Part shown: positions 1 to 64,000 of the stretch, piece after piece
Numbering within the stretch: the first letter of the stretch is position 1
Layout of the letters: each line of letters starts with the position of its first letter
Source of the DNA: Cryobacterium luteum
GTDB taxonomy: Bacteria > Actinomycetota > Actinomycetes > Actinomycetales > Microbacteriaceae
Direction of reading: 5' to 3'
DNA length: 64,000 bases
Assembly: GCF_900110125.1 (NCBI RefSeq)
Contig: NZ_FOCN01000008.1
Location: 1-64,000, forward strand
Notes under the pieces: generated by a model
Seen by the model: only the letters and a program-made list of their open reading frames with translations
Told to the model about the DNA's origin: nothing
Databases searched by the model: none
Program-made: the position numbers and the translations under genes

Positions 1-261
1 ATCGGCCAAAGCGGCCGCCTCACGGCGGGGAGTGCCAGCCGCGCGGAGCTCACGGAACATCTCACGCCCAGGGTGCGGTTTCGGCCCTCGAATCCCAACG
101 CTGCGCGCCCAACGGTAGCCAGTGCCGCGGTTGATGCCCAGCTCAGCCGAGGCAGAAGTCACGTCACCAAGTCGCTCCAGCAGAGCCAGAAAAGACGCCT
201 TGTCCGCGCACGGATTCTGTTCGTCGGTCGAGGGCTCATTGGTCGGGTTTAACGTGGTCAT
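1..261 (-). CDS. IS30-family transposase, N-terminal 87 residues (cut by window edge)
   Basis: The minus-strand frame opens with ATG at 261 and stays open to the edge. The translation begins MTTLNPTNEPSTDEQ and continues with a helix-turn-helix region: FLALLERLGDVTSASAELG, then NRGTGYRWARSVGIRG. This is the N-terminal layout of actinobacterial IS30-like transposases, which cut and join the ends of their own insertion sequence. The catalytic DDE domain would lie to the left. The sequence just upstream of the start (about 280-306) probably carries the terminal inverted repeat, but its partner is outside the window. It marks the neighbourhood as mobile DNA. Confidence 0.65.
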   Translation of the reverse strand, partial: MTTLNPTNEPSTDEQNPCADKASFLALLERLGDVTSASAELGINRGTGYRWARSVGIRGPKPHPGREMFRELRAAGTPRREAAALAD

Positions 262-633
262 ACAAACTCCCAAGAGTCTGGGTGTTGCAACGACCAGTAG
301 AACCCAAGGCGATACTGGCCCTATTTTCGGTCGGCGTTAACACCGTTCTGCTCCTACCCGGAATCGCTTACAGCGATCCTGCACAGCAAGAAAGTCCAGG
401 ATCATCTAGCCAGAAAGACCGCGAAAACCGACAGGCCGCGCCTCGCCCCCTCGATGGGCCATCACGTACGACGTGTATTTCTCGTTTCTACGCCCGTGGA
501 TGACTACAGAAAAAGTCCCAGAAGAGCTGGAACGACTAGAAACAGGTGCGTTGGCACCCCAGCTCACCGGCAGCAGCCGAACAGCTATACATCTCCCCGG
601 GGCTGCGCCCCCGGAGGCATAGAAGCGCGCAAC

Positions 634-659
634 CAGGTTCGGCGCAGGCGCCAAACCTG
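634..659. repeat. 26-bp near-perfect palindrome
   Basis: The arms CAGGTTCGGCGC and GCGCCAAACCTG pair over 12 positions with one wobble/mismatch around a 2-nt centre. It lies in gene-free DNA 330 bp beyond the IS end. It could be a hairpin terminator (no T-run follows) or a protein-binding palindrome. Confidence 0.6.
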
Positions 660-1324
660 TAGTCCCAAAAGACCCCCATCAGACAGCAAGGATCACGCTA
701 AATTCCGAACTGCGCCAAGTCATAAAGCGCGACTTGGCTTAGTTCCCAATTTCATTTGACAGAGAACCGAACTAAACGAACGATCACAGCAAATTGCGAA
801 AGCGACGACGCCACCGGGGACGGATCCTGGGGGCATGTTTTGTTGCGAGCTATGTTGCGAGCGTTATTACTCAGCGCACAGACGGAGAAGCTTCGCTCGC
901 GCTGACAACTGTTGCCTGGTCTGTCACTGAGTTGTTACTGGAGCGGATGCTGGGCTGTTGCCCGAAGACTCCATCGTGAAACCACAACTGTGACGAAATA
1001 ACGGTGTCGACTGTGTCTATGGAATCGAAACCGAGACACCGACCATGATGGCCGCTGCGCTGCCACTCGTGCTGCTACACGTGCGCAGCTGAAGCTGCAA
1101 TGAAGCAACTGATGCGACATCAAGACGTGCCCTCAAGCTGCCACAGCTGCGCTGCGTCAGACGCTGCTGTGGAACAACAAAAGGCGCGTCCCCGCGCCTA
1201 CGGCAGGGTGAAACGAGATCTGACTCAGAGCGGCCAAGCCGCCTCGACGCTGCTGCGCAGCACGCTGTTACCCTGGTGCCAAGGCCCCAGAAATGATAGC
1301 AACAGCAGAACCCTGCCTTCCCAA

Positions 1325-1412
1325 CGGAAATGGATGCCAACGTTAACAACCCCTAGTGCTGTTGACTGCGTCAACGGGGTTGTTAACAATCTGACTGAAT
1401 CATCCATTTCCG
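1325..1412. repeat. Triple nested inverted repeat (88 bp)
   Basis: Three perfect inverted repeats share one centre. The outer arms are 1325-1336 (CGGAAATGGATG) and 1401-1412. The middle arms are 1342-1353 (GTTAACAACCCC) and 1376-1387. The inner arms are 1361-1366 (GTTGAC) and 1370-1375 around the loop TGC. The asymmetric spacers are 5 and 7 nt on the left, 0 and 13 nt on the right. No coding frame explains it. Such nesting is typical of recombination, replication or transfer sites, or of a folded single-stranded DNA or RNA. Confidence 0.75.
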
Positions 1413-1681
1413 CTGATACATCAGCACAAACGCATACGATCCTCCGCTGAAGCTCCGGATGCGTGAGATAGAGAGAAAGGGCATAAGGGGGGATGGCACC
1501 AAGCGTCGTTTTTCAATCCGCTGCGCTACTTGAAAATCTAGCTTTGTGGTCGGCATAGCCGACATCGACTGCGTCCTCCGCTGCGCTCTGTCCTTGCCCT
1601 TCGTCGCTGCGCTCCTCGGGTCCTTACTGCGCCATTACCCCTCTGTTCGCTGACGCTCACCTGGGTAATGTCTTGCCCTCT

Positions 1682-1886
1682 CAACACCCCTGCTGGGGTG
1701 TTGTCGGGTGCCCAACTGCTGACGCCGTTCCTCCGCTTCGCTCCCCCACGGACGCAACCTGACACCACCAGTGAAACCACCGTCTTCCAGACGGTGACCC
1801 TGAAGAAGTGAAGGTACTTTTCAAGCTCAAAGTAGAAGCTAGCGGTGCGGACATGTCAACCCGCTGCCCGGCGATCTAGGGGCAGC
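1682..1886. repeat. Cluster of three short perfect hairpins
   Basis: The first stem is 1682-1690/1695-1703 (CAACACCCC, loop TGCT). The second is 1778-1785/1789-1796 (CACCGTCT, loop TCC). The third is 1863-1869/1880-1886 (GCTGCCC). None is followed by a T-run on the plus strand. They lie between gene-free DNA and the first defence operon and could act as terminators shielding it from upstream transcription. Confidence 0.5.
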
Positions 1887-2027
1887 CGAAGTACGAGACT
1901 TGGCCTCGAAAAACTCCGAAGGCCGAGCAGGCAACCATATTGCTCTGTCTCAGAGGCAAAGCACGAGCTAGCATCGTCGTTCGTCGTAAACCGCCGAAGG
2001 ACCGCGTAAGGAACGGCTGAAATCTCA

Positions 2028-2168
2028 TCAGGAAGACGGGCGAATCATTCTCTGAATGATTTGCGCAGGGTTTTGCCGCGATTGCCAGTCGGGATCATCG
2101 ATGAGGACTTGTCTCAGGTCATTGGTGGAAATGTCCTGGAGCGTCACCACACCAGCGGCGCGTGCCAC
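2028..2168 (-). pseudogene. Possible 46-residue gene remnant
   Basis: A minus-strand frame from GTG (2168) to TGA (2028) reads like natural protein: ARAAGVVTLQDIST, then NDLRQVLIDDPDWQSRQNP and AQIIQRMIRPSS. It looks like the C-terminal tail of a longer protein, because a stop lies shortly upstream in frame and no ribosome binding site precedes the GTG. I do not recognise the family. It is probably a leftover from an earlier rearrangement; it could also be a chance frame. Confidence 0.25.
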
Positions 2169-2563
2169 CCAAGCACTTCGAAAACTTAGATGAGTTTCAA
2201 CGTGTCAGGCATGGTGTCCAGCCTCTAGGGTTTGAGTCAAATTCTGCTCACAAGACCGACGCGTGCCAGAACGCCTTAGCGATTCCGGAACACCGATTCG
2301 CAGGCCACGTCGAAAGAGAGGGTCCTCTGCGTAACACCCGTGAACACCTGCGCCACTGCCCTAGGCAGCCTCAGTCCCGCGGCTGGCTGGCTTTTCTCGA
2401 GAGCGGGACAACTCCTAATGCGTGTGGTTGCGGATCGGGTCGACCGTCGCGTCGCGTGACTGAGTCTCAAGTGCGGGGACGATGGTCGAAGGTCAATAAG
2501 CTGGAGCCATCCCATATCGACGGTACCTGCGCAATGCCGCTCCAAGAAAGTAGGAATCGCCTA
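2169..2563. other. Leader region of defence operon 1; no gene seen
   Basis: The methyltransferase frame is open through this stretch back to 2162. However, the upstream residues are low-complexity and Arg/Pro-rich, unlike the family, so I treat it as non-coding leader. An AGGA-type ribosome binding site lies at about 2550-2555, before the GTG at 2564. I see no clear -35/-10 pair. An alternative in-frame ATG is at 2534. Confidence 0.45.
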
Positions 2564-5254
2564 GTGAAGCTGAACCTCAAGGCGGTCGAAGAACGCGTCG
2601 CCCCGATAGGCGGTCGAGAGTCCTACGACCGTGAGTTCATTTTCGAGTTGCTCCTCGCCTACGGCCGTTCGCAGGGCAATATCACCCGACTCCGAAACGG
2701 CTCCATAAACGTCGCCGAGGACAAGGCGCACGACGTGGCTCAGAAGAACGTGGTCTACTTCCGTGAGACCACCGGTGACCCGCTCGCTGTCATCGACAGC
2801 CTGCGGACCTCACCGACCGTGGTCCGGCACAACACTCGGTTCGTGATCGTCACCGACTACAGCGAGCTGCTTGCCGTCGACACCAAGACAGGTGAGAACC
2901 TGATGATCCCAATCCGGGACATCGGCAAGCACTTCACGTTTTTCCTCCCCTGGGCTGGCATGGAAAAGGCCCAGTACGTCGCAGAAGCTCACGCCGACGT
3001 CAAGGCTGCCGAGCGAATGGGCAAACTTTTTGACGAGCTACTCGCGGCTAACCCGGAGTTGCTGGATCTGCCGCACGGCCGGCATGCCCTGAACGTCTTC
3101 TTCATTCGGCTCCTGTTCTGCTTCTTTGCAGAGGACACCCGCATCTTCGCAGAGAACCAATTCACGAACGCCATTGCATCACACACCCAGCCCGACGGCA
3201 CCGACGTCGCCGAGTTCATGACAAAGCTCTTCACTGCGCTGGACACAGAGCGGGCGAGCGACAAGCCCACCTATCTTGCCGCGTTTCCTTACGTCAACGG
3301 GCGGCTGTTCACCGTGAAGCCCACGGATGTGGTGCCTCTTTTCACCAAGAAAGCTCGAGACCTCTTGATCGAGTCCGGCACGCTCATTTGGCGGGAGATC
3401 AACCCCGATATCTTCGGCTCGATGTTCCAAGCAATCGTCACCCCGGGCAAGCGCTCCGATCTTGGGCAGCACTACACCTCGGTGCCGAACATCCTCAAAA
3501 CCATCGAACCTCTTTTTCTCGACTCGTTGAAAGAGGAGTTTGACACCGCTTTCAACTCGCCGCGGAGGCTTGAAGAGCTCCTTGAGCGCATGGGGCAGAT
3601 CAAAGTCTTCGATCCGGCTTGTGGATCAGGGAACTTCCTAGTTATCGCGTACAAGGAACTGCGGCGTCTCGAGCACGCAATTCTGGAACGCCTCACCGAC
3701 ATCGATCCCAAGCATCAGGTGCTGTTTGCCGACTCCAAGATCAACGTCGAGAACTTCTTCGGAATCGAGATCGACGACTTCGCCGTCGAGGTTGCGATCC
3801 TCTCTCTGTGGATCGCCAAGCACCAGATGAACCGTGAGTTCTTCGAAAAGTTCAAAGTCGACCTGCCCCTCATCCCACTCAGGGAGACCGGCCAGATCCA
3901 CCAGGGCAACGCCATCACCGCGGACTGGTCCAATGTTTGCTCGAACGACGGCTCCGAGGAAATATACCTTCTCGGAAATCCGCCCTATTTGGGTAGTCGA
4001 AATCAATCCGCTGGGCACAAGAAGGACCTCTCGACTATCACAACGAAGTATAAGAGCCTTGACTACGTTTCCGCTTGGGTAATTAAGGGAGCGGACTATA
4101 TCCGAGGCACGGCCTCTGAGATGGCTTTGGTGACCACAAATTCGATTACGCAGGGTGAACAGGTAGGTCTACTTTGGCCGAGTGTGCTAGGTCACGACTT
4201 GGAAATCGGATACGCCTACACTTCATTTACCTGGTCGAATCGGGCCCGTGGTTCGGCTGGTGTGACGTGTGTCGTTTTTTCGATCCGGGCGCGCAGCACA
4301 CGTGACAAGTACATCTACACCGACGAACTTCGGCATGAGGCCGGTCGCATCAACCCGTACTTGGCAGATGCTCCGGACATCTGGCTCGGCCGCCGGAGCT
4401 CCCCCCTGAGTAAGCACCTTCCTCACCTCGGTTATGGATCGATGCCCAATGACGGCGGGAACCTAATCCTGAGTGACTCCGAAAAGCAGGTGCTCCTCGA
4501 ACGCCACCCACAGGCTTCCGATTACGTGAAGGGATATTGCGGAGCAGATGAGTTGATCAAAGGGAAGACGCGATGGTGTCTGAGTATTTCGGAGGAAAGT
4601 CTTTCTGATGCACGCAAGATACCCGAAATCGAAGCTCGCCTTCAAGGTGTTCGCAATCATCGCTTGAAGAGCACCGAGAAATCCACGAAGGCCCTGGCTG
4701 AGTTTCCAAACAGATTCTACTTCTTTGCTCACAAGGACTCTGACTCGATCCTTCTTCCCAGCATTTCATCTGAGCGCAGGGAGTACCTCCCTATCGGTTA
4801 TGTCGGTCCCGAAATTATCGGCTCCAATAAGGTCTTGGTAATGCACCAGACTCAGCTCTGGGCATTCGCCCTAGTCACCTCGCTAATGCATATGGCTTGG
4901 GTCAATGCCGTATCAGGACGGATGCGTTCAGACTTCCAGTACTCGAACACAATCGTCTACAACAACTTCCCGGTTCCTTCCATGGGCGATGCGACAAGGG
5001 AACGTCTCACGACTGCTGCGCTGCGAGTATTAGACGTGCGGGAATACCACTGCGAAAAAACTCTGGCTGAGCTGTACGACCCGGACCTGATGCCCTCGGA
5101 TTTGCGCGCTGCTCACGCCGACGTGGACACACTGGTCGACTCCATTTATTCCAAGCGCGCGTACGAGACAGACGAGCAGCGGTTGTCTGACCTCTTCAGC
5201 CTGTACGAAAAGATGACGGCAGATGAAGCATTAAACGGGGGAAAGAAAAAGTGA
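2564..5254 (+). CDS. DNA methyltransferase (MmeI/YeeA-like, nuclease motif not seen)
   Basis: A SAM-dependent DNA base methyltransferase of 896 residues. Motif I DPACGSGNF is at about residues 350-358 and motif IV NPPY at 472-475, the signature of N6-adenine or N4-cytosine methylation. The C-terminal SGRMRSDFQYSNTIVYNNF stretch is typical of the target-recognition end of MmeI/YeeA-like proteins. In MmeI-type enzymes the N-terminus carries a nuclease E-x-K motif; I cannot find one here, so cleavage may be done by partner genes. I chose GTG 2564 because AGGA lies 8 nt upstream; ATG 2534 is the alternative. The stop overlaps the next start (GTGA), making it the first gene of a coupled operon. 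Confidence 0.85.
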   Translation: MKLNLKAVEERVAPIGGRESYDREFIFELLLAYGRSQGNITRLRNGSINVAEDKAHDVAQKNVVYFRETTGDPLAVIDSLRTSPTVVRHNTRFVIVTDYSELLAVDTKTGENLMIPIRDIGKHFTFFLPWAGMEKAQYVAEAHADVKAAERMGKLFDELLAANPELLDLPHGRHALNVFFIRLLFCFFAEDTRIFAENQFTNAIASHTQPDGTDVAEFMTKLFTALDTERASDKPTYLAAFPYVNGRLFTVKPTDVVPLFTKKARDLLIESGTLIWREINPDIFGSMFQAIVTPGKRSDLGQHYTSVPNILKTIEPLFLDSLKEEFDTAFNSPRRLEELLERMGQIKVFDPACGSGNFLVIAYKELRRLEHAILERLTDIDPKHQVLFADSKINVENFFGIEIDDFAVEVAILSLWIAKHQMNREFFEKFKVDLPLIPLRETGQIHQGNAITADWSNVCSNDGSEEIYLLGNPPYLGSRNQSAGHKKDLSTITTKYKSLDYVSAWVIKGADYIRGTASEMALVTTNSITQGEQVGLLWPSVLGHDLEIGYAYTSFTWSNRARGSAGVTCVVFSIRARSTRDKYIYTDELRHEAGRINPYLADAPDIWLGRRSSPLSKHLPHLGYGSMPNDGGNLILSDSEKQVLLERHPQASDYVKGYCGADELIKGKTRWCLSISEESLSDARKIPEIEARLQGVRNHRLKSTEKSTKALAEFPNRFYFFAHKDSDSILLPSISSERREYLPIGYVGPEIIGSNKVLVMHQTQLWAFALVTSLMHMAWVNAVSGRMRSDFQYSNTIVYNNFPVPSMGDATRERLTTAALRVLDVREYHCEKTLAELYDPDLMPSDLRAAHADVDTLVDSIYSKRAYETDEQRLSDLFSLYEKMTADEALNGGKKK

Positions 5255-7221
5255 GCAATTCACTCAATGTTGTGGACGTGACCTATGCCCGCACCGGCGC
5301 GTCAGTGAACACCGACGCGATGGGGATGCGGGAGATGCAGCAGCGCGTCTTCGCCAAGCGCGACGCTCAGCACCTCCTAATCAAGGCCCCGCCTGCGTCG
5401 GGCAAGTCGCGCGCGCTAATGTTCGTTGCGCTCGACAAGCTCTACAACCAAGGCCGCAAGAAGGTGATCGTGGCCGTCCCCGAACGCTCGATCGGTCCAT
5501 CGTTCGCAGCGACGAATCTGACCGATCGCGGGTTCTTCGCTGATTGGGAGATCAAGCCCGAGCACAATCTCTGCACACCGGGCTCCTCCGCGGGCAAGGT
5601 CAATGCGTTCATCAAGTTCCTTGAGAGCCCGGACGCGACGCTGGTTTGCACACACGCCACGTTGCGGTTTGCCTTCGAGAGACTCGCCCCCGATGCGTTC
5701 AACGGCACCGTGCTCGCGATCGACGAATTCCACCACGTCTCTGCCGACATAGAGGCCAACCGGCTGGGAGCCCTCCTGCACGACGTCATGAGCGGCTCCG
5801 ACGTGCACATCGTCGCAATGACCGGCTCCTACTTCCGCGGTGACTCGGTGCCCGTTCTGACCGCGGACGACGAGGCTCAGTTCACTCCGGTTACGTTCAA
5901 CTATTACGACCAGCTCAACGGGTATGAACACCTCAAATCTTTGGGAATAGGTCACCATTTCTATCAAGGTCGCTACACCGATGCCATCGGCGAAGTCCTC
6001 GATCTCGACAAGAAGACCATCTTGCACATCCCGAACGTGAACTCGGGTGAGTCCACTAAAGACAAAATCGAAGAAGTCGGATTCATTATCGATTCGATCG
6101 GTGACGTGATCGAGACCGAAGACACGGGCATTATTCGCATCCGCCGCAAGGACACCGGTGAGGTCCTGCGGGTCGCGGACCTAGTTGACGACGCGGACCA
6201 GAAGAAGCGCGCGGAGACCCAGCATTACCTCTCAACCGTCGCTTCCAAGGAACGTGACGGAGTTGACATCATCATCGCGCTCGGCATGGCGAAGGAAGGT
6301 TTTGACTGGCCCTTCGCCGAGCACGCGCTAACCGTCGGCTACCGCGCCTCTCTGACGGAGGTAATCCAGATCATCGGCCGTGTCACCCGGGACAGCCCGG
6401 GCAAGGAGCACGCTCAGTTCACTAACCTCATCGCCCAACCCGACGCGGCAACGGATGACGTGAAGTACTCGGTCAACAACATCCTTAAAGCGATCACGGC
6501 CTCGCTTCTGATGGAACAAGTTCTGGCCCCAAACTTTACGTTCAAGACCAAGACCGGCAACGACGACGCTCCCAAACCCGGTGAGCTGCGGATCAAGGGT
6601 TTCAAGGAACCCTCGACCGACCGGGTGAAGCAGATCGTGAAGACCGACCTCAACGACCTCAAGGCCACCATCCTCCAGGACGACACCTTCGCGAAGGCCG
6701 CTGCAGGCAGCCTCGACCCCGAGGTTACCAACAAGGTCCTGATTCCGAAGATCATCCGCGACCGGTACCCGGATCTCAACGAAGCGCAGGTTGAGGAAGT
6801 GCGGCAGCAGGTCGTCGTGGACTCTGTGATTAAGAACGGCGAAATTCGCGAGGTCGGCGACAAGCGTTTCATCAAGATGGCCGAGAAGTTCGTCAACATC
6901 GACGAAATCGACATCAATCTTATTGACTCGGTAAACCCGTTCCAACGGGCCTTCGAGGTCATGAGCAAATCAGTGACCCCGAGTGTGCTGCGCATCATCT
7001 CCGACGCCATCACGGCTACTCGCATCGAGATCAGCGAAGACGAGGCGCGCGTATTGTGGCCGAAGATTCAGATCTGGGTGAAGGTGAATAGCCGCAAGCC
7101 TGACGTGCGCAGTGATAACCCGACGGAGAAACGCTACGCCGAAGCGATCCTTTTCCTTCAGAGGCTGAAGCAGCGCCATCTGGCTGCGCAACGAGCGATG
7201 TTGGTGGGTAACGAGGCATGA
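5251..7221 (+). CDS. SF2 DEAD/DEAH-type helicase of defence operon 1
   Basis: A 656-residue superfamily 2 helicase/translocase. Walker A is APPASGKS (46-53), the DEFH Walker B box is at 158-161, the motif III-like TGSYF segment follows, and motif VI is QIIGRVTRD (373-381). The last third has no motif I know and could contact partners or DNA. It starts with GTG in a GTGA overlap with the methyltransferase stop, so the two are translationally coupled. In restriction systems such helicases translocate DNA to reach or activate the nuclease; here that role is inferred from context. It also overlaps the next gene (ATGA). Confidence 0.85.
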   Translation: MSNSLNVVDVTYARTGASVNTDAMGMREMQQRVFAKRDAQHLLIKAPPASGKSRALMFVALDKLYNQGRKKVIVAVPERSIGPSFAATNLTDRGFFADWEIKPEHNLCTPGSSAGKVNAFIKFLESPDATLVCTHATLRFAFERLAPDAFNGTVLAIDEFHHVSADIEANRLGALLHDVMSGSDVHIVAMTGSYFRGDSVPVLTADDEAQFTPVTFNYYDQLNGYEHLKSLGIGHHFYQGRYTDAIGEVLDLDKKTILHIPNVNSGESTKDKIEEVGFIIDSIGDVIETEDTGIIRIRRKDTGEVLRVADLVDDADQKKRAETQHYLSTVASKERDGVDIIIALGMAKEGFDWPFAEHALTVGYRASLTEVIQIIGRVTRDSPGKEHAQFTNLIAQPDAATDDVKYSVNNILKAITASLLMEQVLAPNFTFKTKTGNDDAPKPGELRIKGFKEPSTDRVKQIVKTDLNDLKATILQDDTFAKAAAGSLDPEVTNKVLIPKIIRDRYPDLNEAQVEEVRQQVVVDSVIKNGEIREVGDKRFIKMAEKFVNIDEIDINLIDSVNPFQRAFEVMSKSVTPSVLRIISDAITATRIEISEDEARVLWPKIQIWVKVNSRKPDVRSDNPTEKRYAEAILFLQRLKQRHLAAQRAMLVGNEA

Positions 7222-8432
7222 CCGCAGCCGAGAACGGAAACAACAACAGTCAGCCACCAGTGACGGACACCAATGGGACCGATATGCAGTGGCTTATTGA
7301 CTCTGACGTCGACGGACTCTTGGATGTAGAGGAGAAGCCGAAAAAGATCACGCCCAATGACCGCCTAGAGAAAGCATTCCTCGAGATAATCGAGTTCCGT
7401 CGCACCCACGACCGAGTGCCCAGGTCGACGACACGAGAGATCGCTGAACGCAAGTTAGGCGCTCGGCTGGATGGCATTCTTGCTGACGAAGCCAAATCCA
7501 CCGCGCTGAAGCGCTTGGACGAGTTCGGACTCTTGGAAGTTGCTGAGACACCCGCTTCGATCGACGACCTGCTCAACAGCGACGACTTCGACTTGCTCGG
7601 GGACGATGGGTCTGGGCTTTTAGACACTTCCGGATTACCGGCACGGGCCCGCCGCGTTGCACCCGATGATGTGGCGACGAGAGTCAAGTCCGAAGATTTT
7701 AAGCAGTATGAACACCTCTTCGTTCAGAAGCACGCGGAACTTAGGGACGGCGGATCTAGGCTCGTGAGATTTGCTGTGGCCGGTGGCCAACAGGCGATCC
7801 AGCAGGGAAAGTTTTTCGTGCTTTCCGGGATCATGCTCTTCGTAGCGGAGATAACGGATCCTGAGGCAGCCCCAGGGGTGCGGACCCGATACAAGCCACG
7901 CACAAAGACGATTTTCGAGAACGGCACGGAATCGCGTCTCTTTCGGCGTTCCTTAGCCGGACAACTCCTTGAGCAGGACGGGTACGCAGTCGTGAGCGCG
8001 GGCCCAGTAGAGATCTTCCCCGATGACGAAGCCACTGGATACATCTATGTTTTGAAATCGATGAGCACCGATCCTCAGATTTCACACCGAGAGAATCTTT
8101 ACAAGATCGGCTTTACCCGCGGTTCGGTCACGAAACGAATTGCAAATGCTGAAAAGGAGCCTACCTATTTGATGGCTCCGGTTGAGGTTGTCTCCACGTA
8201 CCAAACGTACAATCTCAAGGTGTCTGCGCTTGAAGACCTTCTGCATCGGGTCTTTGCGAAAGTGCGGCTCGATATCAAGCAGATTGACGGAGGAGGACGC
8301 CGTATCGACCCTTCGGAATGGTTCGTCGCGCCGGTGAACGTCATTGACCAGGCAATCAACTTGATAATGTCCGGCGACATTATCGACTACGTGTACGACG
8401 CTGAGACCCAACGGCTTCTGGAGCGTGACTGA
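7218..8432 (+). CDS. GIY-YIG nuclease (T5orf172-like) of defence operon 1
   Basis: A protein of 404 residues. The C-terminal part has the GIY-YIG layout of the T5orf172/MUG113 type: GYIYVLKS at about 274-281, LYKIGFTRGSVTKRI shortly after, and the probable catalytic Glu in ALEDLLHRVF. The first half is acidic, with Asp/Leu-rich segments (DDLLNSDDFDLLGDDG) that look like a flexible or interaction region. A middle segment, GKFFVLSGIMLFVAE, resembles the domain often placed before GIY-YIG modules. The start overlaps the helicase stop (ATGA). The likely role is DNA cleaving subunit of a methyltransferase-helicase complex; this is inference from neighbours. Confidence 0.75.
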   Translation: MTAAENGNNNSQPPVTDTNGTDMQWLIDSDVDGLLDVEEKPKKITPNDRLEKAFLEIIEFRRTHDRVPRSTTREIAERKLGARLDGILADEAKSTALKRLDEFGLLEVAETPASIDDLLNSDDFDLLGDDGSGLLDTSGLPARARRVAPDDVATRVKSEDFKQYEHLFVQKHAELRDGGSRLVRFAVAGGQQAIQQGKFFVLSGIMLFVAEITDPEAAPGVRTRYKPRTKTIFENGTESRLFRRSLAGQLLEQDGYAVVSAGPVEIFPDDEATGYIYVLKSMSTDPQISHRENLYKIGFTRGSVTKRIANAEKEPTYLMAPVEVVSTYQTYNLKVSALEDLLHRVFAKVRLDIKQIDGGGRRIDPSEWFVAPVNVIDQAINLIMSGDIIDYVYDAETQRLLERD

Positions 8433-9520
8433 TGGGTGTCGAGATGGGGCTGTGGCGCGCGGACGGCGACATGCTGACCCGCATCACTGCAACAGTCATC
8501 GGCCTCGAAGCCCAACTGGAGTCATACATTGAGTCAGACCCGTCGATGCTGGGCGAGATGCTTCTGATCGTTGGTCGACAGGTCACGACAGCACACGGCG
8601 GTTACATTGACCTGCTCGCCATCGACGAAACCGCAGCAGTACATGTAATCGAACTCAAGCGGGACAAGACACCCCGCGACGTCACCGCACAGACTCTCGA
8701 CTACGGCTCGTGGGTCGCGACGCTGGGCCGCGCCGAGATCATAGGAATCTTCGCCAGCTACCGCCCCGGTGTCGCGCTGGAAGAAGCCTTCGAAGAACAG
8801 TTCGGTGGAACGCTGCCGGACATGATCAACGCGAACCAAGTCTTCACCATCGTTGCTGCTTCCGTCGATACCGCTACCGAACGCATCGTGCGGTTCCTCA
8901 ACGAGGACTTCGGGATCCCGATCAACGTCGTCTTCTTCCGCCACTTCCACGACAACGGGGCTGCTTACCTCGCACGAACATGGCTCGTCGAGCATGATGC
9001 GCAGTCGGTCGCGACTCCTTCGACCACAGGCAAGACGAAGACTCGCGAGCCCTGGAACGGGCAAGACTGGTACGTCTCCTTTGGCGAGTCGCCCGCTGGC
9101 AGACACTGGGCTGATGGCATGAAGTACGGTTTCGTCTCCGGCGGTGGCGACAAGTGGTTTTCTCGGACGCTAAAGAACCTCACCGCAGGATCACGCGTCT
9201 TTGTCTGCATCCCGAAGACTGGATATGTCGGCGTCGGCACTGTCCTCGACGAGGCTAAGCGGTTTGACGAGAGTACGGTCCTGCACAACGGCAGTGCGAC
9301 GGCGTTGAACGCGCTCCCTTTGGAGGGAACATATCGCCACGAGGGTGACGAGGATGATGACAACGCCGAATGGGCCGTGCCGGTCGAGTGGACCCACGCC
9401 ATCCCCCGTGAGCAGGGCTTCTGGAAGCCAGGCATGTTCGCTAACCAGAACATCGCGGCGAAGCTGCGCAATCAGTTCACTATTGACCAGGTCTCCGAGG
9501 CATTCGGTCTCGATGACTGA
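8432..9520 (+). CDS. PD-(D/E)XK nuclease (NucS/DUF91-like) fused to EVE-like domain
   Basis: A protein of 362 residues. The N-terminal half matches the NucS/DUF91 nuclease core: SDPSMLGEMLLIVGRQV, then Asp60 in YIDLLAID and the E74-x-K76 motif in VIELKRDK, followed by LDYGSW. From residue 208 (WNGQDWYVSFGE) to about 340, the pattern WADGMKYGFVSGGG, NLTAGSRVFVCIP and GYVGVGTV resembles EVE/PUA-type domains, which bind modified bases. This would make it a modification-sensing nuclease, like type IV restriction enzymes. It starts at TGATG over the previous stop, so it is coupled to the operon. The EVE assignment is by pattern only. Confidence 0.7.
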   Translation: MGVEMGLWRADGDMLTRITATVIGLEAQLESYIESDPSMLGEMLLIVGRQVTTAHGGYIDLLAIDETAAVHVIELKRDKTPRDVTAQTLDYGSWVATLGRAEIIGIFASYRPGVALEEAFEEQFGGTLPDMINANQVFTIVAASVDTATERIVRFLNEDFGIPINVVFFRHFHDNGAAYLARTWLVEHDAQSVATPSTTGKTKTREPWNGQDWYVSFGESPAGRHWADGMKYGFVSGGGDKWFSRTLKNLTAGSRVFVCIPKTGYVGVGTVLDEAKRFDESTVLHNGSATALNALPLEGTYRHEGDEDDDNAEWAVPVEWTHAIPREQGFWKPGMFANQNIAAKLRNQFTIDQVSEAFGLDD

Positions 9521-9601
9521 ATCACCCGTCGCGGGCGTTCTGATTCCTTGCTTACAGACGGCATATGGACTTCACCCTTAACTCAAACGGAGCTCGACGC
9601 A

Positions 9602-10432
9602 ATGCCATCTTCGAATCGCCCGGTTCCGGCTGATATTTCTTCCATCAGTTCGTCCATTCAGGCACGCCACCTTCAGTTTCCGATGGCTCATGCGATCACA
9701 GCTGCACCGGGCGATTCTGCTAATGACGTAGGTGCATTGCTTGCAGCATGGCAGTTCGACGCGTGCCCTGTCCTGGAGGATGGCCATGTTGTCGGCATCT
9801 TCCAGCGGGAGGAGGGACCTCTCAGCACGACAGTTCAGGATTCCATGTGTAATATCACGGCCCGAAACCTTACCGCCGCGGACACGCCACTCGAATCGCT
9901 CGTGGAAGACCTCGGCACGCACGCGCTGATTTTTGTCCTTGAAGGGCGCAAGATTACGGGATTCGTCACGCCCGCTGACCTCGGCTCTGCTGCAGCGCGT
10001 ACCTACTTCTACCTGAAACTCTCAGCGCTCGAAGTAGCCGCAGCCGATTACCTTCGCCAACGCTACCCTCACCAGGAGGATGCACTCTCAGCGTTGTCGA
10101 ATGGGCGCAGATCAAAGGCGCAGGAACTAGTCGCCTCGTTACTGGCCGACGATGCCTTCATTGACATCGTCGCGTCGCTCAGTCTTCAAGACCTCGTTAG
10201 CGTACTCGGCAAAGACGAACCATTTCGCGCTCGCATAAGGGAATCTGGCATCGGATGGGATTCACTCAGCCATGGTCTTACTGGTTTCCGCAATGACATC
10301 ATGCATCCTTCCCGGCCGTTTGGCGGCGCCACCCGAAAGGGTGCGCAAGGTCTCAGCAAGAAATTGCGCGGTCTGACTACTCTCACAGAGGCGCTCATTT
10401 CGCTGAGACAACTAAACGTGCTTCTGCCGTGA
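9602..10432 (+). CDS. CBS-like / HEPN-like protein, last gene of defence operon 1
   Basis: A protein of 276 residues. The N-terminal half looks like a pair of CBS-type repeats (ITAAPGDSANDVGALLAAW, CPVLEDGHVVGIFQ, then FVLEGRKITGFVTPADL), which usually bind adenine nucleotides. The C-terminal half is helical and ends in GFRNDIMHPSRPF: R230-N-D-I-M-H235 fits the Rx4-6H motif of HEPN RNases and toxins. It follows the nuclease gene after 81 nt with a GGAG site before ATG 9602, and is probably co-transcribed. A nucleotide-gated RNase effector is an attractive reading, but this is inference. An in-frame start at 9548 is possible. Confidence 0.6.
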   Translation: MPSSNRPVPADISSISSSIQARHLQFPMAHAITAAPGDSANDVGALLAAWQFDACPVLEDGHVVGIFQREEGPLSTTVQDSMCNITARNLTAADTPLESLVEDLGTHALIFVLEGRKITGFVTPADLGSAAARTYFYLKLSALEVAAADYLRQRYPHQEDALSALSNGRRSKAQELVASLLADDAFIDIVASLSLQDLVSVLGKDEPFRARIRESGIGWDSLSHGLTGFRNDIMHPSRPFGGATRKGAQGLSKKLRGLTTLTEALISLRQLNVLLP

Positions 10433-10772
10433 CGAGCTGGCAACATTCAGCAACAGCTACGATTTCATCGCGGTTCCCTGATTAAAGCGGTTCGGTGGAG
10501 CGATGACCGCTTGGAGCGACGTAATCGGCTCTGCTCATCGAATACGGCACGAAACCTGCCGTGTAGCACGAGCCGCAATGTGTCCGTGAGCAAGAGACCG
10601 CGCGCCGGCATCGTGTCTTCGAAATCTCCGTTCACCAAACGGTCGGATGATGAACACACGCGAGGTAGTCCTGAACCCGCCTGAAAACCGCGCAATTCGT
10701 TCAGAAACCCGTTCAGCAACCGGTATGTGTAAGCCACATAAGTGAACACGATCAATGAACAGGGAGATCCAG
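10433..10772. other. 340 bp after operon 1; nothing recognised
   Basis: No convincing gene. Short GTTCA-type words recur at about 10700-10715 just before the recombinase start and could be remnants of a resolution site. I see no terminator with a T-run. Confidence 0.4.
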
Positions 10773-11174
10773 ATGGCGCTAGTGGGTCTCGCGAGAGTGA
10801 GCACGACGAATCAGTAAAATGCCCGCCAAAACGACGCACTGTATCCGATCTGCGTGAAAGTCTTCGAAGAGAAGGTCAGCGGCAAACTTGCTGTGGCCGA
10901 CCGACCGGGACTGCGCGAAGCGCTCTACTACTTGCGAGTCGGAGACTTACTCACTGTGCAAGAGGTCGATCGGCTCGGACGCAATCTTCTGGAGGGCTTG
11001 GTCGTTCTCACCGAGCTTTTCAGGCGAGGCATCGCCGTCAAGGTGCTTGAAGGCATCGCTGCAGATGAGCACACCGCGCGTAGCCTCATCCGGGACTTGT
11101 CACCCGCACTGGCCGGAGATCGCCGACGCGACATTGTCCGCAAAACCAAGAATGGCTTCGTTCGTGGTCAATAG
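10773..11174 (+). pseudogene. Serine recombinase (resolvase/invertase) with in-frame stop and missing C-terminus
   Basis: ATG 10773 opens MALVGLARVSTTNQ, containing the catalytic serine motif RVS of resolvases, and then meets TAA at 10815. The same frame continues with clear resolvase sequence: VKVFEEKVSGKLAVADRPG, REALYYLRVGDLL, EVDRLGRNLLEGLVVLTE and DRRRDIVRKTKNGF. It stops at 11174 without the usual C-terminal helix-turn-helix. The gene is therefore dead twice over, by a nonsense codon and a truncation. It is a trace of the machinery that once moved part of this island. Confidence 0.75.
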
Positions 11175-11456
11175 CCAAGGAATCAGGGTGTCGATGATTT
11201 GCCCGGTCCACGGTGTGCATGCTGTCATCGACCATTTCGAGGGCAACCGCTGACATCGGGCGAGATCAGGTGGTGGGTGTTTGAGCCGAAGAGGGCCATC
11301 GAATGAGACGACCCCCAAAGGCTGCGACGGAGCTCACTCTCGAACTTTGATGCGGCGACGGGGGAACGGCACGCAGCCCCCCGACCCGAGCTCGCCCGGT
11401 CTCCCGCAGAGTCCTTCGAATCAGGCCACGTAGTGAAGCGCGGTATCGTTTGACGC

Positions 11457-11702
11457 ATGAGCACTCACAACGAAGCCACCGAGTCCAACCAGGCGACTGA
11501 TTACTATGAATTTGGAGGCGGATGGGTACACGAGTCGAAGCATGGCGACGACGTGGTGAAGAAGCAGTACACCGCCGATCCCCGCATCAGCAGTAGTCAC
11601 GCACGGCTCGACCACTCGACTCGCATCTTCCCAAATGGGTCATGGCAAACAACGTGGTACGACGCCGATGGCGTGGCAACAGTTGACACGATCGAATCCT
11701 AG
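11457..11702 (+). CDS. Hypothetical small protein (81 aa)
   Basis: ATG 11457 starts MSTHNEATESNQATD, followed by YYEFGGGWVHESKHGDD and VVKKQYTADPRISSSHARLDH. It is hydrophilic and acidic, without membrane segment or signal peptide. The composition is protein-like, but no ribosome binding site is clear and I do not recognise a family. It stands alone, with about 280 bp of apparently non-coding DNA on each side. Confidence 0.4.
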   Translation: MSTHNEATESNQATDYYEFGGGWVHESKHGDDVVKKQYTADPRISSSHARLDHSTRIFPNGSWQTTWYDADGVATVDTIES

Positions 11703-11990
11703 TTTCGCAGCCTTCACGTCGTCCGCGTGCACGCTGCCGCCGTTTAGGCTGCGAGGAACGGCTGTCCAGAGGAGCGATTGAGCCGCCGCGATCATCCGTA
11801 AGTGGGAACAACGCCGCGAGAAATGCACGGCTTCGATGAGAATGGACCGAGGCTCGCCGCAGGTTACCGAACTCGAAGGAATGTCAATCGTCATCACTCG
11901 AGAATCTCGCCTTTCCAATTGTCAGATTGGTCGCGCTTGCCGTGCGGTCTTGCTCCGTCGTGCCATTTGGCCCTGTAGCGGCTAGTGACC

Positions 11991-12530
11991 ATGGCTGATT
12001 TGTTCATTGGACTCCTGATGCCCGATGAGTGGGCGGCGCTCAGGAATTGGCTAGCAACCATCGTCGGGCGTGTCGCACTACTAATCGCGCCTAATACCTC
12101 CCGTTGCAACGTGCGAATCAAACGCGAGGAGAAAGCGAGGCCACTTTACTCGCGGATCGATGAGGGGAACCTTCACGAGGCTGGCGAGGACTTCCACATG
12201 GGCAGCGCTGGCAGCCTCCATTGCGTTGCAATATCGACGACGCGCACGCCTGGACACGGCCGGTGGTTTGCACTCTCGCCCTACATCCAAGTAGTCGGTG
12301 CTATCCACAATGGGAGCAGAGAGCTCATCGGCCCCGTCAAAGCCCAGATAGTAAACGGCAGCGATAACTCGATTCGAGATAAATATTCAATTCAGCTTGA
12401 TGCGGTTGAGCCCGAGTCCAACAAATACTTCGAATTCACGTGGCGCAACGAGTTCCACCCGGGTGCCTCTGGTCTAGGGACTACGGGAGTATCCACAATG
12501 CCCGCGGGCAGTGGTAGCGCCGGCACCTAA
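11991..12530 (+). CDS. Hypothetical protein (179 aa) with N-terminal hydrophobic segment
   Basis: It starts MADLFIGLLMPDEWAALRNW and has a hydrophobic stretch (LATIVGRVALLIAP) that could be a membrane anchor. A soluble region follows with WFALSPYIQVVGAIHNGS and KYFEFTWRNEFHPG, and a Gly/Ser-rich tail. The layout suggests a small membrane-anchored beta-rich domain, but I recognise no family. GTG 11985 is an alternative start in the same frame; neither has a good ribosome binding site. It could be a real orphan gene of the island. Confidence 0.4.
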   Translation: MADLFIGLLMPDEWAALRNWLATIVGRVALLIAPNTSRCNVRIKREEKARPLYSRIDEGNLHEAGEDFHMGSAGSLHCVAISTTRTPGHGRWFALSPYIQVVGAIHNGSRELIGPVKAQIVNGSDNSIRDKYSIQLDAVEPESNKYFEFTWRNEFHPGASGLGTTGVSTMPAGSGSAGT

Positions 12531-12853
12531 CTGAGCTGATAGAGCCGGTGCACGACGCCCCTGAGAATGCCGCGCACAGATCAGCAGAGCGGGCAAGATG
12601 GGCGCGCAATGCACGCGCGATGGGATTGGAGCCGAGCCCTGAGCCCGAGATACCTCTGCGAGTTAGGTCGCACCGATTCTGGTGAGAACGGCGGGGGAAG
12701 TATCCTCTCCCCTGTTTTCTGCCGGCTATGCCATGGCTACACCCAGGGTCACGGAGACATACAACGAGATAGTGTCGGGACCATCCCGAGGAATCTACTT
12801 CCTCGATCCGCTCCGAGATAACGGCCGCTCAGGCCAGCGAGGACTGTGCCCCC
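12531..12853. other. 323 bp between hypothetical gene and HIRAN gene; nothing recognised
   Basis: Overlapping short frames in several phases with Arg/Pro/Ser-rich translations, and none looks natural. A weak GCGAGGA-type site at the right end may serve the HIRAN gene. Confidence 0.4.
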
Positions 12854-13743
12854 ATGGGTTTTGCGAGACGGCTCATCGGCGGCCGCTACGATTCCGTCGC
12901 GGCGGCAAGTAAGCAACCTCGCGACAACCGCTCCGACAGAAAAGAACAAGCTCAAGTTCACATTTCAATGTCGATATCGACCCCCAATGATCAGCTCTTG
13001 GTCCAGCTCACAGGTACGACTACCTTTGCTAAAGGAGCAGTAGCCGCCCTGGCTCGTCGGCACGGGATAGTGGACAGCGGGTACCTCGAAACTGTTGGCA
13101 GCCTTCAGCGCGAGCCGGAGAACGTCGCAGACCCCGAAGCGGTTGTGATTCTCGTCGGCGGGGAAAGAATTGGCTACTTGCCCGGCTACATCGCTCGCAC
13201 GCAGGACGCGACAGCGAAGGGCGCACGAGCCATTCGTGTCCAGGTCTTCTACGAAATGCTCCCCCGGGGCCTGCGCGCAGAGGCTTGGGCCTGGCTGGGC
13301 GAAGGTCCCCCCAGTGTCACTGGTCTGAGACCAATCGACCGCCGATGTCTTCCAAAGCCAAGGCTGCAGCACAACACGACAGTACCAGCGAGATGGTGCA
13401 GGATGCCCTCGCTGGAGGAGGGCCCCGTGCGATTTCTTTCGAGGCCGGAATGGTCAATGGCATCCACTACCTCGAACTCGTTGAGCCCATCAAACAACTC
13501 AAGCGTGACGGTCGGCTGGTCGAAGCGCTTGCCCTCTGCACCGCCGCGATCGAAGGCGCCGAGAACGGACGTGAAGGCCGTGAGCCCGCCCCTTGGTACA
13601 CCGAACAGGCCGCAATCATTCACCGCAAGCTCGGGCACCGCGACGAGGAGGCTGCCGTCCTGCGCCGCTGGCTCAAGGTTTGCCCGCCGGAGCGCAGAGA
13701 AGGCAGCCAAATCAAGGCGCGACTTGACAAAATGGTTGACTGA
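12854..13743 (+). pseudogene. HIRAN-domain protein gene with a frameshift at a C-run
   Basis: The frame from ATG 12854 (MGFARRLIGGRYDS) encodes a HIRAN-like domain: VGSLQREPENVADPEAVV, then GGERIGYLPGYIA. HIRAN domains bind DNA ends or stalled forks. After the six-C run at 13307-13312 the sensible protein continues in another phase: WSETNRPPMSSKAKAA, HYLELVEPIKQLKRDGR and a TPR-like APWYTEQAAIIHRKLGHRD to TGA at 13743. One extra C would join both halves into one protein of about 297 residues. It is either a real pseudogene or a sequencing slip. Alternatively a second gene starts at ATG 13345. Confidence 0.65.
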
Positions 13744-13791
13744 GCGTCGGTGACCCTCGAATCATGCGCCGTTGTAGAAATCTTAAATGCT

Positions 13792-14031
13792 TTACACACA
13801 TGACTTGATGCACCGTGGTGATCGCAAGATGTCGCCGAGGTGCCCCAATGCGTCAAGCCGATAGGTCCAGCTGGGCACACCTGCATGGGTGCTGGTCCGA
13901 CTCGTGCCGGAGCTCTTCGAGACGACCTTAGTGACCAGGATTCCAATCTCGTGCCCGAGTCGCGTCCGCACACCGTCGTAAACCCGAATCCAGATACTGG
14001 CGACTATCTCACGGGGAGCGTCCAGCGGCAG
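13792..14031 (-). CDS. 79-aa protein with apparent CTG start, last gene of defence operon 2
   Basis: After the TOPRIM gene stop there is a strong ribosome binding site (GGAGGAG) and then a long natural-looking frame with no ATG, GTG or TTG at its beginning. The best start is CTG at 14031, 10 nt after the GGAGGAG; a second CTG lies 6 nt later. The protein reads PLDAPREIVASIWIRVYD, RLGHEIGILVTKVVSKSS and VPSWTYRLDALGHLGDI. I know no family. It sits directly downstream of and in line with the operon, so it is probably a fifth component. A lost start codon (pseudogene) is the alternative. Confidence 0.5.
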   Translation of the reverse strand: MPLDAPREIVASIWIRVYDGVRTRLGHEIGILVTKVVSKSSGTSRTSTHAGVPSWTYRLDALGHLGDILRSPRCIKSCV

Positions 14032-14048
14032 TCCGGAAGGTCTCCTCC

Positions 14049-15758
14049 CTACTGGCCGGCCACAGAGGCTGGTGTCTCAAGGCGGTATCCGCCTCCGGAG
14101 AGTCGGTTCACGAGAACCACAAGGTCGTAGGCGAGGTCAAGAACCGGCGGATGGGCATGATCAGGCGTGTTGTCATTTTCGAGTTTGGCGAGCAGGACAG
14201 GCAGCAGCGCCTCGGCGAGTTCGACTTTGCTGACGCGCTGCTGGATGCGATCGAAGACCACTTTGATGTCGAGTTTACGATCGCGTACGTACTCAATATC
14301 CGAGGGCAATCGAATCGACCAGCTTCCCTCGTCGCGAGCGGTATCCGGGCTTGCGCGCAGCACGGAGGTGATTGCAATCTCCAGCTCGTGGTTCGTAAAA
14401 TTCGCGAGTTCGTACTTGTGGTCGCCCCAGGTGTGCAGCTGCACGAGTATCTCGAGCTCGTGATCGGTGAGTGTGCCACCCTGCTCAGCGACTTCTTGAC
14501 GCACGATCTCGCGGAGCTCGCGTAAACGACGATCGCGCGCGTTTTTTGTGCCCCAGATCGGCCCCTCTCCATCCATGGCGACCACCAGCGCTGTAGGTCC
14601 GGCTTCAATAAGGTGGCTGTCGCCACGGACTCGTCCTAAGCGCGGCGCGACATAGCGAGCAAGTTGTTTAGGCGTATCGCTCGACGTGCGCTGATTCACG
14701 ACTCGTACCTGTCGCGGCTTACTCATACCGAGTGCATCCAGTAGAGCCGGTACGTGAACCATCTCAGTCTCACCTTCGAGCACGAGCACTACACATGGCT
14801 CCGGCGATAGCCCGACCCGCGCCAAGCTTCGGTGAATACCGTCGCTATCCCGCTGCAGACCGATGCGTTCCTGTAGCGGATGCCAGATGTGCGGATCACG
14901 CGTGTTTGGGAGGGGATCGAGCGCGCCGATGGCCGCGAGTTCTTCGTGCGCGCGCAGAAGCACCTCAGCTGCGATACGCTGCCAGATCGCCTCGAGGGCA
15001 CCGCCGCGCAGACGGAACCAGCCGTTCGCATCCGAATGCCTCAGGAGATCCCACCACTGGCGCATGGGGTCGTACGTGTGCGCACGCGAAAGCAAGAACT
15101 CGGCCGCTGGACGCAGACGTTCGATTGGAAAGTCCGCCGCGACGAGCCTCGTCGCGGCGTCGAGTTCATGGCCAGCAGCAGCGAGCGTCTCTCGTTCGGC
15201 GCCGTCTCGGTAAGTGACCCGGCCGACAACATTCGGGAAGAACCGCGTCGATAGCGCGGCCAAGGCCACGTGTTCGTGCCGCTGTTGCGCTGCGAAAGCG
15301 CGGCACCACGCCTCGTCGTCCGGAACGATGCGCAGGTTCTCGCGCTGTCCGAGTGCGTCGCGTAGCCCCAACAGTTGCCATTCACTGTAGAAGAACCCAT
15401 CCCACCAACCTTCCCCAGCATCATCCGGACGACGATGCGGCCAAAGCGCGGGATCCTCACTGGAGGGATCCCGAATCATACCCTCACGTGCATATCTCGC
15501 GATTCTGCTGTTATCACTGGCCTGGGGTGCCGCGAGATCTTCAACGTTCACGTCATCGTCCGCCCGATATAGGGGGACGAGTAGCCCCAGCCGGTGGAGT
15601 TCTTCAAGGTCTTCTATGGAGACGTGCTGATCCCACTTCGATCTGGCTTCGTCCCGAAACTGCCTGGACGACAGAAGTGGTACCTGCGAATATGCGAACG
15701 GTAAATCGAGCAGCGGCAACGTCGAAGGAATCACCTTAGCGTCGGTATCGCCGGTCAC
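14049..15758 (-). CDS. OLD-like TOPRIM protein of defence operon 2
   Basis: A protein of 569 residues. A TOPRIM core is visible: VVLVLEGETEMVHVPALL (Glu328 and Glu330 of EGETE) and VVAMDGEG with Asp396. This is the metal-binding pattern of OLD-family nucleases, topoisomerases and primases. The first 300 residues are helical and Trp-rich (GEGWWDGFFYSEWQLLG) with no ATPase motif, so it is unlike classical OLD proteins, which carry an ABC ATPase. The start chosen is GTG 15758 because it overlaps the upstream stop (GTGA), like the junction before it; GTG 15794 is also possible. Likely role: DNA or RNA nuclease acting with the upstream PD-(D/E)XK protein. Confidence 0.65.
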   Translation of the reverse strand: MTGDTDAKVIPSTLPLLDLPFAYSQVPLLSSRQFRDEARSKWDQHVSIEDLEELHRLGLLVPLYRADDDVNVEDLAAPQASDNSRIARYAREGMIRDPSSEDPALWPHRRPDDAGEGWWDGFFYSEWQLLGLRDALGQRENLRIVPDDEAWCRAFAAQQRHEHVALAALSTRFFPNVVGRVTYRDGAERETLAAAGHELDAATRLVAADFPIERLRPAAEFLLSRAHTYDPMRQWWDLLRHSDANGWFRLRGGALEAIWQRIAAEVLLRAHEELAAIGALDPLPNTRDPHIWHPLQERIGLQRDSDGIHRSLARVGLSPEPCVVLVLEGETEMVHVPALLDALGMSKPRQVRVVNQRTSSDTPKQLARYVAPRLGRVRGDSHLIEAGPTALVVAMDGEGPIWGTKNARDRRLRELREIVRQEVAEQGGTLTDHELEILVQLHTWGDHKYELANFTNHELEIAITSVLRASPDTARDEGSWSIRLPSDIEYVRDRKLDIKVVFDRIQQRVSKVELAEALLPVLLAKLENDNTPDHAHPPVLDLAYDLVVLVNRLSGGGYRLETPASVAGQ

Positions 15759-17509
15759 TTTGTGTCGACCGTTGGGATCGGTTCTATGCGCCACTGCCGT
15801 ACGGGCATCCCGCTAACGAAGCGCCACTCCGGGCGGCACTTGTCGCAGCTTATCCATAAGTCGTGCTCTTGGAACCCTGGCGCGTCTTCGTGCTCTTCGA
15901 CAATTCGTCCGTCGCCGCAGGGGCAGATGTACTCATAGTGTTCTGCGTCCCCGGAGCGACCGCTGAACCCCGCGACGTGGGGTTGTCCGCCATCGATCTT
16001 CTCAGTTCGAATACCAGCGGAGGTCGGCGGACCCAGCGTGACATTTGCCGCTGCGTCCGTCTCATCATCGAACGCGAGTCGATCATCACCTTTGATCTTT
16101 GAAGCCGAAAGAGGTCGTCGCGCGTCCAACGTCGTATACCGGATCCGCTTCCCGACCTTCGCCGCGACGAGCGCAACCTCCGCGGGGAGCGTCTTGAGCC
16201 GAGCGACCGCACTGGGACCATTCCGGTATTGCACGGCCAAGAACCAGCCATCGGTCGCACCATCCGACTTCAGATAGCTGGGAAGTTGGTCCTGCAGCCC
16301 GTTCCAAAATTTGCCGTTGTGGAGCTTCTTTACCTCGATCAGCAGTCTGGCGGAGGTGCCAGATGACGCCTTGAAATCAACAGGCCCTCGTCCGAGCTCG
16401 ACCTCTCGGTCGAGCTCGACATCGAACTGGCGCAGATACTGCTGGGCGACACCGAGGAACAGGAGTTGAACTGCTGCTTCGGGCTTCTCCGACCCATCGT
16501 CATTCCAAAGGAGGCTCCAACCACGCTGCTCTTCGATAAAGATTCGGAAGCAGTCGATCACTTCTGCAACCAGTTCCAGTAGATCATCGTGAGTAGTCAC
16601 GGAGCGCGGGGGCAGGGGGTGCTCGGCTGCGAACTGGACGGGTTCGCGATCCCACTGGACCACGCCCAGAGGATCGGCGCCGAAGTTGTAGCCAGCGAGA
16701 TCCTTGCGGCTTGTTTGCGCCCGGGCCCACTCACGGACGCGCTCAGGGTAACGGCGTGCCCATGAAACGATGCTCGCCTTAGTGACAGCCTGACCAACTT
16801 TCAGGTTCAGCGAAAGACGAATGTCGTCGTTAACGTGAGCGTCGAACCAATCGTCCGCGTTAAGCGTCGGCAGGCCGTTGAGGATCATCTCGGGTACCAG
16901 GATGATCGCACGGCCGGTTAGCGGATTCGTCGGCAGTTGGACTTCCTCGTCGTGCCATCGGGCAACGTCCAGTGTGACCCGTGCGTGACGCACCTTGTGC
17001 GCTGAGAGCGGCACACCATGCCGCCTGGCAACAGCTTGTGTGTACGCAATCAGGCGCGCCTTTATGACGTTGGCCGTGGCATCCGAAATTCTGTCTGCAC
17101 CGATTCCTTCGTTCAGGATTCCGATCTCTTCGATGTGCTCGGGATGGTCCAGTCCGTGAGCGAGGGCGACGGCGATACCGTCGGCCATCCGTTCGGCAAA
17201 ACGATCACCAGACCCGGACCCACGCGTGCCCGAAGCGGTATAGCCGAGGCCTAGTTCGTAGGGTTCAGGAAATGTGAGCAGGCGACGTGCGGCCTTTCCC
17301 GAGACTGAGGCAGGTCCGGTCGCCTTCGCGACCAGTCCGTAGCAATGAACGAAATGTGCAACGAGTTCGTTATGGGCCTCCGCCCACTCGCCACCTGCCT
17401 CGAGTAGCAGAACTGGATCGATGAAGAGCTTCGTGTCGATCGTCAGGTGCGAATCGAACCAATCATCAGCGTCGCTTCGCACGACACCGAATGCCTCTGA
17501 GAACCTCAC
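15755..17509 (-). CDS. PD-(D/E)XK nuclease-like protein with C-terminal Cys cluster, operon 2
   Basis: A protein of 584 residues. The N-terminal half has DDWFDSHLTIDTKLFIDPVL and GIGADRISDATANVIK, motifs I recall from large uncharacterised proteins of defence islands but cannot name. A restriction-type nuclease core follows: Asp378 in GPVDFKASS and E392-x-K394 in LLIEVKKLHNGKFW. Near the end, CPCGDGR and ISCDKCRPEW suggest a zinc-binding knuckle. The start is GTG in a GTGA overlap with the XRE-ImmA stop, and the end overlaps the TOPRIM gene. The likely role is a nucleic-acid-cleaving effector; substrate unknown. Confidence 0.65.
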   Translation of the reverse strand: MRFSEAFGVVRSDADDWFDSHLTIDTKLFIDPVLLLEAGGEWAEAHNELVAHFVHCYGLVAKATGPASVSGKAARRLLTFPEPYELGLGYTASGTRGSGSGDRFAERMADGIAVALAHGLDHPEHIEEIGILNEGIGADRISDATANVIKARLIAYTQAVARRHGVPLSAHKVRHARVTLDVARWHDEEVQLPTNPLTGRAIILVPEMILNGLPTLNADDWFDAHVNDDIRLSLNLKVGQAVTKASIVSWARRYPERVREWARAQTSRKDLAGYNFGADPLGVVQWDREPVQFAAEHPLPPRSVTTHDDLLELVAEVIDCFRIFIEEQRGWSLLWNDDGSEKPEAAVQLLFLGVAQQYLRQFDVELDREVELGRGPVDFKASSGTSARLLIEVKKLHNGKFWNGLQDQLPSYLKSDGATDGWFLAVQYRNGPSAVARLKTLPAEVALVAAKVGKRIRYTTLDARRPLSASKIKGDDRLAFDDETDAAANVTLGPPTSAGIRTEKIDGGQPHVAGFSGRSGDAEHYEYICPCGDGRIVEEHEDAPGFQEHDLWISCDKCRPEWRFVSGMPVRQWRIEPIPTVDTK

Positions 17510-18609
17510 CCGCGCGCTCCAATTGGCACGCGCGACGCGGCGATTTCATACAAGCCAACCGGCAGCCCCGAGCCTGAAAGGAACGTCTCGTTGTCTACGC
17601 CGGCCTCGCTGAGTACTTCCTTGGCGCGAGGCAGCATTGAAGGCATCTCCAGAGATGACATGCGTCCCGGCTCGGCCCGACGCCACCCGTTCTGCGACAT
17701 CCTAACCATCGCGTTCCGGTAGGACACATCGCCCATGATGCCGAGCGAGCGGGCACGATAGAGCAGCGCCGCGAGGCTGACACCCCAGTGTTCTTTGAGC
17801 TCGGCGAGCTGCGCCCACGCCTTTCCAGCGGTGGAGTTCGGCAGGAACGGCGCGATCTCGTCAGCAGGCATCAAGAATTCAGCGGCGAAACGGTTAGCTT
17901 GTTCTTCCGCGACTTTTCCACCGGGTTCGGCGTCGTGGTGCATGATCAGGTGGCCGAGCTCATGGGCCACGTCGAAGCGTTGGCGGTAGTAGTCGTCCTT
18001 CACCGGGTTCAGGATGATGATCGGCCTGGTAGACGTGTGGAGTGAGAACGCATCGATTGCTGCAACCCCAGGTTCGCTGAAGACCACAACCACACCGCGG
18101 CGTTCAACGAGGCGCACGACATGCTGGATTGGTCCCGGTGGGACTGCAAAGAAGCCACGAGCCCCCCGCGCTGCGTCCTCGGGCGTCATGCTGCGCTCGT
18201 CGGTATCTACAGGGAGATCTGGGAGTAGAACTTGCGGGAACTCCACCACGTTCTCGAGCATCCCCGCGATCTCAGCGACAAACCGTCCGTAGGCCTCAGC
18301 TTCGTCTTGCGCGATCTGCGGTGTCGATCGCAGTGACCTGAAATGCGGCTTGTTGACCTTGGGTGGCGCCCCTCCCCCGAAGAACTGCGGCTCGACCCGG
18401 AGCGCGAGCGCAAGCTTCGCGACAGTCGCACGGTTCGGCTGCTTGACGCCACTTTCCCATGCGGTTACAGAAGCGGGAGACATTTCAATAAGCCCGGCAA
18501 GGTGCGATTTCTTTAGACCAGCGAGCTGCCTCGCCATGGTGAGCCGCTCACCGTTGAAGAACGAAGCTGCGGCGGCGAGCGTCTGGGACGGGCGACGCTG
18601 ATCAACCAT
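17506..18609 (-). CDS. XRE-family regulator fused to ImmA/IrrE metalloprotease
   Basis: A protein of 367 residues. The N-terminus is an XRE helix-turn-helix (ARQLAGLKKSHLAGLIEMSP, VTAWESGVKQPNRATVAKLA). The middle is an ImmA/IrrE peptidase with the zinc motif H216-E-L-G-H220 and the downstream EEQANRFAAEFLMP helix. Such proteins sense damage or invasion and cleave or release a repressor; fused forms are often found in antitoxin and phage-defence loci. ATG 18609 overlaps the upstream stop (ATGGTTGA), with GAAGGGG about 13 nt before. It is a good candidate to control its own operon through the promoter at 19406-19411, which is an inference. Confidence 0.85.
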   Translation of the reverse strand: MVDQRRPSQTLAAAASFFNGERLTMARQLAGLKKSHLAGLIEMSPASVTAWESGVKQPNRATVAKLALALRVEPQFFGGGAPPKVNKPHFRSLRSTPQIAQDEAEAYGRFVAEIAGMLENVVEFPQVLLPDLPVDTDERSMTPEDAARGARGFFAVPPGPIQHVVRLVERRGVVVVFSEPGVAAIDAFSLHTSTRPIIILNPVKDDYYRQRFDVAHELGHLIMHHDAEPGGKVAEEQANRFAAEFLMPADEIAPFLPNSTAGKAWAQLAELKEHWGVSLAALLYRARSLGIMGDVSYRNAMVRMSQNGWRRAEPGRMSSLEMPSMLPRAKEVLSEAGVDNETFLSGSGLPVGLYEIAASRVPIGARG

Positions 18610-19399
18610 TCGCGCTGCCAGCCCCTTCTTCCCTGCGGCGCGTCTTGATTCGCACCGGCACATCTTCGACATTGGTCGACGCTCCGTCACCCGGGAGCGC
18701 AGGCGGAACAGCCGTGCCAGTAGCGCTGATGCGAGTGCCGCCAGACAGGAGCAGATGCTTCCAATGCCAGCATGAGCCCTGCGGATACTCGGCGTTCTTG
18801 CTCTGCCCGATGTAGAGCTCGTACTGCTTGGTCATCGGATTGAACGCGTGTGCAGCGATAAGAGTCACACCGTCGAAGTCATGGTCTTCCGGGATACCCA
18901 GAATCGACTCCAGCCCGAACTCCGCGTCCACGAAAAGCGCCCCTTCGCTGGCGAAGTTCTGTGAGGCGACCCGACGTTTAACGTCGCTGCGACGCACCCA
19001 CTTGATTTCATCGATCTGGCCAAATGTGTACGACTGCAACAGAACTCGGTAGCCCTTGATCGCCCAACCCGGCGACTGCTGGTAGTCGCGGCGGACGATC
19101 GCGTCGCTCTCGAGTGAGGGCATCGACCGAAACACGTCGGGCGTGATGCCGCGCTTCATGACGTCGGAACCCATGCCGTCGACCCCATCTCCCAGCACGA
19201 AACGCCCGTTCGCGGTCGCACGATCCATGAGATCCCGGAAGTGCTTGAAATTGAGATAGCCGACAACGCCCTGGTCGTGCCCAGCGTCCTCGTCGTAAAT
19301 TTGGTCAGTCGCCGCAAATGCGGCCGGCGCCGCCCAGGTTAAGCCATCGAGCAGGCCGGAGTCGCGGAGGCTAGCAATGGCGTCGTCTTCTGCAGTCAT
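18602..19399 (-). CDS. Unknown protein, first gene of defence operon 2 (265 aa)
   Basis: A soluble protein of 265 residues starting MTAEDDAIASLRDSG. It has SPGWAIKGYRVLLQSY, FGQIDEIKWVRRSDVKRRVA and KQYELYIGQSKNAEYPQ, and a basic tail (RIKTRRREEGAGS). No family is recognised, and no membrane segment or signal peptide is present. It is first in a tightly overlapping operon, so it probably belongs to the same system as the XRE-ImmA protein; it could be the sensor, or the protein ImmA cleaves. ATG 19399 is preferred over ATG 19414, because a TATAGT box sits 6 nt before it, as in leaderless actinobacterial mRNAs. Confidence 0.6.
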   Translation of the reverse strand: MTAEDDAIASLRDSGLLDGLTWAAPAAFAATDQIYDEDAGHDQGVVGYLNFKHFRDLMDRATANGRFVLGDGVDGMGSDVMKRGITPDVFRSMPSLESDAIVRRDYQQSPGWAIKGYRVLLQSYTFGQIDEIKWVRRSDVKRRVASQNFASEGALFVDAEFGLESILGIPEDHDFDGVTLIAAHAFNPMTKQYELYIGQSKNAEYPQGSCWHWKHLLLSGGTRISATGTAVPPALPGDGASTNVEDVPVRIKTRRREEGAGSANG

Positions 19400-19405
19400 A
19401 CCTTC

Positions 19406-19411
19406 ACTATA
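19406..19411 (-). promoter_or_regulatory. Probable -10 box for defence operon 2 (leaderless start)
   Basis: TATAGT on the minus strand ends 6 nt before ATG 19399, which places the transcription start at or next to the start codon. No good -35 is seen, as is common for actinobacterial promoters. A and T-rich DNA with partial symmetry (CACAATGCACTGGTCATAATG) lies just upstream and could bind the XRE protein. Confidence 0.45.
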
Positions 19412-19808
19412 CATTATGACCAGTGCATTGTGTCGTAAATTTCACTCTCAATATGTCTTGTGCGCATTATCGACACTCAGCTAAATAGCGCGCAGACTCG
19501 CGCAGAGCGGATTCAAAGACGGTTCACGCAGTGCAGGCCCGTCCGTATATATCGCTTTCGCTCCTGACTGAGATGCGGGCCACCTCGATGACCGTCGCCT
19601 CGCCCGCTCGGACGGCAGGAGCGTGCTGAAAAGTTTCCTGAACGTCTAACGTCGTATAGCGCCATACTGCATTCGCGGAATCTTGCATTATTGTCATGAT
19701 CCGAAGCGCATGACCTAGGGACTGCAGTCGATGCTCGTGACTCCTAGTCACATACCCGAGACCGGTTGGACCCCGACAGACGAACAACTTGCTCGAGTTT
19801 GCTCACTC
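19412..19808. other. 397 bp between defence operon 2 and the comEC junction
   Basis: It holds the promoter region of operon 2 and a weak minus-strand frame (19524-19787, TTG start, 87 aa, with LGHALRIMTIM and VWRYTTLDVQETFQHAP). That frame could be a gene remnant but has no ribosome binding site. Nothing else is recognised. The right attachment site of the island should lie near the end of this stretch. Confidence 0.4.
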
Positions 19809-20657
19809 CTAATGCAACCCATCCCTGTTTGACGCAGTATCTCCGGAAACCGCCGTGAGGTGGCTGAGGGAGCTGGTCTTCATCGCGGAGTCGAGGGTGG
19901 GGCTGACCGAGCTTGTGTCGCCGATGGCCAACCCGGGAAGCAGGTCTCCCCCGTCACCGCTGAGGTTCGTCGCCGCCGTTGTAAAGCGGGCGCGAAGGTC
20001 ATTGGCCCAGTGCAGCCACCATGGCGGTGGAGTGACACTGTTTGCTTCGGTGTTGGGGGCTGGGCCGGTGGCGAACAGGAGGGCCACCGTGGCATCACCG
20101 GGTTCGGTCATTCGCAGGGTACCGCGCACGGCCAGGGTGGTGCCGATCTCCGGTTCGGTGCCGTCTCCGGCTGCTTCCGCGAAGACCACGATCGGGCTCG
20201 AGACGCGGGTCGTCTCCCCGCGGCTGTCGATCTCGGTCAGCGTGGCCCGATAGCGCACCCGCCCCGAGGTGCCGCTGCCGATGAACGCTTTCGCGGCGAC
20301 CGGAACCGACCATACGGTGACGGTGGCCGTGACCGTTGCGTGGGCTGCGGCGGCAGTTCGCACCTCGGGCGGCAGCCGTACCGGCGCCCAGACACCGACG
20401 GCGGTGGCTGCGAGTGCTGCGCCGGCGCAGCAGAGCACGATACTGCCGCCCAGTTTCTGCCAGCGCGCGGCGGGCGGCGCCGTCGGCCACTGCCGGCGCC
20501 GCGGCATCCGGCGTACGACCAGCAGCGCGGTACACGCTCCGGCGACCAGCCACAGGGTCACGGCAACCATACCGGCGCCCGCGGGCACTGCGATGAGCAC
20601 GCCGGCGGTCAGCCAGACGGCCAGTGCCGGGAGCATTAACCGCAGGTCGAGGTTCAT
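19809..20657 (-). pseudogene. comEC: comEC, N-terminal 272 codons only; cut by island insertion
   Basis: ComEC forms the inner-membrane channel that takes up single-stranded DNA in competence. The fragment has two N-terminal membrane segments (ALAVWLTAGVLIAVPAGAG onward), the OB-like soluble domain, and the family segment DLLPGLAIGDTS, then SSLSHLTAVSG. Where the family continues with G-A-N-C, this frame changes to DTASNRDGLH and a TAG stop. The whole competence membrane domain and the C-terminal nuclease-like domain are missing, so it cannot work. It starts with ATG in an ATGA overlap with comEA. Family proteins are about 700-800 residues; here 282 are translated. Confidence 0.85.
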
Positions 20658-21349
20658 ATGGTGATGAGGTCTTTGAGCGCCTCGAAGGTTTTGTCGCCGA
20701 TGCCGGCGACGTCACGCAGTCCGTCGACGCTGGTGAACCGGCCGTTGGTCGTGCGAAAGTCGACGATGCGCTGCGCCATGGTCGGGCCGATGCGGGGCAG
20801 GGAATCCAGATCGGCCACCGTGGCGGAGTTGAGGTTGACCTTGGCAGCTGGGGCGTTCGCGCCCCCGGAACCGGAACCGGCAGCCGGGATTGCCGGTGGC
20901 ACTTCACCCTGACGGGGAACATAGAATTGCTCGCCGTCACTGAGGATGCGGGCCAGGTTCACCCCCGCGGGATCGGCCTCAACGGTCAATCCTCCGGCGG
21001 CCGCAATAGCATCCATCACCCGGGCGCCGTCGCGCAACTCGAACAGTCCGGGCCGGGTGACCGCTCCCAGCACGTGCACGAAGATAATCACGCCCACGTC
21101 AGCGTCTGGCGCTGCGCCAGCCCCCGCGTCGAACGAGTCGGCCGTCGAACTGCCGGAGGGAATGGAGACGGTTGCTGAACCCACCGTGCGTTGCCCGGCC
21201 TGCTGGCCGATGGCGGATACGATGACGGCCACGACGAGGGCCAGCAGCAGCAACACGACGGCCGCGCCGACGCCGACCCGGAGGCGCGGGCGACCCCGGG
21301 CGGCGGGCGCGAGACGCTCCAAATCGAGCGGGGATCGGTCGGGCTGCAT
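20654..21349 (-). CDS. comEA: Competence protein ComEA (DNA receptor)
   Basis: A protein of 231 residues: a short cytoplasmic N-terminus, one membrane helix (about 26-48, VVLLLLALVVAVIVSA), a linker, an SLBB domain (FVHVLGAVTRPGLFELRDG) and a C-terminal helix-hairpin-helix DNA-binding domain (VNLNSATVADLDSLPRIG, FTSVDGLRDVAGIGD). ComEA binds double-stranded DNA outside the membrane and hands it to ComEC. The gene is intact although its partner comEC is cut, so DNA could be bound but not imported. It may have other roles or be on its way to decay. Confidence 0.95.
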   Translation of the reverse strand: MQPDRSPLDLERLAPAARGRPRLRVGVGAAVVLLLLALVVAVIVSAIGQQAGQRTVGSATVSIPSGSSTADSFDAGAGAAPDADVGVIIFVHVLGAVTRPGLFELRDGARVMDAIAAAGGLTVEADPAGVNLARILSDGEQFYVPRQGEVPPAIPAAGSGSGGANAPAAKVNLNSATVADLDSLPRIGPTMAQRIVDFRTTNGRFTSVDGLRDVAGIGDKTFEALKDLITI

Positions 21350-21412
21350 GTTCGCAGGCTAGAGCGTGCGGGGCATCCACTGGCCGGCGGCCGAACTATT
21401 TGTGCACAGCCC

Positions 21413-21447
21413 GGTCGGGGAAACCTTTGTGGAGGAGGTCCCCGACC
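21413..21447 (-). terminator. Probable terminator after leuS
   Basis: A perfect 9-bp stem, 21413-21421 with 21439-21447 (GGTCGGGGA/TCCCCGACC), lies 16 nt past the leuS stop. No clear T-run follows on the minus strand, as is usual in high-GC actinobacteria. It would separate leuS from comEA. Confidence 0.5.
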
Positions 21448-21462
21448 CTTCCGCGCTGGGCG

Positions 21463-24063
21463 TTAGCCTCGGGTGACGAACGAGACGAGCTTGGGTACGC
21501 GCACGATCACCTTGATGATTTCGCGCTCACCGATCGAGCGGATGACCGCGGACGAGTCCCGCGCCAGCTTTTCGAGGTCTTCGCTGGAGATCTTGGGCGA
21601 GACGTCGAGCAGGGTGCGCATCTTGCCGTCGACCTGCACGACCGCGGTGACTGACTCCTGCACGAGCAGGGTCTGCTCGGCCTTGCGCCACGGCACGAGG
21701 GCGATGCACGGCTCGTAGCCGAGATGCTCCCACATGTCTTCGGCCGCATAGGGGGCGAAAAGGTTCAGCGCCATGGCGGTGGCCTCGGCGGCTTCGCGCA
21801 CGGCGGCATCCGCTGGCCCGGCACCGGTGTCGATCACCTTGCGGGTGGCGTTGACCAGTTCCATCAGACGTGCGACGACGACGTTGAACTTGAACGATTC
21901 CACCAGGCCGGGCGCGTCAGCCAGGAAGCGGTGAGTGACGCGGCGCAGGGTGACGTCGCCGGTCTTCCACTCAACGTCGGGCGCGCTCGTGACGTCACGG
22001 GCGACCCGCCAGGCGCGGGCCAGGAATTTGGCCGAGCCAACGGGCGAGACGTCGGCCCAGTCGATGTCGTCCTCCGGAGGGCCGGCGAACGCCATCGTGA
22101 GGCGCACCGCGTCGACACCGTACTGTGCGATCTCCTCGGTGAAGTAGACCAGGTTTCCCTTGCTCTTGCTCATCTTGGCGCCGTCGAGAATGACCATGCC
22201 CTGGTTCAGCAGCGCGGTGAAGGGCTCGGTGAAGCTCACGTAGCCCTCGTCGAACAGGAACTTCGTGATGAAGCGCGCGTAAAGCAGGTGCAGGATGGCA
22301 TGCTCGACACCGCCGACGTACTGGTCGACCGGCGCCCACTTCTCGGCTTCCTTCGGGTCGAAGGCCTTGGTGTCATCGTTCGGGTTGAGGAACCGCAGAA
22401 AGTACCAGGAGCTGTCGACGAAGGTGTCCAGGGTGTCAGCGTCGCGGGTCGCCGGAGTGCCGTCGATCGGGTTCGGCACGTTCACCCAGTCGGCGGCGCC
22501 GCCCAGTGGCGACGTGCCCCGGGGTTTCAGATCGAGGCCCTCGGCCGGCGGCAACAGCACCGGCAGCTGGTCTTCCGGCACCGGGATCTCGGCACCGTCG
22601 GCGCCGTGGATGATCGGGATCGGAGCACCCCAGTAGCGCTGACGGGAGACGAGCCAGTCGCGCAGGCGGTAGTTTTTCGCGGCCCGGCCGAGCCCGTCGG
22701 CGGCCAACTTCTCGATGATGCGCTTGATGGCGGTGATCTTACTCAGCCCGTTCAGCGCACCGGAGTTGATCAGGCGGCCTTCGCCAGCCAGGGCGATGCC
22801 GGTGCTCAGCGGGTCGAGCTCGGGCAGTTCTTCGGTGCCGTCGAGCATGCCCGGCGTGATCACCGGGATCATGCCGGTGGCCGGGGAGTTCGTGTCGACG
22901 ACAACGCGCACGGGCAGGTCGAAGGCGCGGGCGAAGTCGAGGTCGCGCTGGTCGTGGGCCGGAACGGCCATGATCGCGCCGGTGCCGTAGTCGGCGAGCA
23001 CGTAGTCGGCCGCCCAGATGGGCAGGCGTTCGCCGTTGACCGGGTTGATCGCGTAGCGCCCGAGGAACACGCCGGTCTTGGGCCGATCGGTGGCCTGACG
23101 CTCGATCTCGGTGCTGCGTTGCACCTGCACGAGGTAGTCCCCGAACGCGGCCTGAACGTCGGCGCTGGAGCCGGCGACCAGTTCGGCGGCGAGGTCGGAG
23201 TCCGGCGCGACGACCATGAACGTGGCACCGAACAGGGTGTCCGGCCGGGTCGTGAACACGGTGACGCGTTCCGTGCGACCTTCGATTTGAAAGTCGACGT
23301 CCGCTCCGATGGAGCGCCCGATCCAGTTGCGCTGCATGTTGAGCACCTTGGCCGGCCAGGTACCTTCGAGCTGGTTGAGGTCGTCGAGCAGGCGGTCGGC
23401 GTAGTCGGTGATCTTGAAATACCACTGGGTGAGTTTCTTCTTCACCACGACGGCGCCACTGCGATCGCTCGTGCCGTCGGCCAGCACCTGCTCGTTGGCG
23501 AGCACGGTCTGGTCGATCGGGTCCCAGTTCACCCAGCTGTCCTTGCGGTAGGCGAGGCCCTTCTTGTGCAACTGCAGGAACAGCCACTGGGTCCACTTGT
23601 AATATTCGGGGTCGCTCGTGTGCAGTTCGCGGTCCCAGTCGAAGCTGGTCGCGTAGAGCTTCATACTCTTCTTCTGCTGCGCAATGTTGTCGTAGGTCCA
23701 GCCGCGCGGGTCGATGCCCCGCTTGATGGCGGCGTTCTCGGCTGGCAGCCCGAAGGAGTCCCAGCCGATGGGGTGCAGCACATTGAACCCCTGGTGGCGC
23801 CAGTAGCGTGCCACGACATCGCCGAGGGCGTACACCTCGGCGTGCCCCATGTGCAGGTCGCCGGACGGGTAGGGGAACATGTCGAGCACATACTTGCGGG
23901 GGCGGGTGTCACCCTCGGCGCTGGTCTTGAACGGAGCGAGCTCGTCCCAGATGGGTTGCCACTTCGCCTGGATCGCCGAGAAGTCGTACACTTCTTCGTC
24001 GCTCTCGTCGCGCGCGTCAATGCGTACGCTTTCGTGCTCGTGTGCCACGTGACTCTCATTCAT
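21463..24063 (-). CDS. leuS: Leucyl-tRNA synthetase
   Basis: A class I aminoacyl-tRNA synthetase of 866 residues, charging tRNA-Leu with leucine. The HIGH-type motif is HMGH (in [13 protein letters not shown]) and the KMSKS motif is in [15 protein letters not shown]. The editing domain lies between ([18 protein letters not shown]). The length is normal for bacterial LeuS. ATG 24063 was chosen; it gives the acidic N-terminal extension before [15 protein letters not shown] seen in actinobacterial forms. It is a housekeeping gene and lies upstream of comEA in the same direction. Confidence 0.98.
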
Positions 24064-24141
24064 TGCGGGGATGGTTCGAGTGCACGGCGGTGCATGCGCT
24101 CGGGCGCACGCACGACAAAGCGCACGGGCACACCCCTTAGA

Positions 24142-25557
24142 TTACTCGGACGCGGCGACACCGAGGGCCGCCAGCAGTGCGGCCGCCTTGATTCGGGTCT
24201 CTTCGATCTCTTCGGCGGCGGTGGAGAGGGCGGTGATTCCGCCGCCGGTGCCGATGCTCGCGCCGGCGGGATCGAGCACGATGCTGCGAATGACAATGGC
24301 CAGATCAATGCTGCCACCAAGCCCGATATACCCGAAGGAACCGGCATAGATGCCCCGCGGGCCCCCCTCGAGCGCGTCGAGAATAGTCATCGCGCTTCGT
24401 TTCGGAGCGCCCGTCATGGAGCCGGCCGGAAAACACGCCTCGATGGCGTCCAGCCCGGTGACCCCCGGTGACAGTTGAGCCTCGATGGTGCTGACCAGCT
24501 GGTGCACGTGCGGGTAGCTCTCCACCGCGAGCAGCGTTGACACCGCGACCGTGCCAAGCTCGGCGATGCGTCCGAGGTCGTTGCGCATAAGGTCGACGAT
24601 CATCAGGTTTTCGGCGCGTTCCTTGTCGCTCGCGGCAAGTTCACGTTTAAGCCGGTCGTCTTCGCTCGGCTCGGTCGAGCGCGGGCGGGTGCCCTTGATC
24701 GGCTTGGTGCGGATGCGCCGGTCCCGCCCGACGTGAAGAAACTGTTCGGGGCTCGCGCTGAGCAGCGCCAGATCGCCGAATCGCAGCAGACCGCCGTGGT
24801 GGCTCGGACTGCCGGAGCGCAAGACGCCGTAGGTGTCGACCGGATGCCACCGCCCAGGTACCCGAATCTCGTTGGTCAGGCACAGCTGGTAGGCATCGCC
24901 GTCGCGGATGGCGGCCAGACAGGTCTCGATCAGGGCGGTATAGTCGCTGGGCTGGTGACGCCAGCGCGGAACAGCGGATGCCGCCGGCGCGGTTGCACGG
25001 GTCGGCGCGGTCGCCGCCGGAATCGTCGCCAGGGCAGCAAGCGTCTGGCCGAACCAGTCGGCGACCGCGGTTGCGCACCCGGCGTTCGGGCGGGCCACGA
25101 GGGTCACCGTGCGTTCATGATGGTCGAACCGGATGAGGCGGTCGATTTCGAGCAATGCCGCATCGGGGTAGCGCGACGGGTGCGCTGGCGTGCCGACGGT
25201 GGCTGAGCCGAGTTCGTAGCCGAGCCAGCCGACCCAGCCGAGCTCGAACCCGTCGCTCGCGCTCGGCGCGTCGTCACACCCGGCCAGATCGCGACGCAGG
25301 AACTCGAAAATTGTCTCGTGCGTGACGTCCGGCGGCGCAGCATCCGCTGGGTGGAGGTACCGGCTGGTGACCGTTCCGGCTCCGACCGACGCCGTGACGA
25401 AACGGGAACGGGGCGAGGCGGCCCCGAGGTAGCTGACGCCGGTGCGTGTTCCCGGGCCGGCATCGAGCCAGAAGGCATACCCCTCGTCGGCGTAGAGCGC
25501 CGCGAATACGGCCGCGGGGTCCCACCAGCCGGCCAGGAGCTTGCTCTGCACGGTCAC
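24142..25557 (-). CDS. pabB: Aminodeoxychorismate synthase component I (PabB-like)
   Basis: A chorismate-binding enzyme of 471 residues. It turns chorismate into aminodeoxychorismate, the precursor of p-aminobenzoate and folate, using ammonia from a glutamine amidotransferase. Typical motifs are IKGTRPRSTEPSEDDRLKREL, ENLMIVDLMRNDLG and GSMTGAPKRSAMTILD. No amidotransferase gene is next to it. It could instead be an anthranilate or isochorismate synthase relative, but the PIKGTRPR motif fits PabB best. The start is GTG 25557. Confidence 0.85.
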   Translation of the reverse strand: MTVQSKLLAGWWDPAAVFAALYADEGYAFWLDAGPGTRTGVSYLGAASPRSRFVTASVGAGTVTSRYLHPADAAPPDVTHETIFEFLRRDLAGCDDAPSASDGFELGWVGWLGYELGSATVGTPAHPSRYPDAALLEIDRLIRFDHHERTVTLVARPNAGCATAVADWFGQTLAALATIPAATAPTRATAPAASAVPRWRHQPSDYTALIETCLAAIRDGDAYQLCLTNEIRVPGRWHPVDTYGVLRSGSPSHHGGLLRFGDLALLSASPEQFLHVGRDRRIRTKPIKGTRPRSTEPSEDDRLKRELAASDKERAENLMIVDLMRNDLGRIAELGTVAVSTLLAVESYPHVHQLVSTIEAQLSPGVTGLDAIEACFPAGSMTGAPKRSAMTILDALEGGPRGIYAGSFGYIGLGGSIDLAIVIRSIVLDPAGASIGTGGGITALSTAAEEIEETRIKAAALLAALGVAASE

Positions 25558-25649
25558 CTGACCAGCCTAGCTTTGCCGCGCGGGCACGACGGCGACGGCG
25601 GTGGTCGGGCGACCTTGTCGAATCACGCCGTGCACGTAGGCTGGGAGAA

Positions 25650-26285
25650 ATGAATGACATCCTCACTTGGATTCTGGACACCGTCTCCGGCGTCGACCCG
25701 GTCCTTCGAACGCTGCTTGCCTTTCTGGGCATGCTGCTGGAGACCTCGGTGCTCGTCGGTCTGGTCGTCCCCGGCGACACCATCGTGATCGTGGCCAGCA
25801 CGGCGGTCACCGGCCCGGTCGAATTCGTCACCCTCGTCGTGGCCGTCATCGTCGGCGCCCTGGCTGGGGAGAGCATCGGTTTCGCCCTCGGGCACCACTT
25901 CGGCCCGTTCATTCGGGGCAGCAGACTCGGTCGACGCATCGGCGAACGCAACTGGATTCGGGCCGAGAACTACCTGGATCGGCGCGGCGGTGTGGCCGTC
26001 TTCATCTCCCGGTTTCTTCCTGTTTTGCACTCGCTCATTCCGGTGACCGTCGGCGCGAGTCGCATGCGGTACCGCACCTTCATGGCCTGGACGGTCCCCG
26101 CCTGCGTCCTTTGGTCGCTCACCTACGTGAGCGTCGGATCGGCGGCGGCCGGCGGCTACCGCGAGTTGAGCGGGCAGCTGCACTTCGCCGGCTACCTGTT
26201 CGTCGGCGTCATCGCCCTGTTCGTGCTGCTCGTCTATCTGATCAAGAAGTGGCTGCACCGCCTTGAATCGCGCCACATGGACTGA
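25650..26285 (+). CDS. DedA-family membrane protein
   Basis: A protein of 211 residues with about five membrane segments. The family core is visible: VPGDTIVIVASTAVTG, LVVAVIVGALAGESIGFALG, and the charged motif FISRFLPVLHSLIPVTVGASRM with conserved arginine. DedA/VTT proteins flip lipids or carry lipid-linked groups across the membrane; in actinobacteria the exact substrate is mostly unknown. ATG 25650 has GGGAGA just upstream. It is transcribed alone, divergent from pabB and convergent with cydC. Confidence 0.9.
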   Translation: MNDILTWILDTVSGVDPVLRTLLAFLGMLLETSVLVGLVVPGDTIVIVASTAVTGPVEFVTLVVAVIVGALAGESIGFALGHHFGPFIRGSRLGRRIGERNWIRAENYLDRRGGVAVFISRFLPVLHSLIPVTVGASRMRYRTFMAWTVPACVLWSLTYVSVGSAAAGGYRELSGQLHFAGYLFVGVIALFVLLVYLIKKWLHRLESRHMD

Positions 26286-26298
26286 GCGCTGCGGCTGC

Positions 26299-27999
26299 TC
26301 ACCCGCGGAACGGCATGGTCACGCGGCTGGTGATGAGGTCGTCGGGCACGGGGGTATGCGAGATGAGCAGCACCGCGCGGTGGGCGTCGGCCGCCGCGGT
26401 GAGGATGTCGCGCACGAGGGCATCCGCCCCTGCAGTGTCGACGTTGGCGGTGGGTTCGTCGACGATGAGCACCGGAAAGTCGGCGAGCAGCGCCCGCGCG
26501 AGCGCGATGCGCTGGGCCTGCCCCCCGGAGACGAGCGCCCCACGCTCGCCGACACGGGCGTTGAGGCCGCCGCGCTGCGCGGCCCAGTCGGCCAGTCCGA
26601 CTCGGGCCAGCACCGCCAGAAGCTCGGCGTCGGTGGCGGTATCGCGGGCGAACAGCAGATTCTGACGGATGCTGTCGTCAAACAACCACGGTCGCTGCTC
26701 GCACAGTCCGACCATGCGCCGCACCTCGGTTTGGGCGAGCAGCCGTGCCTCGACCCCGCCGAGCCGATACGACCCGGTGTAGTCGAGAAACCGAACGAGG
26801 GCCTGGGCGAGAGTGGTCTTTCCGGCGCCGCTCGGCCCGGCGAGGTGCACGCGGTCACCCGGAGCCAGGCGCAGGCTCACGCCGGCCACGCCGGGTTCCG
26901 TCTGGCCTGGCCAGTGCGCGCCGACGTCGGTCAGTTCCAGCACGAACTCATCCCGGTCGTACTCAGGCAGCGCCAACGAATTTTCGATGTCGACCGGAAT
27001 CTCAGCGGGCGGGGAAGCCGGCACGACATCAGCCACGCGTCGCGCGCTCACCCGCACCTGACGCCAGGCCGACGCGGCGAGGGGAATCATGCCGAAGACC
27101 TCGAACACGGCCATGGGTACCAGTACGGCCACGACCAGGGTCGGGGCGAGCAGGTTGGGGCTGAGCAGCCCGCCGCCGGTACCGAGCGCCGGGATGCCGA
27201 AGTAGAGCGCGCCGAGTGTCGCAAGACCGGCGAACAGCGAGACGACGGCGGACTGTACGCCCACCCCGACCGACCGGCGCAGAGTGGCGCGGCGCAGGCG
27301 CGCATCGGTGCGAGCGAGCTGAGCCAGGCGCGGGCTCAGGGCGTCGAAGGCGGTGAGCACGTCCAGGTTCTCGATGACCTCGAGCACTTCATCGGCGAGG
27401 GCTCCGCGCAGCGGTGCGAGCTCGCGGTCGGCCGTGGCCGCCAGTCTGCCGGAGAGGATCGTTCCGAGAACTGCGGCGAGCAGCAGGCAGACGAGCAGGG
27501 TGAGGCCGGCGGCCGGAACGATCAGCCAGATGCCGATAACGCTCAGCAGGGCGGTCAGAGCGGCCACGAGAAGCGGCTGCACGACGCGCAGCGGCAGGTC
27601 CTGCAGGTCGTCGACGTCACGCACCAGGCGGGTGAGCAGGTCGCCGCGTCCGGTGCTCGCGAGCCCGGCCGGGGCGACCGGAACGATGCGTCGAAAGATA
27701 CCCAGCCGCAGTTCGGCCAGCTGCCGGAACGCCGCATCGTGGCTGGTCAACCGTTCCAGATAGCGCAACACCGACCGAAAGATGGCGAAGGCGCGCACCC
27801 CGACGACGGCCAGCCCGAGAAAGGCCAGCGACGGCATTTCGGCCGCGCGGGTGATCAGCCAGGCCGAGCAGGCCAGCAGTGCCACGGCCATGACGGCGCT
27901 CCCGATGCCCGCGATCAGTCCCGGGGTAAACCAGCGCGGGCGCGGCTGGGCGAGGCGCAACACGTCGCGGGCCGCCGCGCCCGGCATCGAGTCAGACAT
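26299..27999 (-). CDS. cydC: CydC, thiol reductant (glutathione/cysteine) ABC exporter subunit
   Basis: An ABC half-transporter of 566 residues with a six-helix membrane domain (about residues 25-300) and an ATPase domain: Walker A GPSGAGKT, signature SGGQAQR, Walker B VLIVDEP. With CydD it forms the exporter needed to assemble cytochrome bd in the membrane. ATG 27999 overlaps the cydD stop by 8 bp. It is the last gene of the cydA-cydB-cydD-cydC operon. In many actinobacteria cydD and cydC are fused; here they are separate. Confidence 0.93.
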   Translation of the reverse strand: MSDSMPGAAARDVLRLAQPRPRWFTPGLIAGIGSAVMAVALLACSAWLITRAAEMPSLAFLGLAVVGVRAFAIFRSVLRYLERLTSHDAAFRQLAELRLGIFRRIVPVAPAGLASTGRGDLLTRLVRDVDDLQDLPLRVVQPLLVAALTALLSVIGIWLIVPAAGLTLLVCLLLAAVLGTILSGRLAATADRELAPLRGALADEVLEVIENLDVLTAFDALSPRLAQLARTDARLRRATLRRSVGVGVQSAVVSLFAGLATLGALYFGIPALGTGGGLLSPNLLAPTLVVAVLVPMAVFEVFGMIPLAASAWRQVRVSARRVADVVPASPPAEIPVDIENSLALPEYDRDEFVLELTDVGAHWPGQTEPGVAGVSLRLAPGDRVHLAGPSGAGKTTLAQALVRFLDYTGSYRLGGVEARLLAQTEVRRMVGLCEQRPWLFDDSIRQNLLFARDTATDAELLAVLARVGLADWAAQRGGLNARVGERGALVSGGQAQRIALARALLADFPVLIVDEPTANVDTAGADALVRDILTAAADAHRAVLLISHTPVPDDLITSRVTMPFRG

Positions 28000-29743
28000 G
28001 AATCAGCTCCTGCAATTCGATCTCGTGGTCGGCCTCGGCCGCAACGGCCGAACGGTGACTGACGACGATCACGACGCGCCCCTGGTCGGCCAGGCGGCGG
28101 AGCCCGGCCAGCAGACCGGCTTCCGCGGCGGCGTCGAGCGCCGAGCTCGGTTCGTCCAGAATCAGCACGTGACAATCGTTCGCGAGCGCACGGTAGATTG
28201 CCCGGGCTGCTGCGACGCGTTGCGCCTGACCGCCCGACAGGCCGTCACCGTTCACCCCCAGCACCGTAGCGGGCGAAACGTCAGCGGCACCAGCCCAGAG
28301 CAGCGCCTGTGCGATCAGGACCGGGTCGGGTACCGTCCGCGATGGTGCCATCTGATCGGGCACCGTCGGGTCAGCGGATGCCGCGCGGAGCGCCACATTC
28401 TCGGCCACCGTTCCCCGAAAGAGGCCGGGCTTCTGGCCGGCCCAGGCGAGCCACGGCCGCCCGGGCCCGGCCGGTACGGCCACGCCGCCGAGACTGAGCT
28501 CGCCGGTCACCGGCACAAAACCGAGGAGGGCCGCAACCAGGGTGGATTTGCCGACGCCGCTCACGCCGCGCACGACGCTCAGCTCGCCGGGGGCAAATTC
28601 TGCGTGCAGCCGGTCGATCACGATGGTGTCGCCACGCAGTACCGAGACGCCCGCCAGGCGGAGCGCCCCCGACCCGGAACCGGGACGGGGGCCGAGCTGC
28701 TCGACCGGAGCAGCGGTGCGAGCGCCCGCGGCATCCGCTGTCGGAGGCACCGTCGAAAGCGCTGACGAAAGTGCAGTCGCTGCCGGCACGGCCTCGTCGT
28801 CGAGAATCGCGAACAGTTCTTCGGCGGCGGCGAGGCCGTCGGCCGCGGCGTGGAATTGTGCGCCCACCTGGCGCAACGGCAGAAACGCCTCCGGGGCGAG
28901 CAGCAGAACGAACAGGCCGACGCCGAGCAGCAGCGCGCCGTCGATGAGTCGCAGACCGATCGACACGGCGATGATGGCGACCGAGAGGCTCGCGGCGAGT
29001 TCAAGCACGAAGCCGCTCAGGAAGGATACCCGCAGCACCTTCATGGTGCGGGTGCGATATTCCTCGGTGATGGAACGGATGCGATCGAACTGGCGCCGTT
29101 CCCGGCCGTAGATCTTGAGGGTTCCAAGCCCGCCGACCACGTCGAGGAATCCGGTGGAGAGGCGTTGCAGCGCCTGCCATTGTTCCTGCTGCACCGACTG
29201 GGTGGCCCGGCCGATCAGAATCATGAAAACGGGAATGACCGGCAGCACGATGAGCACGGTGAGACCGCTGCCGAGGTCCTGCCAGAGCATGACCGCGATC
29301 AGGATCGGGGTCGCGATCACGGTCAGCAGCAGTTGTGGCAGATACCGGGCGAAGTAGTTGTCAAGCGCGTCGAGACCGGTCGTCACGACGGTGGAGAGGC
29401 GTGCGCTCTGCCGGGACGCGACCCAGTCGGGGCCTCGGTCTGCCAGCTTGGCCAGGACGAGGGCCCGCAACTGGCTCTTCACCTGGGCGGCGCCGCGATT
29501 GGCTGCGAGTTCGAGCAGCCAGATGAGCACCGATCGCAGCACAACGACCCCGGCCAAAGCGGCCAGGGTCGGAATGATCTCGCCGACGAACTGTCCAGCG
29601 ATCGCGAGGGTGATCGCCCGGGTCAGCAGCCAGGCGAACGCGATCACGACAAGGGTTTGTGCGAAACCCAGCAGCGCACCGATCAGAAGAAACCGGCGCG
29701 CTGCCGAGGCGTAACGAAGAAGGCGAGGATCCAGGGGGCGCAC
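27992..29743 (-). CDS. cydD: CydD, thiol reductant ABC exporter subunit
   Basis: A protein of 583 residues with a membrane domain followed by an ATPase with Walker A GVSGVGKST, signature LSGGQAQRV and Walker B VLILDEPSSALD. It pairs with CydC to export thiols for cytochrome bd assembly. GTG 29743 begins 4 nt after the cydB stop, so it is co-translated with the oxidase genes. An Ala-rich linker (about residues 325-355) between the membrane and ATPase parts is unusually long. Confidence 0.93.
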   Translation of the reverse strand: MRPLDPRLLRYASAARRFLLIGALLGFAQTLVVIAFAWLLTRAITLAIAGQFVGEIIPTLAALAGVVVLRSVLIWLLELAANRGAAQVKSQLRALVLAKLADRGPDWVASRQSARLSTVVTTGLDALDNYFARYLPQLLLTVIATPILIAVMLWQDLGSGLTVLIVLPVIPVFMILIGRATQSVQQEQWQALQRLSTGFLDVVGGLGTLKIYGRERRQFDRIRSITEEYRTRTMKVLRVSFLSGFVLELAASLSVAIIAVSIGLRLIDGALLLGVGLFVLLLAPEAFLPLRQVGAQFHAAADGLAAAEELFAILDDEAVPAATALSSALSTVPPTADAAGARTAAPVEQLGPRPGSGSGALRLAGVSVLRGDTIVIDRLHAEFAPGELSVVRGVSGVGKSTLVAALLGFVPVTGELSLGGVAVPAGPGRPWLAWAGQKPGLFRGTVAENVALRAASADPTVPDQMAPSRTVPDPVLIAQALLWAGAADVSPATVLGVNGDGLSGGQAQRVAAARAIYRALANDCHVLILDEPSSALDAAAEAGLLAGLRRLADQGRVVIVVSHRSAVAAEADHEIELQELIHV

Positions 29744-29747
29744 TGCT

Positions 29748-30752
29748 TTAGTGTACGGCGACCTCGATGTGGGCCCGGCCGATGCGCTTGCGGAACACCC
29801 AGTAGGTCCAGCCCTGGTAGAGCAGGATGACGGGCATCCCGATCAGTGCGGTCCAGCTCATTACGCCGAGCGTGTACGACGACGAGGAGGCGTTGGCAAT
29901 GGTGAGACTGTTCGCCGGGTCGTTGCTGGCCGGCATGACGTCGGGGAAGAGCGACGCGAACAGGGTGAGGACGGCGAAAGCGATCGTGCCGGCCATCAAG
30001 CCGAAAGCGAGCCGTTCGGCGCCGCGCAGGTTGGCCAGGAACGATGCGATCAGTGCGACAGCGGCAAGGGCGGCGAAAAGAGTGGATGCCAGGGTGCCGT
30101 AGGCGAGGGTCGTCCAGGCCAGAAAGCTGGCCGCGACGACGATCGTGACGATTCCGGCTTTGGTGGCCAGTTTGCGTGCTCGAACGCGAATGTCGCCCTC
30201 GGTCTTGAGCGAGATGAACACCACCCCGTGCACGAAGAACAGCAGCAACGTGGTGACGCCACCGAGCAGAGCGTAGGGGTTGAGCAGGTCGAAGAACGTG
30301 CCGATGTAGTCGTGGTCCGCATCGAGCTTCACGCCGCGAACGACGTTGGCGAAGGCCACACCCCAAAGCAGGGCCGGTACGGCCGAGCCGACGATGATCA
30401 TGCCGTCGAACCACTTCTTCCAGGTGGATTCGGGGCGCTGGTGCCGGTATTCGAACGAGACACCGCGCAAAATCAGTGCGACCAGGATGAGCAGCAGGGC
30501 CAGGTAGAACCCGCTGAACATTGTGGCGTACCACTCCGGGAAGGCCGCGAACAGGGCCGCGCCGGCCACGATGACCCAGGTTTCGTTGAGGTCCCAGACC
30601 GGACCGATGGTGTTGATGAGAACGCGGCGATCGGTGTCATCCTTGCCGAGGAACGGCAGGGACATGCCAACCCCGAAGTCGAAGCCGTCGAGTACGAAGT
30701 ACCCGATGAACAACGCGGCGATGATCCAAAACCAGAGAATTGTGAGATCCAT
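29748..30752 (-). CDS. cydB: Cytochrome bd ubiquinol/menaquinol oxidase subunit II
   Basis: A membrane protein of 334 residues. It starts MDLTILWFWIIAALFIGYF with the family motif VLDGFDFGVGM, followed by further hydrophobic helices. With CydA it forms the high-affinity terminal oxidase that reduces oxygen at low oxygen levels. AGGAA lies 8-9 nt before ATG 30752, and the gene follows cydA after a 21-nt gap. The length is normal. Confidence 0.96.
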   Translation of the reverse strand: MDLTILWFWIIAALFIGYFVLDGFDFGVGMSLPFLGKDDTDRRVLINTIGPVWDLNETWVIVAGAALFAAFPEWYATMFSGFYLALLLILVALILRGVSFEYRHQRPESTWKKWFDGMIIVGSAVPALLWGVAFANVVRGVKLDADHDYIGTFFDLLNPYALLGGVTTLLLFFVHGVVFISLKTEGDIRVRARKLATKAGIVTIVVAASFLAWTTLAYGTLASTLFAALAAVALIASFLANLRGAERLAFGLMAGTIAFAVLTLFASLFPDVMPASNDPANSLTIANASSSSYTLGVMSWTALIGMPVILLYQGWTYWVFRKRIGRAHIEVAVH

Positions 30753-30773
30753 CTTGTATTCCTGCTAACCGTT

Positions 30774-32189
30774 CTAGTAGACCGTGACAGCTTGCTTGGC
30801 GACGCCGGATTCAGCATCGTGAACCGGAGCATCGTCCGGGCCTTTCTGAACGGCCTTGAGGATGAGCTTGAACTCGACCACCGCGAGAATTCCGTAGAGC
30901 AGGGTGAAGACGATCAGCGAGATCAGAATTTCCAGACCGGTCACGCCGGGCGAGATGCCGTCTTCGGTGCGCATGAGTCCGAACACAATCCAGGGCTGGC
31001 GGCCCATTTCGGTGAAGGTCCAGCCGACGCTCATGGCGAGCAGCGACATCGGGAAGCTCCAGATGGCGACCTTCCACATCCACGGGCGGGCCGGCTTGGC
31101 GGCATTCTTGCGGGTGAAGAACAGGCCGGCGATAGCCACCAGCATGTGGGCGAGGCCGAGGCCGATCATCCAGCGGAAGGACCAGTAGGTGATCCAGATG
31201 GTCGGGGTGTAGTCGCCGGGGCCGTAGACGTCGACATACTGTGCCTGCAGGTTGTTGATTCCCTCGACGGTTCCGTCCATTGTGTGCGTCGACAGGAACG
31301 AGAGCAGGTATGGGATGCGCACCGAGAACAGCTCGCTCACACCGTCGGGGGTTCCGAGGGTGAAGATCGAGAACGAGGCGTTCGCACCGGTCGCGGTGAC
31401 GTACATGGCCTCGGCCGAGGCCATCTTCATCGGCTGGACTTCGGTCATGATCAGGCTGAGCTGGTCGCCGGATACCGTCGTGAGAATTCCGGCGATGATC
31501 ATCATCCACATGCCGAACTTAAGCGCCGGCCGCATGGTTTCGAAGTGCTGGTTGCGGGCGAGGTGCCAGGCGGCGACCGAGATAATCAGGCCGGCCGAGA
31601 CCATGAAGCAGGCAAAGATCGTGTGCGGAAAGGATGCCAGCACGATCGGGTTCGTCAGGAGCTCACCGATACTGGTGAGTTCAGCGCGACCCTTTTCGGC
31701 GTTCATCTCGAACGCGACCGGGTTCTGCATGAACGCGTTCGCCGCGAGGATGAAGTAGGCCGAGGTGATCGAGCCGATCACGGTGAGCCAGATGGTCGCC
31801 AGGTGGATCTTTTTGGGCAGTTTGTCCCAGCCGAAGATCCAGAGGCCGATGAACGTGGCCTCCAGGAAGAATGCGGTGATGCCCTCGAATGCGAGCGGGG
31901 CGCCGAAGACGTCACCGACGAAGCGCGAGTAGTCCGACCAGTTCATGCCGAACTGGAACTCCTGCACGATGCCGGTCACGACGCCCATGGCGAAGTTGAT
32001 CAGAAAGATTTTGCCGAAGAAGTGCGTCAGCTGCAGGTATTTGGCCTTATCGGTGCGTACCCACGCCGTTTGGAAGATGGCGACCGTGAGGGCCATTCCA
32101 ATGGTGAGTGGGACGAAGAGAAAGTGGTAAATGGTCGTGAGACCGAACTGCCACCGTGAGAGGAGTAAAGGATCCAACCACTCGTTCAT
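30774..32189 (-). CDS. cydA: Cytochrome bd oxidase subunit I
   Basis: A protein of 471 residues that binds hemes b558, b595 and d and oxidises quinol. Clear family motifs are RWQFGLTTIYHFLFVPLTI (with a heme-ligand His), the quinol-loop region, and GWTFTEMGRQPWIVFG. GGAGGG lies just before ATG 32189. It is first in the cydABDC operon. Two BlaI-type operators between it and the divergent blaI-like gene (32227-32268) suggest the oxidase is under BlaI control. Confidence 0.97.
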   Translation of the reverse strand: MNEWLDPLLLSRWQFGLTTIYHFLFVPLTIGMALTVAIFQTAWVRTDKAKYLQLTHFFGKIFLINFAMGVVTGIVQEFQFGMNWSDYSRFVGDVFGAPLAFEGITAFFLEATFIGLWIFGWDKLPKKIHLATIWLTVIGSITSAYFILAANAFMQNPVAFEMNAEKGRAELTSIGELLTNPIVLASFPHTIFACFMVSAGLIISVAAWHLARNQHFETMRPALKFGMWMMIIAGILTTVSGDQLSLIMTEVQPMKMASAEAMYVTATGANASFSIFTLGTPDGVSELFSVRIPYLLSFLSTHTMDGTVEGINNLQAQYVDVYGPGDYTPTIWITYWSFRWMIGLGLAHMLVAIAGLFFTRKNAAKPARPWMWKVAIWSFPMSLLAMSVGWTFTEMGRQPWIVFGLMRTEDGISPGVTGLEILISLIVFTLLYGILAVVEFKLILKAVQKGPDDAPVHDAESGVAKQAVTVY

Positions 32190-32226
32190 GTGCCCTCCAG
32201 CAAGTTTGTGTTACGCGCGCTGACTT

Positions 32227-32268
32227 TTCTACGCTACGTAGAACACTACTCTTCTACAACTCGTAGAA
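32227..32268. promoter_or_regulatory. Two BlaI-type operators between cydA and the blaI-like gene
   Basis: Two 17-bp sites share TTCTACNNNNCGTAGAA-like symmetry. Site 1 (32227-32243) is a perfect palindrome, TTCTACG-CTA-CGTAGAA. Site 2 (32252-32268) differs in the left arm (TTCTACA). Their centres are 25 bp apart, about two and a half helical turns. The core TAC/GTA words match operators of BlaI/MecI/CopY repressors. The position in the divergent gap suggests shared repression of cydABDC and of the repressor gene itself. Confidence 0.8.
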
Positions 32269-32298
32269 ATCACAGTTTCGCAGCGTACTGTACACAAC

Positions 32299-32685
32299 AT
32301 GGGAAGTTTGGGTGTGCTCGAGAGGCTGATGATGGATGTCCTGTGGGACTCCCCGACCTCGTTGACGGCCAACGAGCTCAAAGATGCCCTGATCAACCCC
32401 CGGATCTCGGAGCGGCCGGCCAAGCCATTGGCGACGACCACCATTTTGACCGTGCTGTCCCGGCTCGAGGGCAAAGGCTTCGTAACCCGCGATCGCACTG
32501 TGCGCCCGCACGCCTACACCGCAGCCATGAGCCGGGCCGCCCACACGGCCGGCCTCATGCACGAGGTACTCGGTCAGGTGCCCGATCGCCACGCGGCCCT
32601 CGTGCGCTTCATCGGCGGTGTCACCCCGCAGGAGGCAGAAACCCTGCGCCAGTTGCTCGGCACGGCGACCGTCGACAACGACTGA
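32299..32685 (+). CDS. BlaI/MecI/CopY-family transcriptional repressor
   Basis: A protein of 128 residues. The winged-helix core is typical: LGVLERLMMDVLWDSPTSLT, LATTTILTVLSRLEGKGFV. A C-terminal dimerisation helix follows, in which members of the family are cleaved or released by a membrane peptidase or by ligand binding. It is divergent from cydA with two palindromic operators between them, and is followed after 26 nt by an M56-type peptidase gene. This pair is the BlaI-BlaR arrangement, here placed at a respiratory oxidase rather than a beta-lactamase. A TACTGT box at 32286-32291 ends 7 nt before the ATG. Confidence 0.93.
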   Translation: MGSLGVLERLMMDVLWDSPTSLTANELKDALINPRISERPAKPLATTTILTVLSRLEGKGFVTRDRTVRPHAYTAAMSRAAHTAGLMHEVLGQVPDRHAALVRFIGGVTPQEAETLRQLLGTATVDND

Positions 32686-32711
32686 CCCACCCGGGCCAGC
32701 CAGCACTCCCC

Positions 32712-33701
32712 GTGATCACCGCCGCCGCCCTGCTCGGCGTCATCGCCCTGCTGTTGGCCTGGCCGGTCCCGCTGGCCCTGGCTCGCGCCGGCTGGCCGGC
32801 ACGCTCCCCCGGCGTGGCCCTCGTGCTGTGGCAGGCCATCGCGTTGTCGGGCGGACTGTCTATGATCGGCTCGTTGCTGCTCTACGGCCTCGTTCCTTTC
32901 GGGGCCAATCTCGGCGCTGGTGTCAGCGCCCTCAGTGGCGACCTGCGGGCCGGAACCCTTCCGGTCGGCACGAGCGTCAGCCACGTGCTCGCGCTCGGAG
33001 CGGCCATTCTGCTCGGCACGCACCTGCTGCTGAACCTGTTGGCAACGTTCGTGCGGGCCGAGCGCCAGCGGCGCCGTCACCACACCCTCATCGCGCTGCT
33101 GAGCGATCCGCTGCACGGACAACCGGGCATGCGCGTCATCGACCACCCGGCCCCGGTCGCGTACTGCCTGCCCGGAGCGGGTCACTCAGCGACCGTGCTC
33201 TCCAACGGCCTGCTGCGCCTGCTCGATGCGGAACAGGTGCGCGCGGTCATCGCCCACGAGCAAGCTCACCTCGTGCAGCAGCACCATCTGGTCTTGCTCG
33301 CCTTCAAGAGCTGGCACAGCGCCCTGCCGTGGTTTCCCATCGCCAATCGCGCCGAGAATGCTGTCGCGCTGCTGGTGGAGATGCTTGCGGACGATCACGC
33401 CCGCCGCGTAGTAGACGATCACACCCTGGCCCGCGCGATCGCCCTCACCGGCTTCGCGCTGGCCGGTTTCGCCGCCCCCTCTCTCGGTGAAGCGGATGCG
33501 ACGGCGCGCGCCGCCGCATCCGCTTCACTCACCGAGAAGGGCCCGGTGGCAGCGCCCGAGCATGCGGCGCAGCAGGTGATGCCGCGCGTGGCGCGGCTGG
33601 TGAACCCGGCCGTACCGCTGCGCTATTCGGCCACGGCCGGAGCACTCACCGTGTCGGTGGTGCTCTTGGCCGGGCCGGCATTCATTTTGTTCGCGGCGTA
33701 G
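32712..33701 (+). CDS. M56-family (BlaR1-like) membrane metallopeptidase
   Basis: A protein of 329 residues with N-terminal membrane helices (LLGVIALLLAWPVPLALA and two more) and a cytosolic zinc peptidase with HEQAH in AVIAHEQAHLVQQHHLVLL. A last hydrophobic helix is at the C-terminus. There is no sensor penicillin-binding domain, so it is the short M56 form whose signal is unknown. It follows the BlaI-like gene and probably inactivates that repressor by cleavage, which would switch cydABDC on. GTG 32712 was chosen as the first start after the repressor stop that leaves a full first helix. Confidence 0.85.
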   Translation: MITAAALLGVIALLLAWPVPLALARAGWPARSPGVALVLWQAIALSGGLSMIGSLLLYGLVPFGANLGAGVSALSGDLRAGTLPVGTSVSHVLALGAAILLGTHLLLNLLATFVRAERQRRRHHTLIALLSDPLHGQPGMRVIDHPAPVAYCLPGAGHSATVLSNGLLRLLDAEQVRAVIAHEQAHLVQQHHLVLLAFKSWHSALPWFPIANRAENAVALLVEMLADDHARRVVDDHTLARAIALTGFALAGFAAPSLGEADATARAAASASLTEKGPVAAPEHAAQQVMPRVARLVNPAVPLRYSATAGALTVSVVLLAGPAFILFAA

Positions 33702-33712
33702 GCCGACGTCGA

Positions 33713-34636
33713 CTAAAGGAGCTTTTCCTGGGTCAGCCAGGTTGTTGCGATCTTGTCGGCCGACAGCTGGTCGTTCTTGCTCTGTGAGTTCAGGTCCACG
33801 AGTGTGTCGGCCGTCAGGGCCGCGCTGACCTTGTTCAAAATCGCTGCCGCACTGTCATCCACCTTCTCGGAGACGACAGGCACGACGTTGTCCGGAAAGA
33901 ACAGTCCGTCGGGGTCGGCGAGGGCGACCAGATTGTTGGTCTTGATGTTCGGGTCGGCCGTGTAGATATTGGCGAGCTGGATATCACCGTCGACGAGGGC
34001 CTTAAGGGTCAGCGGTCCGCCGCTGTCTTCAACCGGAACGAAGCCGGCGATGTTGATGCCGTATTTCTCTTTCAGGGCAGTCGGCCCGTAGGGCCGGGTT
34101 TCAAGCTCAGAATTGCCACCCACGGTGATCGGTTCGGTGACCTTGGTGAGCGAGGCAATGTCGGTGAGGCCGTACTGGCTCGCAAAAGCGTCGGTGACGG
34201 TCCAGGAGTTCTGGTCGGAGGCGTCGGCTTTGTCAAGAACCCGCAGGTTGTCGGGCAGGGCGGCCTGCAGCTCGTCGTAGGTCTCGTCGCTGGTACCGCC
34301 GACTGCTTCCTTGTCGAGGGCTTGGAGGAGGCTTCCACTGTACTCGGGGAAGACGTCGATCTTGCCCGCCTCGATGTCGGGCAGGTACACCTCGCGCTGG
34401 CCGATCTGGAACTGCCGGTCGACGGTGAATCCGCCGGCTTCGAGTGCCTGGGAGTAGATCTCTGCGATGATCTCGTTGGAGTAGTACGCCTGAGATCCGA
34501 CCACGATGGTGTCGGCGGCGGCGCTATTCGACGGTTCCGCCAGGGGGTCCCCCGACGCACACCCTGCAAGGGCTACGACGGCCCCAACCGCGACGGCGCC
34601 GATGAGCGTGAGCCGGCCTCTATTCATTGCGAACAT
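33713..34636 (-). CDS. Osmoprotectant ABC transporter substrate-binding lipoprotein
   Basis: A protein of 307 residues. A signal peptide with lipobox LAGC anchors it to the outer face of the membrane. The mature part is of OpuCC/ProX type (TIVVGSQAYYSNEIIAEIY, DVFPEYSGSLLQALD), which binds glycine betaine, choline, carnitine or similar compounds. GGAAGG lies 8 nt before ATG 34636. It is the last gene of a four-gene operon with two permeases and an ATPase. Confidence 0.9.
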   Translation of the reverse strand: MFAMNRGRLTLIGAVAVGAVVALAGCASGDPLAEPSNSAAADTIVVGSQAYYSNEIIAEIYSQALEAGGFTVDRQFQIGQREVYLPDIEAGKIDVFPEYSGSLLQALDKEAVGGTSDETYDELQAALPDNLRVLDKADASDQNSWTVTDAFASQYGLTDIASLTKVTEPITVGGNSELETRPYGPTALKEKYGINIAGFVPVEDSGGPLTLKALVDGDIQLANIYTADPNIKTNNLVALADPDGLFFPDNVVPVVSEKVDDSAAAILNKVSAALTADTLVDLNSQSKNDQLSADKIATTWLTQEKLL

Positions 34637-35375
34637 GACTGTTTCCTTCCTCGATGGTGAGTTCCATCACCGGGCGGGATCGGGATGATCCGCCCGGTAT
34701 GTCTGTGGGGCGCCCCGCCGTGACACCACGGGGAACGACCAATTTTTGTGCGAGGGCGAACAGGCCCTCCAAGACGATCGCGAGCAGGATCACCAAGATG
34801 GAACCGCCGAGCATTTCACCGTAATCGCGAATTCGCAGACCCTCAAAGAGGTAACGACCCAGGCCGAAATCTGCGATGTAGGCGGCGAGAGTGGCCGTGG
34901 CAACCACCTGCAGGGTCGCGGAGCGTAGGCCGCCGATCAGCAGGGGAAGCCCGAGCGGCAGCTCGACCTTGAGCACGATCTGCATCTCGGACATGCCGAC
35001 CGCTCTGGCAGCATCGATAATTTTTCGATCAATGGCTTCGAAGCCGGTGTAGGCGCCGGCCAGAATGGGCGGAATAGCGAGAACGGTCAACGCCACATAC
35101 GGCGCGTTCAGACCGATGCCGACCCAGAGGGCGACGAGGGTGAGCAGTCCCAGGGTGGGAATTGCGCGGAATGCGCCGGAGATGGCCACGGCCAGCCCGC
35201 GACCGCGACCGGTGTGCCCGATGAGGAAGCCGATCGGCACGGCTATCACCGCGGCCACGACAAGGGTCACCAGAGTGAACAGCAAGTGTTGAGCCAGGCG
35301 CGTGGGAATTCCACCGGCTCCGACCCAGTGCGCGGGGTCGAGCAGCCAGGCCAGCGTTTCGGTGAGAAAAGTCAC
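34620..35375 (-). CDS. Osmoprotectant ABC transporter permease (second)
   Basis: A membrane protein of 251 residues with about five to six helices and the permease loop around EAIDRKIIDAARAVGMSE and LPLGLPLLIGGLRSAT. It forms a heterodimer with the permease encoded upstream. GTG 35375 overlaps that gene's stop (GTGA); frames reaching further upstream give unlikely Arg-rich protein. The stop overlaps the lipoprotein gene by 17 bp. Confidence 0.9.
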   Translation of the reverse strand: MTFLTETLAWLLDPAHWVGAGGIPTRLAQHLLFTLVTLVVAAVIAVPIGFLIGHTGRGRGLAVAISGAFRAIPTLGLLTLVALWVGIGLNAPYVALTVLAIPPILAGAYTGFEAIDRKIIDAARAVGMSEMQIVLKVELPLGLPLLIGGLRSATLQVVATATLAAYIADFGLGRYLFEGLRIRDYGEMLGGSILVILLAIVLEGLFALAQKLVVPRGVTAGRPTDIPGGSSRSRPVMELTIEEGNSHVRNE

Positions 35376-36058
35376 GCCGCAACCTCCCTGATGACGGGGG
35401 CGGGGCGGGCAGTGACGCCGATCGCGCTGCGCCGGGTCCACGGCATCAGCAGGCGTCCGAGCAGCACAAGCGCCGCGTCCAGGGCGAGGGCGAGCAGCAC
35501 GGTGGCGACGATGCCCACGATGATCTCCGCCTCAATTCCGCGCTGGAAGCCGTCGGTGAACAGGCTGCCGAGGCTCTGCGCGCCGATCACGGCACCGACG
35601 GTGGCGAGGCTCACGGTGCTGACTGCCACAACGCGCAGACCGGCCAGTAACACGGGGCCGGCCAGAGGCAACTCGACCCGCCAGAAGGAGGACCAGCCCG
35701 AGAAGCCGACGGCCGTCGCGGACTGGCGCACGTCCCGGTCGACGGAACCGAGCCCATCGGCTACCACCCGCACCATCAGGGCAACCCCATACAGGGTGAG
35801 TGCGATGATCAGGTTCAGCGGTGAGCGGATGCTGGTGCCCACGATAAAGGGCAGCACGATGAACAAGGGCAGCGACGGAATTGCATAGAGCAACCCGACC
35901 GTGGTGAGGATGACCGCGCGACTCGACCGGTAGCGATACGCCAGCCAGCCGAACGGAAGCGCGATCACGAAGCTCAGGATGATCGAGGGCACGCTGAGGA
36001 TGAGGTGATCGAACGTGCGATCCCAAATGAGGTCCAGGTTCGACCAGATCCAGGTCAC
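35372..36058 (-). CDS. Osmoprotectant ABC transporter permease (first)
   Basis: A membrane protein of 228 residues (DHLILSVPSIILSFVIALP at the N-terminus). The loop GSVDRDVRQSATAVGFSGW is where the ATPase couples. It is the OpuCB-type partner of the next permease. The start is GTG 36058 in a GTGA overlap with the ATPase gene, so all four genes are translationally coupled. Confidence 0.9.
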   Translation of the reverse strand: MTWIWSNLDLIWDRTFDHLILSVPSIILSFVIALPFGWLAYRYRSSRAVILTTVGLLYAIPSLPLFIVLPFIVGTSIRSPLNLIIALTLYGVALMVRVVADGLGSVDRDVRQSATAVGFSGWSSFWRVELPLAGPVLLAGLRVVAVSTVSLATVGAVIGAQSLGSLFTDGFQRGIEAEIIVGIVATVLLALALDAALVLLGRLLMPWTRRSAIGVTARPAPVIREVAA

Positions 36059-36957
36059 CGCGAATCCCCACCCTGCACCGAAGCACCCGGTCCGCGCGGA
36101 CCGGCCCTTGACTCGGAACCCGATGCAGTCGCTGCCGTTGATTGTGATGCGACGAGGACCCCGGCCAGGCGCCCGGTTTCGTCGACGACAATGTTGCCAT
36201 TGCCGTGGTTTTCGACGTGCAGGGAGCGTTTGCCACGCTCGGCGCCGACGAAGGTAGAGACAAAATCGTCGATCGGGTTCGCGAGAATTTGTGCCGGGGA
36301 GCCGACCTGGGCAACCTTGCCCCCGGTGCGCAGGATGACCACCTGGTCGCCGAGCAGGAAGGCTTCGTCGATGTCGTGGGTGACGAAGACCACGGTCTTG
36401 CCGAGTTCGCGTTGCAGCCGCAGCAGCTCCTGCTGAAGTTCGGCGCGCACGATCGGATCCACCGCACCGAATGGCTCGTCCATGAGCAGAATATTGGGGT
36501 TGACGGCGAGCCCGCGAGCCACGCCGACTCGTTGCTGCTGACCGCCCGATAGCTGGCTCGGATAGCGCTCAGCGAGAGATCGGTCGAGACCGACCGTGTC
36601 GAGCAGCGCGAGCGCTTGCTCGCGGGCCTTCTTCCTGGGCATTCCCCGCAGCATGGGGACGGTAGCGACGTTGTCGACGACCTTGCGGTGGGGAAGCAGC
36701 CCCGAGTTCTGCATGACGTAGCCGATGCTTCGCCGCAGCTTGACCGGCTCCAGGGTGCCGATGTCGGCCCCGTCGATGTCAATGGAGCCGCTCGTCGGGT
36801 CAACCATGCGGTTGATCATTCTCAGCAGCGTCGTCTTTCCCGACCCGGAGGTACCCACGAACACGGTGGTCTTGTGCGAGGGCACCACGAGGCTGAAGTC
36901 GTCCACGGCGATGGTGCCGTCGGGGAAACGTTTGGTCACCGAGTGGAATTCGATCAT
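36055..36957 (-). CDS. Osmoprotectant ABC transporter ATP-binding protein
   Basis: A protein of 300 residues. Walker A is GTSGSGKTT, the signature is LSGGQQQRVGVARGL, Walker B is ILLMDEPFGAVD, and the switch His is in VVFVTHDIDEA. After the ATPase there is a short tail (VVDETGRLAGVLVAS) that looks like a partial CBS-type regulatory region, shorter than in OpuCA proteins that sense ionic strength. It is the first gene of the operon. No typical SD is seen before ATG 36957. Confidence 0.92.
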   Translation of the reverse strand: MIEFHSVTKRFPDGTIAVDDFSLVVPSHKTTVFVGTSGSGKTTLLRMINRMVDPTSGSIDIDGADIGTLEPVKLRRSIGYVMQNSGLLPHRKVVDNVATVPMLRGMPRKKAREQALALLDTVGLDRSLAERYPSQLSGGQQQRVGVARGLAVNPNILLMDEPFGAVDPIVRAELQQELLRLQRELGKTVVFVTHDIDEAFLLGDQVVILRTGGKVAQVGSPAQILANPIDDFVSTFVGAERGKRSLHVENHGNGNIVVDETGRLAGVLVASQSTAATASGSESRAGPRGPGASVQGGDSR

Positions 36958-37095
36958 CCTGGTGGCGCGCTCCTCGGGTCGGGTCGGGTCAACACACAGC
37001 AGATGCTAACCCAATCACTATTCGCGGCGACAGGCAAAACAGATTGCGCAAAAAGATTTATCCAGCAGCGAACACAGCCCTCCACCGACGAGAAA

Positions 37096-37122
37096 GCCGG
37101 GCACCCCGGTGGGGCGCCCGGC
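37096..37122 (-). terminator. Probable terminator of the TetR gene
   Basis: The stem GCCGGGC (37096-37102) with GCCCGGC (37116-37122) is continued by an inner CCCC/GGGG stem. It starts about 13 nt past the TetR stop, and the minus-strand transcript then runs into a TTTCTC stretch. Confidence 0.6.
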
Positions 37123-37134
37123 GGTGAGCGATGA

Positions 37135-37812
37135 TCAGGAGGCGGCGGCGAGAAGGCCCAGGGCGTGCGGGCTGTAGAACCCGTCGAGGTAGTTGCGCAG
37201 CACGAGACGGCACTCGGCGATGAACCGCTCCTCACCGACCGGGTCGGTGTGAAAGGCCCGGGCAAGCAGGGCGTCCGCCATTTCAACGGCGACTTCGAGG
37301 CGGAAGATCAGTTCGTCGCCGGCCGGCAGGTCGAACTCGTTCACGAGGACATCAGCGAGGCGACGCGCGAAGAAGTCGGCATCCGCTACAGCGTCGGCGC
37401 TGGGAGCGCCATCCCGGTCGTCGAAGTTGACGATGCGAAAGCCCGGTTCGGAGCGGTACAGGCCGACGAAAGCCGTCACGACACAGTCCACCGCGTCCCA
37501 CCAGGAGGTGAGGGAGCTCGAGCCGAGTTCGTCGACGACGCGCTGGCGAAAGCGCACCACGGCACGCTCGTGCAGGGCGTGTAAAACGGCGACCCGGTCG
37601 GGGTAATAGCGGTACACCGTACCGATGGACGCACCGGCACGTTCCGCGATCATCGCGGTCGTGATGCGGTCAAAACCGACCTCGTCCACGACGGCGGCAG
37701 CCGCATCGAGCAGACCGGACAGACGTGCAGCGCTGCGCTGCTGAATCGGCTCGGTGCGCACCTGCTGCAGTGCTGCACCGGTCTCTTCACCCAATAGGCC
37801 ACCAAGCGACAT
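37135..37812 (-). CDS. TetR-family transcriptional regulator
   Basis: A protein of 225 residues. The N-terminal helix-turn-helix is typical: RLSGLLDAAAAVVDEVGFDR, ITTAMIAERAGASIGTVYRYY. The C-terminal ligand domain has FVGLYRSEPGFRIVNFDDRDG. AAGGGGG lies just before ATG 37812. The neighbouring osmoprotectant operon in the same direction and the divergent phosphatase gene are possible targets; the ligand is unknown. Confidence 0.92.
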   Translation of the reverse strand: MSLGGLLGEETGAALQQVRTEPIQQRSAARLSGLLDAAAAVVDEVGFDRITTAMIAERAGASIGTVYRYYPDRVAVLHALHERAVVRFRQRVVDELGSSSLTSWWDAVDCVVTAFVGLYRSEPGFRIVNFDDRDGAPSADAVADADFFARRLADVLVNEFDLPAGDELIFRLEVAVEMADALLARAFHTDPVGEERFIAECRLVLRNYLDGFYSPHALGLLAAAS

Positions 37813-37908
37813 TTATCCCCCTTGAAGATACGTCACCATCCTACGGGGTAAAACCCCAATCCCACGGGGCTGATCGGGGGATGCACAGCAACGTGGCAGA
37901 ATGAAGGA

Positions 37909-38982
37909 GTGCCAGAGTCTCCAGACGCCACGCCGCGTGCTCCCAGTCCCGAGCGAATCATGCACCGCGCGGCCCGCATCGAAGACTGGCTGCATGACCG
38001 CCGTGAGCATTCCGCCCGCCGCCGCGGATACCAGCCGACCGTCATTCCCTACACCGGCTACGGCTCGACCGCCTGGGTGCGCATCCTCTGTCGGGTACTC
38101 CTGGCCAAGCCCGAAAAGCCCTCGAAACGTCAGAAGCGGCCCCGAGCGGATGGCCGTGACGCCGGCATTCGTGGATGGCGCAGCTTCACCAGCGTTCCGG
38201 TCAACGACGTGACCGTCACCATCGAGATCGGCGGCCAGACCCATCGCGTGCAGGCGGATCGGGGCGGGGTCGTCGACACCGTCGTTTTGGTGTCACTGCC
38301 GGCCGGGTGGCACGCTGCCCAGCTGCACACCGAATCCTCAGCCGTCGTCGAAGCGCCCCTCTTCATCGTGGCACCCACGATCGGCTACGGTATCGTCTCC
38401 GACGTCGACGACACCGTGATGGTCACCACACTTCCCCGCCCGCTCCTCGCCGCCTGGAACACCTTCGTGCTCGACGAGCATGCCAGGGTACCGACGCCCG
38501 GCATGGCTGTCTTTCTGGAACGACTGGCGTCGAACACGCCGGGAGCCCCGGTGATCTACCTCTCCACCGGTGCCTGGAACGTGGCCCCGACACTGTCGCG
38601 CTTTCTCTCCCGCAACCTCTACCCGGCCGGGGCGCTGCTGCTGACCGACTGGGGCCCCACCCACGACCGCTGGTTCCGCAGCGGAAGCGCCCACAAACGG
38701 GATAACCTGCGCCGGCTCGCCGAACAATTTCCGAACATGCGCTGGATTCTCATCGGCGACGACGGCCAGCACGACGAAGCCATTTACAGCGACTTCCAGC
38801 GTGACTATCCGGGCAGCGTCGCGGCCGTGGCCATCCGCCAGCTGTCCCCGAGCGAAGCAGTGCTCGCCGGCGGGCGCTCACGCGACGCCGTGCTGATCGA
38901 GGGCGGCCCTGAGGCACCGTGGGTCTACGGTCCAGACGGATCGAGCCTCGCCAACCAACTCGCCGAGCACGGTCTGCTGTAA
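37909..38982 (+). CDS. App1-type (DUF2183) phosphatase-domain protein
   Basis: A protein of 357 residues. The HAD-like DxDxT motif is in GIVSDVDDTVMVTTLPRP and a second acidic motif in ILIGDDGQHDEAIY. This is the layout of the App1/DUF2183 family; the yeast member is a phosphatidate phosphatase. The first 130 residues form a beta-rich domain. The start is uncertain: GTG 37909 has AAGGA directly against it, and ATG 37960 (MHRAARIEDW) also fits. Confidence 0.85.
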   Translation: MPESPDATPRAPSPERIMHRAARIEDWLHDRREHSARRRGYQPTVIPYTGYGSTAWVRILCRVLLAKPEKPSKRQKRPRADGRDAGIRGWRSFTSVPVNDVTVTIEIGGQTHRVQADRGGVVDTVVLVSLPAGWHAAQLHTESSAVVEAPLFIVAPTIGYGIVSDVDDTVMVTTLPRPLLAAWNTFVLDEHARVPTPGMAVFLERLASNTPGAPVIYLSTGAWNVAPTLSRFLSRNLYPAGALLLTDWGPTHDRWFRSGSAHKRDNLRRLAEQFPNMRWILIGDDGQHDEAIYSDFQRDYPGSVAAVAIRQLSPSEAVLAGGRSRDAVLIEGGPEAPWVYGPDGSSLANQLAEHGLL

Positions 38983-39023
38983 GCCCGGTCGCCTGTACAC
39001 CAGAGACCAATCCCGGGGCTGCG

Positions 39024-39833
39024 TCAGCCCGCGGTGCTCTGCTCCATGCTCATGCGTCGAAGGACCAGGTTCTCGACCACCTGGGCCAGGCCGTAGAGGG
39101 CGAGGGAGACGATGGTGATCACCACGACGGATGCCCACACCTCGGAATTCTGCACCTTCGCGACAGCGGCGACGATGGAGTTTCCGAGTCCCTGGCCGGT
39201 CGTGAGCCACTCGGCCAGCAGCGCCCCGGTGATCGCCCCCGGCACCGAGATCTTCACCGCGGCGAAGAAGGATGGCAGCGAACTCGGCAGCGCGACCTTG
39301 CGCAGTGTCGTGAACGCGCTGCCGCCGTAGACGGTGATCACGTCGCCGATCTGCGGTGAACTCGAACGCAGCCCGAACGCGATGTTCACGAGTGCCGGGA
39401 ACAACACGACGATAGCCCCCATCACCACGGCTGTCGTGAGGCCGCGTCCGGTGATGAGGCTGATGATCGGCACGAGGGCCACGAGCGGCACCGATCGCAG
39501 CAGCAGGGCGATGGGCATGAGGGCGTGCTCGATGCCCCGCGACAGCGTGAACAGCACGGCGAGGAGCAGGGCGCAGGTGAGACCGGCCACGAAACCGAGA
39601 AAAGCGTCGCCGAGGGTCACCACGAGGTTGCCCAGGATGAGGGCCCGATTGTCGGCGGCATCGGGGACCGTCACGAGCCAGGTCCACACGTCGAGGGGTC
39701 CCTTGGCCAGGAACGGCGAAATGTCGAGCAGCAGGAGCAGGCCCTGCCAGGCGACCAGAACCAGCACCAGGGTGATGAGTCCGGTTCGCAGGCCGCGCGC
39801 GACCGTTATGAGAGCTATCCGGGTAAAGCTCAT
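39024..39833 (-). CDS. ABC transporter permease of an NMT1/THI5-type system (second)
   Basis: A membrane protein of 269 residues. N-terminal helices (LITLVLVLVAWQGLLLLLD) and the coupling loop VYGGSAFTTLRKVALPSSLP mark a BPD-type permease of the SsuC/TauC/ThiX class. ATG 39833 overlaps the stop of the upstream permease (ATGA). It is the last gene of the operon; a GGGCTG/CAGCCC stem at its stop codon may be a bidirectional terminator with the convergent App1-type gene. Confidence 0.9.
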   Translation of the reverse strand: MSFTRIALITVARGLRTGLITLVLVLVAWQGLLLLLDISPFLAKGPLDVWTWLVTVPDAADNRALILGNLVVTLGDAFLGFVAGLTCALLLAVLFTLSRGIEHALMPIALLLRSVPLVALVPIISLITGRGLTTAVVMGAIVVLFPALVNIAFGLRSSSPQIGDVITVYGGSAFTTLRKVALPSSLPSFFAAVKISVPGAITGALLAEWLTTGQGLGNSIVAAVAKVQNSEVWASVVVITIVSLALYGLAQVVENLVLRRMSMEQSTAG

Positions 39834-40642
39834 CGATTGTTCCGTCCGGTCGTCCACGGTGTCGCGAACCGCAGCACGACGGCGAAGATCGCGTAGCCGA
39901 GCCCCGCGGTGACGCCGGCGACGAGCGCGAGGCTCCACACGCGGTCCACGTTGGCCGTTGACCCGGCCACGAGCATGGCGATGCCCAGCCCGCGGCTGAC
40001 CCCGCCGAGGTACTCCCCCAGGATGGCCCCGATGAAGGCGGCCGGCGCGGCGACCTGCAGGGCGGTCAGCACACTGGGCAGCCCGGCGATGAGGCGCACC
40101 TTGCGCAGTTGGGTGAATCTGCTGCCGCCGTAGACGGTGATGAGGTCGAGGCTGGCGGCATCCGCTGCCTTGAGGCCGACGAGCGACCCGATGACCGTGG
40201 TGAAGAACACCGATATGGCGGCAAGAAAGACCGCCGTTCCGGCCGGGTCGCCCGCGCTCGGCGCCCCGATCACGATGTAGGCGATCGGGCCGATTGCCAC
40301 GATCGGAATGCAATAGGTGATGACGGCGACCTGCATCGCAATCTTTTCGATGCGTGGCAGCAGCAGAACGAGCGCGGCGAGGGCCAGTGCCAACCCGTTA
40401 CCCCAGGCGAAGCCGATGAGCGCTTCCAGTATGGTGACGCTGACGTGGGGCAGGTAGAACGCCGGCCCGTCGCTGACGAGCTGCACGAGCACATCGAGCG
40501 GGGTCGGTACCGCGCCGCCGGGCATCGAGCCGACGTCGGCGAACACGGTGACGGCTCCGATCCACCACAGGGCCACGACGATCGCGGCCCCGATCAGGCC
40601 GGTCGCCCAGGCGGGCAGGGCGCGCAGCTGATTGCGGATCAC
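39830..40642 (-). CDS. ABC transporter permease of an NMT1/THI5-type system (first)
   Basis: A protein of 270 residues with the same fold and the loop [21 protein letters not shown]. The pair of permeases would form a heterodimer, whereas most SsuC/TauC systems use one permease twice. ATG 40642 overlaps the ATPase stop (ATGA). The substrate cannot be read from sequence. Confidence 0.9.
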
Positions 40643-41484
40643 CGGTCGTCGCCCGAGGCGGCGGCATCGCTGAACAGCAGGTCGGAGGCGCGGTCGTGCA
40701 GGGCGTGGAATTCGGGTGACCGCATCATCTCGGGCAGCCGGGGCCGCGGGAGGTCGACGTCGATGACTTCCTTGACCCGGCCGGGGCGGGCGCTCATGAC
40801 CGCGACGTGGTCGGAGAGGAAGATGGCCTCGGCGATGCCGTGGGTGACCATGAGGGTCGTGGCGGGCTTCTGCGTCCAGATACGCAGCAGCTCGAGGTTG
40901 AGCCGCTGCCTGGTCATATCGTCGAGGGCGCCGAAGGGTTCGTCGAGCAGCAGCACCGAGGGCTTGAGTACGAGTGACCTGGCAATCGACACCCGTTGCT
41001 TCATGCCGCCGGACAGCTGGGCGGGCTTGGCCTTCTCGAATCCCTGCAGGCCGACGAGGGCGATCAGTTCATCGATGTACGCCTCGTCGACGGGAACGCG
41101 GGCGACCTCGAACGGGAGGCGGATGTTGGCGCGCACACTGCGCCAGGGCAGCAGGGCGGAGTCTTGAAAGGCGATGCCGAGCTGATGTCCCTGCCGCAGT
41201 TGCTGCGGGCTCTTGCCATCGACCCGGGTGGTGCCGCTCGTAGGCGCTTCCAGGCCGGCCAGAATGCGCAGGATGGTGGATTTGCCGCAGCCGGACGGCC
41301 CGAGGAGCGACAGGAAGCTGCCCTTGTCGGTGTGCAGGTTGGCGTTGTCGAGGGCGACGACCTCTTTGCGCCCCACCGGGAACACCTTGTGCAACCCGGA
41401 GATGTGCAGACCCGTGCCACCGGTCTGGCCAGCGGTGTCCTGGTCGACCACCGCGTCGCGAACGCCGGCATCAGTACTACTCAC
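40639..41484 (-). CDS. ABC transporter ATP-binding protein of the NMT1/THI5-type system
   Basis: A protein of 281 residues. Walker A is GPSGCGKST, the signature is [15 protein letters not shown], and Walker B is [16 protein letters not shown]. It is of the SsuB/TauB class. It is separated from the substrate-binding gene by a 128-nt gap holding a very strong hairpin (41552-41600), which may lower its expression relative to the binding protein. Confidence 0.92.
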
Positions 41485-41551
41485 GTGGTTCGCTCCTCAG
41501 CGCTGGCGGGTCTGCGGGAATATTTTTGGGCAGGTGACCAGTTTAGGTTCC

Positions 41552-41600
41552 GGCCGGGCATCCGCTGGAACGCTCGAGGCGTTCCAGCGGATGCCCGGCC
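41552..41600 (-). terminator. 22-bp perfect stem-loop between binding-protein and ATPase genes
   Basis: The arms 41552-41573 and 41579-41600 are perfect complements around the 5-nt loop TCGAG. Each arm contains the over-represented word AGCGGATGC/GCATCCGCT. The hairpin is 12 nt past the stop of the substrate-binding gene. No T-run follows, so it may be a partial terminator or a 3' stabiliser of the upstream message rather than a full stop. Confidence 0.65.
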
Positions 41601-41612
41601 AGGGTTCTGCTG

Positions 41613-42695
41613 CTACTTGCTGTAGGCGAGCAGGTCGGGGTTTTCGGCATAGACCTCGTCGAGCAGGGTCATGTCGAACAGCTGGCTGGCCGTGATCGTG
41701 AGGCCGGTCGCTGCGAGCGTGTCGATGCTCTGCTGCTGCAGCTCGGAGCTGATCGAGAACAGTCCGTTGGCGAGCGTGTCTGCGCTCACGACGAGATCGA
41801 CGGACTGGATCTCGGCCTGGCGGGTCTCCTTCTCGATCGTGAGGTCGAAGGTGGGCCCGTAGGTGTCAACCGTGAGTTTGGCGGCGGCTTCGGGGTCGTT
41901 GATCGCGTCGGTCCACCCGCGAATCTCGGCCACCAGCAGGGCCTTGAGCTTATCCCGGTCGTTTTCGATCGCGTCGTCGGTGACCGTGAGGGTCTCGGCC
42001 ACGAAGGGCAGGCCGAAGTCGGCCAGCGGCAGGTTGACCGGGTCGAGTCCGAGCAGTTCCGCGTCGATGGATTCATTGGTGAGGTAGGAGAACCAGCCGT
42101 CGACCTCCCCGTTGAACAGTGGGGTCGGGTCGTACTGCACCGGAAGGGTGGTCAGTGAGTCCTCATCGATGTCGTTGATCTCGAGGAAGGCCTCCCAGAG
42201 GCTGAGGTTGCTGGCCTGCACGCCGATGGTCTTGCCCTTCAGATCGTCGAGGGCCGCGATGTTGCCCTTATCGGCCAGCGAAAGAATGGTGAAAGGGTTC
42301 TTCTGGTAGGTCGCACCGATGATCTTCAACGGGGCACCCTCATTGGCGATGATGGTGCCGGTCGAGATTGCGTTGCCGATACCCATGTCGACGTTGCCCG
42401 AGATGACCGCAGCTTCGATCGAGGCGGGCCCTTCGATCATGTCGACGGAGTCGAAGCCGGCCTCGGTGAAGTATCCGTTCTCGTCGGCGAGGTATTCGCC
42501 CATGAACTCGGCGTTTTTGATCCAGCTGAACTGAACGCTCGCATCCCCGAATGATGCGGCTTCGTTTGCCCCGGCCTCTTCCGTGTCGCTGCCCGCGCAC
42601 GCGGCCAGGGAGAGCGTCAGGACGGCTGCGATAGCGACGCCGCGCACCACCCGGGTCGCCGATCGACGACTGAACAAGCCTCTGGATGGTGTCAT
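41613..42695 (-). CDS. NMT1/THI5-like substrate-binding lipoprotein
   Basis: A protein of 360 residues. The signal peptide ends in lipobox LAAC. The mature part is VQFSWIKNAEFMGEYLADENG, GYFTEAGFDSVDMIEGPAS and MGIGNAISTGTII, the NMT1/THI5/SsuA-like fold that binds thiamine precursors, sulfonates, nitrate-like or aromatic compounds. ATG 42695 gives a proper signal peptide; frames reaching further upstream give unlikely protein. I looked upstream for a TPP riboswitch and saw none, so thiamine precursor uptake is not supported. Confidence 0.9.
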   Translation of the reverse strand: MTPSRGLFSRRSATRVVRGVAIAAVLTLSLAACAGSDTEEAGANEAASFGDASVQFSWIKNAEFMGEYLADENGYFTEAGFDSVDMIEGPASIEAAVISGNVDMGIGNAISTGTIIANEGAPLKIIGATYQKNPFTILSLADKGNIAALDDLKGKTIGVQASNLSLWEAFLEINDIDEDSLTTLPVQYDPTPLFNGEVDGWFSYLTNESIDAELLGLDPVNLPLADFGLPFVAETLTVTDDAIENDRDKLKALLVAEIRGWTDAINDPEAAAKLTVDTYGPTFDLTIEKETRQAEIQSVDLVVSADTLANGLFSISSELQQQSIDTLAATGLTITASQLFDMTLLDEVYAENPDLLAYSK

Positions 42696-42936
42696 TGCGG
42701 GATTCCTCTCGTGCGTGCACGGCGCTGCGGGGATGCAGCTGCTGTGGGGGGTGAACCGCCGGTCTGCGGATGCTGTCGAGCCGTACGACGGGCCCGGAAG
42801 TGGCAGTTTAGGCGTGGCATGTATCGGTTCCAGTTCGACTTTGTTTCGAACGGATGTCCAGAATGGGAGGGAACCCTCCGCTGACGGCATGCGCAGCTCG
42901 GCCGGCCTGCAGCCCGGTGGCTCGTGGCCGGATTCG

Positions 42937-43971
42937 TCAGCGGGCGGAGCGCAGACGGTCGAGCCCGCGATTGATTTGGCGAGCCCAGAGCGGACCACGG
43001 TAGAGGAATGCCGTATAGCCCTGCACGAGGGTGGCTCCCGCCGCGAGACGTTCGGCCACCTGCTCGGCCGTGTCCACACCGCCGACAGAGATGACGCAGA
43101 ATTCAGCGGGCACGACGGCGCGAATCTGCTGCAGAACGGCGAGCGACCGGGCGTGCAGCGGGGCGCCGGACAAGCCGCCGGCTCCGGCGGCGGCGATGGT
43201 GGCGGCATCCGTTTTCAGGCCGCTGCGCGAAAGAGTGGTGTTGGTGGCGATGATGCCGTCGAGGCCGAGCTCAACGGCGAGAGCCGCGATGCGTGTAACT
43301 TCCACATCCTCGAGGTCGGGGGCGATCTTCACGAGCAACGGGGTGGCGCCGGCGGCGCCCTTGACCGCGGTCAGCAGCGGTGCGAGCTGGTCGAGTTCCT
43401 GTAGTCCACGCAGGCCTGGGGTGTTGGGTGAACTCACGTTGACCACGAGGTAGTCGGCCACGGGGGCAAGGATCTGCGCGCTGCGCAGGTAGTCGGCCGT
43501 GGCGTTCTCGACGGCGGTGACGCGGCTCTTGCCGATATTGATGCCGAGCACCGGGCGTCCGGCCACGGTGCGCACCCGGGTCAGCCGGGCGACAGCGGCG
43601 TCGGCCCCGTGGTTGTTGAAGCCCATGCGATTGACGACCGCGCGGTCGGCCACGAAGCGAAACAAACGCGGGGTGGGGTTACCGGGCTGGGCCAGCGCGG
43701 TGAGCGTGCCCACCTCGACATGACCGAAACCCAACTGGCCGAGGCCGAGCACGGCCTCGCCGTCCTTGTCGAAACCGGCCGCGACGCCAAACGGCGACGA
43801 GAAATGCAGGCCGAGGGTGTTCACGCTGAGGTCGGTGCGAGGGCGGGTGAACCGGTGCACGAGACGCCCGAGTCCCAGAGTCGGCAGCAGCCGAATGACG
43901 GTGAAGGCGAGGTGGTGGGCGCGCTCCGGATCGATCCGGGTGAGCACGAGCTTGAAGAACAGCGGATACAT
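42937..43971 (-). CDS. pyrD: Dihydroorotate dehydrogenase (quinone), class 2
   Basis: A protein of 344 residues that oxidises dihydroorotate to orotate in pyrimidine synthesis, passing electrons to the membrane quinone. The N-terminal membrane-binding helices (MYPLFFKLVLTRIDPERAH) are followed by SPFGVAAGFDKDGEAV, VVNVSSPNTPGLRGLQ (with the class 2 catalytic Ser region) and VGGVDTAEQVAERLAAGA. It starts 12 nt after the nrdR stop and is likely co-transcribed. Confidence 0.96.
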   Translation of the reverse strand: MYPLFFKLVLTRIDPERAHHLAFTVIRLLPTLGLGRLVHRFTRPRTDLSVNTLGLHFSSPFGVAAGFDKDGEAVLGLGQLGFGHVEVGTLTALAQPGNPTPRLFRFVADRAVVNRMGFNNHGADAAVARLTRVRTVAGRPVLGINIGKSRVTAVENATADYLRSAQILAPVADYLVVNVSSPNTPGLRGLQELDQLAPLLTAVKGAAGATPLLVKIAPDLEDVEVTRIAALAVELGLDGIIATNTTLSRSGLKTDAATIAAAGAGGLSGAPLHARSLAVLQQIRAVVPAEFCVISVGGVDTAEQVAERLAAGATLVQGYTAFLYRGPLWARQINRGLDRLRSAR

Positions 43972-43983
43972 CGGGCCCTACGC

Positions 43984-44511
43984 CTACGCTTTCGGGGTGC
44001 TGGTGGCGGTGGGAATGGTGCCGGCCGAAGCGGCATCCGCGGTCGTGCGGGTCTTGGAACGATTGCTGTGCTCGGTGCGCAGCTGGGTGATGGCGCTCTC
44101 GAAATCGTCGAGGGAATCGAAGCCCTGGTAGACGCTCGCGAACCGCAGGTAGGCGACCTCATCGAGGTCACGCAGCGGCGGCAGGATGGCCAGGCCGATG
44201 TCGTTGGCGTCGACCTGGGAAGCACCGGTCTGGCGGATGGTTTCCTCGACCTTCTGGGCCAGCATGGCCAGATCGGAGTCGGTGACGGGCCGCCCCTGGC
44301 AGGCCTTGCGCACGCCGGAGACGATCTTCTCGCGGCTGAACGGTTCGACCACGCCGCTGCGCTTGATGATGTTCAGGCTCGCCGTTTCGGTAGTGCTGAA
44401 CCGGCGCCCGCATTCGGGGCACTGCCGACGGCGGCGAATGGACAGTCCGTCGTCGCTCGTACGCGAGTCGACGACTCGGGAATCTGGATGGCGACAGAAC
44501 GGGCAGAACAT
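43984..44511 (-). CDS. nrdR: Ribonucleotide reductase repressor NrdR
   Basis: A protein of 175 residues. It has an N-terminal zinc ribbon ([29 protein letters not shown]) and an ATP-cone domain ([19 protein letters not shown]). NrdR senses the ATP/dATP level and represses ribonucleotide reductase genes through NrdR boxes. The last 25 residues are a Thr/Ala-rich tail not needed by the family. It lies 12 nt downstream of hisD and upstream of pyrD in one direction. Confidence 0.96.
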
Positions 44512-44523
44512 GGTGCTGCCAGC

Positions 44524-45837
44524 CTAGCGGTCGGCGGCGAACCGGGCCGTGACGGCGTCGCCGTGCGCCGGCAGGGCCTCGGCGTTGGAGAGGGCGGCAA
44601 TGTGGCCGGCGACACCCTGCAACGCCTCGCGACTGTAGCGCACGACCTGCTGCGGTCGCAGAAAGGTGTAGGCGCCGAGGCCGGAGGAGAACCGGGCCTG
44701 TCCCCCGGTGGGAAGCACGTGGTTGGAACCGGCGACATAGTCGCCGAGGCTCACCGGAGAATACGGCCCGAGGAAGATGGCCCCGGCGTTCTCGATCGTT
44801 TCGAGCACCGCGTCGGGATCGCTCGTCTGAATCTCGAGGTGCTCCGGCCCGAAGGCATTGCTGAACGCGGCCGCGACCTGCAGGTTGTCGACGAGTACGA
44901 TCGCGGACTGGCGTCCGCGCAGAGCAACGCTCACCCGTTCGCTGTGGGTAGTGGATGCCGCCAGCACGATCAGTCGCGCCGCGACGGCGTCGGCGAGTTC
45001 GGGTGAATCCGTCACCAGCACGGCGGCGGCGAGTTCGTCGTGCTCGGCCTGGCTGACCAGGTCGGCGGCGATCAGCAGCGGGTCGGCGTCAGCATCCGCT
45101 ATCACGAGGATGTCGGTGGGACCGGCCTCGGAATCGATGCCGGCCTGCCCTCGAATGAGTCGTTTGGCGGCGGCGACGTAGACGTTACCGGGGCCGGTGA
45201 CGATCTGCACCGGCTCGAGGCCGATATCGTCGACACCGTAGGCGAGGGCGCCGATGGCTCCGGCGCCGCCCATCGCGTAGATCTCGTCGACACCGAGCAG
45301 ACCGGCGACGGCGAGGATGGTGGGGTGCACGCGACCGTCAAAGTGGCTCTGCGGCGGCGAGGCGAGCGCGATCGACCGCACCCCGGAGACCTGAGCCGGC
45401 ACGACGTTCATGACGACGCTCGAGGGGTAGACGGCCTTGCCGCCGGGAACGTAGAGGCCGACCCGATTCACCGGCTGCCAGCGCTGGGTGACGGTGGCCC
45501 CGGCTTCGATCGTGGTGGTCACGTGCGCGGGCACCTGCGCCGCGCTGGCCAGGCGCACCCGGCGGATGGTCTCGGTGATCGCGGTGCGCACGGCCGGGTC
45601 GAGTGCGGCGACCGCGTCGATGATGTGGCTCGCGGGTACTCGCACCTGGCCGGGGCGCACCCGGTCGAGGCGCTCGGCCTGGTCGAGCAGGGCCACTCCG
45701 CCGCGCTCACGCACGTCGGCGATGAGCTCGGCCGCGATATCGGAGGCGACGGCGACGCTGGTCAGGGCGCGCGGAACGGAAGCCAGAAGCTCGGCCGGTG
45801 TCGGCTCGCTCCCGCGAAGGTCAATAGTCTGAATCAT
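44524..45837 (-). CDS. hisD: Histidinol dehydrogenase
   Basis: A protein of 437 residues that carries out the last two steps of histidine synthesis, histidinol to histidine with NAD and zinc. Typical motifs are RVGLYVPGGKAVYPSSVVMN, VTGPGNVYVAAAKRL and the GPTDILVIADADADP segment. ATG 45837 gives the family N-terminus MIQTIDLRG; longer frames upstream are Gly/Arg-rich and unlikely. It is not next to other his genes in the window. Confidence 0.95.
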   Translation of the reverse strand: MIQTIDLRGSEPTPAELLASVPRALTSVAVASDIAAELIADVRERGGVALLDQAERLDRVRPGQVRVPASHIIDAVAALDPAVRTAITETIRRVRLASAAQVPAHVTTTIEAGATVTQRWQPVNRVGLYVPGGKAVYPSSVVMNVVPAQVSGVRSIALASPPQSHFDGRVHPTILAVAGLLGVDEIYAMGGAGAIGALAYGVDDIGLEPVQIVTGPGNVYVAAAKRLIRGQAGIDSEAGPTDILVIADADADPLLIAADLVSQAEHDELAAAVLVTDSPELADAVAARLIVLAASTTHSERVSVALRGRQSAIVLVDNLQVAAAFSNAFGPEHLEIQTSDPDAVLETIENAGAIFLGPYSPVSLGDYVAGSNHVLPTGGQARFSSGLGAYTFLRPQQVVRYSREALQGVAGHIAALSNAEALPAHGDAVTARFAADR

Positions 45838-45918
45838 CGTGCCCCAGCCTATCCGTGAACCCGCGTCACAATCCGCGCGCGGGAATAGGCTGATGCTGAA
45901 AGAGATTGTTGGTTGAGT

Positions 45919-46539
45919 ATGCAAAGAAACGTTGAACCCTCCGTAACCCCCGTGCCCGCCGTCACCGCTGTGCCCGTATTGCCTGTGCCCGCCGTCGCGA
46001 CCGGGCCCGCGATCGCCCTGCCCGCAGCGCCCCGGCTCGACGCCGATCCCAACGCTCCCGACGACCTGGCCGCGTTCAAGCACGCCTTTCGCCGCCATGC
46101 CGCCGGCGTCGCGGCGATAACGACCCTCGCGCCCGATGGCACCCCGGTCGGCTTCACGGCCACCTCCCTGGCGTCACTGTCCGCGGTTCCCCCCCTCGCC
46201 ACGTTCAACATGGCCAGGTCGGCGAGTTCCTGGACGGCGATCGCCGCCGCCGACCGCGTGGTCATCCACATGCTCGGTGCCCACAATCGCCGCGTCGCCG
46301 AGAAACTCGCCGGCCCGCACGCCGACCGATTCGTCGGCGAGCACTGGCAGCCGGGACCCTACGGGCTCCCGGTGTTGCACGGCGTCACCAGCTGGATGAT
46401 CGGCCGCATCGTGGAACGGGTGTCGGTGCACAACAACGCCGTGGTCGTCGTGCAGATCGAGGGCGGCGGCATGGGCACCGACGATGAGGCACTGCTCTAC
46501 CACGAGCGCACCTACCGGGTACCGGGCTTCGCCGTCTAA
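45919..46539 (+). CDS. Flavin reductase family protein (FMN-binding split barrel)
   Basis: A protein of 206 residues. The split-barrel core is clear: FRRHAAGVAAITTLAPDG, VGFTATSLASLSAVPPLA, FNMARSASSW, then WMIGRIVERVSVHNN. Such proteins reduce or bind FMN, often serving a two-component monooxygenase, but none is nearby. The first 45 residues are Pro/Val/Ala-rich and probably unstructured. ATG 45919 or TTG 45913 could be the start. Confidence 0.88.
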   Translation: MQRNVEPSVTPVPAVTAVPVLPVPAVATGPAIALPAAPRLDADPNAPDDLAAFKHAFRRHAAGVAAITTLAPDGTPVGFTATSLASLSAVPPLATFNMARSASSWTAIAAADRVVIHMLGAHNRRVAEKLAGPHADRFVGEHWQPGPYGLPVLHGVTSWMIGRIVERVSVHNNAVVVVQIEGGGMGTDDEALLYHERTYRVPGFAV

Positions 46540-46560
46540 CTCGTCTCGGGCGCACCGAGG

Positions 46561-46607
46561 TGCCAACTTCGGCCCCCTGGCGGGCCGTCAAGGGGCCAAA
46601 AGTGGCA
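46561..46607. terminator. Imperfect inverted repeat between convergent genes
   Basis: The arms 46561-46576 (TGCCAACTTCGGCCCC) and 46592-46607 pair with a few mismatches around a 15-nt loop. The flavin reductase and acyltransferase genes run towards it, so it probably ends transcription in both directions. Confidence 0.55.
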
Positions 46608-46655
46608 GCTCGCTGCGGTCGGCGCCCAGGGTGCGGGCCACGTTGAGCCGCGAGG

Positions 46656-47438
46656 CTACTTCTCCGCAGCCGACTTCGCGGCAGCCTTGCGGCGGCGACG
46701 CTCGGCTTCGGCGATCGCAGCCTGTTCGGGGGTCGGCGCGGTGCCGCCGAGGTGCGCGGGTTGCCACCACTGGCCGGCGCCCGGCACCGGGTACTCCGTC
46801 TGCACCGCGTCGACGAGGCGCTGCAGGGTGTCGTGCAGCCTCAGCGTGGCCGCAGCGACGTCGTCCACGGCGGCAGCGGCATCCGCTCGGATGGGCTCAC
46901 CAAAACGGATGCTGACCGGCACGCCCATGCGCTCCCGCAGACGCGACCGGTGGTTCTTGGTCATCAGCCGGTGCCCGCCCCACACGGCGACCGGGATGAT
47001 CGGTACGTTCGCGGCCTGCGCCATGCGCACCGCGCCCGACTTGAGTTCGCGCACGGTGAACGAGGCGTTGACGCCGCCCTCGGGGAACACACCGAGCAGT
47101 TCACCGCTGACCAGGGCCGTCACGGCCTGGGCGTAGGCTTCGTGACCGCTGTCCATGTCGACCGAGATGTGTTTCATGCCGCGCAGCAGGGGTCCGACCA
47201 GTGGCTGGTCGAAGGCACCCTTCTTGGCCATGAAACGGATGTGCCGCCGGTTGTGCCGCCAGGTGACCCACTCGACCAGGGCGAAGTCGAGATAGCCGAA
47301 GTGGGTGATGGCGAGCACGGCGCCGCCTGAGACCGGCAGGCGTTCGAGACCGGTCACGGCCGGGCGCACCCGGAGCACGCCGAACAGGGCGCGACCGGCC
47401 CCGATGGCGACCTGGTAGATCGGCTCTCGCTTGTGCAT
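46656..47438 (-). CDS. 1-acyl-glycerol-3-phosphate acyltransferase-like protein (PlsC family)
   Basis: A protein of 260 residues with the HX4D catalytic motif HFGYLD (in ITHFGYLDFALVEW) and the FPEGGVN acyl-acceptor motif, as in PlsC enzymes that make phosphatidic acid. The long C-terminal tail is Ala/Arg/Lys-rich (EAERRRRKAAAKSAAEK). It is a likely membrane-surface enzyme of lipid synthesis; the exact substrate is not decided. It lies just downstream of dnaE in the same direction. Confidence 0.88.
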   Translation of the reverse strand: MHKREPIYQVAIGAGRALFGVLRVRPAVTGLERLPVSGGAVLAITHFGYLDFALVEWVTWRHNRRHIRFMAKKGAFDQPLVGPLLRGMKHISVDMDSGHEAYAQAVTALVSGELLGVFPEGGVNASFTVRELKSGAVRMAQAANVPIIPVAVWGGHRLMTKNHRSRLRERMGVPVSIRFGEPIRADAAAAVDDVAAATLRLHDTLQRLVDAVQTEYPVPGAGQWWQPAHLGGTAPTPEQAAIAEAERRRRKAAAKSAAEK

Positions 47439-47491
47439 GCTTCCAGCCTAGGCGGGAGTCCTGTCAGTAATCTGCGGCCAGGGCTGAAGAA

Positions 47492-50400
47492 TTAGGTGAG
47501 GCAGTTGGGGCCGAGGATGCTTTTGAGCTCGCCGAACAGGTCGGCGCTCACCTTCACCCGGTACGGCAGCTCGAATACCCGCGCCACATCGTTCTTGACC
47601 AGTTTGAGGCGCACCTCGGCCTCGCCGGCGTGGCGCTTGAGGATCTCGCCGAGCGCACTCACCGTGTCGGTGGTCGCCCTGGCCTCCCCCACCGTGATCG
47701 AGACCATGCTCTGGTCAGAGCCCTGGCCGAGCTCGGGCTGGAACACACTGAACGCATGCAGGTTCATTCCGTCGTCGCGCAGGCTGACGCGGCCGCGCAC
47801 GACCACGACCGAGTCGCTGATCAGTTCCGGCGCGAACTCGAGGTAGGCCTTGCCCATGAACATGGCGGTGATCTCCCCGCCGAAGTCCTCAACCTGGATC
47901 ATGCCGTATTGGTTGCCGGACTTCTTGGCGATGCGGTGCTGCACGCTCGTGATCAGGCCGGCCACGGTGACCGTGTCGCCGTCTTCGGTCGATTCCGACG
48001 CGATCAGGTCCGCGATGGTGGTGCTGGCATGCTTGGCGAGCGGAATCTCCAGCCCGGCAAGCGGATGGTCGGACACGTACAGCCCGAGCATGTCGCGTTC
48101 GTAGGCGAGTTTCTCTTTCTTGCTCCACTCCGGTCGGTCCGGCACCTGCTCGGTGTCCTGCGGTTCGTCGAACAGGCTGTCGAAGTCGAACCCGATATTG
48201 CCGTTGCTCTCTTCCCGTTTGATCTTCACGGCCGACTCGACGGCGGATTCGTGAATCTCAACCATGCCGCGCCGGGTGGCGCCGAGCGAGTCGAAGGCCC
48301 CGGCCTTGACGAGCGATTCGATGGTGCGCTTGTTGGCGACAGGCAGGGGCACCTTGCGCAGAAAGTCGTGGAAGGACTCGAAGCGCCCCTTTTCTTCGCG
48401 GGCTCCGCGAATGGCCTCGACCACGTTGAAGCCGACGTTACGCACGGCACCGAGACCGAAACGGATGTCGGTGCCCACCGCCGCGAAGAATCCGATCGAC
48501 TCGTTCACGTCGGGCGCTAACACCTGGATGCCCATGCGGCGGCACTCGTTGAGGTAGAGCGCGAGCTTGTCGCGGGAGTCACCGACGCTCGTGAGCAGCG
48601 CGGCCATATACTCGGCCGGGTACACCGCTTTCAGGTAGGCGGTCCAGTAGGAGAGAACCCCGTAGGCGGCCGAGTGCGCCTTATTGAAGGCGTAGTCGGA
48701 GAACGGCAAGAGAATGTTCCAGACCGTGGTGACGGCGTCCATGGAGTAGCCGCGGTCCTGCATGCCCTTCGAGAAACCCTCGAACTGCTTGTCCAGCTCC
48801 GACTTCTTCTTCTTACCCATGGCGCGGCGCAGCAGGTCTGCTTCACCGAGCGTGAAGCCGGCGAGCACCTGAGCAATCGACATAACCTGCTCCTGGTACA
48901 CGATCAGGCCGTAGGTGGTGCCGATGACGTCTTTGAGGGGCTCTTCGAGCTCCTGGTGAATGGGAATGATCTCCTGCACACCGGTCTTGCGCAGCGCATA
49001 GTTCGTGTGCGAGTTGGCACCCATGGGCCCGGGACGGTATAGGGCGATGACGGCCGAGATGTCTTCGAAGTTGTCGGGCTTCATGAGCCGCAGCAGGGCT
49101 CGCATCGGGCCGCCGTCGAGCTGGAACACGCCGAGCGTGTCGCCGCGAGCAAGCAGTTCATAGGCGGCGGGATCTTCCAGGCCGAGGTCTTCGAGTACGG
49201 GCCGGTGACCGCGGTTCACCGCAATGTTGTCGAGGGTGTCGTCGATGATGGTGAGGTTGCGCAGCCCCAAAAAGTCCATCTTGATCAGTCCGAGGGCCTC
49301 GGAGGCCGGGTAGTCGAATTGCGTGACGACCTGGCCATCCGCTTCACGCTTCATGATGGGGATGATGTCGATCAAAGGGTCGCTCGACATGATCACACCG
49401 GCGGCGTGCACGCCCCACTGACGTTTCAGGTTTTCCAGGCCGAGGGCGGTGTCGAACACGGTTCGGGCTTCGGGGTCGCTCTCGATGACGGCGCGAAAGT
49501 CGGCCGCTTCACGGTAGCGCGGGTGGTCCTTGTCGAACATGCCGGTGAGGGGCACGTCCTTTCCCATGATGGCCGGCGGCATGGCCTTGGTGAGCTTGTC
49601 GCCCATGCCGAAGGGAAAGCCGAGCACACGCGAGGCGTCTTTCAGGGCCTGCTTGGCCTTGATCGTGCCGTAGGTGACGATCTGGGCGACGCGTTCCTCG
49701 CCGTACTTCTCGGTGACGTACTTGATAACCTCACCGCGGCGACGCTCGTCGAAGTCGACGTCGAAGTCGGGCATCGAGACGCGGTCAGGGTTGAGGAACC
49801 GTTCGAAGATGAGGCCGTGCACGAGCGGGTCGAGGTCGGTGATACCCATCGCGTAGGCGACCATGGAGCCGGCGCCCGAACCACGGCCGGGACCGACGCG
49901 GATACCCTGCTGCTTCGACCACATGATGAAGTCGGCGACGACGAGGAAGTAGCCGGGGAAACCCATCTGCACGATGATGCCGATTTCGTAGTCGGCGCGC
50001 GTGCGCACATCGGCGGGGATGCCCTTCGGGTAGCGTTTGGCCAGCCCGATCTCGTTTTCCTTGATGAACCAGCTTTCCTCGTTCTCACCCTCCGGGCAAG
50101 GAAAGCGCGGCATGTAGTTGGCTTTGGTGTTGAATTCCACCTCGCAGCGCTCGGCAATGAGCAGGGTGTTGTCGCAGGATTCGGGGTGGTCGCGGAACAG
50201 GTGCCGCATCTGCGCCGCGGTCTTCAGGTAGAACTCGTTGGAGTCGAACTTGAACCGGTTCGGGTCGTCCAGGGTCGACGCCGACTGCACGCACAGCAAC
50301 GCCGCATGGGCGGTGGCGTCGTGGGCGTGGGTGTAGTGCAGGTCGTTGCTGGCCAGCAGCGGAAGGTCGAGCTCCTTGGCCAGTTTCAGCAGGTCGGTCA

Positions 50401-51022
50401 TGGTGCGGCGTTCGATGTCGATGCCGTGGTCCATGATCTCGCAGAAAAAGTTCTCCTTGCCGAAGATGTCCTGAAAGTCCCCGGCGGCCTTCTTCGCCTC
50501 GTCGTACTGGCCGAGGCGCAGCCGGGTTTGCACTTCGCCACCGACGCAGCCGGTCGTACCGATCAGGCCCTTCGAATACTGGCTGAGCAGTTCGCGGTCC
50601 ATGCGCGGTTTGAAGTAGTAGCCCTCAAGGCTCGCCTTCGACGACAGCCGGAACAGGTTGTGCATGCCCGCGGTGTTCTCGGAGAGCAGCGTCATGTGGG
50701 TGTATGAGCCGGCGCCACCGACGTCGTCCCGGTTCTGCCCGCTCGTGCCCCACCGCACCCGGGTTTTGTCGCGGCGATCGGTGCCGGGGGTGATATACGC
50801 CTCCGTACCGATGATCGGCTTGATGCCGGCGTCGGTCGCACTCTTCCAGAAGTCGAAGGCGCCGAACACGTTGCCGTGGTCGGTGATCGCCACCGCCGGC
50901 ATCCCCTGCTCGACGGCGGCCTTGATCAGGGGTTTCACCCGGGCGGCTCCGTCGAGCATGGAGTATTCGCTGTGCACGTGCAGGTGCACGAAATTGTCGG
51001 TGGCGGTTACCGGGTTACTCAC
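47492..51022 (-). CDS. dnaE: DNA polymerase III alpha subunit
   Basis: The 1176-residue replicative polymerase. The N-terminal PHP domain has FVHLHVHSEYSMLDGAARV, and the catalytic acidic motif is PDFDVDFDERRRGEVI. The tau/beta-binding OB region near the end has VTVAGLITSVQHRIAKKSG. The length is that of the DnaE1 type. GTG 51022 has GGAG about 6 nt upstream. It follows rluD in the same direction after 45 nt. Confidence 0.97.
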   Translation of the reverse strand: MSNPVTATDNFVHLHVHSEYSMLDGAARVKPLIKAAVEQGMPAVAITDHGNVFGAFDFWKSATDAGIKPIIGTEAYITPGTDRRDKTRVRWGTSGQNRDDVGGAGSYTHMTLLSENTAGMHNLFRLSSKASLEGYYFKPRMDRELLSQYSKGLIGTTGCVGGEVQTRLRLGQYDEAKKAAGDFQDIFGKENFFCEIMDHGIDIERRTMTDLLKLAKELDLPLLASNDLHYTHAHDATAHAALLCVQSASTLDDPNRFKFDSNEFYLKTAAQMRHLFRDHPESCDNTLLIAERCEVEFNTKANYMPRFPCPEGENEESWFIKENEIGLAKRYPKGIPADVRTRADYEIGIIVQMGFPGYFLVVADFIMWSKQQGIRVGPGRGSGAGSMVAYAMGITDLDPLVHGLIFERFLNPDRVSMPDFDVDFDERRRGEVIKYVTEKYGEERVAQIVTYGTIKAKQALKDASRVLGFPFGMGDKLTKAMPPAIMGKDVPLTGMFDKDHPRYREAADFRAVIESDPEARTVFDTALGLENLKRQWGVHAAGVIMSSDPLIDIIPIMKREADGQVVTQFDYPASEALGLIKMDFLGLRNLTIIDDTLDNIAVNRGHRPVLEDLGLEDPAAYELLARGDTLGVFQLDGGPMRALLRLMKPDNFEDISAVIALYRPGPMGANSHTNYALRKTGVQEIIPIHQELEEPLKDVIGTTYGLIVYQEQVMSIAQVLAGFTLGEADLLRRAMGKKKKSELDKQFEGFSKGMQDRGYSMDAVTTVWNILLPFSDYAFNKAHSAAYGVLSYWTAYLKAVYPAEYMAALLTSVGDSRDKLALYLNECRRMGIQVLAPDVNESIGFFAAVGTDIRFGLGAVRNVGFNVVEAIRGAREEKGRFESFHDFLRKVPLPVANKRTIESLVKAGAFDSLGATRRGMVEIHESAVESAVKIKREESNGNIGFDFDSLFDEPQDTEQVPDRPEWSKKEKLAYERDMLGLYVSDHPLAGLEIPLAKHASTTIADLIASESTEDGDTVTVAGLITSVQHRIAKKSGNQYGMIQVEDFGGEITAMFMGKAYLEFAPELISDSVVVVRGRVSLRDDGMNLHAFSVFQPELGQGSDQSMVSITVGEARATTDTVSALGEILKRHAGEAEVRLKLVKNDVARVFELPYRVKVSADLFGELKSILGPNCLT

Positions 51023-51067
51023 AATGACTCCGACGAGTTGATGAAACGGTTAGGGGCGAGCCCCGGG

Positions 51068-52018
51068 TCAGTCTCCGCGCAGCACCGCGAGGGCGTGGGT
51101 GAGGTCGGCCGGGTAGTCGGCGTTGTAGGTCACCCATTCGTGGCTGTCCGGATGGGTGAAGGCAAGCTGCTTGGCGTGCAGCCACTGCCGCTTCAGCCCG
51201 AGCCGGGCGGTGATCGACGGATCGGCGCCGTACATGGCGTCGCCGACGCACGGATGCCGCTGGGCGGTCATGTGCACCCGGATCTGGTGGGTGCGCCCCG
51301 TCTCCAGGTGTACCTCGAGCAGGGAACCGTAGGGGAAGGCTTCCAGGGTCTCGTAGTGGGTGATCGAAGGCTTACCGTCGGCCATGACCGCGAACTTCCA
51401 ATCCGACCGCGGGTGGCGGCCGATCGGCGCATCGATGGTGCCGGTGAGCGGGTCGGGGTGGCCCTGCACGACGGTGTGATAAATCTTCTCGACCTCGCGG
51501 TCGTGGAAAGCCTTCTTGAGCGCCGTATAGGCCGTCTCCGACTTGGCGACGACCATGAGGCCGCTCGTGCCCACGTCGAGCCGGTGCACGATGCCGGCAC
51601 GTTCGGCTGCGCCCGAGGTCGCGATGCGAAAGCCAGCAGCCAACAGGGCGCCGGGCACGGTCGGGCCGGTCCACCCGACGCTCGCATGGGCGGCCACTCC
51701 GGCCGGTTTGTTGATGACGATGATGCTCTCGTCGTCGTGCACGACGGTGAGATCAGGGACAGCGATCGGAATGACGCGCAGCGGCTGCTTGGGCTGCCAG
51801 GTCACTTCGATCCAGCTGCCGGCTCGCAGGCGATCGGATTTGCCGACGACGGTGCCGTCGAGCACGACGCCGCCGGCCTCGGAGACCTCGGCGGCGAAGC
51901 TGCGCGAGAAGCCGAACAGTTTGGCCAGACCGGCGTCTACCCGCACGCCTTCCAAGCCGTCCGGGAGTGGCAGTGATCGCCGTTCCGGGGGGCTGGTCAG
52001 GTCGATGGGGCCGTTCAT
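51068..52018 (-). CDS. RluA/RluD-family 23S rRNA pseudouridine synthase
   Basis: A protein of 316 residues. An N-terminal S4 RNA-binding domain ([19 protein letters not shown]) is followed by the catalytic domain with [16 protein letters not shown], whose Asp is the nucleophile. It changes uridines of 23S rRNA to pseudouridine. ATG 52018 overlaps the lspA stop (ATGA). The lspA-rluD-dnaE order is typical of actinobacteria. The exact target position cannot be read from sequence. Confidence 0.95.
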
Positions 52019-52698
52019 GGCAGAGCCTCAGCGCCGGGTACCTGCCGGTCGCGGGCCGTCGAATCGGGCGTGACAATCTCGCTGGTGCGCGTTTCGGGTG
52101 TCACAGCATCCGTTATGAGAGGAGGAGTTTCGAGGGGCATGGCGGTTGCCACCGGCACGGTCGCTGTGGCGGTCTTGCTGACGGCCACGACCTTGTTGCC
52201 GTCGAGGCCGATGCCGCGGATGGTCAGGATCATGAAGATGATCATGCTGGTCACGATGGCCATGTCGGCGACGTTGTAGATCGCCGGCAGCAGCCAGGGG
52301 GTCGAGATGAAGTCGACCACGTGCCCGACGCCGAAGCCGGGTTCGCGCAGCAGTCGGTCGGTCAGGTTGCCGAGCACACCGCCGAGCAGCAGGCCGAAAA
52401 CGAGGCCCCAGGCCAGTGAGCGGATGCGCCGGGCGAACCAGATAATGAACACCACGACGGCGGCAGCGATGATCGAGAAGATCCAGGTGGATCCGCTCGC
52501 GAGCGAAAACGCCGCGCCCGGGTTCCGAACGAAGTGCAGTTGCAGCACGTCGTTCAGAACCCGAATCACAGAGCCCTCGGTCATCGAGGCGACGACGAGG
52601 TACTTGCTGTACTGATCGAGGGCGTAAATGCCCAGCGCGACGAGGGCTAGAACGATAAGCGCTCGCGAACGCTTCTTCGTTCCGGCCCTAGGCTCCAA
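52015..52698 (-). CDS. lspA: Lipoprotein signal peptidase
   Basis: A membrane aspartyl protease of 227 residues that removes signal peptides from prolipoproteins. The catalytic pair lies in [16 protein letters not shown] and [14 protein letters not shown]; four membrane helices are seen. The start is TTG 52698, overlapping the divIVA stop. A 55-residue Thr/Pro/Ala-rich tail follows the last helix and is longer than in most LspA proteins. Its substrates here would include the two ABC lipoproteins. Confidence 0.95.
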
Positions 52699-53311
52699 AG
52701 CCCTGGAAGCTGGGCTTCGGCGCGTTGGTGTCGGCCGTGGAGCCCACCGAGCTCGCGTCGAGGTCGTGCAGCTGACCCTCGATGTAGCTCTTGAGCTTCA
52801 GGCGGTACTCGCGCTCGAACGTGCGAAGCTCGTCGATCTTGCCTTCGAGCGTGGAGCGCTCCTGGTCGAGCTTCTGCAGCTGAATGCGCTGCTGGGTCTC
52901 GGCTTCGGCGATGACGCGTGCCGCAGTGGCGTGGCCTTCGGCGATCAGGGCGTCGCGCTTCTCGGCGCCTTCCTTGACGTGCTCTTCATGCAGGCGGCGA
53001 GCCAGCTGCAGCAGGTTGGTCGTGCCGGCCGTCTCGTCGATCGGCGTGAGCGCGGCAACGGGCGCAACCGGAGCGGCGACGGGCTCGACGACGACCGGTT
53101 CGGACGGAGCTGCGGCGACCGGGGCGGAATCGGCTGCGGGAGCAGCGCCTCCACCAACCTGGGCACGCAGTTCCTCGTTCTCCTTGGTCAGGCGACGCAG
53201 TTCGACGACGACCTCGTCGAGAAAGTCATCGACCTCGTCCTGGTCGTATCCCTCACGGAACTTGGTCGACTGGAACCTTTTGTTGACTACATCTTCCGGA
53301 GTTAGCGCCAT
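52688..53311 (-). CDS. divIVA: DivIVA/Wag31 polar growth protein
   Basis: A protein of 207 residues. The N-terminal DivIVA membrane-curvature domain is typical (MALTPEDVVNKRFQSTKF, EGYDQDEVDDFLDEVVVEL). An Ala/Pro/Val-rich linker (about 55-90) follows, then a long coiled coil (RRLHEEHVKEGAEKRDAL to about residue 180). It marks the cell poles and directs peptidoglycan synthesis in actinobacteria. It has its own 158-nt upstream gap with an inverted repeat, suggesting separate expression. Confidence 0.95.
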   Translation of the reverse strand: MALTPEDVVNKRFQSTKFREGYDQDEVDDFLDEVVVELRRLTKENEELRAQVGGGAAPAADSAPVAAAPSEPVVVEPVAAPVAPVAALTPIDETAGTTNLLQLARRLHEEHVKEGAEKRDALIAEGHATAARVIAEAETQQRIQLQKLDQERSTLEGKIDELRTFEREYRLKLKSYIEGQLHDLDASSVGSTADTNAPKPSFQGFGA

Positions 53312-53356
53312 GGCTTTTCACCCTCAAAACTTGAATTTATTGTGAACATTTGACTG

Positions 53357-53381
53357 ACTTGAGCCGATGAGTGACTCAAGT
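53357..53381. repeat. Inverted repeat in the yggT-divIVA gap
   Basis: ACTTGAG (53357-53363) and CTCAAGT (53375-53381) form a 7-bp stem. It could be the terminator after yggT or an operator for divIVA; it lies about 45 bp before the divIVA start in an A/T-rich stretch. Confidence 0.4.
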
Positions 53382-53469
53382 ATTGAAATTGACTACGGGC
53401 TGCCGACGAGCGATTGCGGGCTCAGGGCCAACCAGTCATCCGACAAGGATACATGCCCCGGTTGGACGA

Positions 53470-53763
53470 TTACAGTAACCCCGCCAGAGACATTCCGACG
53501 ATGGTACACAGCATGGTGAGCGTGAAACCGAAATCCAGCGCGATGGGCCCGATGCGAAGCGGCGGGATCAGGCGTCGGAAGAAACGAACCGGCGGATCGG
53601 TCAGGGTGTAGACGACCTCAACCGCGACGAGCAGGACGCCCTGCGGACGCCAGGCCCGGTTGACGCCACGCACGAGGTCGATGATGAATCGACCCCACAG
53701 CACGAGGAAGTACATGAAGAACAGGAAATAGAGAAGATTTCCCAGGATCGGTATGCCAGTCAC
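53470..53763 (-). CDS. YggT-family membrane protein
   Basis: A protein of 97 residues with two hydrophobic segments (LGNLLYFLFFMYFLVLWG; IALDFGFTLTMLCTIVGMS) around the conserved TDPPVRFFRRLIPPLR loop. The function is not settled, but the gene nearly always lies between sepF and divIVA in Gram-positive bacteria, pointing to cell division or envelope work. GTG 53763 is 8 nt after the sepF stop. Confidence 0.9.
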   Translation of the reverse strand: MTGIPILGNLLYFLFFMYFLVLWGRFIIDLVRGVNRAWRPQGVLLVAVEVVYTLTDPPVRFFRRLIPPLRIGPIALDFGFTLTMLCTIVGMSLAGLL

Positions 53764-53771
53764 ACTTAAGT

Positions 53772-54338
53772 CTAGCCTTGCGCGAAGAAGGAGCTGTCCT
53801 CAGCGCCCTCTTCGGTGGTGCTATCGCCGGAGACGACGACGTGGGACGGCGACAGCAGGAAGACCTTGGCGGTCACGCGCTCGATCTTGCCGTACAAGCC
53901 CTGCGACAGGCCGCTCGCGAAGTCGATGAGGCGGCGAGCATCGCCGTCGCTCATCTGCGACAGGTTGATGATGACCGGGATGCCTTCGCGGAAGGATTCG
54001 GCGATGACCTGGGCGTCCTTGTAGGCGCGCGGGTGAACCGTGAGAATTTCATTCATTTCGGACGCAGCCACATCTTGGGGGGTCGAAGTCTTGCGCAGGG
54101 GGGTCACCGGCGCACGCCCGGCATGGTTCTGGGCCGCACTGGAGTGAGCGGCACTGTCGTGTCCGCGTGCCGGGACGGCACTGACGTGATTGGCACCAGC
54201 GTGATTGGCACCAGCCTGATTGGCACCGGCGTGACTCGCGGAGCCGTTGTTGTTGGACGTACCGGCGGGCGCCTGGTACTCCAGCTCTTCGTCTGCCAGA
54301 CCCAGGTAGACCATGGTTTTCTTGAGCGGGTTGGACAT
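53772..54338 (-). CDS. sepF: SepF, FtsZ membrane anchor
   Basis: A protein of 188 residues. The N-terminal amphipathic helix region ([18 protein letters not shown]) binds membrane, and the C-terminal SepF domain ([36 protein letters not shown]) binds the FtsZ tail. In actinobacteria, which lack FtsA, SepF is the main Z-ring anchor. The linker between them contains a tandem repeat ([14 protein letters not shown]) encoded by 15-bp units at 54186-54230. Confidence 0.95.
54186..54230 (-). repeat. Three 15-bp tandem repeats in sepF
   Basis: Units 54186-54200 and 54201-54215 are identical (GTGATTGGCACCAGC), and 54216-54230 differs at two bases. They encode Ala-Gly-Ala-Asn-His/Gln units in the flexible linker, so the copy number can change without a frameshift. 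Confidence 0.85.
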
Positions 54339-54370
54339 GTCGACCTCCGTGTTGGTTTGCTACTTCGAGA

Positions 54371-55093
54371 TTAACCGAGCACCGGACGATTGCCGGTGAT
54401 TGCGGTGCCAATTCTTAGGTGTGTCGCCCCTTCGAGCACGGCCGCCGCATAGTCCTGGCTCATGCCCATGGACAGTGCGGTGGCGGCCGGCGCCTGGGTG
54501 CGAATCTGTTCGCTGAGGTCACGCACCCGGGCGAAGGCCCGGCGCGGCTCTGCACCGATGGGAGCCACGGCCATGAGGCCGAGCAGGCGCAGCCCGGGGG
54601 TGGCGAGAACGTTGTCGACGAGGGCTGAAATCTCCAGCGGATGCACGCCACCGCGCGCGGCATCATCGGTGAGATTGACCTGGATGAAACAGTCGACGTT
54701 CGACTCGTCCGACCCCAGTGCGGTGACGAGGGACGCACGATCAACCGAGTGGATGACGTCGGCATAGGCCCGCACCTGGCGCGCCTTTTTGCCCTGCACC
54801 TGCCCAACGAAGTGCCAGACGAGGTCGAGATCGACCAAGGCAGCAGCCTTGGCCTGCGCTTCCTGATGCCGGTTCTCCCCCACGTTGCGCACGCCGAGAG
54901 CGTAGAGCTGCTCGATCAGGGACACCGGATGGAACTTGGTGACGACGATCGTGGTGATGCCGGCCGGGTCGCGATCGGCCACACGGGCGGCGTCGAGAAT
55001 ACCGGCGCTGACCGCGCCCAGGCGGGTGGACAGATCCCCCGGCGCTGTGCTGCTCGGTGCCGGTTCTGCGGGGTCCGCGTGCGGAAGTGCCAT
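54371..55093 (-). CDS. YggS/PROSC-type PLP-binding protein
   Basis: A protein of 240 residues. The PLP-lysine region is ITTIVVTKFHPVSLIEQLYA and LGVRNVGENRHQEAQAK follows; the phosphate-binding end is LSMGMSQDY and HLRIGTAITG. The family keeps pyridoxal phosphate and amino-acid pools in balance rather than catalysing a reaction. ATG 55093 fits the family N-terminus better than upstream frames. It lies between ftsZ and sepF as usual; the pgeF gene often found next to it is absent here. Confidence 0.92.
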   Translation of the reverse strand: MALPHADPAEPAPSSTAPGDLSTRLGAVSAGILDAARVADRDPAGITTIVVTKFHPVSLIEQLYALGVRNVGENRHQEAQAKAAALVDLDLVWHFVGQVQGKKARQVRAYADVIHSVDRASLVTALGSDESNVDCFIQVNLTDDAARGGVHPLEISALVDNVLATPGLRLLGLMAVAPIGAEPRRAFARVRDLSEQIRTQAPAATALSMGMSQDYAAAVLEGATHLRIGTAITGNRPVLG

Positions 55094-55198
55094 GCTCAAG
55101 CTGCTCTGTTCGTGAGGTCGGTTTCGGTGCAGGTGACAAAAACGCTGCATCCCAGGGCCGACAGCGATGCGCCGGCCCCGGGACTGAAACACGTCGAC

Positions 55199-56404
55199 CT
55201 ATTTGAGGAAATCAGGGATGTCCAGATCGTCAGCCTCTTCTTCAAAGGCCGGGTCGGCTACGGTCACGCCGCTGGCGGAGTCCGAGCCACCCCAAACGGA
55301 AGCCGCGAGCTCGCCATCGCTATAGCTGCCCGAGTCGGTCGACGGGGCTCCGGCAGCGCTGCCAGCGGATGCTCCGGCCGCCGCCGTTCCGGCACCGGCA
55401 GCGATGCCTGCCGCGACGAGGTCGGCGCGCCGCACCTCGACCGCCTTGGCACCGGGCTCTCCGCCGTCGAAGCCGGCGGCGATGACCGTGACCCGCACCT
55501 CGTCACCGAGGGTGTCGTCGATGACGGCACCGAAGATGATGTTGGCTTCGGGGTGCACAGCCTCTTGCACGAGGCGAGCCGCGTCGTTGATTTCGAAGAT
55601 ACCGAGGTTGGATCCGCCCTGGATGGACAGGAGCACTCCGTGAGCGCCGTCGATCGATGCCTCGAGCAGGGGCGACGCGACGGCGAGTTCGGCCGCCTTG
55701 ATCGCCCGGTCGGCCCCGCGAGCCGAGCCGATGCCCATGAGGGCCGATCCGGCGCCCTGCATGACCGATTTGACGTCGGCGAAGTCGAGGTTGATCAGGC
55801 CGGGGGTGGTGATCAGGTCGGTGATGCCCTGCACACCGGCGAGAAGCACCTGGTCGGCGGTCGCGAAGGCTTCGAGCATGCTGATGCCGCGGTCGCTGAT
55901 CTCGAGCAGACGGTCGTTGGGCACGACGATGAGGGTGTCAACCTCGTTCTTGAGCGAAGCGACACCGGTTTCGGCCTGCGCCTGGCGACGCTTGCCCTCG
56001 AAGCCGAAGGGCTTGGTGACCACACCGATGGTGAGAGCACCGATCGACTTGGCGATGCGGGCGACGACGGGGGCGCCACCGGTTCCGGTTCCACCACCCT
56101 CTCCCGCGGTAACGAAGACCATGTCAGCCCCGGCAAGGGCCTCTTCGATCTCCTCGGCGTGATCCTCGGCTGCGCGGCGACCCACTTCGGGGTCTGCGCC
56201 GGCACCGAGGCCGCGGGTGAGGTCGCGACCGACGTCGAGTTTGACGTCGGCGTCGCTCATGAGCAGAGCCTGGGCATCCGTATTGATGGCGATGAACTCG
56301 ACACCGCGGAGGCCAAGTTCGATCATGCGGTTGACGGCGTTGACGCCACCACCGCCGATGCCGACAACCTTGATGACGGCTAGATAATTTTGATTGTTTG
56401 ACAC
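55199..56404 (-). CDS. ftsZ: Cell division protein FtsZ
   Basis: A tubulin-like GTPase of 401 residues that forms the Z-ring. The GTP-binding loop [15 protein letters not shown] and the N-terminal [15 protein letters not shown] are clear. The C-terminal peptide DLDIPDFLK, which binds SepF, is present. The linker before it is Ala/Gly/Ser-rich. GTG 56404 has GGAGG 6 nt upstream. A strong terminator after ftsQ (56578-56610) and a 235-bp gap suggest that ftsZ has its own promoter. Confidence 0.98.
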
Positions 56405-56577
56405 GTCCGGCCTCCGGGTGGAACTCTAAACCTCTAGTCGAAGTTTAAAGTTATGCTGAGTATGCAATTCCTGATTACGAAAGTATGCGGACCCGGCGCG
56501 TCGCTGGGGAGGCGCGCCCGCGTGTCGCGAAGAACTCGCCGAATCTCTGCCGCACTGATCGTGACCGCACCCAGAAT

Positions 56578-56610
56578 GGCAGCCGCTACGCGAATCCGGT
56601 AGCGGCTGCC
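56578..56610 (-). terminator. Terminator-like hairpin after ftsQ
   Basis: The arms 56578-56589 (GGCAGCCGCTAC) and 56599-56610 are perfect complements with a 9-nt loop. It begins about 30 nt past the ftsQ stop, and the minus-strand transcript continues with ATTCTGGG. It should separate ftsZ from the upstream cell-wall genes. Confidence 0.7.
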
Positions 56611-56639
56611 GAAAGCGGGCGCCATCGCAGTCGCCGCGA

Positions 56640-57932
56640 CTAACGCAGTACGGCGCTGTCGGGTGAGGAGACGTCGTACTCATTGACGGTGCCGGCCGGG
56701 TGACCGATGAGCAGGGCCGCGAGCACGACCGCTTTGTACTCAGATTTCTCCGGGCTGCCCCAGACCACCCGTTCCCCGCCAAGCAGGCTCAGGGTGACGT
56801 CGTCCGTGGTGACGGCGGTCACCGAATCCAATTGAACACGGATGCTGTCCGGCAGCACGGCGAGCACCGCAGCGGCGGCCTTGAACCCCGCGCTGTCGAT
56901 GCCGTCCGGCGCGTCGACCAGCGGGTACCCCACGGTGCGTTCCGGCGTTGTCGCGATGACAACGCCGGCGGCATCGACCAGGTCGAATCCGGTCGGGCCG
57001 GCCAGCACCCCCACGGGCACCCGCTCGATGATGCGCACCACCAGTGTGCCGGGCGGGCGGCTCTCGGTGACGTAACTCTGGATGAGCGTGAACTGCGACA
57101 GCGCACCCTTGACCACGTCGGCATCGATGAGCGGCAGCGGGGTTCCGAGTTGGTCGGCGAGGGCGGCCGAGACGTCCGTCGCCGGGATGCGGCTGGTTCC
57201 GACGACCTCGATCGTGCGCAGGGCCATCAGGGGTGAGTAGGCCGCACCGATGATGAGGCCGAAGGCGAGCACGATCGAGCTGAGACCGACGATCCACGCG
57301 GTGCGCCGCCGCCGGGCGCGCCCGGTGAACCGGCGCACCTCGGCGCGTTCGAATCGCTTACGGGTACGCTGCGCCGCCCGCAGCACCGACCGGGCCGCTC
57401 GCGCGCCCGCCGTGCCGCCGGACCGCTGTGTCGTCGGCTCCGCCTTCGTGGCCGGCTCGGCTCTCGTGGCCGGCTCGGCCCTCGCTGCCGGTACCGCAGA
57501 AGCAGTCGGCCGCAGCGTCGGCGTGGGAACAACCGTGATCGGCGAAGCGGATGCGCCTCCCCCGGTGAGCAGGATCGGTTCCGTCGTCGTGTCCGAGGGG
57601 TCGAAGGCTCTCGGCGTGCGGGCAGGGTCGGTGCCGCCGCCGCGGCGCGCGCGCTTGGGCTTCGTCGCATCGGGCTTCGTCGCGCCGGGCTGCGTCGTAC
57701 CGGGCTGCGTCCCGCCGGGCTGCGTGCCGCCGGGCTGCGTCGTCTTCGGCGGCCGCACCGTCGGTGCAGAAGCGTCAGGCGAGGGCCGCGGCTCGGGCGT
57801 CGGCTTGGTGCGCGGCGCCTTCGCTCCCGCTTTATCGGCCGCTGTCGCGGCCCGTTTTGCCGCCGAAATCGCCGGCCGGGCCGGCTCGGGCGGCGGCTGC
57901 GCCGGGCGGTCGAAGCCGGCCGGCCGCCTCAC
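56640..57932 (-). CDS. ftsQ: Cell division protein FtsQ with long repeat-rich cytoplasmic tail
   Basis: A protein of 430 residues. The last 230 form a normal FtsQ: one membrane helix (TAWIVGLSSIVLAFGLIIG), the POTRA domain (TIEVVGTSRIPATDVSAAL, PPGTLVVRIIERVPVGVLAG) and the FtsQ beta domain. The first 200 residues are Pro/Ala/Thr/Arg-rich and hold a tandem repeat (PGGTQPGGTQPGTTQPGATK). FtsQ links FtsB/FtsL to the divisome. The start GTG 57932 lies 7 nt past the murC stop. Confidence 0.92.
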   Translation of the reverse strand: MRRPAGFDRPAQPPPEPARPAISAAKRAATAADKAGAKAPRTKPTPEPRPSPDASAPTVRPPKTTQPGGTQPGGTQPGTTQPGATKPDATKPKRARRGGGTDPARTPRAFDPSDTTTEPILLTGGGASASPITVVPTPTLRPTASAVPAARAEPATRAEPATKAEPTTQRSGGTAGARAARSVLRAAQRTRKRFERAEVRRFTGRARRRRTAWIVGLSSIVLAFGLIIGAAYSPLMALRTIEVVGTSRIPATDVSAALADQLGTPLPLIDADVVKGALSQFTLIQSYVTESRPPGTLVVRIIERVPVGVLAGPTGFDLVDAAGVVIATTPERTVGYPLVDAPDGIDSAGFKAAAAVLAVLPDSIRVQLDSVTAVTTDDVTLSLLGGERVVWGSPEKSEYKAVVLAALLIGHPAGTVNEYDVSSPDSAVLR

Positions 57933-57939
57933 CGTCGCC

Positions 57940-59349
57940 TCATCCGCGAACCGTTTCGAGGGCGGCGAGCAGCTGCGGCACGATGCGGTTGACGTCGCCG
58001 CAGCCGAGGGTCACGACGAAATCACCGTCGCGGGCGATGCTGGCCAGGTAGTCGGCGGCATCCTGCCAGTCGGGCACGTAGGCGACGTGGGACGGGTCGC
58101 GGAACTTTTCCGAGACGAGCGCACCGGTGACGCCGGGCTCCGGGTCTTCGCGGGCGCCGTAGACGGCGAGCACGATGGTCTGGTCTGCCGAGGCCTCGAG
58201 GGTGTCGGCGAATTCCTGGGCGAACAGCCGGGTGCGGCTGTACAGGTGCGGCTGGTGCACCGCGATGATGCGGCCCTCACCCACGACGGTACGGGCCGCG
58301 GCGAGGGCTGCGGCGACCTCGGTCGGGTGGTGGGCGTAGTCGTCGTAGACGCTGACGCCGCCGACCGTGCCGTGCAGTTCGAACCGACGCTGGGTGCCGC
58401 CGAATCCGGCGATGGAGTCGAGGCTGGCCACCGGGTCGAAGCCGAGGCCGACCAGCACGGCGAAGGCTCCGGCCGCGTTGATGGCGTTGTGCTTGCCGGG
58501 GATGCGCAGGGTGGCGCTGTAATCCTGGCCCTGCCAGGCGACGCTGAAGCTCACCGGCCCGGTCGTGGTGATGGAGTGCACCCGAACGGTGGAATCCGGG
58601 TGCTCGCCGAACGTGATCACGCGGGCCGCGGCATCCGCTGCTGTGATCGCCTCGGTGACCCGCACAGCGCCGACATCGTCGGAGGAGATGACGACGAGTT
58701 CGGTCGCCTTGCGGCTGAATTCGACGAAGGCGGCCTCGAACGCTTCGAGCGAGCCGTAGTGGTCGAGGTGGTCGGGGTCGACGTTCGTGACCAGCGCAAC
58801 CGCTGTGTGGTACAGCAGAAAGGAGCCGTCGGATTCGTCTGCTTCGACCACAAACAGGTCGTCGGCGCCGCCCGCGGAGCTGACCCCGAGGGATTCGATC
58901 ACGCCGCCGTTGACGAAGCTCGGGTCCTGGCCGAGGCCGAGCAGCCCGGTGACGATCATGCCGGTCGACGTGGTCTTGCCGTGCGCGCCAGCCACCGCTA
59001 CCAGGCGCTGGTCCCGAATGAGCCAGGCCAGGGCCTGGGCGCGGTGCAGCACCGGAAGTCCGCGTTCATTCGCGAGCACGTACTCGGGGTTGTCCTGCCA
59101 GAGGGCGCCGGTGACGACGAGAGTGTCAGCCGCGCCGACGTTGGCCGCGTCGTGCCCGATGAACACGGTGGCACCGAGGTCGCGCAGCGCCTGCACGTTG
59201 GGCGATTCCTTCGCGTCAGAGCCGGTGACGGTGTAGCCACGGTTGAGAAAGAGGCGGGCGATGCCGCTCATACCGGATCCGCCGATGCCCACGAAGTGCA
59301 CACGTCCGAGCTGGTCGGGGATGGTGAGGGTGAGGTCTGGTTTGATCAC
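57940..59349 (-). CDS. murC: UDP-N-acetylmuramate--L-alanine ligase
   Basis: A protein of 469 residues that adds L-Ala to UDP-MurNAc, the first peptide step of peptidoglycan. The ATP loop is [17 protein letters not shown], the N-terminal [20 protein letters not shown] binds the nucleotide substrate, and the C-terminal [20 protein letters not shown] is typical. The start is GTG 59349. No murB or ddl gene follows, as usual in actinobacterial dcw clusters. Confidence 0.97.
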
Positions 59350-59432
59350 GGTGGTGCGCTCTTCTCGATTGCAGCCAACAGATGTCGGCTAGTAAATGTG
59401 CAGCCAATAAAACAGGTCGTGCGGGCACTACG

Positions 59433-60527
59433 TTACGCGTGCGGCCGCTCGCGCGGCGACGCGAGGGCGCCGTGAACGAGGTCGAGCATGCGGGCCGTTC
59501 CGTCGCGCACACCAACGGATGCCGCTCCCCGCGCCATAGCCGCCACCTTCGCCCGGTCACCCAACAATGTCACCAGCTCACCCTGAACCCAGGCCGGCAC
59601 GAAGTCGGCGTCGTCGACCAGCAGGCCCCCTCCGGCTGCCAGCACAGGCGAGGCATTGAAGCGTTGCTCCCCGTTGCCGACCGGGTAGGGCACGTACACG
59701 GCGGGGATGCCGAGCGCACACAGTTCGCTGACCGTCGCCGCACCCGCTCGGGTCACGGCAAAATCGGCCGCGGCGAGAGCGAGGTCCATCCGGTCGCAAT
59801 ACGCGACCAGGTGATAGTCGGGCAGACCGGGGTCGACCACCTCAGCTTTGAGGCCGGTGATGTGGAGCACCTGCCAGCCGGCGGCGGCGAGAGCGGGGGC
59901 GCACTCGACCATGGTGGCGTTGAGTCGGCGTGCGCCGAGCGAGCCGCCGGTGACGAGCAACACGGGTCGGTGCACACTGAGATTGAAGAACCCGAGCGCC
60001 GCATCGCGGGTCGACGAACGGTCGAGTTCTTCGATTTCGGGCCGCAATGGCATGCCGACGAACCGGGCGTGCCGAATGGGGGTGCCGTCGAAGGCGACAC
60101 CGACATGCCGGGTCAGCCGGGCACCGAGCTTGTTGGCCAGCCCCGGCTTGGCGTTGGCCTCGTGGATGACGATCGGCACCCCGGCCCGCCGGGCGGCGAG
60201 GTAGGCGGGCGTCGAGACGTAACCGCCGAAGCCGACCACCACATCGACGTGACGCGAGCGCAGAACCTGCGCGACGGCGTTCACCGCGGCGGCGAAGCGC
60301 GGCAGAAAACGTACGGCGGCCGCGTTCGGCCGGCGCGGAAACGGAACCCGGGGTACGACGATGAGCTCATAGCCGCGGGCCGGCACCAGGCGCGCCTCGA
60401 GACCCTCACTGGTGCCGAGAACGAGGACCGTGGCATCCGCTTCACGCGCACGGATGCGGTCGGCGACCGCGAGCAGGGGGTTGACGTGGCCGGCGGTTCC
60501 GCCGCCTGCCAAAAGGTACGTGGTCAT
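59433..60527 (-). CDS. murG: MurG, lipid II-forming N-acetylglucosaminyltransferase
   Basis: A membrane-surface glycosyltransferase of 364 residues that converts lipid I to lipid II. The N-terminal glycine loop is LLAGGGTAGHVNPLLAVAD, and the C-terminal UDP-binding part has VTRAGAATVSELCALGIPAV and VPYPVGNGEQRFNASPV. ATG 60527 overlaps the ftsW stop (ATGA). Confidence 0.97.
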   Translation of the reverse strand: MTTYLLAGGGTAGHVNPLLAVADRIRAREADATVLVLGTSEGLEARLVPARGYELIVVPRVPFPRRPNAAAVRFLPRFAAAVNAVAQVLRSRHVDVVVGFGGYVSTPAYLAARRAGVPIVIHEANAKPGLANKLGARLTRHVGVAFDGTPIRHARFVGMPLRPEIEELDRSSTRDAALGFFNLSVHRPVLLVTGGSLGARRLNATMVECAPALAAAGWQVLHITGLKAEVVDPGLPDYHLVAYCDRMDLALAAADFAVTRAGAATVSELCALGIPAVYVPYPVGNGEQRFNASPVLAAGGGLLVDDADFVPAWVQGELVTLLGDRAKVAAMARGAASVGVRDGTARMLDLVHGALASPRERPHA

Positions 60528-61912
60528 GCCCGGTCAGCCTCGATGAAGTCGTTGGGGGGTTCGCTCGAACGGTCGCCGCGGGCAAAGGACAGTACGATTC
60601 CGATCGCGACGAGGGTGGTGAGCAGAGCGGTACCACCGGCCGAGATGAGCGGCAGCGGCACCCCGAGCACGGGGAACACTCCGAGCACGACGCCGATGTT
60701 GACGAAGGCCTGGCCGATGATCCAAACCATGGCGGCGGCGGTCGAGACCTTCGCCTGCACGGTCGTTGCCGTGCGCATGATGCGGAGGAAAGCGAAGGCC
60801 AGCAGGATGAACATGCCGAGCACTACGACGCAGCCGATCAGGCCGAGTTCCTCGCCGATGATGGCGAAGATGTAGTCGTTGTCGGCAGCCGGCAGCCACG
60901 ACCATTTGGCCTTGGAGTTGCCAAGGCCCACACCGAGCACTCCCCCGTTGGCCAGCGCCCAGGTGCCGTGCAGGGGCTGCCAGCAGCTCTGCGAAATCTC
61001 CCCACTCAGCTCGGTGCAGCCCTCGTTGAGAAAACTCATGATGCGGGTCAGCCGGTTGGGGCTCGCGATGGCCAGCACGACGGCACCGCCAACCCCGATC
61101 AGCAGTGGCACAGCGAGCAGGCGCAGCTTGACTCCGGCGAAGAACAGCGCCCCGAACAGGATGCCGGCCATGATCATCACCGTGCCGAGGTCACCGCCGA
61201 TCATGACGAGCAGCACCGCGCTGCCGCCGACCCCGAACACCGGGATGAACACGTGCTTCCAGTCGTCGAGCTGGTGCTGTTTTTTTGAGAGGATCACGCC
61301 GAGCCAAATGACCAGGGCCACCTTGATGCCCTCAGACGGCTGGAACTGGATCCCGAAGATGTTCAGCCAGTTGGTATTGCCTCCGGTGCCGCGTCCGAGC
61401 CCGGTCGCCACGACCAGAAACTGCAGAAAACAGGTGATCACGAGCGACGGCCAGGCCACGCGCTGCCAGAAGGCGAGCGGCAGGCGGCTGACGACGAGCA
61501 TGAGCGGGATGCCGATCAGGGCGAACATGCCCTGCCGCAGCAGCCCGCCGAAGAAGCCCATGTCGGCCAGAAAGGAGTCCACCGACGACGAGGACAGCAC
61601 CATGACGAGACCGAAAATGACCAGGAACAGGGTGGTGCCGAGCAGCAGAAAGTAGTTGCCGCCTTCGGCTTTGAACACCCGACCCAGGTTGATGCGAACC
61701 TGCGGCCCGGCCGGGGTGTGCTCCGCCGCCGGTTTCGTGGGTGCGGCGAACGGCCGCCCGCCTGCAGCCTGGCGCGCCCCGGGGGTGGGTCGGGAAACGC
61801 GAGACGGCGTGCTGCCCGGTTGGTGAGCCACCGGCCCGAGGCGCCCGGCGGAGGGGCGCGAGACGGGGTTACGCGAAGCGGGGTTGCGCGGCACCTGTAC
61901 CATCCGCGTCAC
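60524..61912 (-). CDS. ftsW: FtsW, SEDS peptidoglycan polymerase of division
   Basis: A membrane protein of 462 residues with about ten helices. The SEDS core is visible: LVMVLSSSSVDSFLADMG, NWLNIFGIQFQPSEGIKVAL, ADNDYIFAIIGEELGLIG and PLPLISAGGTALLT. It polymerises lipid II at the septum with a class B penicillin-binding protein. The N-terminal 80 residues are Pro/Arg-rich and cytoplasmic. The start is GTG 61912 in a GTGA overlap with murD. Confidence 0.95.
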   Translation of the reverse strand: MTRMVQVPRNPASRNPVSRPSAGRLGPVAHQPGSTPSRVSRPTPGARQAAGGRPFAAPTKPAAEHTPAGPQVRINLGRVFKAEGGNYFLLLGTTLFLVIFGLVMVLSSSSVDSFLADMGFFGGLLRQGMFALIGIPLMLVVSRLPLAFWQRVAWPSLVITCFLQFLVVATGLGRGTGGNTNWLNIFGIQFQPSEGIKVALVIWLGVILSKKQHQLDDWKHVFIPVFGVGGSAVLLVMIGGDLGTVMIMAGILFGALFFAGVKLRLLAVPLLIGVGGAVVLAIASPNRLTRIMSFLNEGCTELSGEISQSCWQPLHGTWALANGGVLGVGLGNSKAKWSWLPAADNDYIFAIIGEELGLIGCVVVLGMFILLAFAFLRIMRTATTVQAKVSTAAAMVWIIGQAFVNIGVVLGVFPVLGVPLPLISAGGTALLTTLVAIGIVLSFARGDRSSEPPNDFIEADRA

Positions 61913-63450
61913 CTGCCTAGAAGTTCGTGTACTGCCTGATTGAAAAGCCGGCCGCGTTCGGCGTAACTCTCGAACTGGTCCATCGACGCGGCCGCCGGTG
62001 CGAGCAGCACCGTGTCACCGGCCCTGGCGATTCGAGCTGCCAAGCGCACCGCCGCCGTCATCACCGCTTCGGTACCGTTCGATCCGCTGCTGTTCGATCC
62101 AGTGTCGTCCGGGTCGATCTCGAACACGGTCAGGTCGGGGGCGTGTCGCGCGAATGCCTCGCGCAATGCCAGGCGATCGACGCCGATGATGATCGCGCCG
62201 CGCAGGCGACCGACGTGTTTCTGCACGAGCTCGTCGATGTCGACGCCCTTGAGCAGCCCGCCGACCAGCCAGACGACCGACTCGTAGGCAGCGAGGGAGG
62301 CGTCGGCGGCGTGCGGGTTGGTGGCCTTGGAGTCGTCGACCCATTCCACGCCGTCGCCGACGGCGACGGTTTCGATGCGGTGCGCGTCGAGGTGGAAGTC
62401 TTCCAACGCCGTGTGGATGGTGGCCGGCAACACCCCGTACGACCGGGCCAGGGCGCTCGCGGCGAGCACGTCCATGATCACGTGCGGGGCACCGAGGCCG
62501 GCCTCGACGAGGTGCGGCACGGTGGTCAGCTCGAGGGCGCGTTCGAACCGGTCCTCGAGAAAGGCCCGATCACAGACGATACCGTCGACGATGCCCAGTT
62601 CGCTCGGTCCGGGCACGCCGAGGCCGAACCCAATCGCCCGCGCGCCGTCCTGAACGTCGGCCTCCTGCACCATCGTGAGGGTCGCGGCATCCGCCGTGTT
62701 GTAGACGCAGGCGACGGCGGTGTTCAGGTACACCTTGGCTTTGGCGGCGCGATAGGCGGCGGCGGAACCGTGCCAGTCGAGGTGGTCGTCGGCGACGTTG
62801 AGGCAGAGGCTGGCCCAGGGTGCCAGAGCACCCGGTCCGCTCTGCGGCAGGTGGTGCAGTTGGTAGCTCGAGAGTTCAACGACGAGCACGTCCCAGCCCT
62901 GTGGGTCACGAATGGCGTCGAGTACGGGCACACCGATGTTGCCGCAGGGGGCGACGCGGCTGCCGTGGGCGGCGAGCATGGTGGCGGTGAGCTGCACGGT
63001 GGTGGTCTTGCCGTTGGTGCCGGTCACCAGCATCCACTCGGCCGGAGCACCGACCTTGTCGCGCAGCCGCCAGGCTAGTTCGATGTCGCCCCAGACCGGC
63101 ACGTCGTGTGCGGCCGCCCAGTTGAGCAGCGGGTGGTCGGGATGGAAGCCGGGCGAGACGATGATGACCTCCGGATGCTGCGCCGCGAGCTCCGCAGGCA
63201 CCTCGCGCAGGTCAGCCTGCACGAACGGCACCCCCAGCACGTCGAGCAGGTCGAACCGTTCGTCGGGTCCGGGTGAGGCCAGAACGAGCACGTTGGCGCC
63301 GAGTTCGGCGAGGGTGTCGGCGGCGGCGAAACCCGTCACGCCGAGGCCAAGGACGGCCACGCGCAGACCGCTCCAGTCGGCGTGCCAGCTGGTGAGCAAA
63401 TCCAGACGGTCGGGTGAGGCAGCGTCAACACTCACTAGCGCGACAGCCAT
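61909..63450 (-). CDS. murD: UDP-N-acetylmuramoylalanine--D-glutamate ligase
   Basis: A protein of 513 residues that adds D-Glu to UDP-MurNAc-L-Ala. The ATP loop is [19 protein letters not shown], the N-terminal Rossmann part is [19 protein letters not shown], and the C-terminal [20 protein letters not shown] holds the Glu-binding residues. ATG 63450 overlaps the mraY stop; GTG 63435 at that stop is another good start. Confidence 0.96.
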
Positions 63451-64000
63451 TCGAGGTAGAACGAACCGACGCCGGCGGCGACGAGCAGTCCGCCGATGAT
63501 CCAGAACCGCACGACGACGGTGACTTCGGCCCAGCCCTTGAGTTCGAAATGATGATGGATCGGACTCATCAGGAAGATGCGTTTACCGTGAGTGATTTTG
63601 AAGTAGATGCGCTGCACGATCACCGATCCGGCTTCCATCACGAACAGGCCGCCGATGAGCACGAGGAGCAGTTCGGTGCGGCTGAGGATCGCCAGGGCGG
63701 CCAGGGCGCCGCCGAGGGCGAGCGAACCGGTGTCGCCGAGGAAGATCTTCGCCGGTGAGGTGTTCCACCAGAGAAAGCCGATCAGGCCGCCGACGATGGT
63801 CGCGGCCACGATGGCGAGGTCGAATGAGTCGGGGCCGAGGTAGCACTTGTACTGGTCGGCGGCATCCGCTCCTCCGAAGCAGCTCTGGTTGGACTGCCAG
63901 AAGCCGATCACGACGAAGGATCCGATGGCGAAAATTGAGGCCCCGGTGGCGAGGCCGTCGAGACCGTCGGCGACGTTGACGCCGTTCGAGGTCGAGGCGA
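63435..64000 (-). CDS. mraY: MraY, C-terminal part (cut by window edge)
   Basis: MraY transfers phospho-MurNAc-pentapeptide to undecaprenyl phosphate, making lipid I at the membrane. The visible part has [42 protein letters not shown] and the hallmark histidine motif [12 protein letters not shown]. About 188 C-terminal residues are seen; the N-terminal half and start are beyond the right edge. An insert of about 20 residues ([17 protein letters not shown]) between two helices contains a pair of cysteines. Confidence 0.96.

Follow-up and report, generated by a model that had tools for sequence, protein, structure and literature searches.

Closest described systems and how the locus compares

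The EVE-HNH enzyme VcaM4I is a modification-dependent endonuclease for which the pocket residues P24, W82, and Y130 have been described (PMC7897488), and PvuRts1I is described as an N-terminal PD-(D/E)XK nuclease joined to a C-terminal PUA-superfamily reader (PMC12707154). Fusions of EVE and PD-(D/E)XK domains, with the EVE domain in either position, have been presented in general terms as putative type IV enzymes (PMC7641849), in a paper whose main text mentions neither NucS nor DUF91. Among multigene systems, DnmA-YeeB-YeeC of B. subtilis comprises an MmeI-related m6A methyltransferase without an REase motif, a helicase, and a T5orf172 protein; as far as the available description goes, deletions in B. 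subtilis had no effect on phages under the conditions tested, and a DnmA-type cluster of Vibrio affects sensitivity to some phages (PMC9973331). The candidate defence family PDC-S11 was found in 10 of the 100 strains of a P. aeruginosa panel, 90% of those 10 being phage resistant as a correlation only (PMC10855318), and is reported to co-occur with other systems in S. suis (PMC12813430); no functional test of the family was found in the available portions of these two papers.

Here, we analyzed a stretch of 64,000 nucleotides of Cryobacterium luteum (the window), which encodes a NucS-EVE-like protein. Its C-terminal domain is predicted to have a reader fold of the same kind as that of VcaM4I, whereas the architecture differs in that the HNH nuclease of VcaM4I follows the reader and the NucS-type PD-(D/E)XK nuclease of the window protein precedes it. 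The order and logic are those of PvuRts1I (PMC12707154), a likeness of domain order, since the reader of PvuRts1I is SRA and that of the window protein EVE/YTH-like. From EndoMS/NucS it differs at both ends: nuclease fold and catalytic motif are common to the two, but the N-terminal domain of EndoMS/NucS is not matched, and the putative reader is attached at the opposite end. The general architecture is that of the EVE-PD(D/E)XK enzymes as outlined in PMC7641849, and the PDC-S11 HMM is matched over its full length, with no difference in architecture seen. The three genes upstream of the nuclease gene agree in type and order with those of DnmA-YeeB-YeeC, a likeness drawn from the description in PMC9973331, in the available text of which no nuclease-like fourth gene was seen for B. 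subtilis or others.

Operon and genomic island

Four genes lie head to tail on the forward strand, neighbors overlapping by a few bases: an MmeI-like (DnmA-like) DNA methyltransferase in which no REase motif is visible (2564-5254; Pfam MmeI domains), a YeeB-like SF2 DEAD/DEAH helicase (5251-7221; Pfam DEAD, 28.2 bits), a YeeC-like T5orf172/GIY-YIG nuclease-like protein (7218-8432; Pfam MUG113 and T5orf172, with 28 aligned rows that include several duplicates), and the NucS-EVE-like gene (8432-9520; 362 amino acids from an ATG start). The earlier note had placed this last reading frame inside a methyltransferase operon and had singled out its residues D60, E74, and K76; the frame and the residues are there at the positions given, and the gene is more exactly the final one of the operon. 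For the methyltransferase, the listed open reading frame begins at 2162, and homologues suggest a start at about the GTG at 2564. The protein matches MmeI (5hr4) with 590.9 bits from residue 222 onward, and NPPY is present in 22 of 22 aligned rows (the window and one duplicated locus included), among which no conserved D..ExK is visible by eye.

The G+C content is 0.56 to 0.61 across the window's first 20 kb, rises to 0.66 to 0.69 over the following 4 kb, and is 0.64 for the window as a whole, which fits an acquired island. A serine recombinase remnant, recognized by appearance only, at 10854-11174 (+) would suit a mobile island. The NucS-EVE-like gene is under purifying selection: whole-gene dN/dS is 0.05 to 0.08 in pairs of the window gene with five relatives, dS being saturated (>2) in two of the five, for which the value of the C-terminal domain is undefined, and per-domain values are 0.03 to 0.09 in the three unsaturated pairs.

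Directly downstream, a reading frame at 9548-10432 (+) has a weak CBS match and, by eye, an RNDIMH stretch, which we take to resemble the HEPN RNase motif. As a candidate for a conserved fifth gene it was rejected, matching only itself among the loci scanned. A second defence-like block occupies 14049-19414 on the reverse strand and holds an RmrA-like HTH/IrrE protein (17506-18690; 348 bits), a weak RmrT match (18602-19414; E = 5.8e-5), a PDC-M36A-like protein (15755-17509; 82 bits), and a frame of 581 amino acids without a match.

A NucS-type nuclease domain and a predicted EVE/YTH-like domain

Residues 25-180 (8504-8971, +) form a NucS/EndoMS-type PD-(D/E)XK domain, in agreement with the NucS/DUF91 fold that the earlier note had proposed for the N-terminal half. 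The catalytic motif is intact: D60 (8609-8611), E74 (8651-8653), and K76 (8657-8659), together with Q87 and Y91, show no variation across the 74 rows, window included, of an alignment chosen by hand from 97 relative loci of the genome collection and viral contigs. The profile of this alignment matches Pyrococcus NucS (2vld) with E = 3.9e-6, and the domain in the full-length predicted model (mean pLDDT 88.1) superimposes in VIA on 2vld with Z = 14.2 (2.0 Å over 108 residues) and on 5gke with Z = 14.1. Pfam NucS_C matches 74 of 74 rows at E ≤ 1, the window protein itself scoring 21.2 bits, just under the curated 24.

The C-terminal domain (residues 208-362; 9053-9517, +) was recognized through fold comparison only. 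Predicted by itself from 49 sequences (pLDDT 90.9, pTM 0.87), it yielded a fold of EVE/YTH type within the PUA superfamily, with VcaM4I as the top Foldseek match (E = 1.7e-4, query TM 0.49) and mostly EVE and YTH structures after it. VIA gave Z = 10.0 for PH1033 (2.9 Å over 114 residues), 9.5 for MJECL36, 8.9 for VcaM4I, and 7.8 to 8.8 for YTH domains; we take PH1033, MJECL36, 2ar1, and 1zce to be EVE proteins. Though EVE chains come first in this ranking, with YTH chains about 1 to 2 Z units below, rows up to 1 Z unit apart count as ties, so EVE and YTH, the latter an m6A reader fold with about the same VIA score, are not separable for this domain. Searches by sequence were fruitless. The window protein has no match to Pfam EVE (PF01878) at E ≤ 1, EVE is absent among the 25 of 33 Pfam families listed for the 74 rows, hhalign of the domain against eight EVE sequences returned a probability of 0.3%, and a PDB profile search with the domain alone gave unrelated proteins at best (E = 0.15) and no EVE or YTH chain. 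The predicted domain is thus EVE/YTH-like by fold and not a member of Pfam EVE. The EVE/PUA assignment made earlier from the spacing of WYVSFGE (213-219), GSRVFVCIP (253-261), and GYVGVGTV (264-271) is supported by the predicted fold and not by an EVE sequence profile, and YTH domains score alike; one refuting outcome named in the earlier note, a predicted structure lacking a PUA/EVE fold, did not occur. By its fold, the domain is a putative modified-base reader. Conserved aromatic residues provide candidates for its pocket, namely W208 and W320 (73 of 74 rows each, with one gap), W226 (69 of 74), and F234 (68 of 74); residues 1-152 of VcaM4I align end to end on 210-362, in a register too coarse for naming pocket residues.

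Exchangeable genomic partners

At least 576 stretches of the genome collection contain relatives of the protein (E ≤ 1e-5), and the best 80 of these stretches were used for locus counts. Within these 80, MmeI, helicase, and GIY-YIG genes precede the nuclease at 8 loci, HsdM lies on the same strand no more than 2 kb upstream at 21 (weakly matched at one, L066), and none of the queried genes was found at 47. Four genomes of the genus have the complete set of four genes in one place, namely the window's own, G018, G004, and G026. This early impression of a four-gene unit, from the 8 of 80 loci and the four genus genomes, was biased because the relatives had been found with the nuclease as the query. 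When 398 genomes of the host's family were sampled evenly, G018 and G004 not being among them, the helicase was present in 12 and a full-length nuclease gene in 10 (E below 1e-100), and the two stand side by side in only 2 of the 12 helicase genomes (the window's own and G026). The idea of one obligate four-gene system was rejected on these grounds, 10 of the 12 helicase loci having no nuclease next door. In G280, a nuclease copy lies about 3.6 kb upstream of the methyltransferase, and in G015 an otherwise intact cluster of MmeI, helicase, and GIY-YIG genes is followed by a nuclease remnant of 31 residues, 84% identical (L165:7805-7897; L011:1501-1593), which is perhaps the trace of a recent loss. 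Two of the 8 loci with an MmeI context (L045 and L092) carry a broken nuclease frame, through assembly error or decay.

Further relatives are found within type I operons, next to other systems, or next to housekeeping genes. At 16 loci the nuclease starts about 3 nt past the stop of an upstream gene in the HsdS position (gene calls are rough, and phmmer matched the HsdS-position gene at only some of these loci), and at 12 of the 16 a gene of HsdR size (1,115 to 1,128 residues) lies directly downstream; of the HsdR-sized genes adjoining a nuclease gene, two were put to Pfam, that of L093 and a viral one (L125), and both keep HSDR_N. With any PF02384 gene present in 40 of 98 genomes of the class (E ≤ 1e-10), this background density is low, and adjacency to HsdM is therefore far above chance. 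Elsewhere, L037 has type III res upstream, the relatives in L043, L044, and L046 adjoin genes encoding TRCF, ChlI, or MMPL domains, and those in L061, L062, and L055 have Upx and AlbA_2, TmtA, or dynamin-like neighbors.

A tree of 70 of the 74 rows (L120, L121, L124, and L126 were dropped), with long branches, shows the window's nearest relatives alternating between MmeI, type I, and other contexts. Across all contexts, 15 changes were counted versus 21.8 in shuffles, and context is therefore partly inherited and often changed; these labels were set by hand, type I by mere closeness (L032 lies about 2.6 kb from HsdR), and the label "other" includes L038 and L034 despite R-M genes nearby. For the MmeI label alone, 4 changes were counted, and 42 of 500 shuffles gave as few, so that its clustering is not significant. 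A modifying enzyme shares an operon with the nuclease at many loci and not at others, with no fixed partner, and the nuclease is an exchangeable, dispensable add-on rather than a fixed part of the operon.

Host methylation and tolerated marks

Genes for C5-cytosine methyltransferases (PF00145) are not visibly depleted in carrier genomes. They occur in 4 of the 10 full-length carriers (nuclease E below 1e-100; the methyltransferase match in G026 is weak, 7e-14) compared with 174 of the 398 family genomes, a total that includes the 10 carriers, and in 30 of 50 further carriers, mostly isolates picked by hand from the best 80 genome loci and considered here without a matched control or correction for genome size and kinship; the numbers are small, and they count the presence of genes rather than methylation. 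When the plasmid, genome, and viral loci were scanned for motifs, a single C5-like reading frame turned up, 2.7 kb from the nuclease gene (L072). Coexistence with such genes argues against a broad reader of 5mC, the best-known ligand of EVE domains. The adenine-type methyltransferases of the partner systems are likewise tolerated by carriers. Because a broad cutter of 5mC or m6A DNA would harm such hosts, hypermodified phage bases or a modified base in a narrow context are the likelier targets.

Proposed function and alternatives

We propose, with a confidence slightly better than even, that the NucS-EVE-like protein is a type IV-like add-on whose reader would flip out a modified base and whose NucS-type domain would cut nearby, directed against hypermodified phage DNA. 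Cutting, base flipping, dependence on modification, and the target base are what we infer in this proposal. By analogy with VcaM4I and EndoMS, the C-terminal EVE/YTH-type domain would flip a modified base out of the DNA into its pocket, and the flipped base would position or release the N-terminal PD-(D/E)XK domain for a cut close by. The protein would work as a stand-alone enzyme, co-expressed with complete self-marking systems, which are DnmA-YeeB-YeeC-like here and type I operons elsewhere. We suggest that it is co-expressed with them because it covers a blind spot, namely hypermodified phage bases that block sequence-specific recognition and cleavage. The likeliest targets would be hmC, glucosyl-hmC, 7-deazaguanine, modified thymine, or a modified cytosine in a narrow context. 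The END nucleases of Yee et al. (2025; bioRxiv 10.1101/2025.03.31.646159) are, by the title of that work, reportedly defence nucleases against hypermodified phage genomes. The earlier note had seen a paradox in a modification-dependent nuclease next to a methyltransferase. That paradox is weakened, and on the proposed reading mostly explained, given that the nuclease is an exchangeable add-on and that pairs of type I and type IV systems are a known arrangement, as in loci or islands of E. coli (PMC12707154).

Tight spacing in type I operons and the presence of all four genes together in four genus genomes could mean a physical partnership, which would count against a stand-alone enzyme. Also against the proposal stand the failure to recognize EVE by sequence, the similar scores of YTH folds, and the absence of relatives from 50,697 phage records. 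The protein might then be a working subunit of its partner restriction system, its reader recognizing the m6A self-mark of the partner and either holding the nuclease off marked DNA or recruiting it to unmarked DNA. YTH readers of m6A fit the fold nearly as well as EVE domains in VIA, the identified partners have adenine or amino-type methyltransferase domains, and no nuclease motif can be made out by eye in the 22 aligned rows of the MmeI homologue. We nevertheless hold such a subunit to be unlikely: partners keep nuclease domains of their own (GIY-YIG here, HSDR_N in L093 and L125), 10 of the 12 DnmA-like clusters in the family sample do without the nuclease next door, close relatives differ in partner, and the queried methyltransferase genes were not found at 47 of the best 80 genome loci. 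A long shot along related lines would be a mobile second checkpoint, in which YTH-like reading of the m6A self-mark set by the co-transcribed amino-methyltransferase would direct cutting to DNA in which the mark is absent or misplaced; if true, systems of type I, type III, DnmA-type, or BREX-like kind could each take up one nuclease as a shared, interchangeable effector.

Other readings do without a self-mark. EndoMS recognizes mismatches and not modification, and a nuclease of the Shedu kind, responsive to the ends or structure of DNA and with a C-terminal domain that binds DNA and reads no modification, would be in keeping with this, with the weak Pfam SduA_C matches of 15 rows out of 74 (E = 0.0014 at best), and with the weak Foldseek match to SduA 8ps4 (E = 0.011). 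Yet the second domain has a predicted reader fold, and the PADLOC models that the window protein matches at E ≤ 0.1 are PDC-S11, PDC-S18, and PDC-S02, Shedu not being among them, which leaves a nuclease of that kind quite improbable. A classical 5mC-dependent enzyme attacking methylated foreign DNA would agree with the nearest folds, among which are VcaM4I, described as binding 5mC/5hmC DNA (PMC7897488), and the structure of THYN1 with 5mC DNA; we consider it very unlikely in view of the C5-methyltransferase genes, which show no visible depletion in carriers (4 of 10, with one weak match, compared with 174 of 398; 30 of 50 in the further set), even though reading of 5mC in a narrow context could still be compatible with them. 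The nuclease fold is also common to NucS, but that the protein is a mismatch or flap repair paralogue carried along by chance is improbable in the extreme, as the host encodes a full NucS in another gene (378.5 bits), the window protein scores 18.8 and 33.2 bits against two NCBIfam NucS models with cut-offs of 252 and 216, only the C-terminal domain of NucS is matched, and the gene lies among defence genes.

The preferred reading, a type IV-like add-on, offers a suggested reason why the nuclease can coexist with a methyltransferase, in that it would read something other than the host's own marks. It also supplies a specific biochemical hypothesis, open to testing, for a candidate family of defence proteins found in bacteria and haloarchaea. 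Should an unusual phage base be what is read, the protein would be a possible tool for mapping that base.

The PDC-S11 family and its distribution

By sequence, the NucS-EVE-like protein belongs to the candidate single-gene defence family PDC-S11 of PADLOC, matching PDLC04916 with 482 bits (E = 2.3e-145) and aligning residues 1-360 with positions 1-356 of the 358-position profile. At E ≤ 1e-5, relatives were found in 91 of 72,556 plasmid records, haloarchaeal ones included, with at least 80% of the protein covered in 41 of the 91; none was found in 50,697 phage records, and 17 viral contigs carry matches, several of them short. On three plasmids (L012, L014, and L023), relatives adjoin type I R-M, BREX, and Zorya genes. 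At L051:8875-9993, directly upstream of a relative, a second protein has a PDC-S11 match (53 bits) confined to its residues 10-239 and is possibly the same nuclease with another sensor domain.
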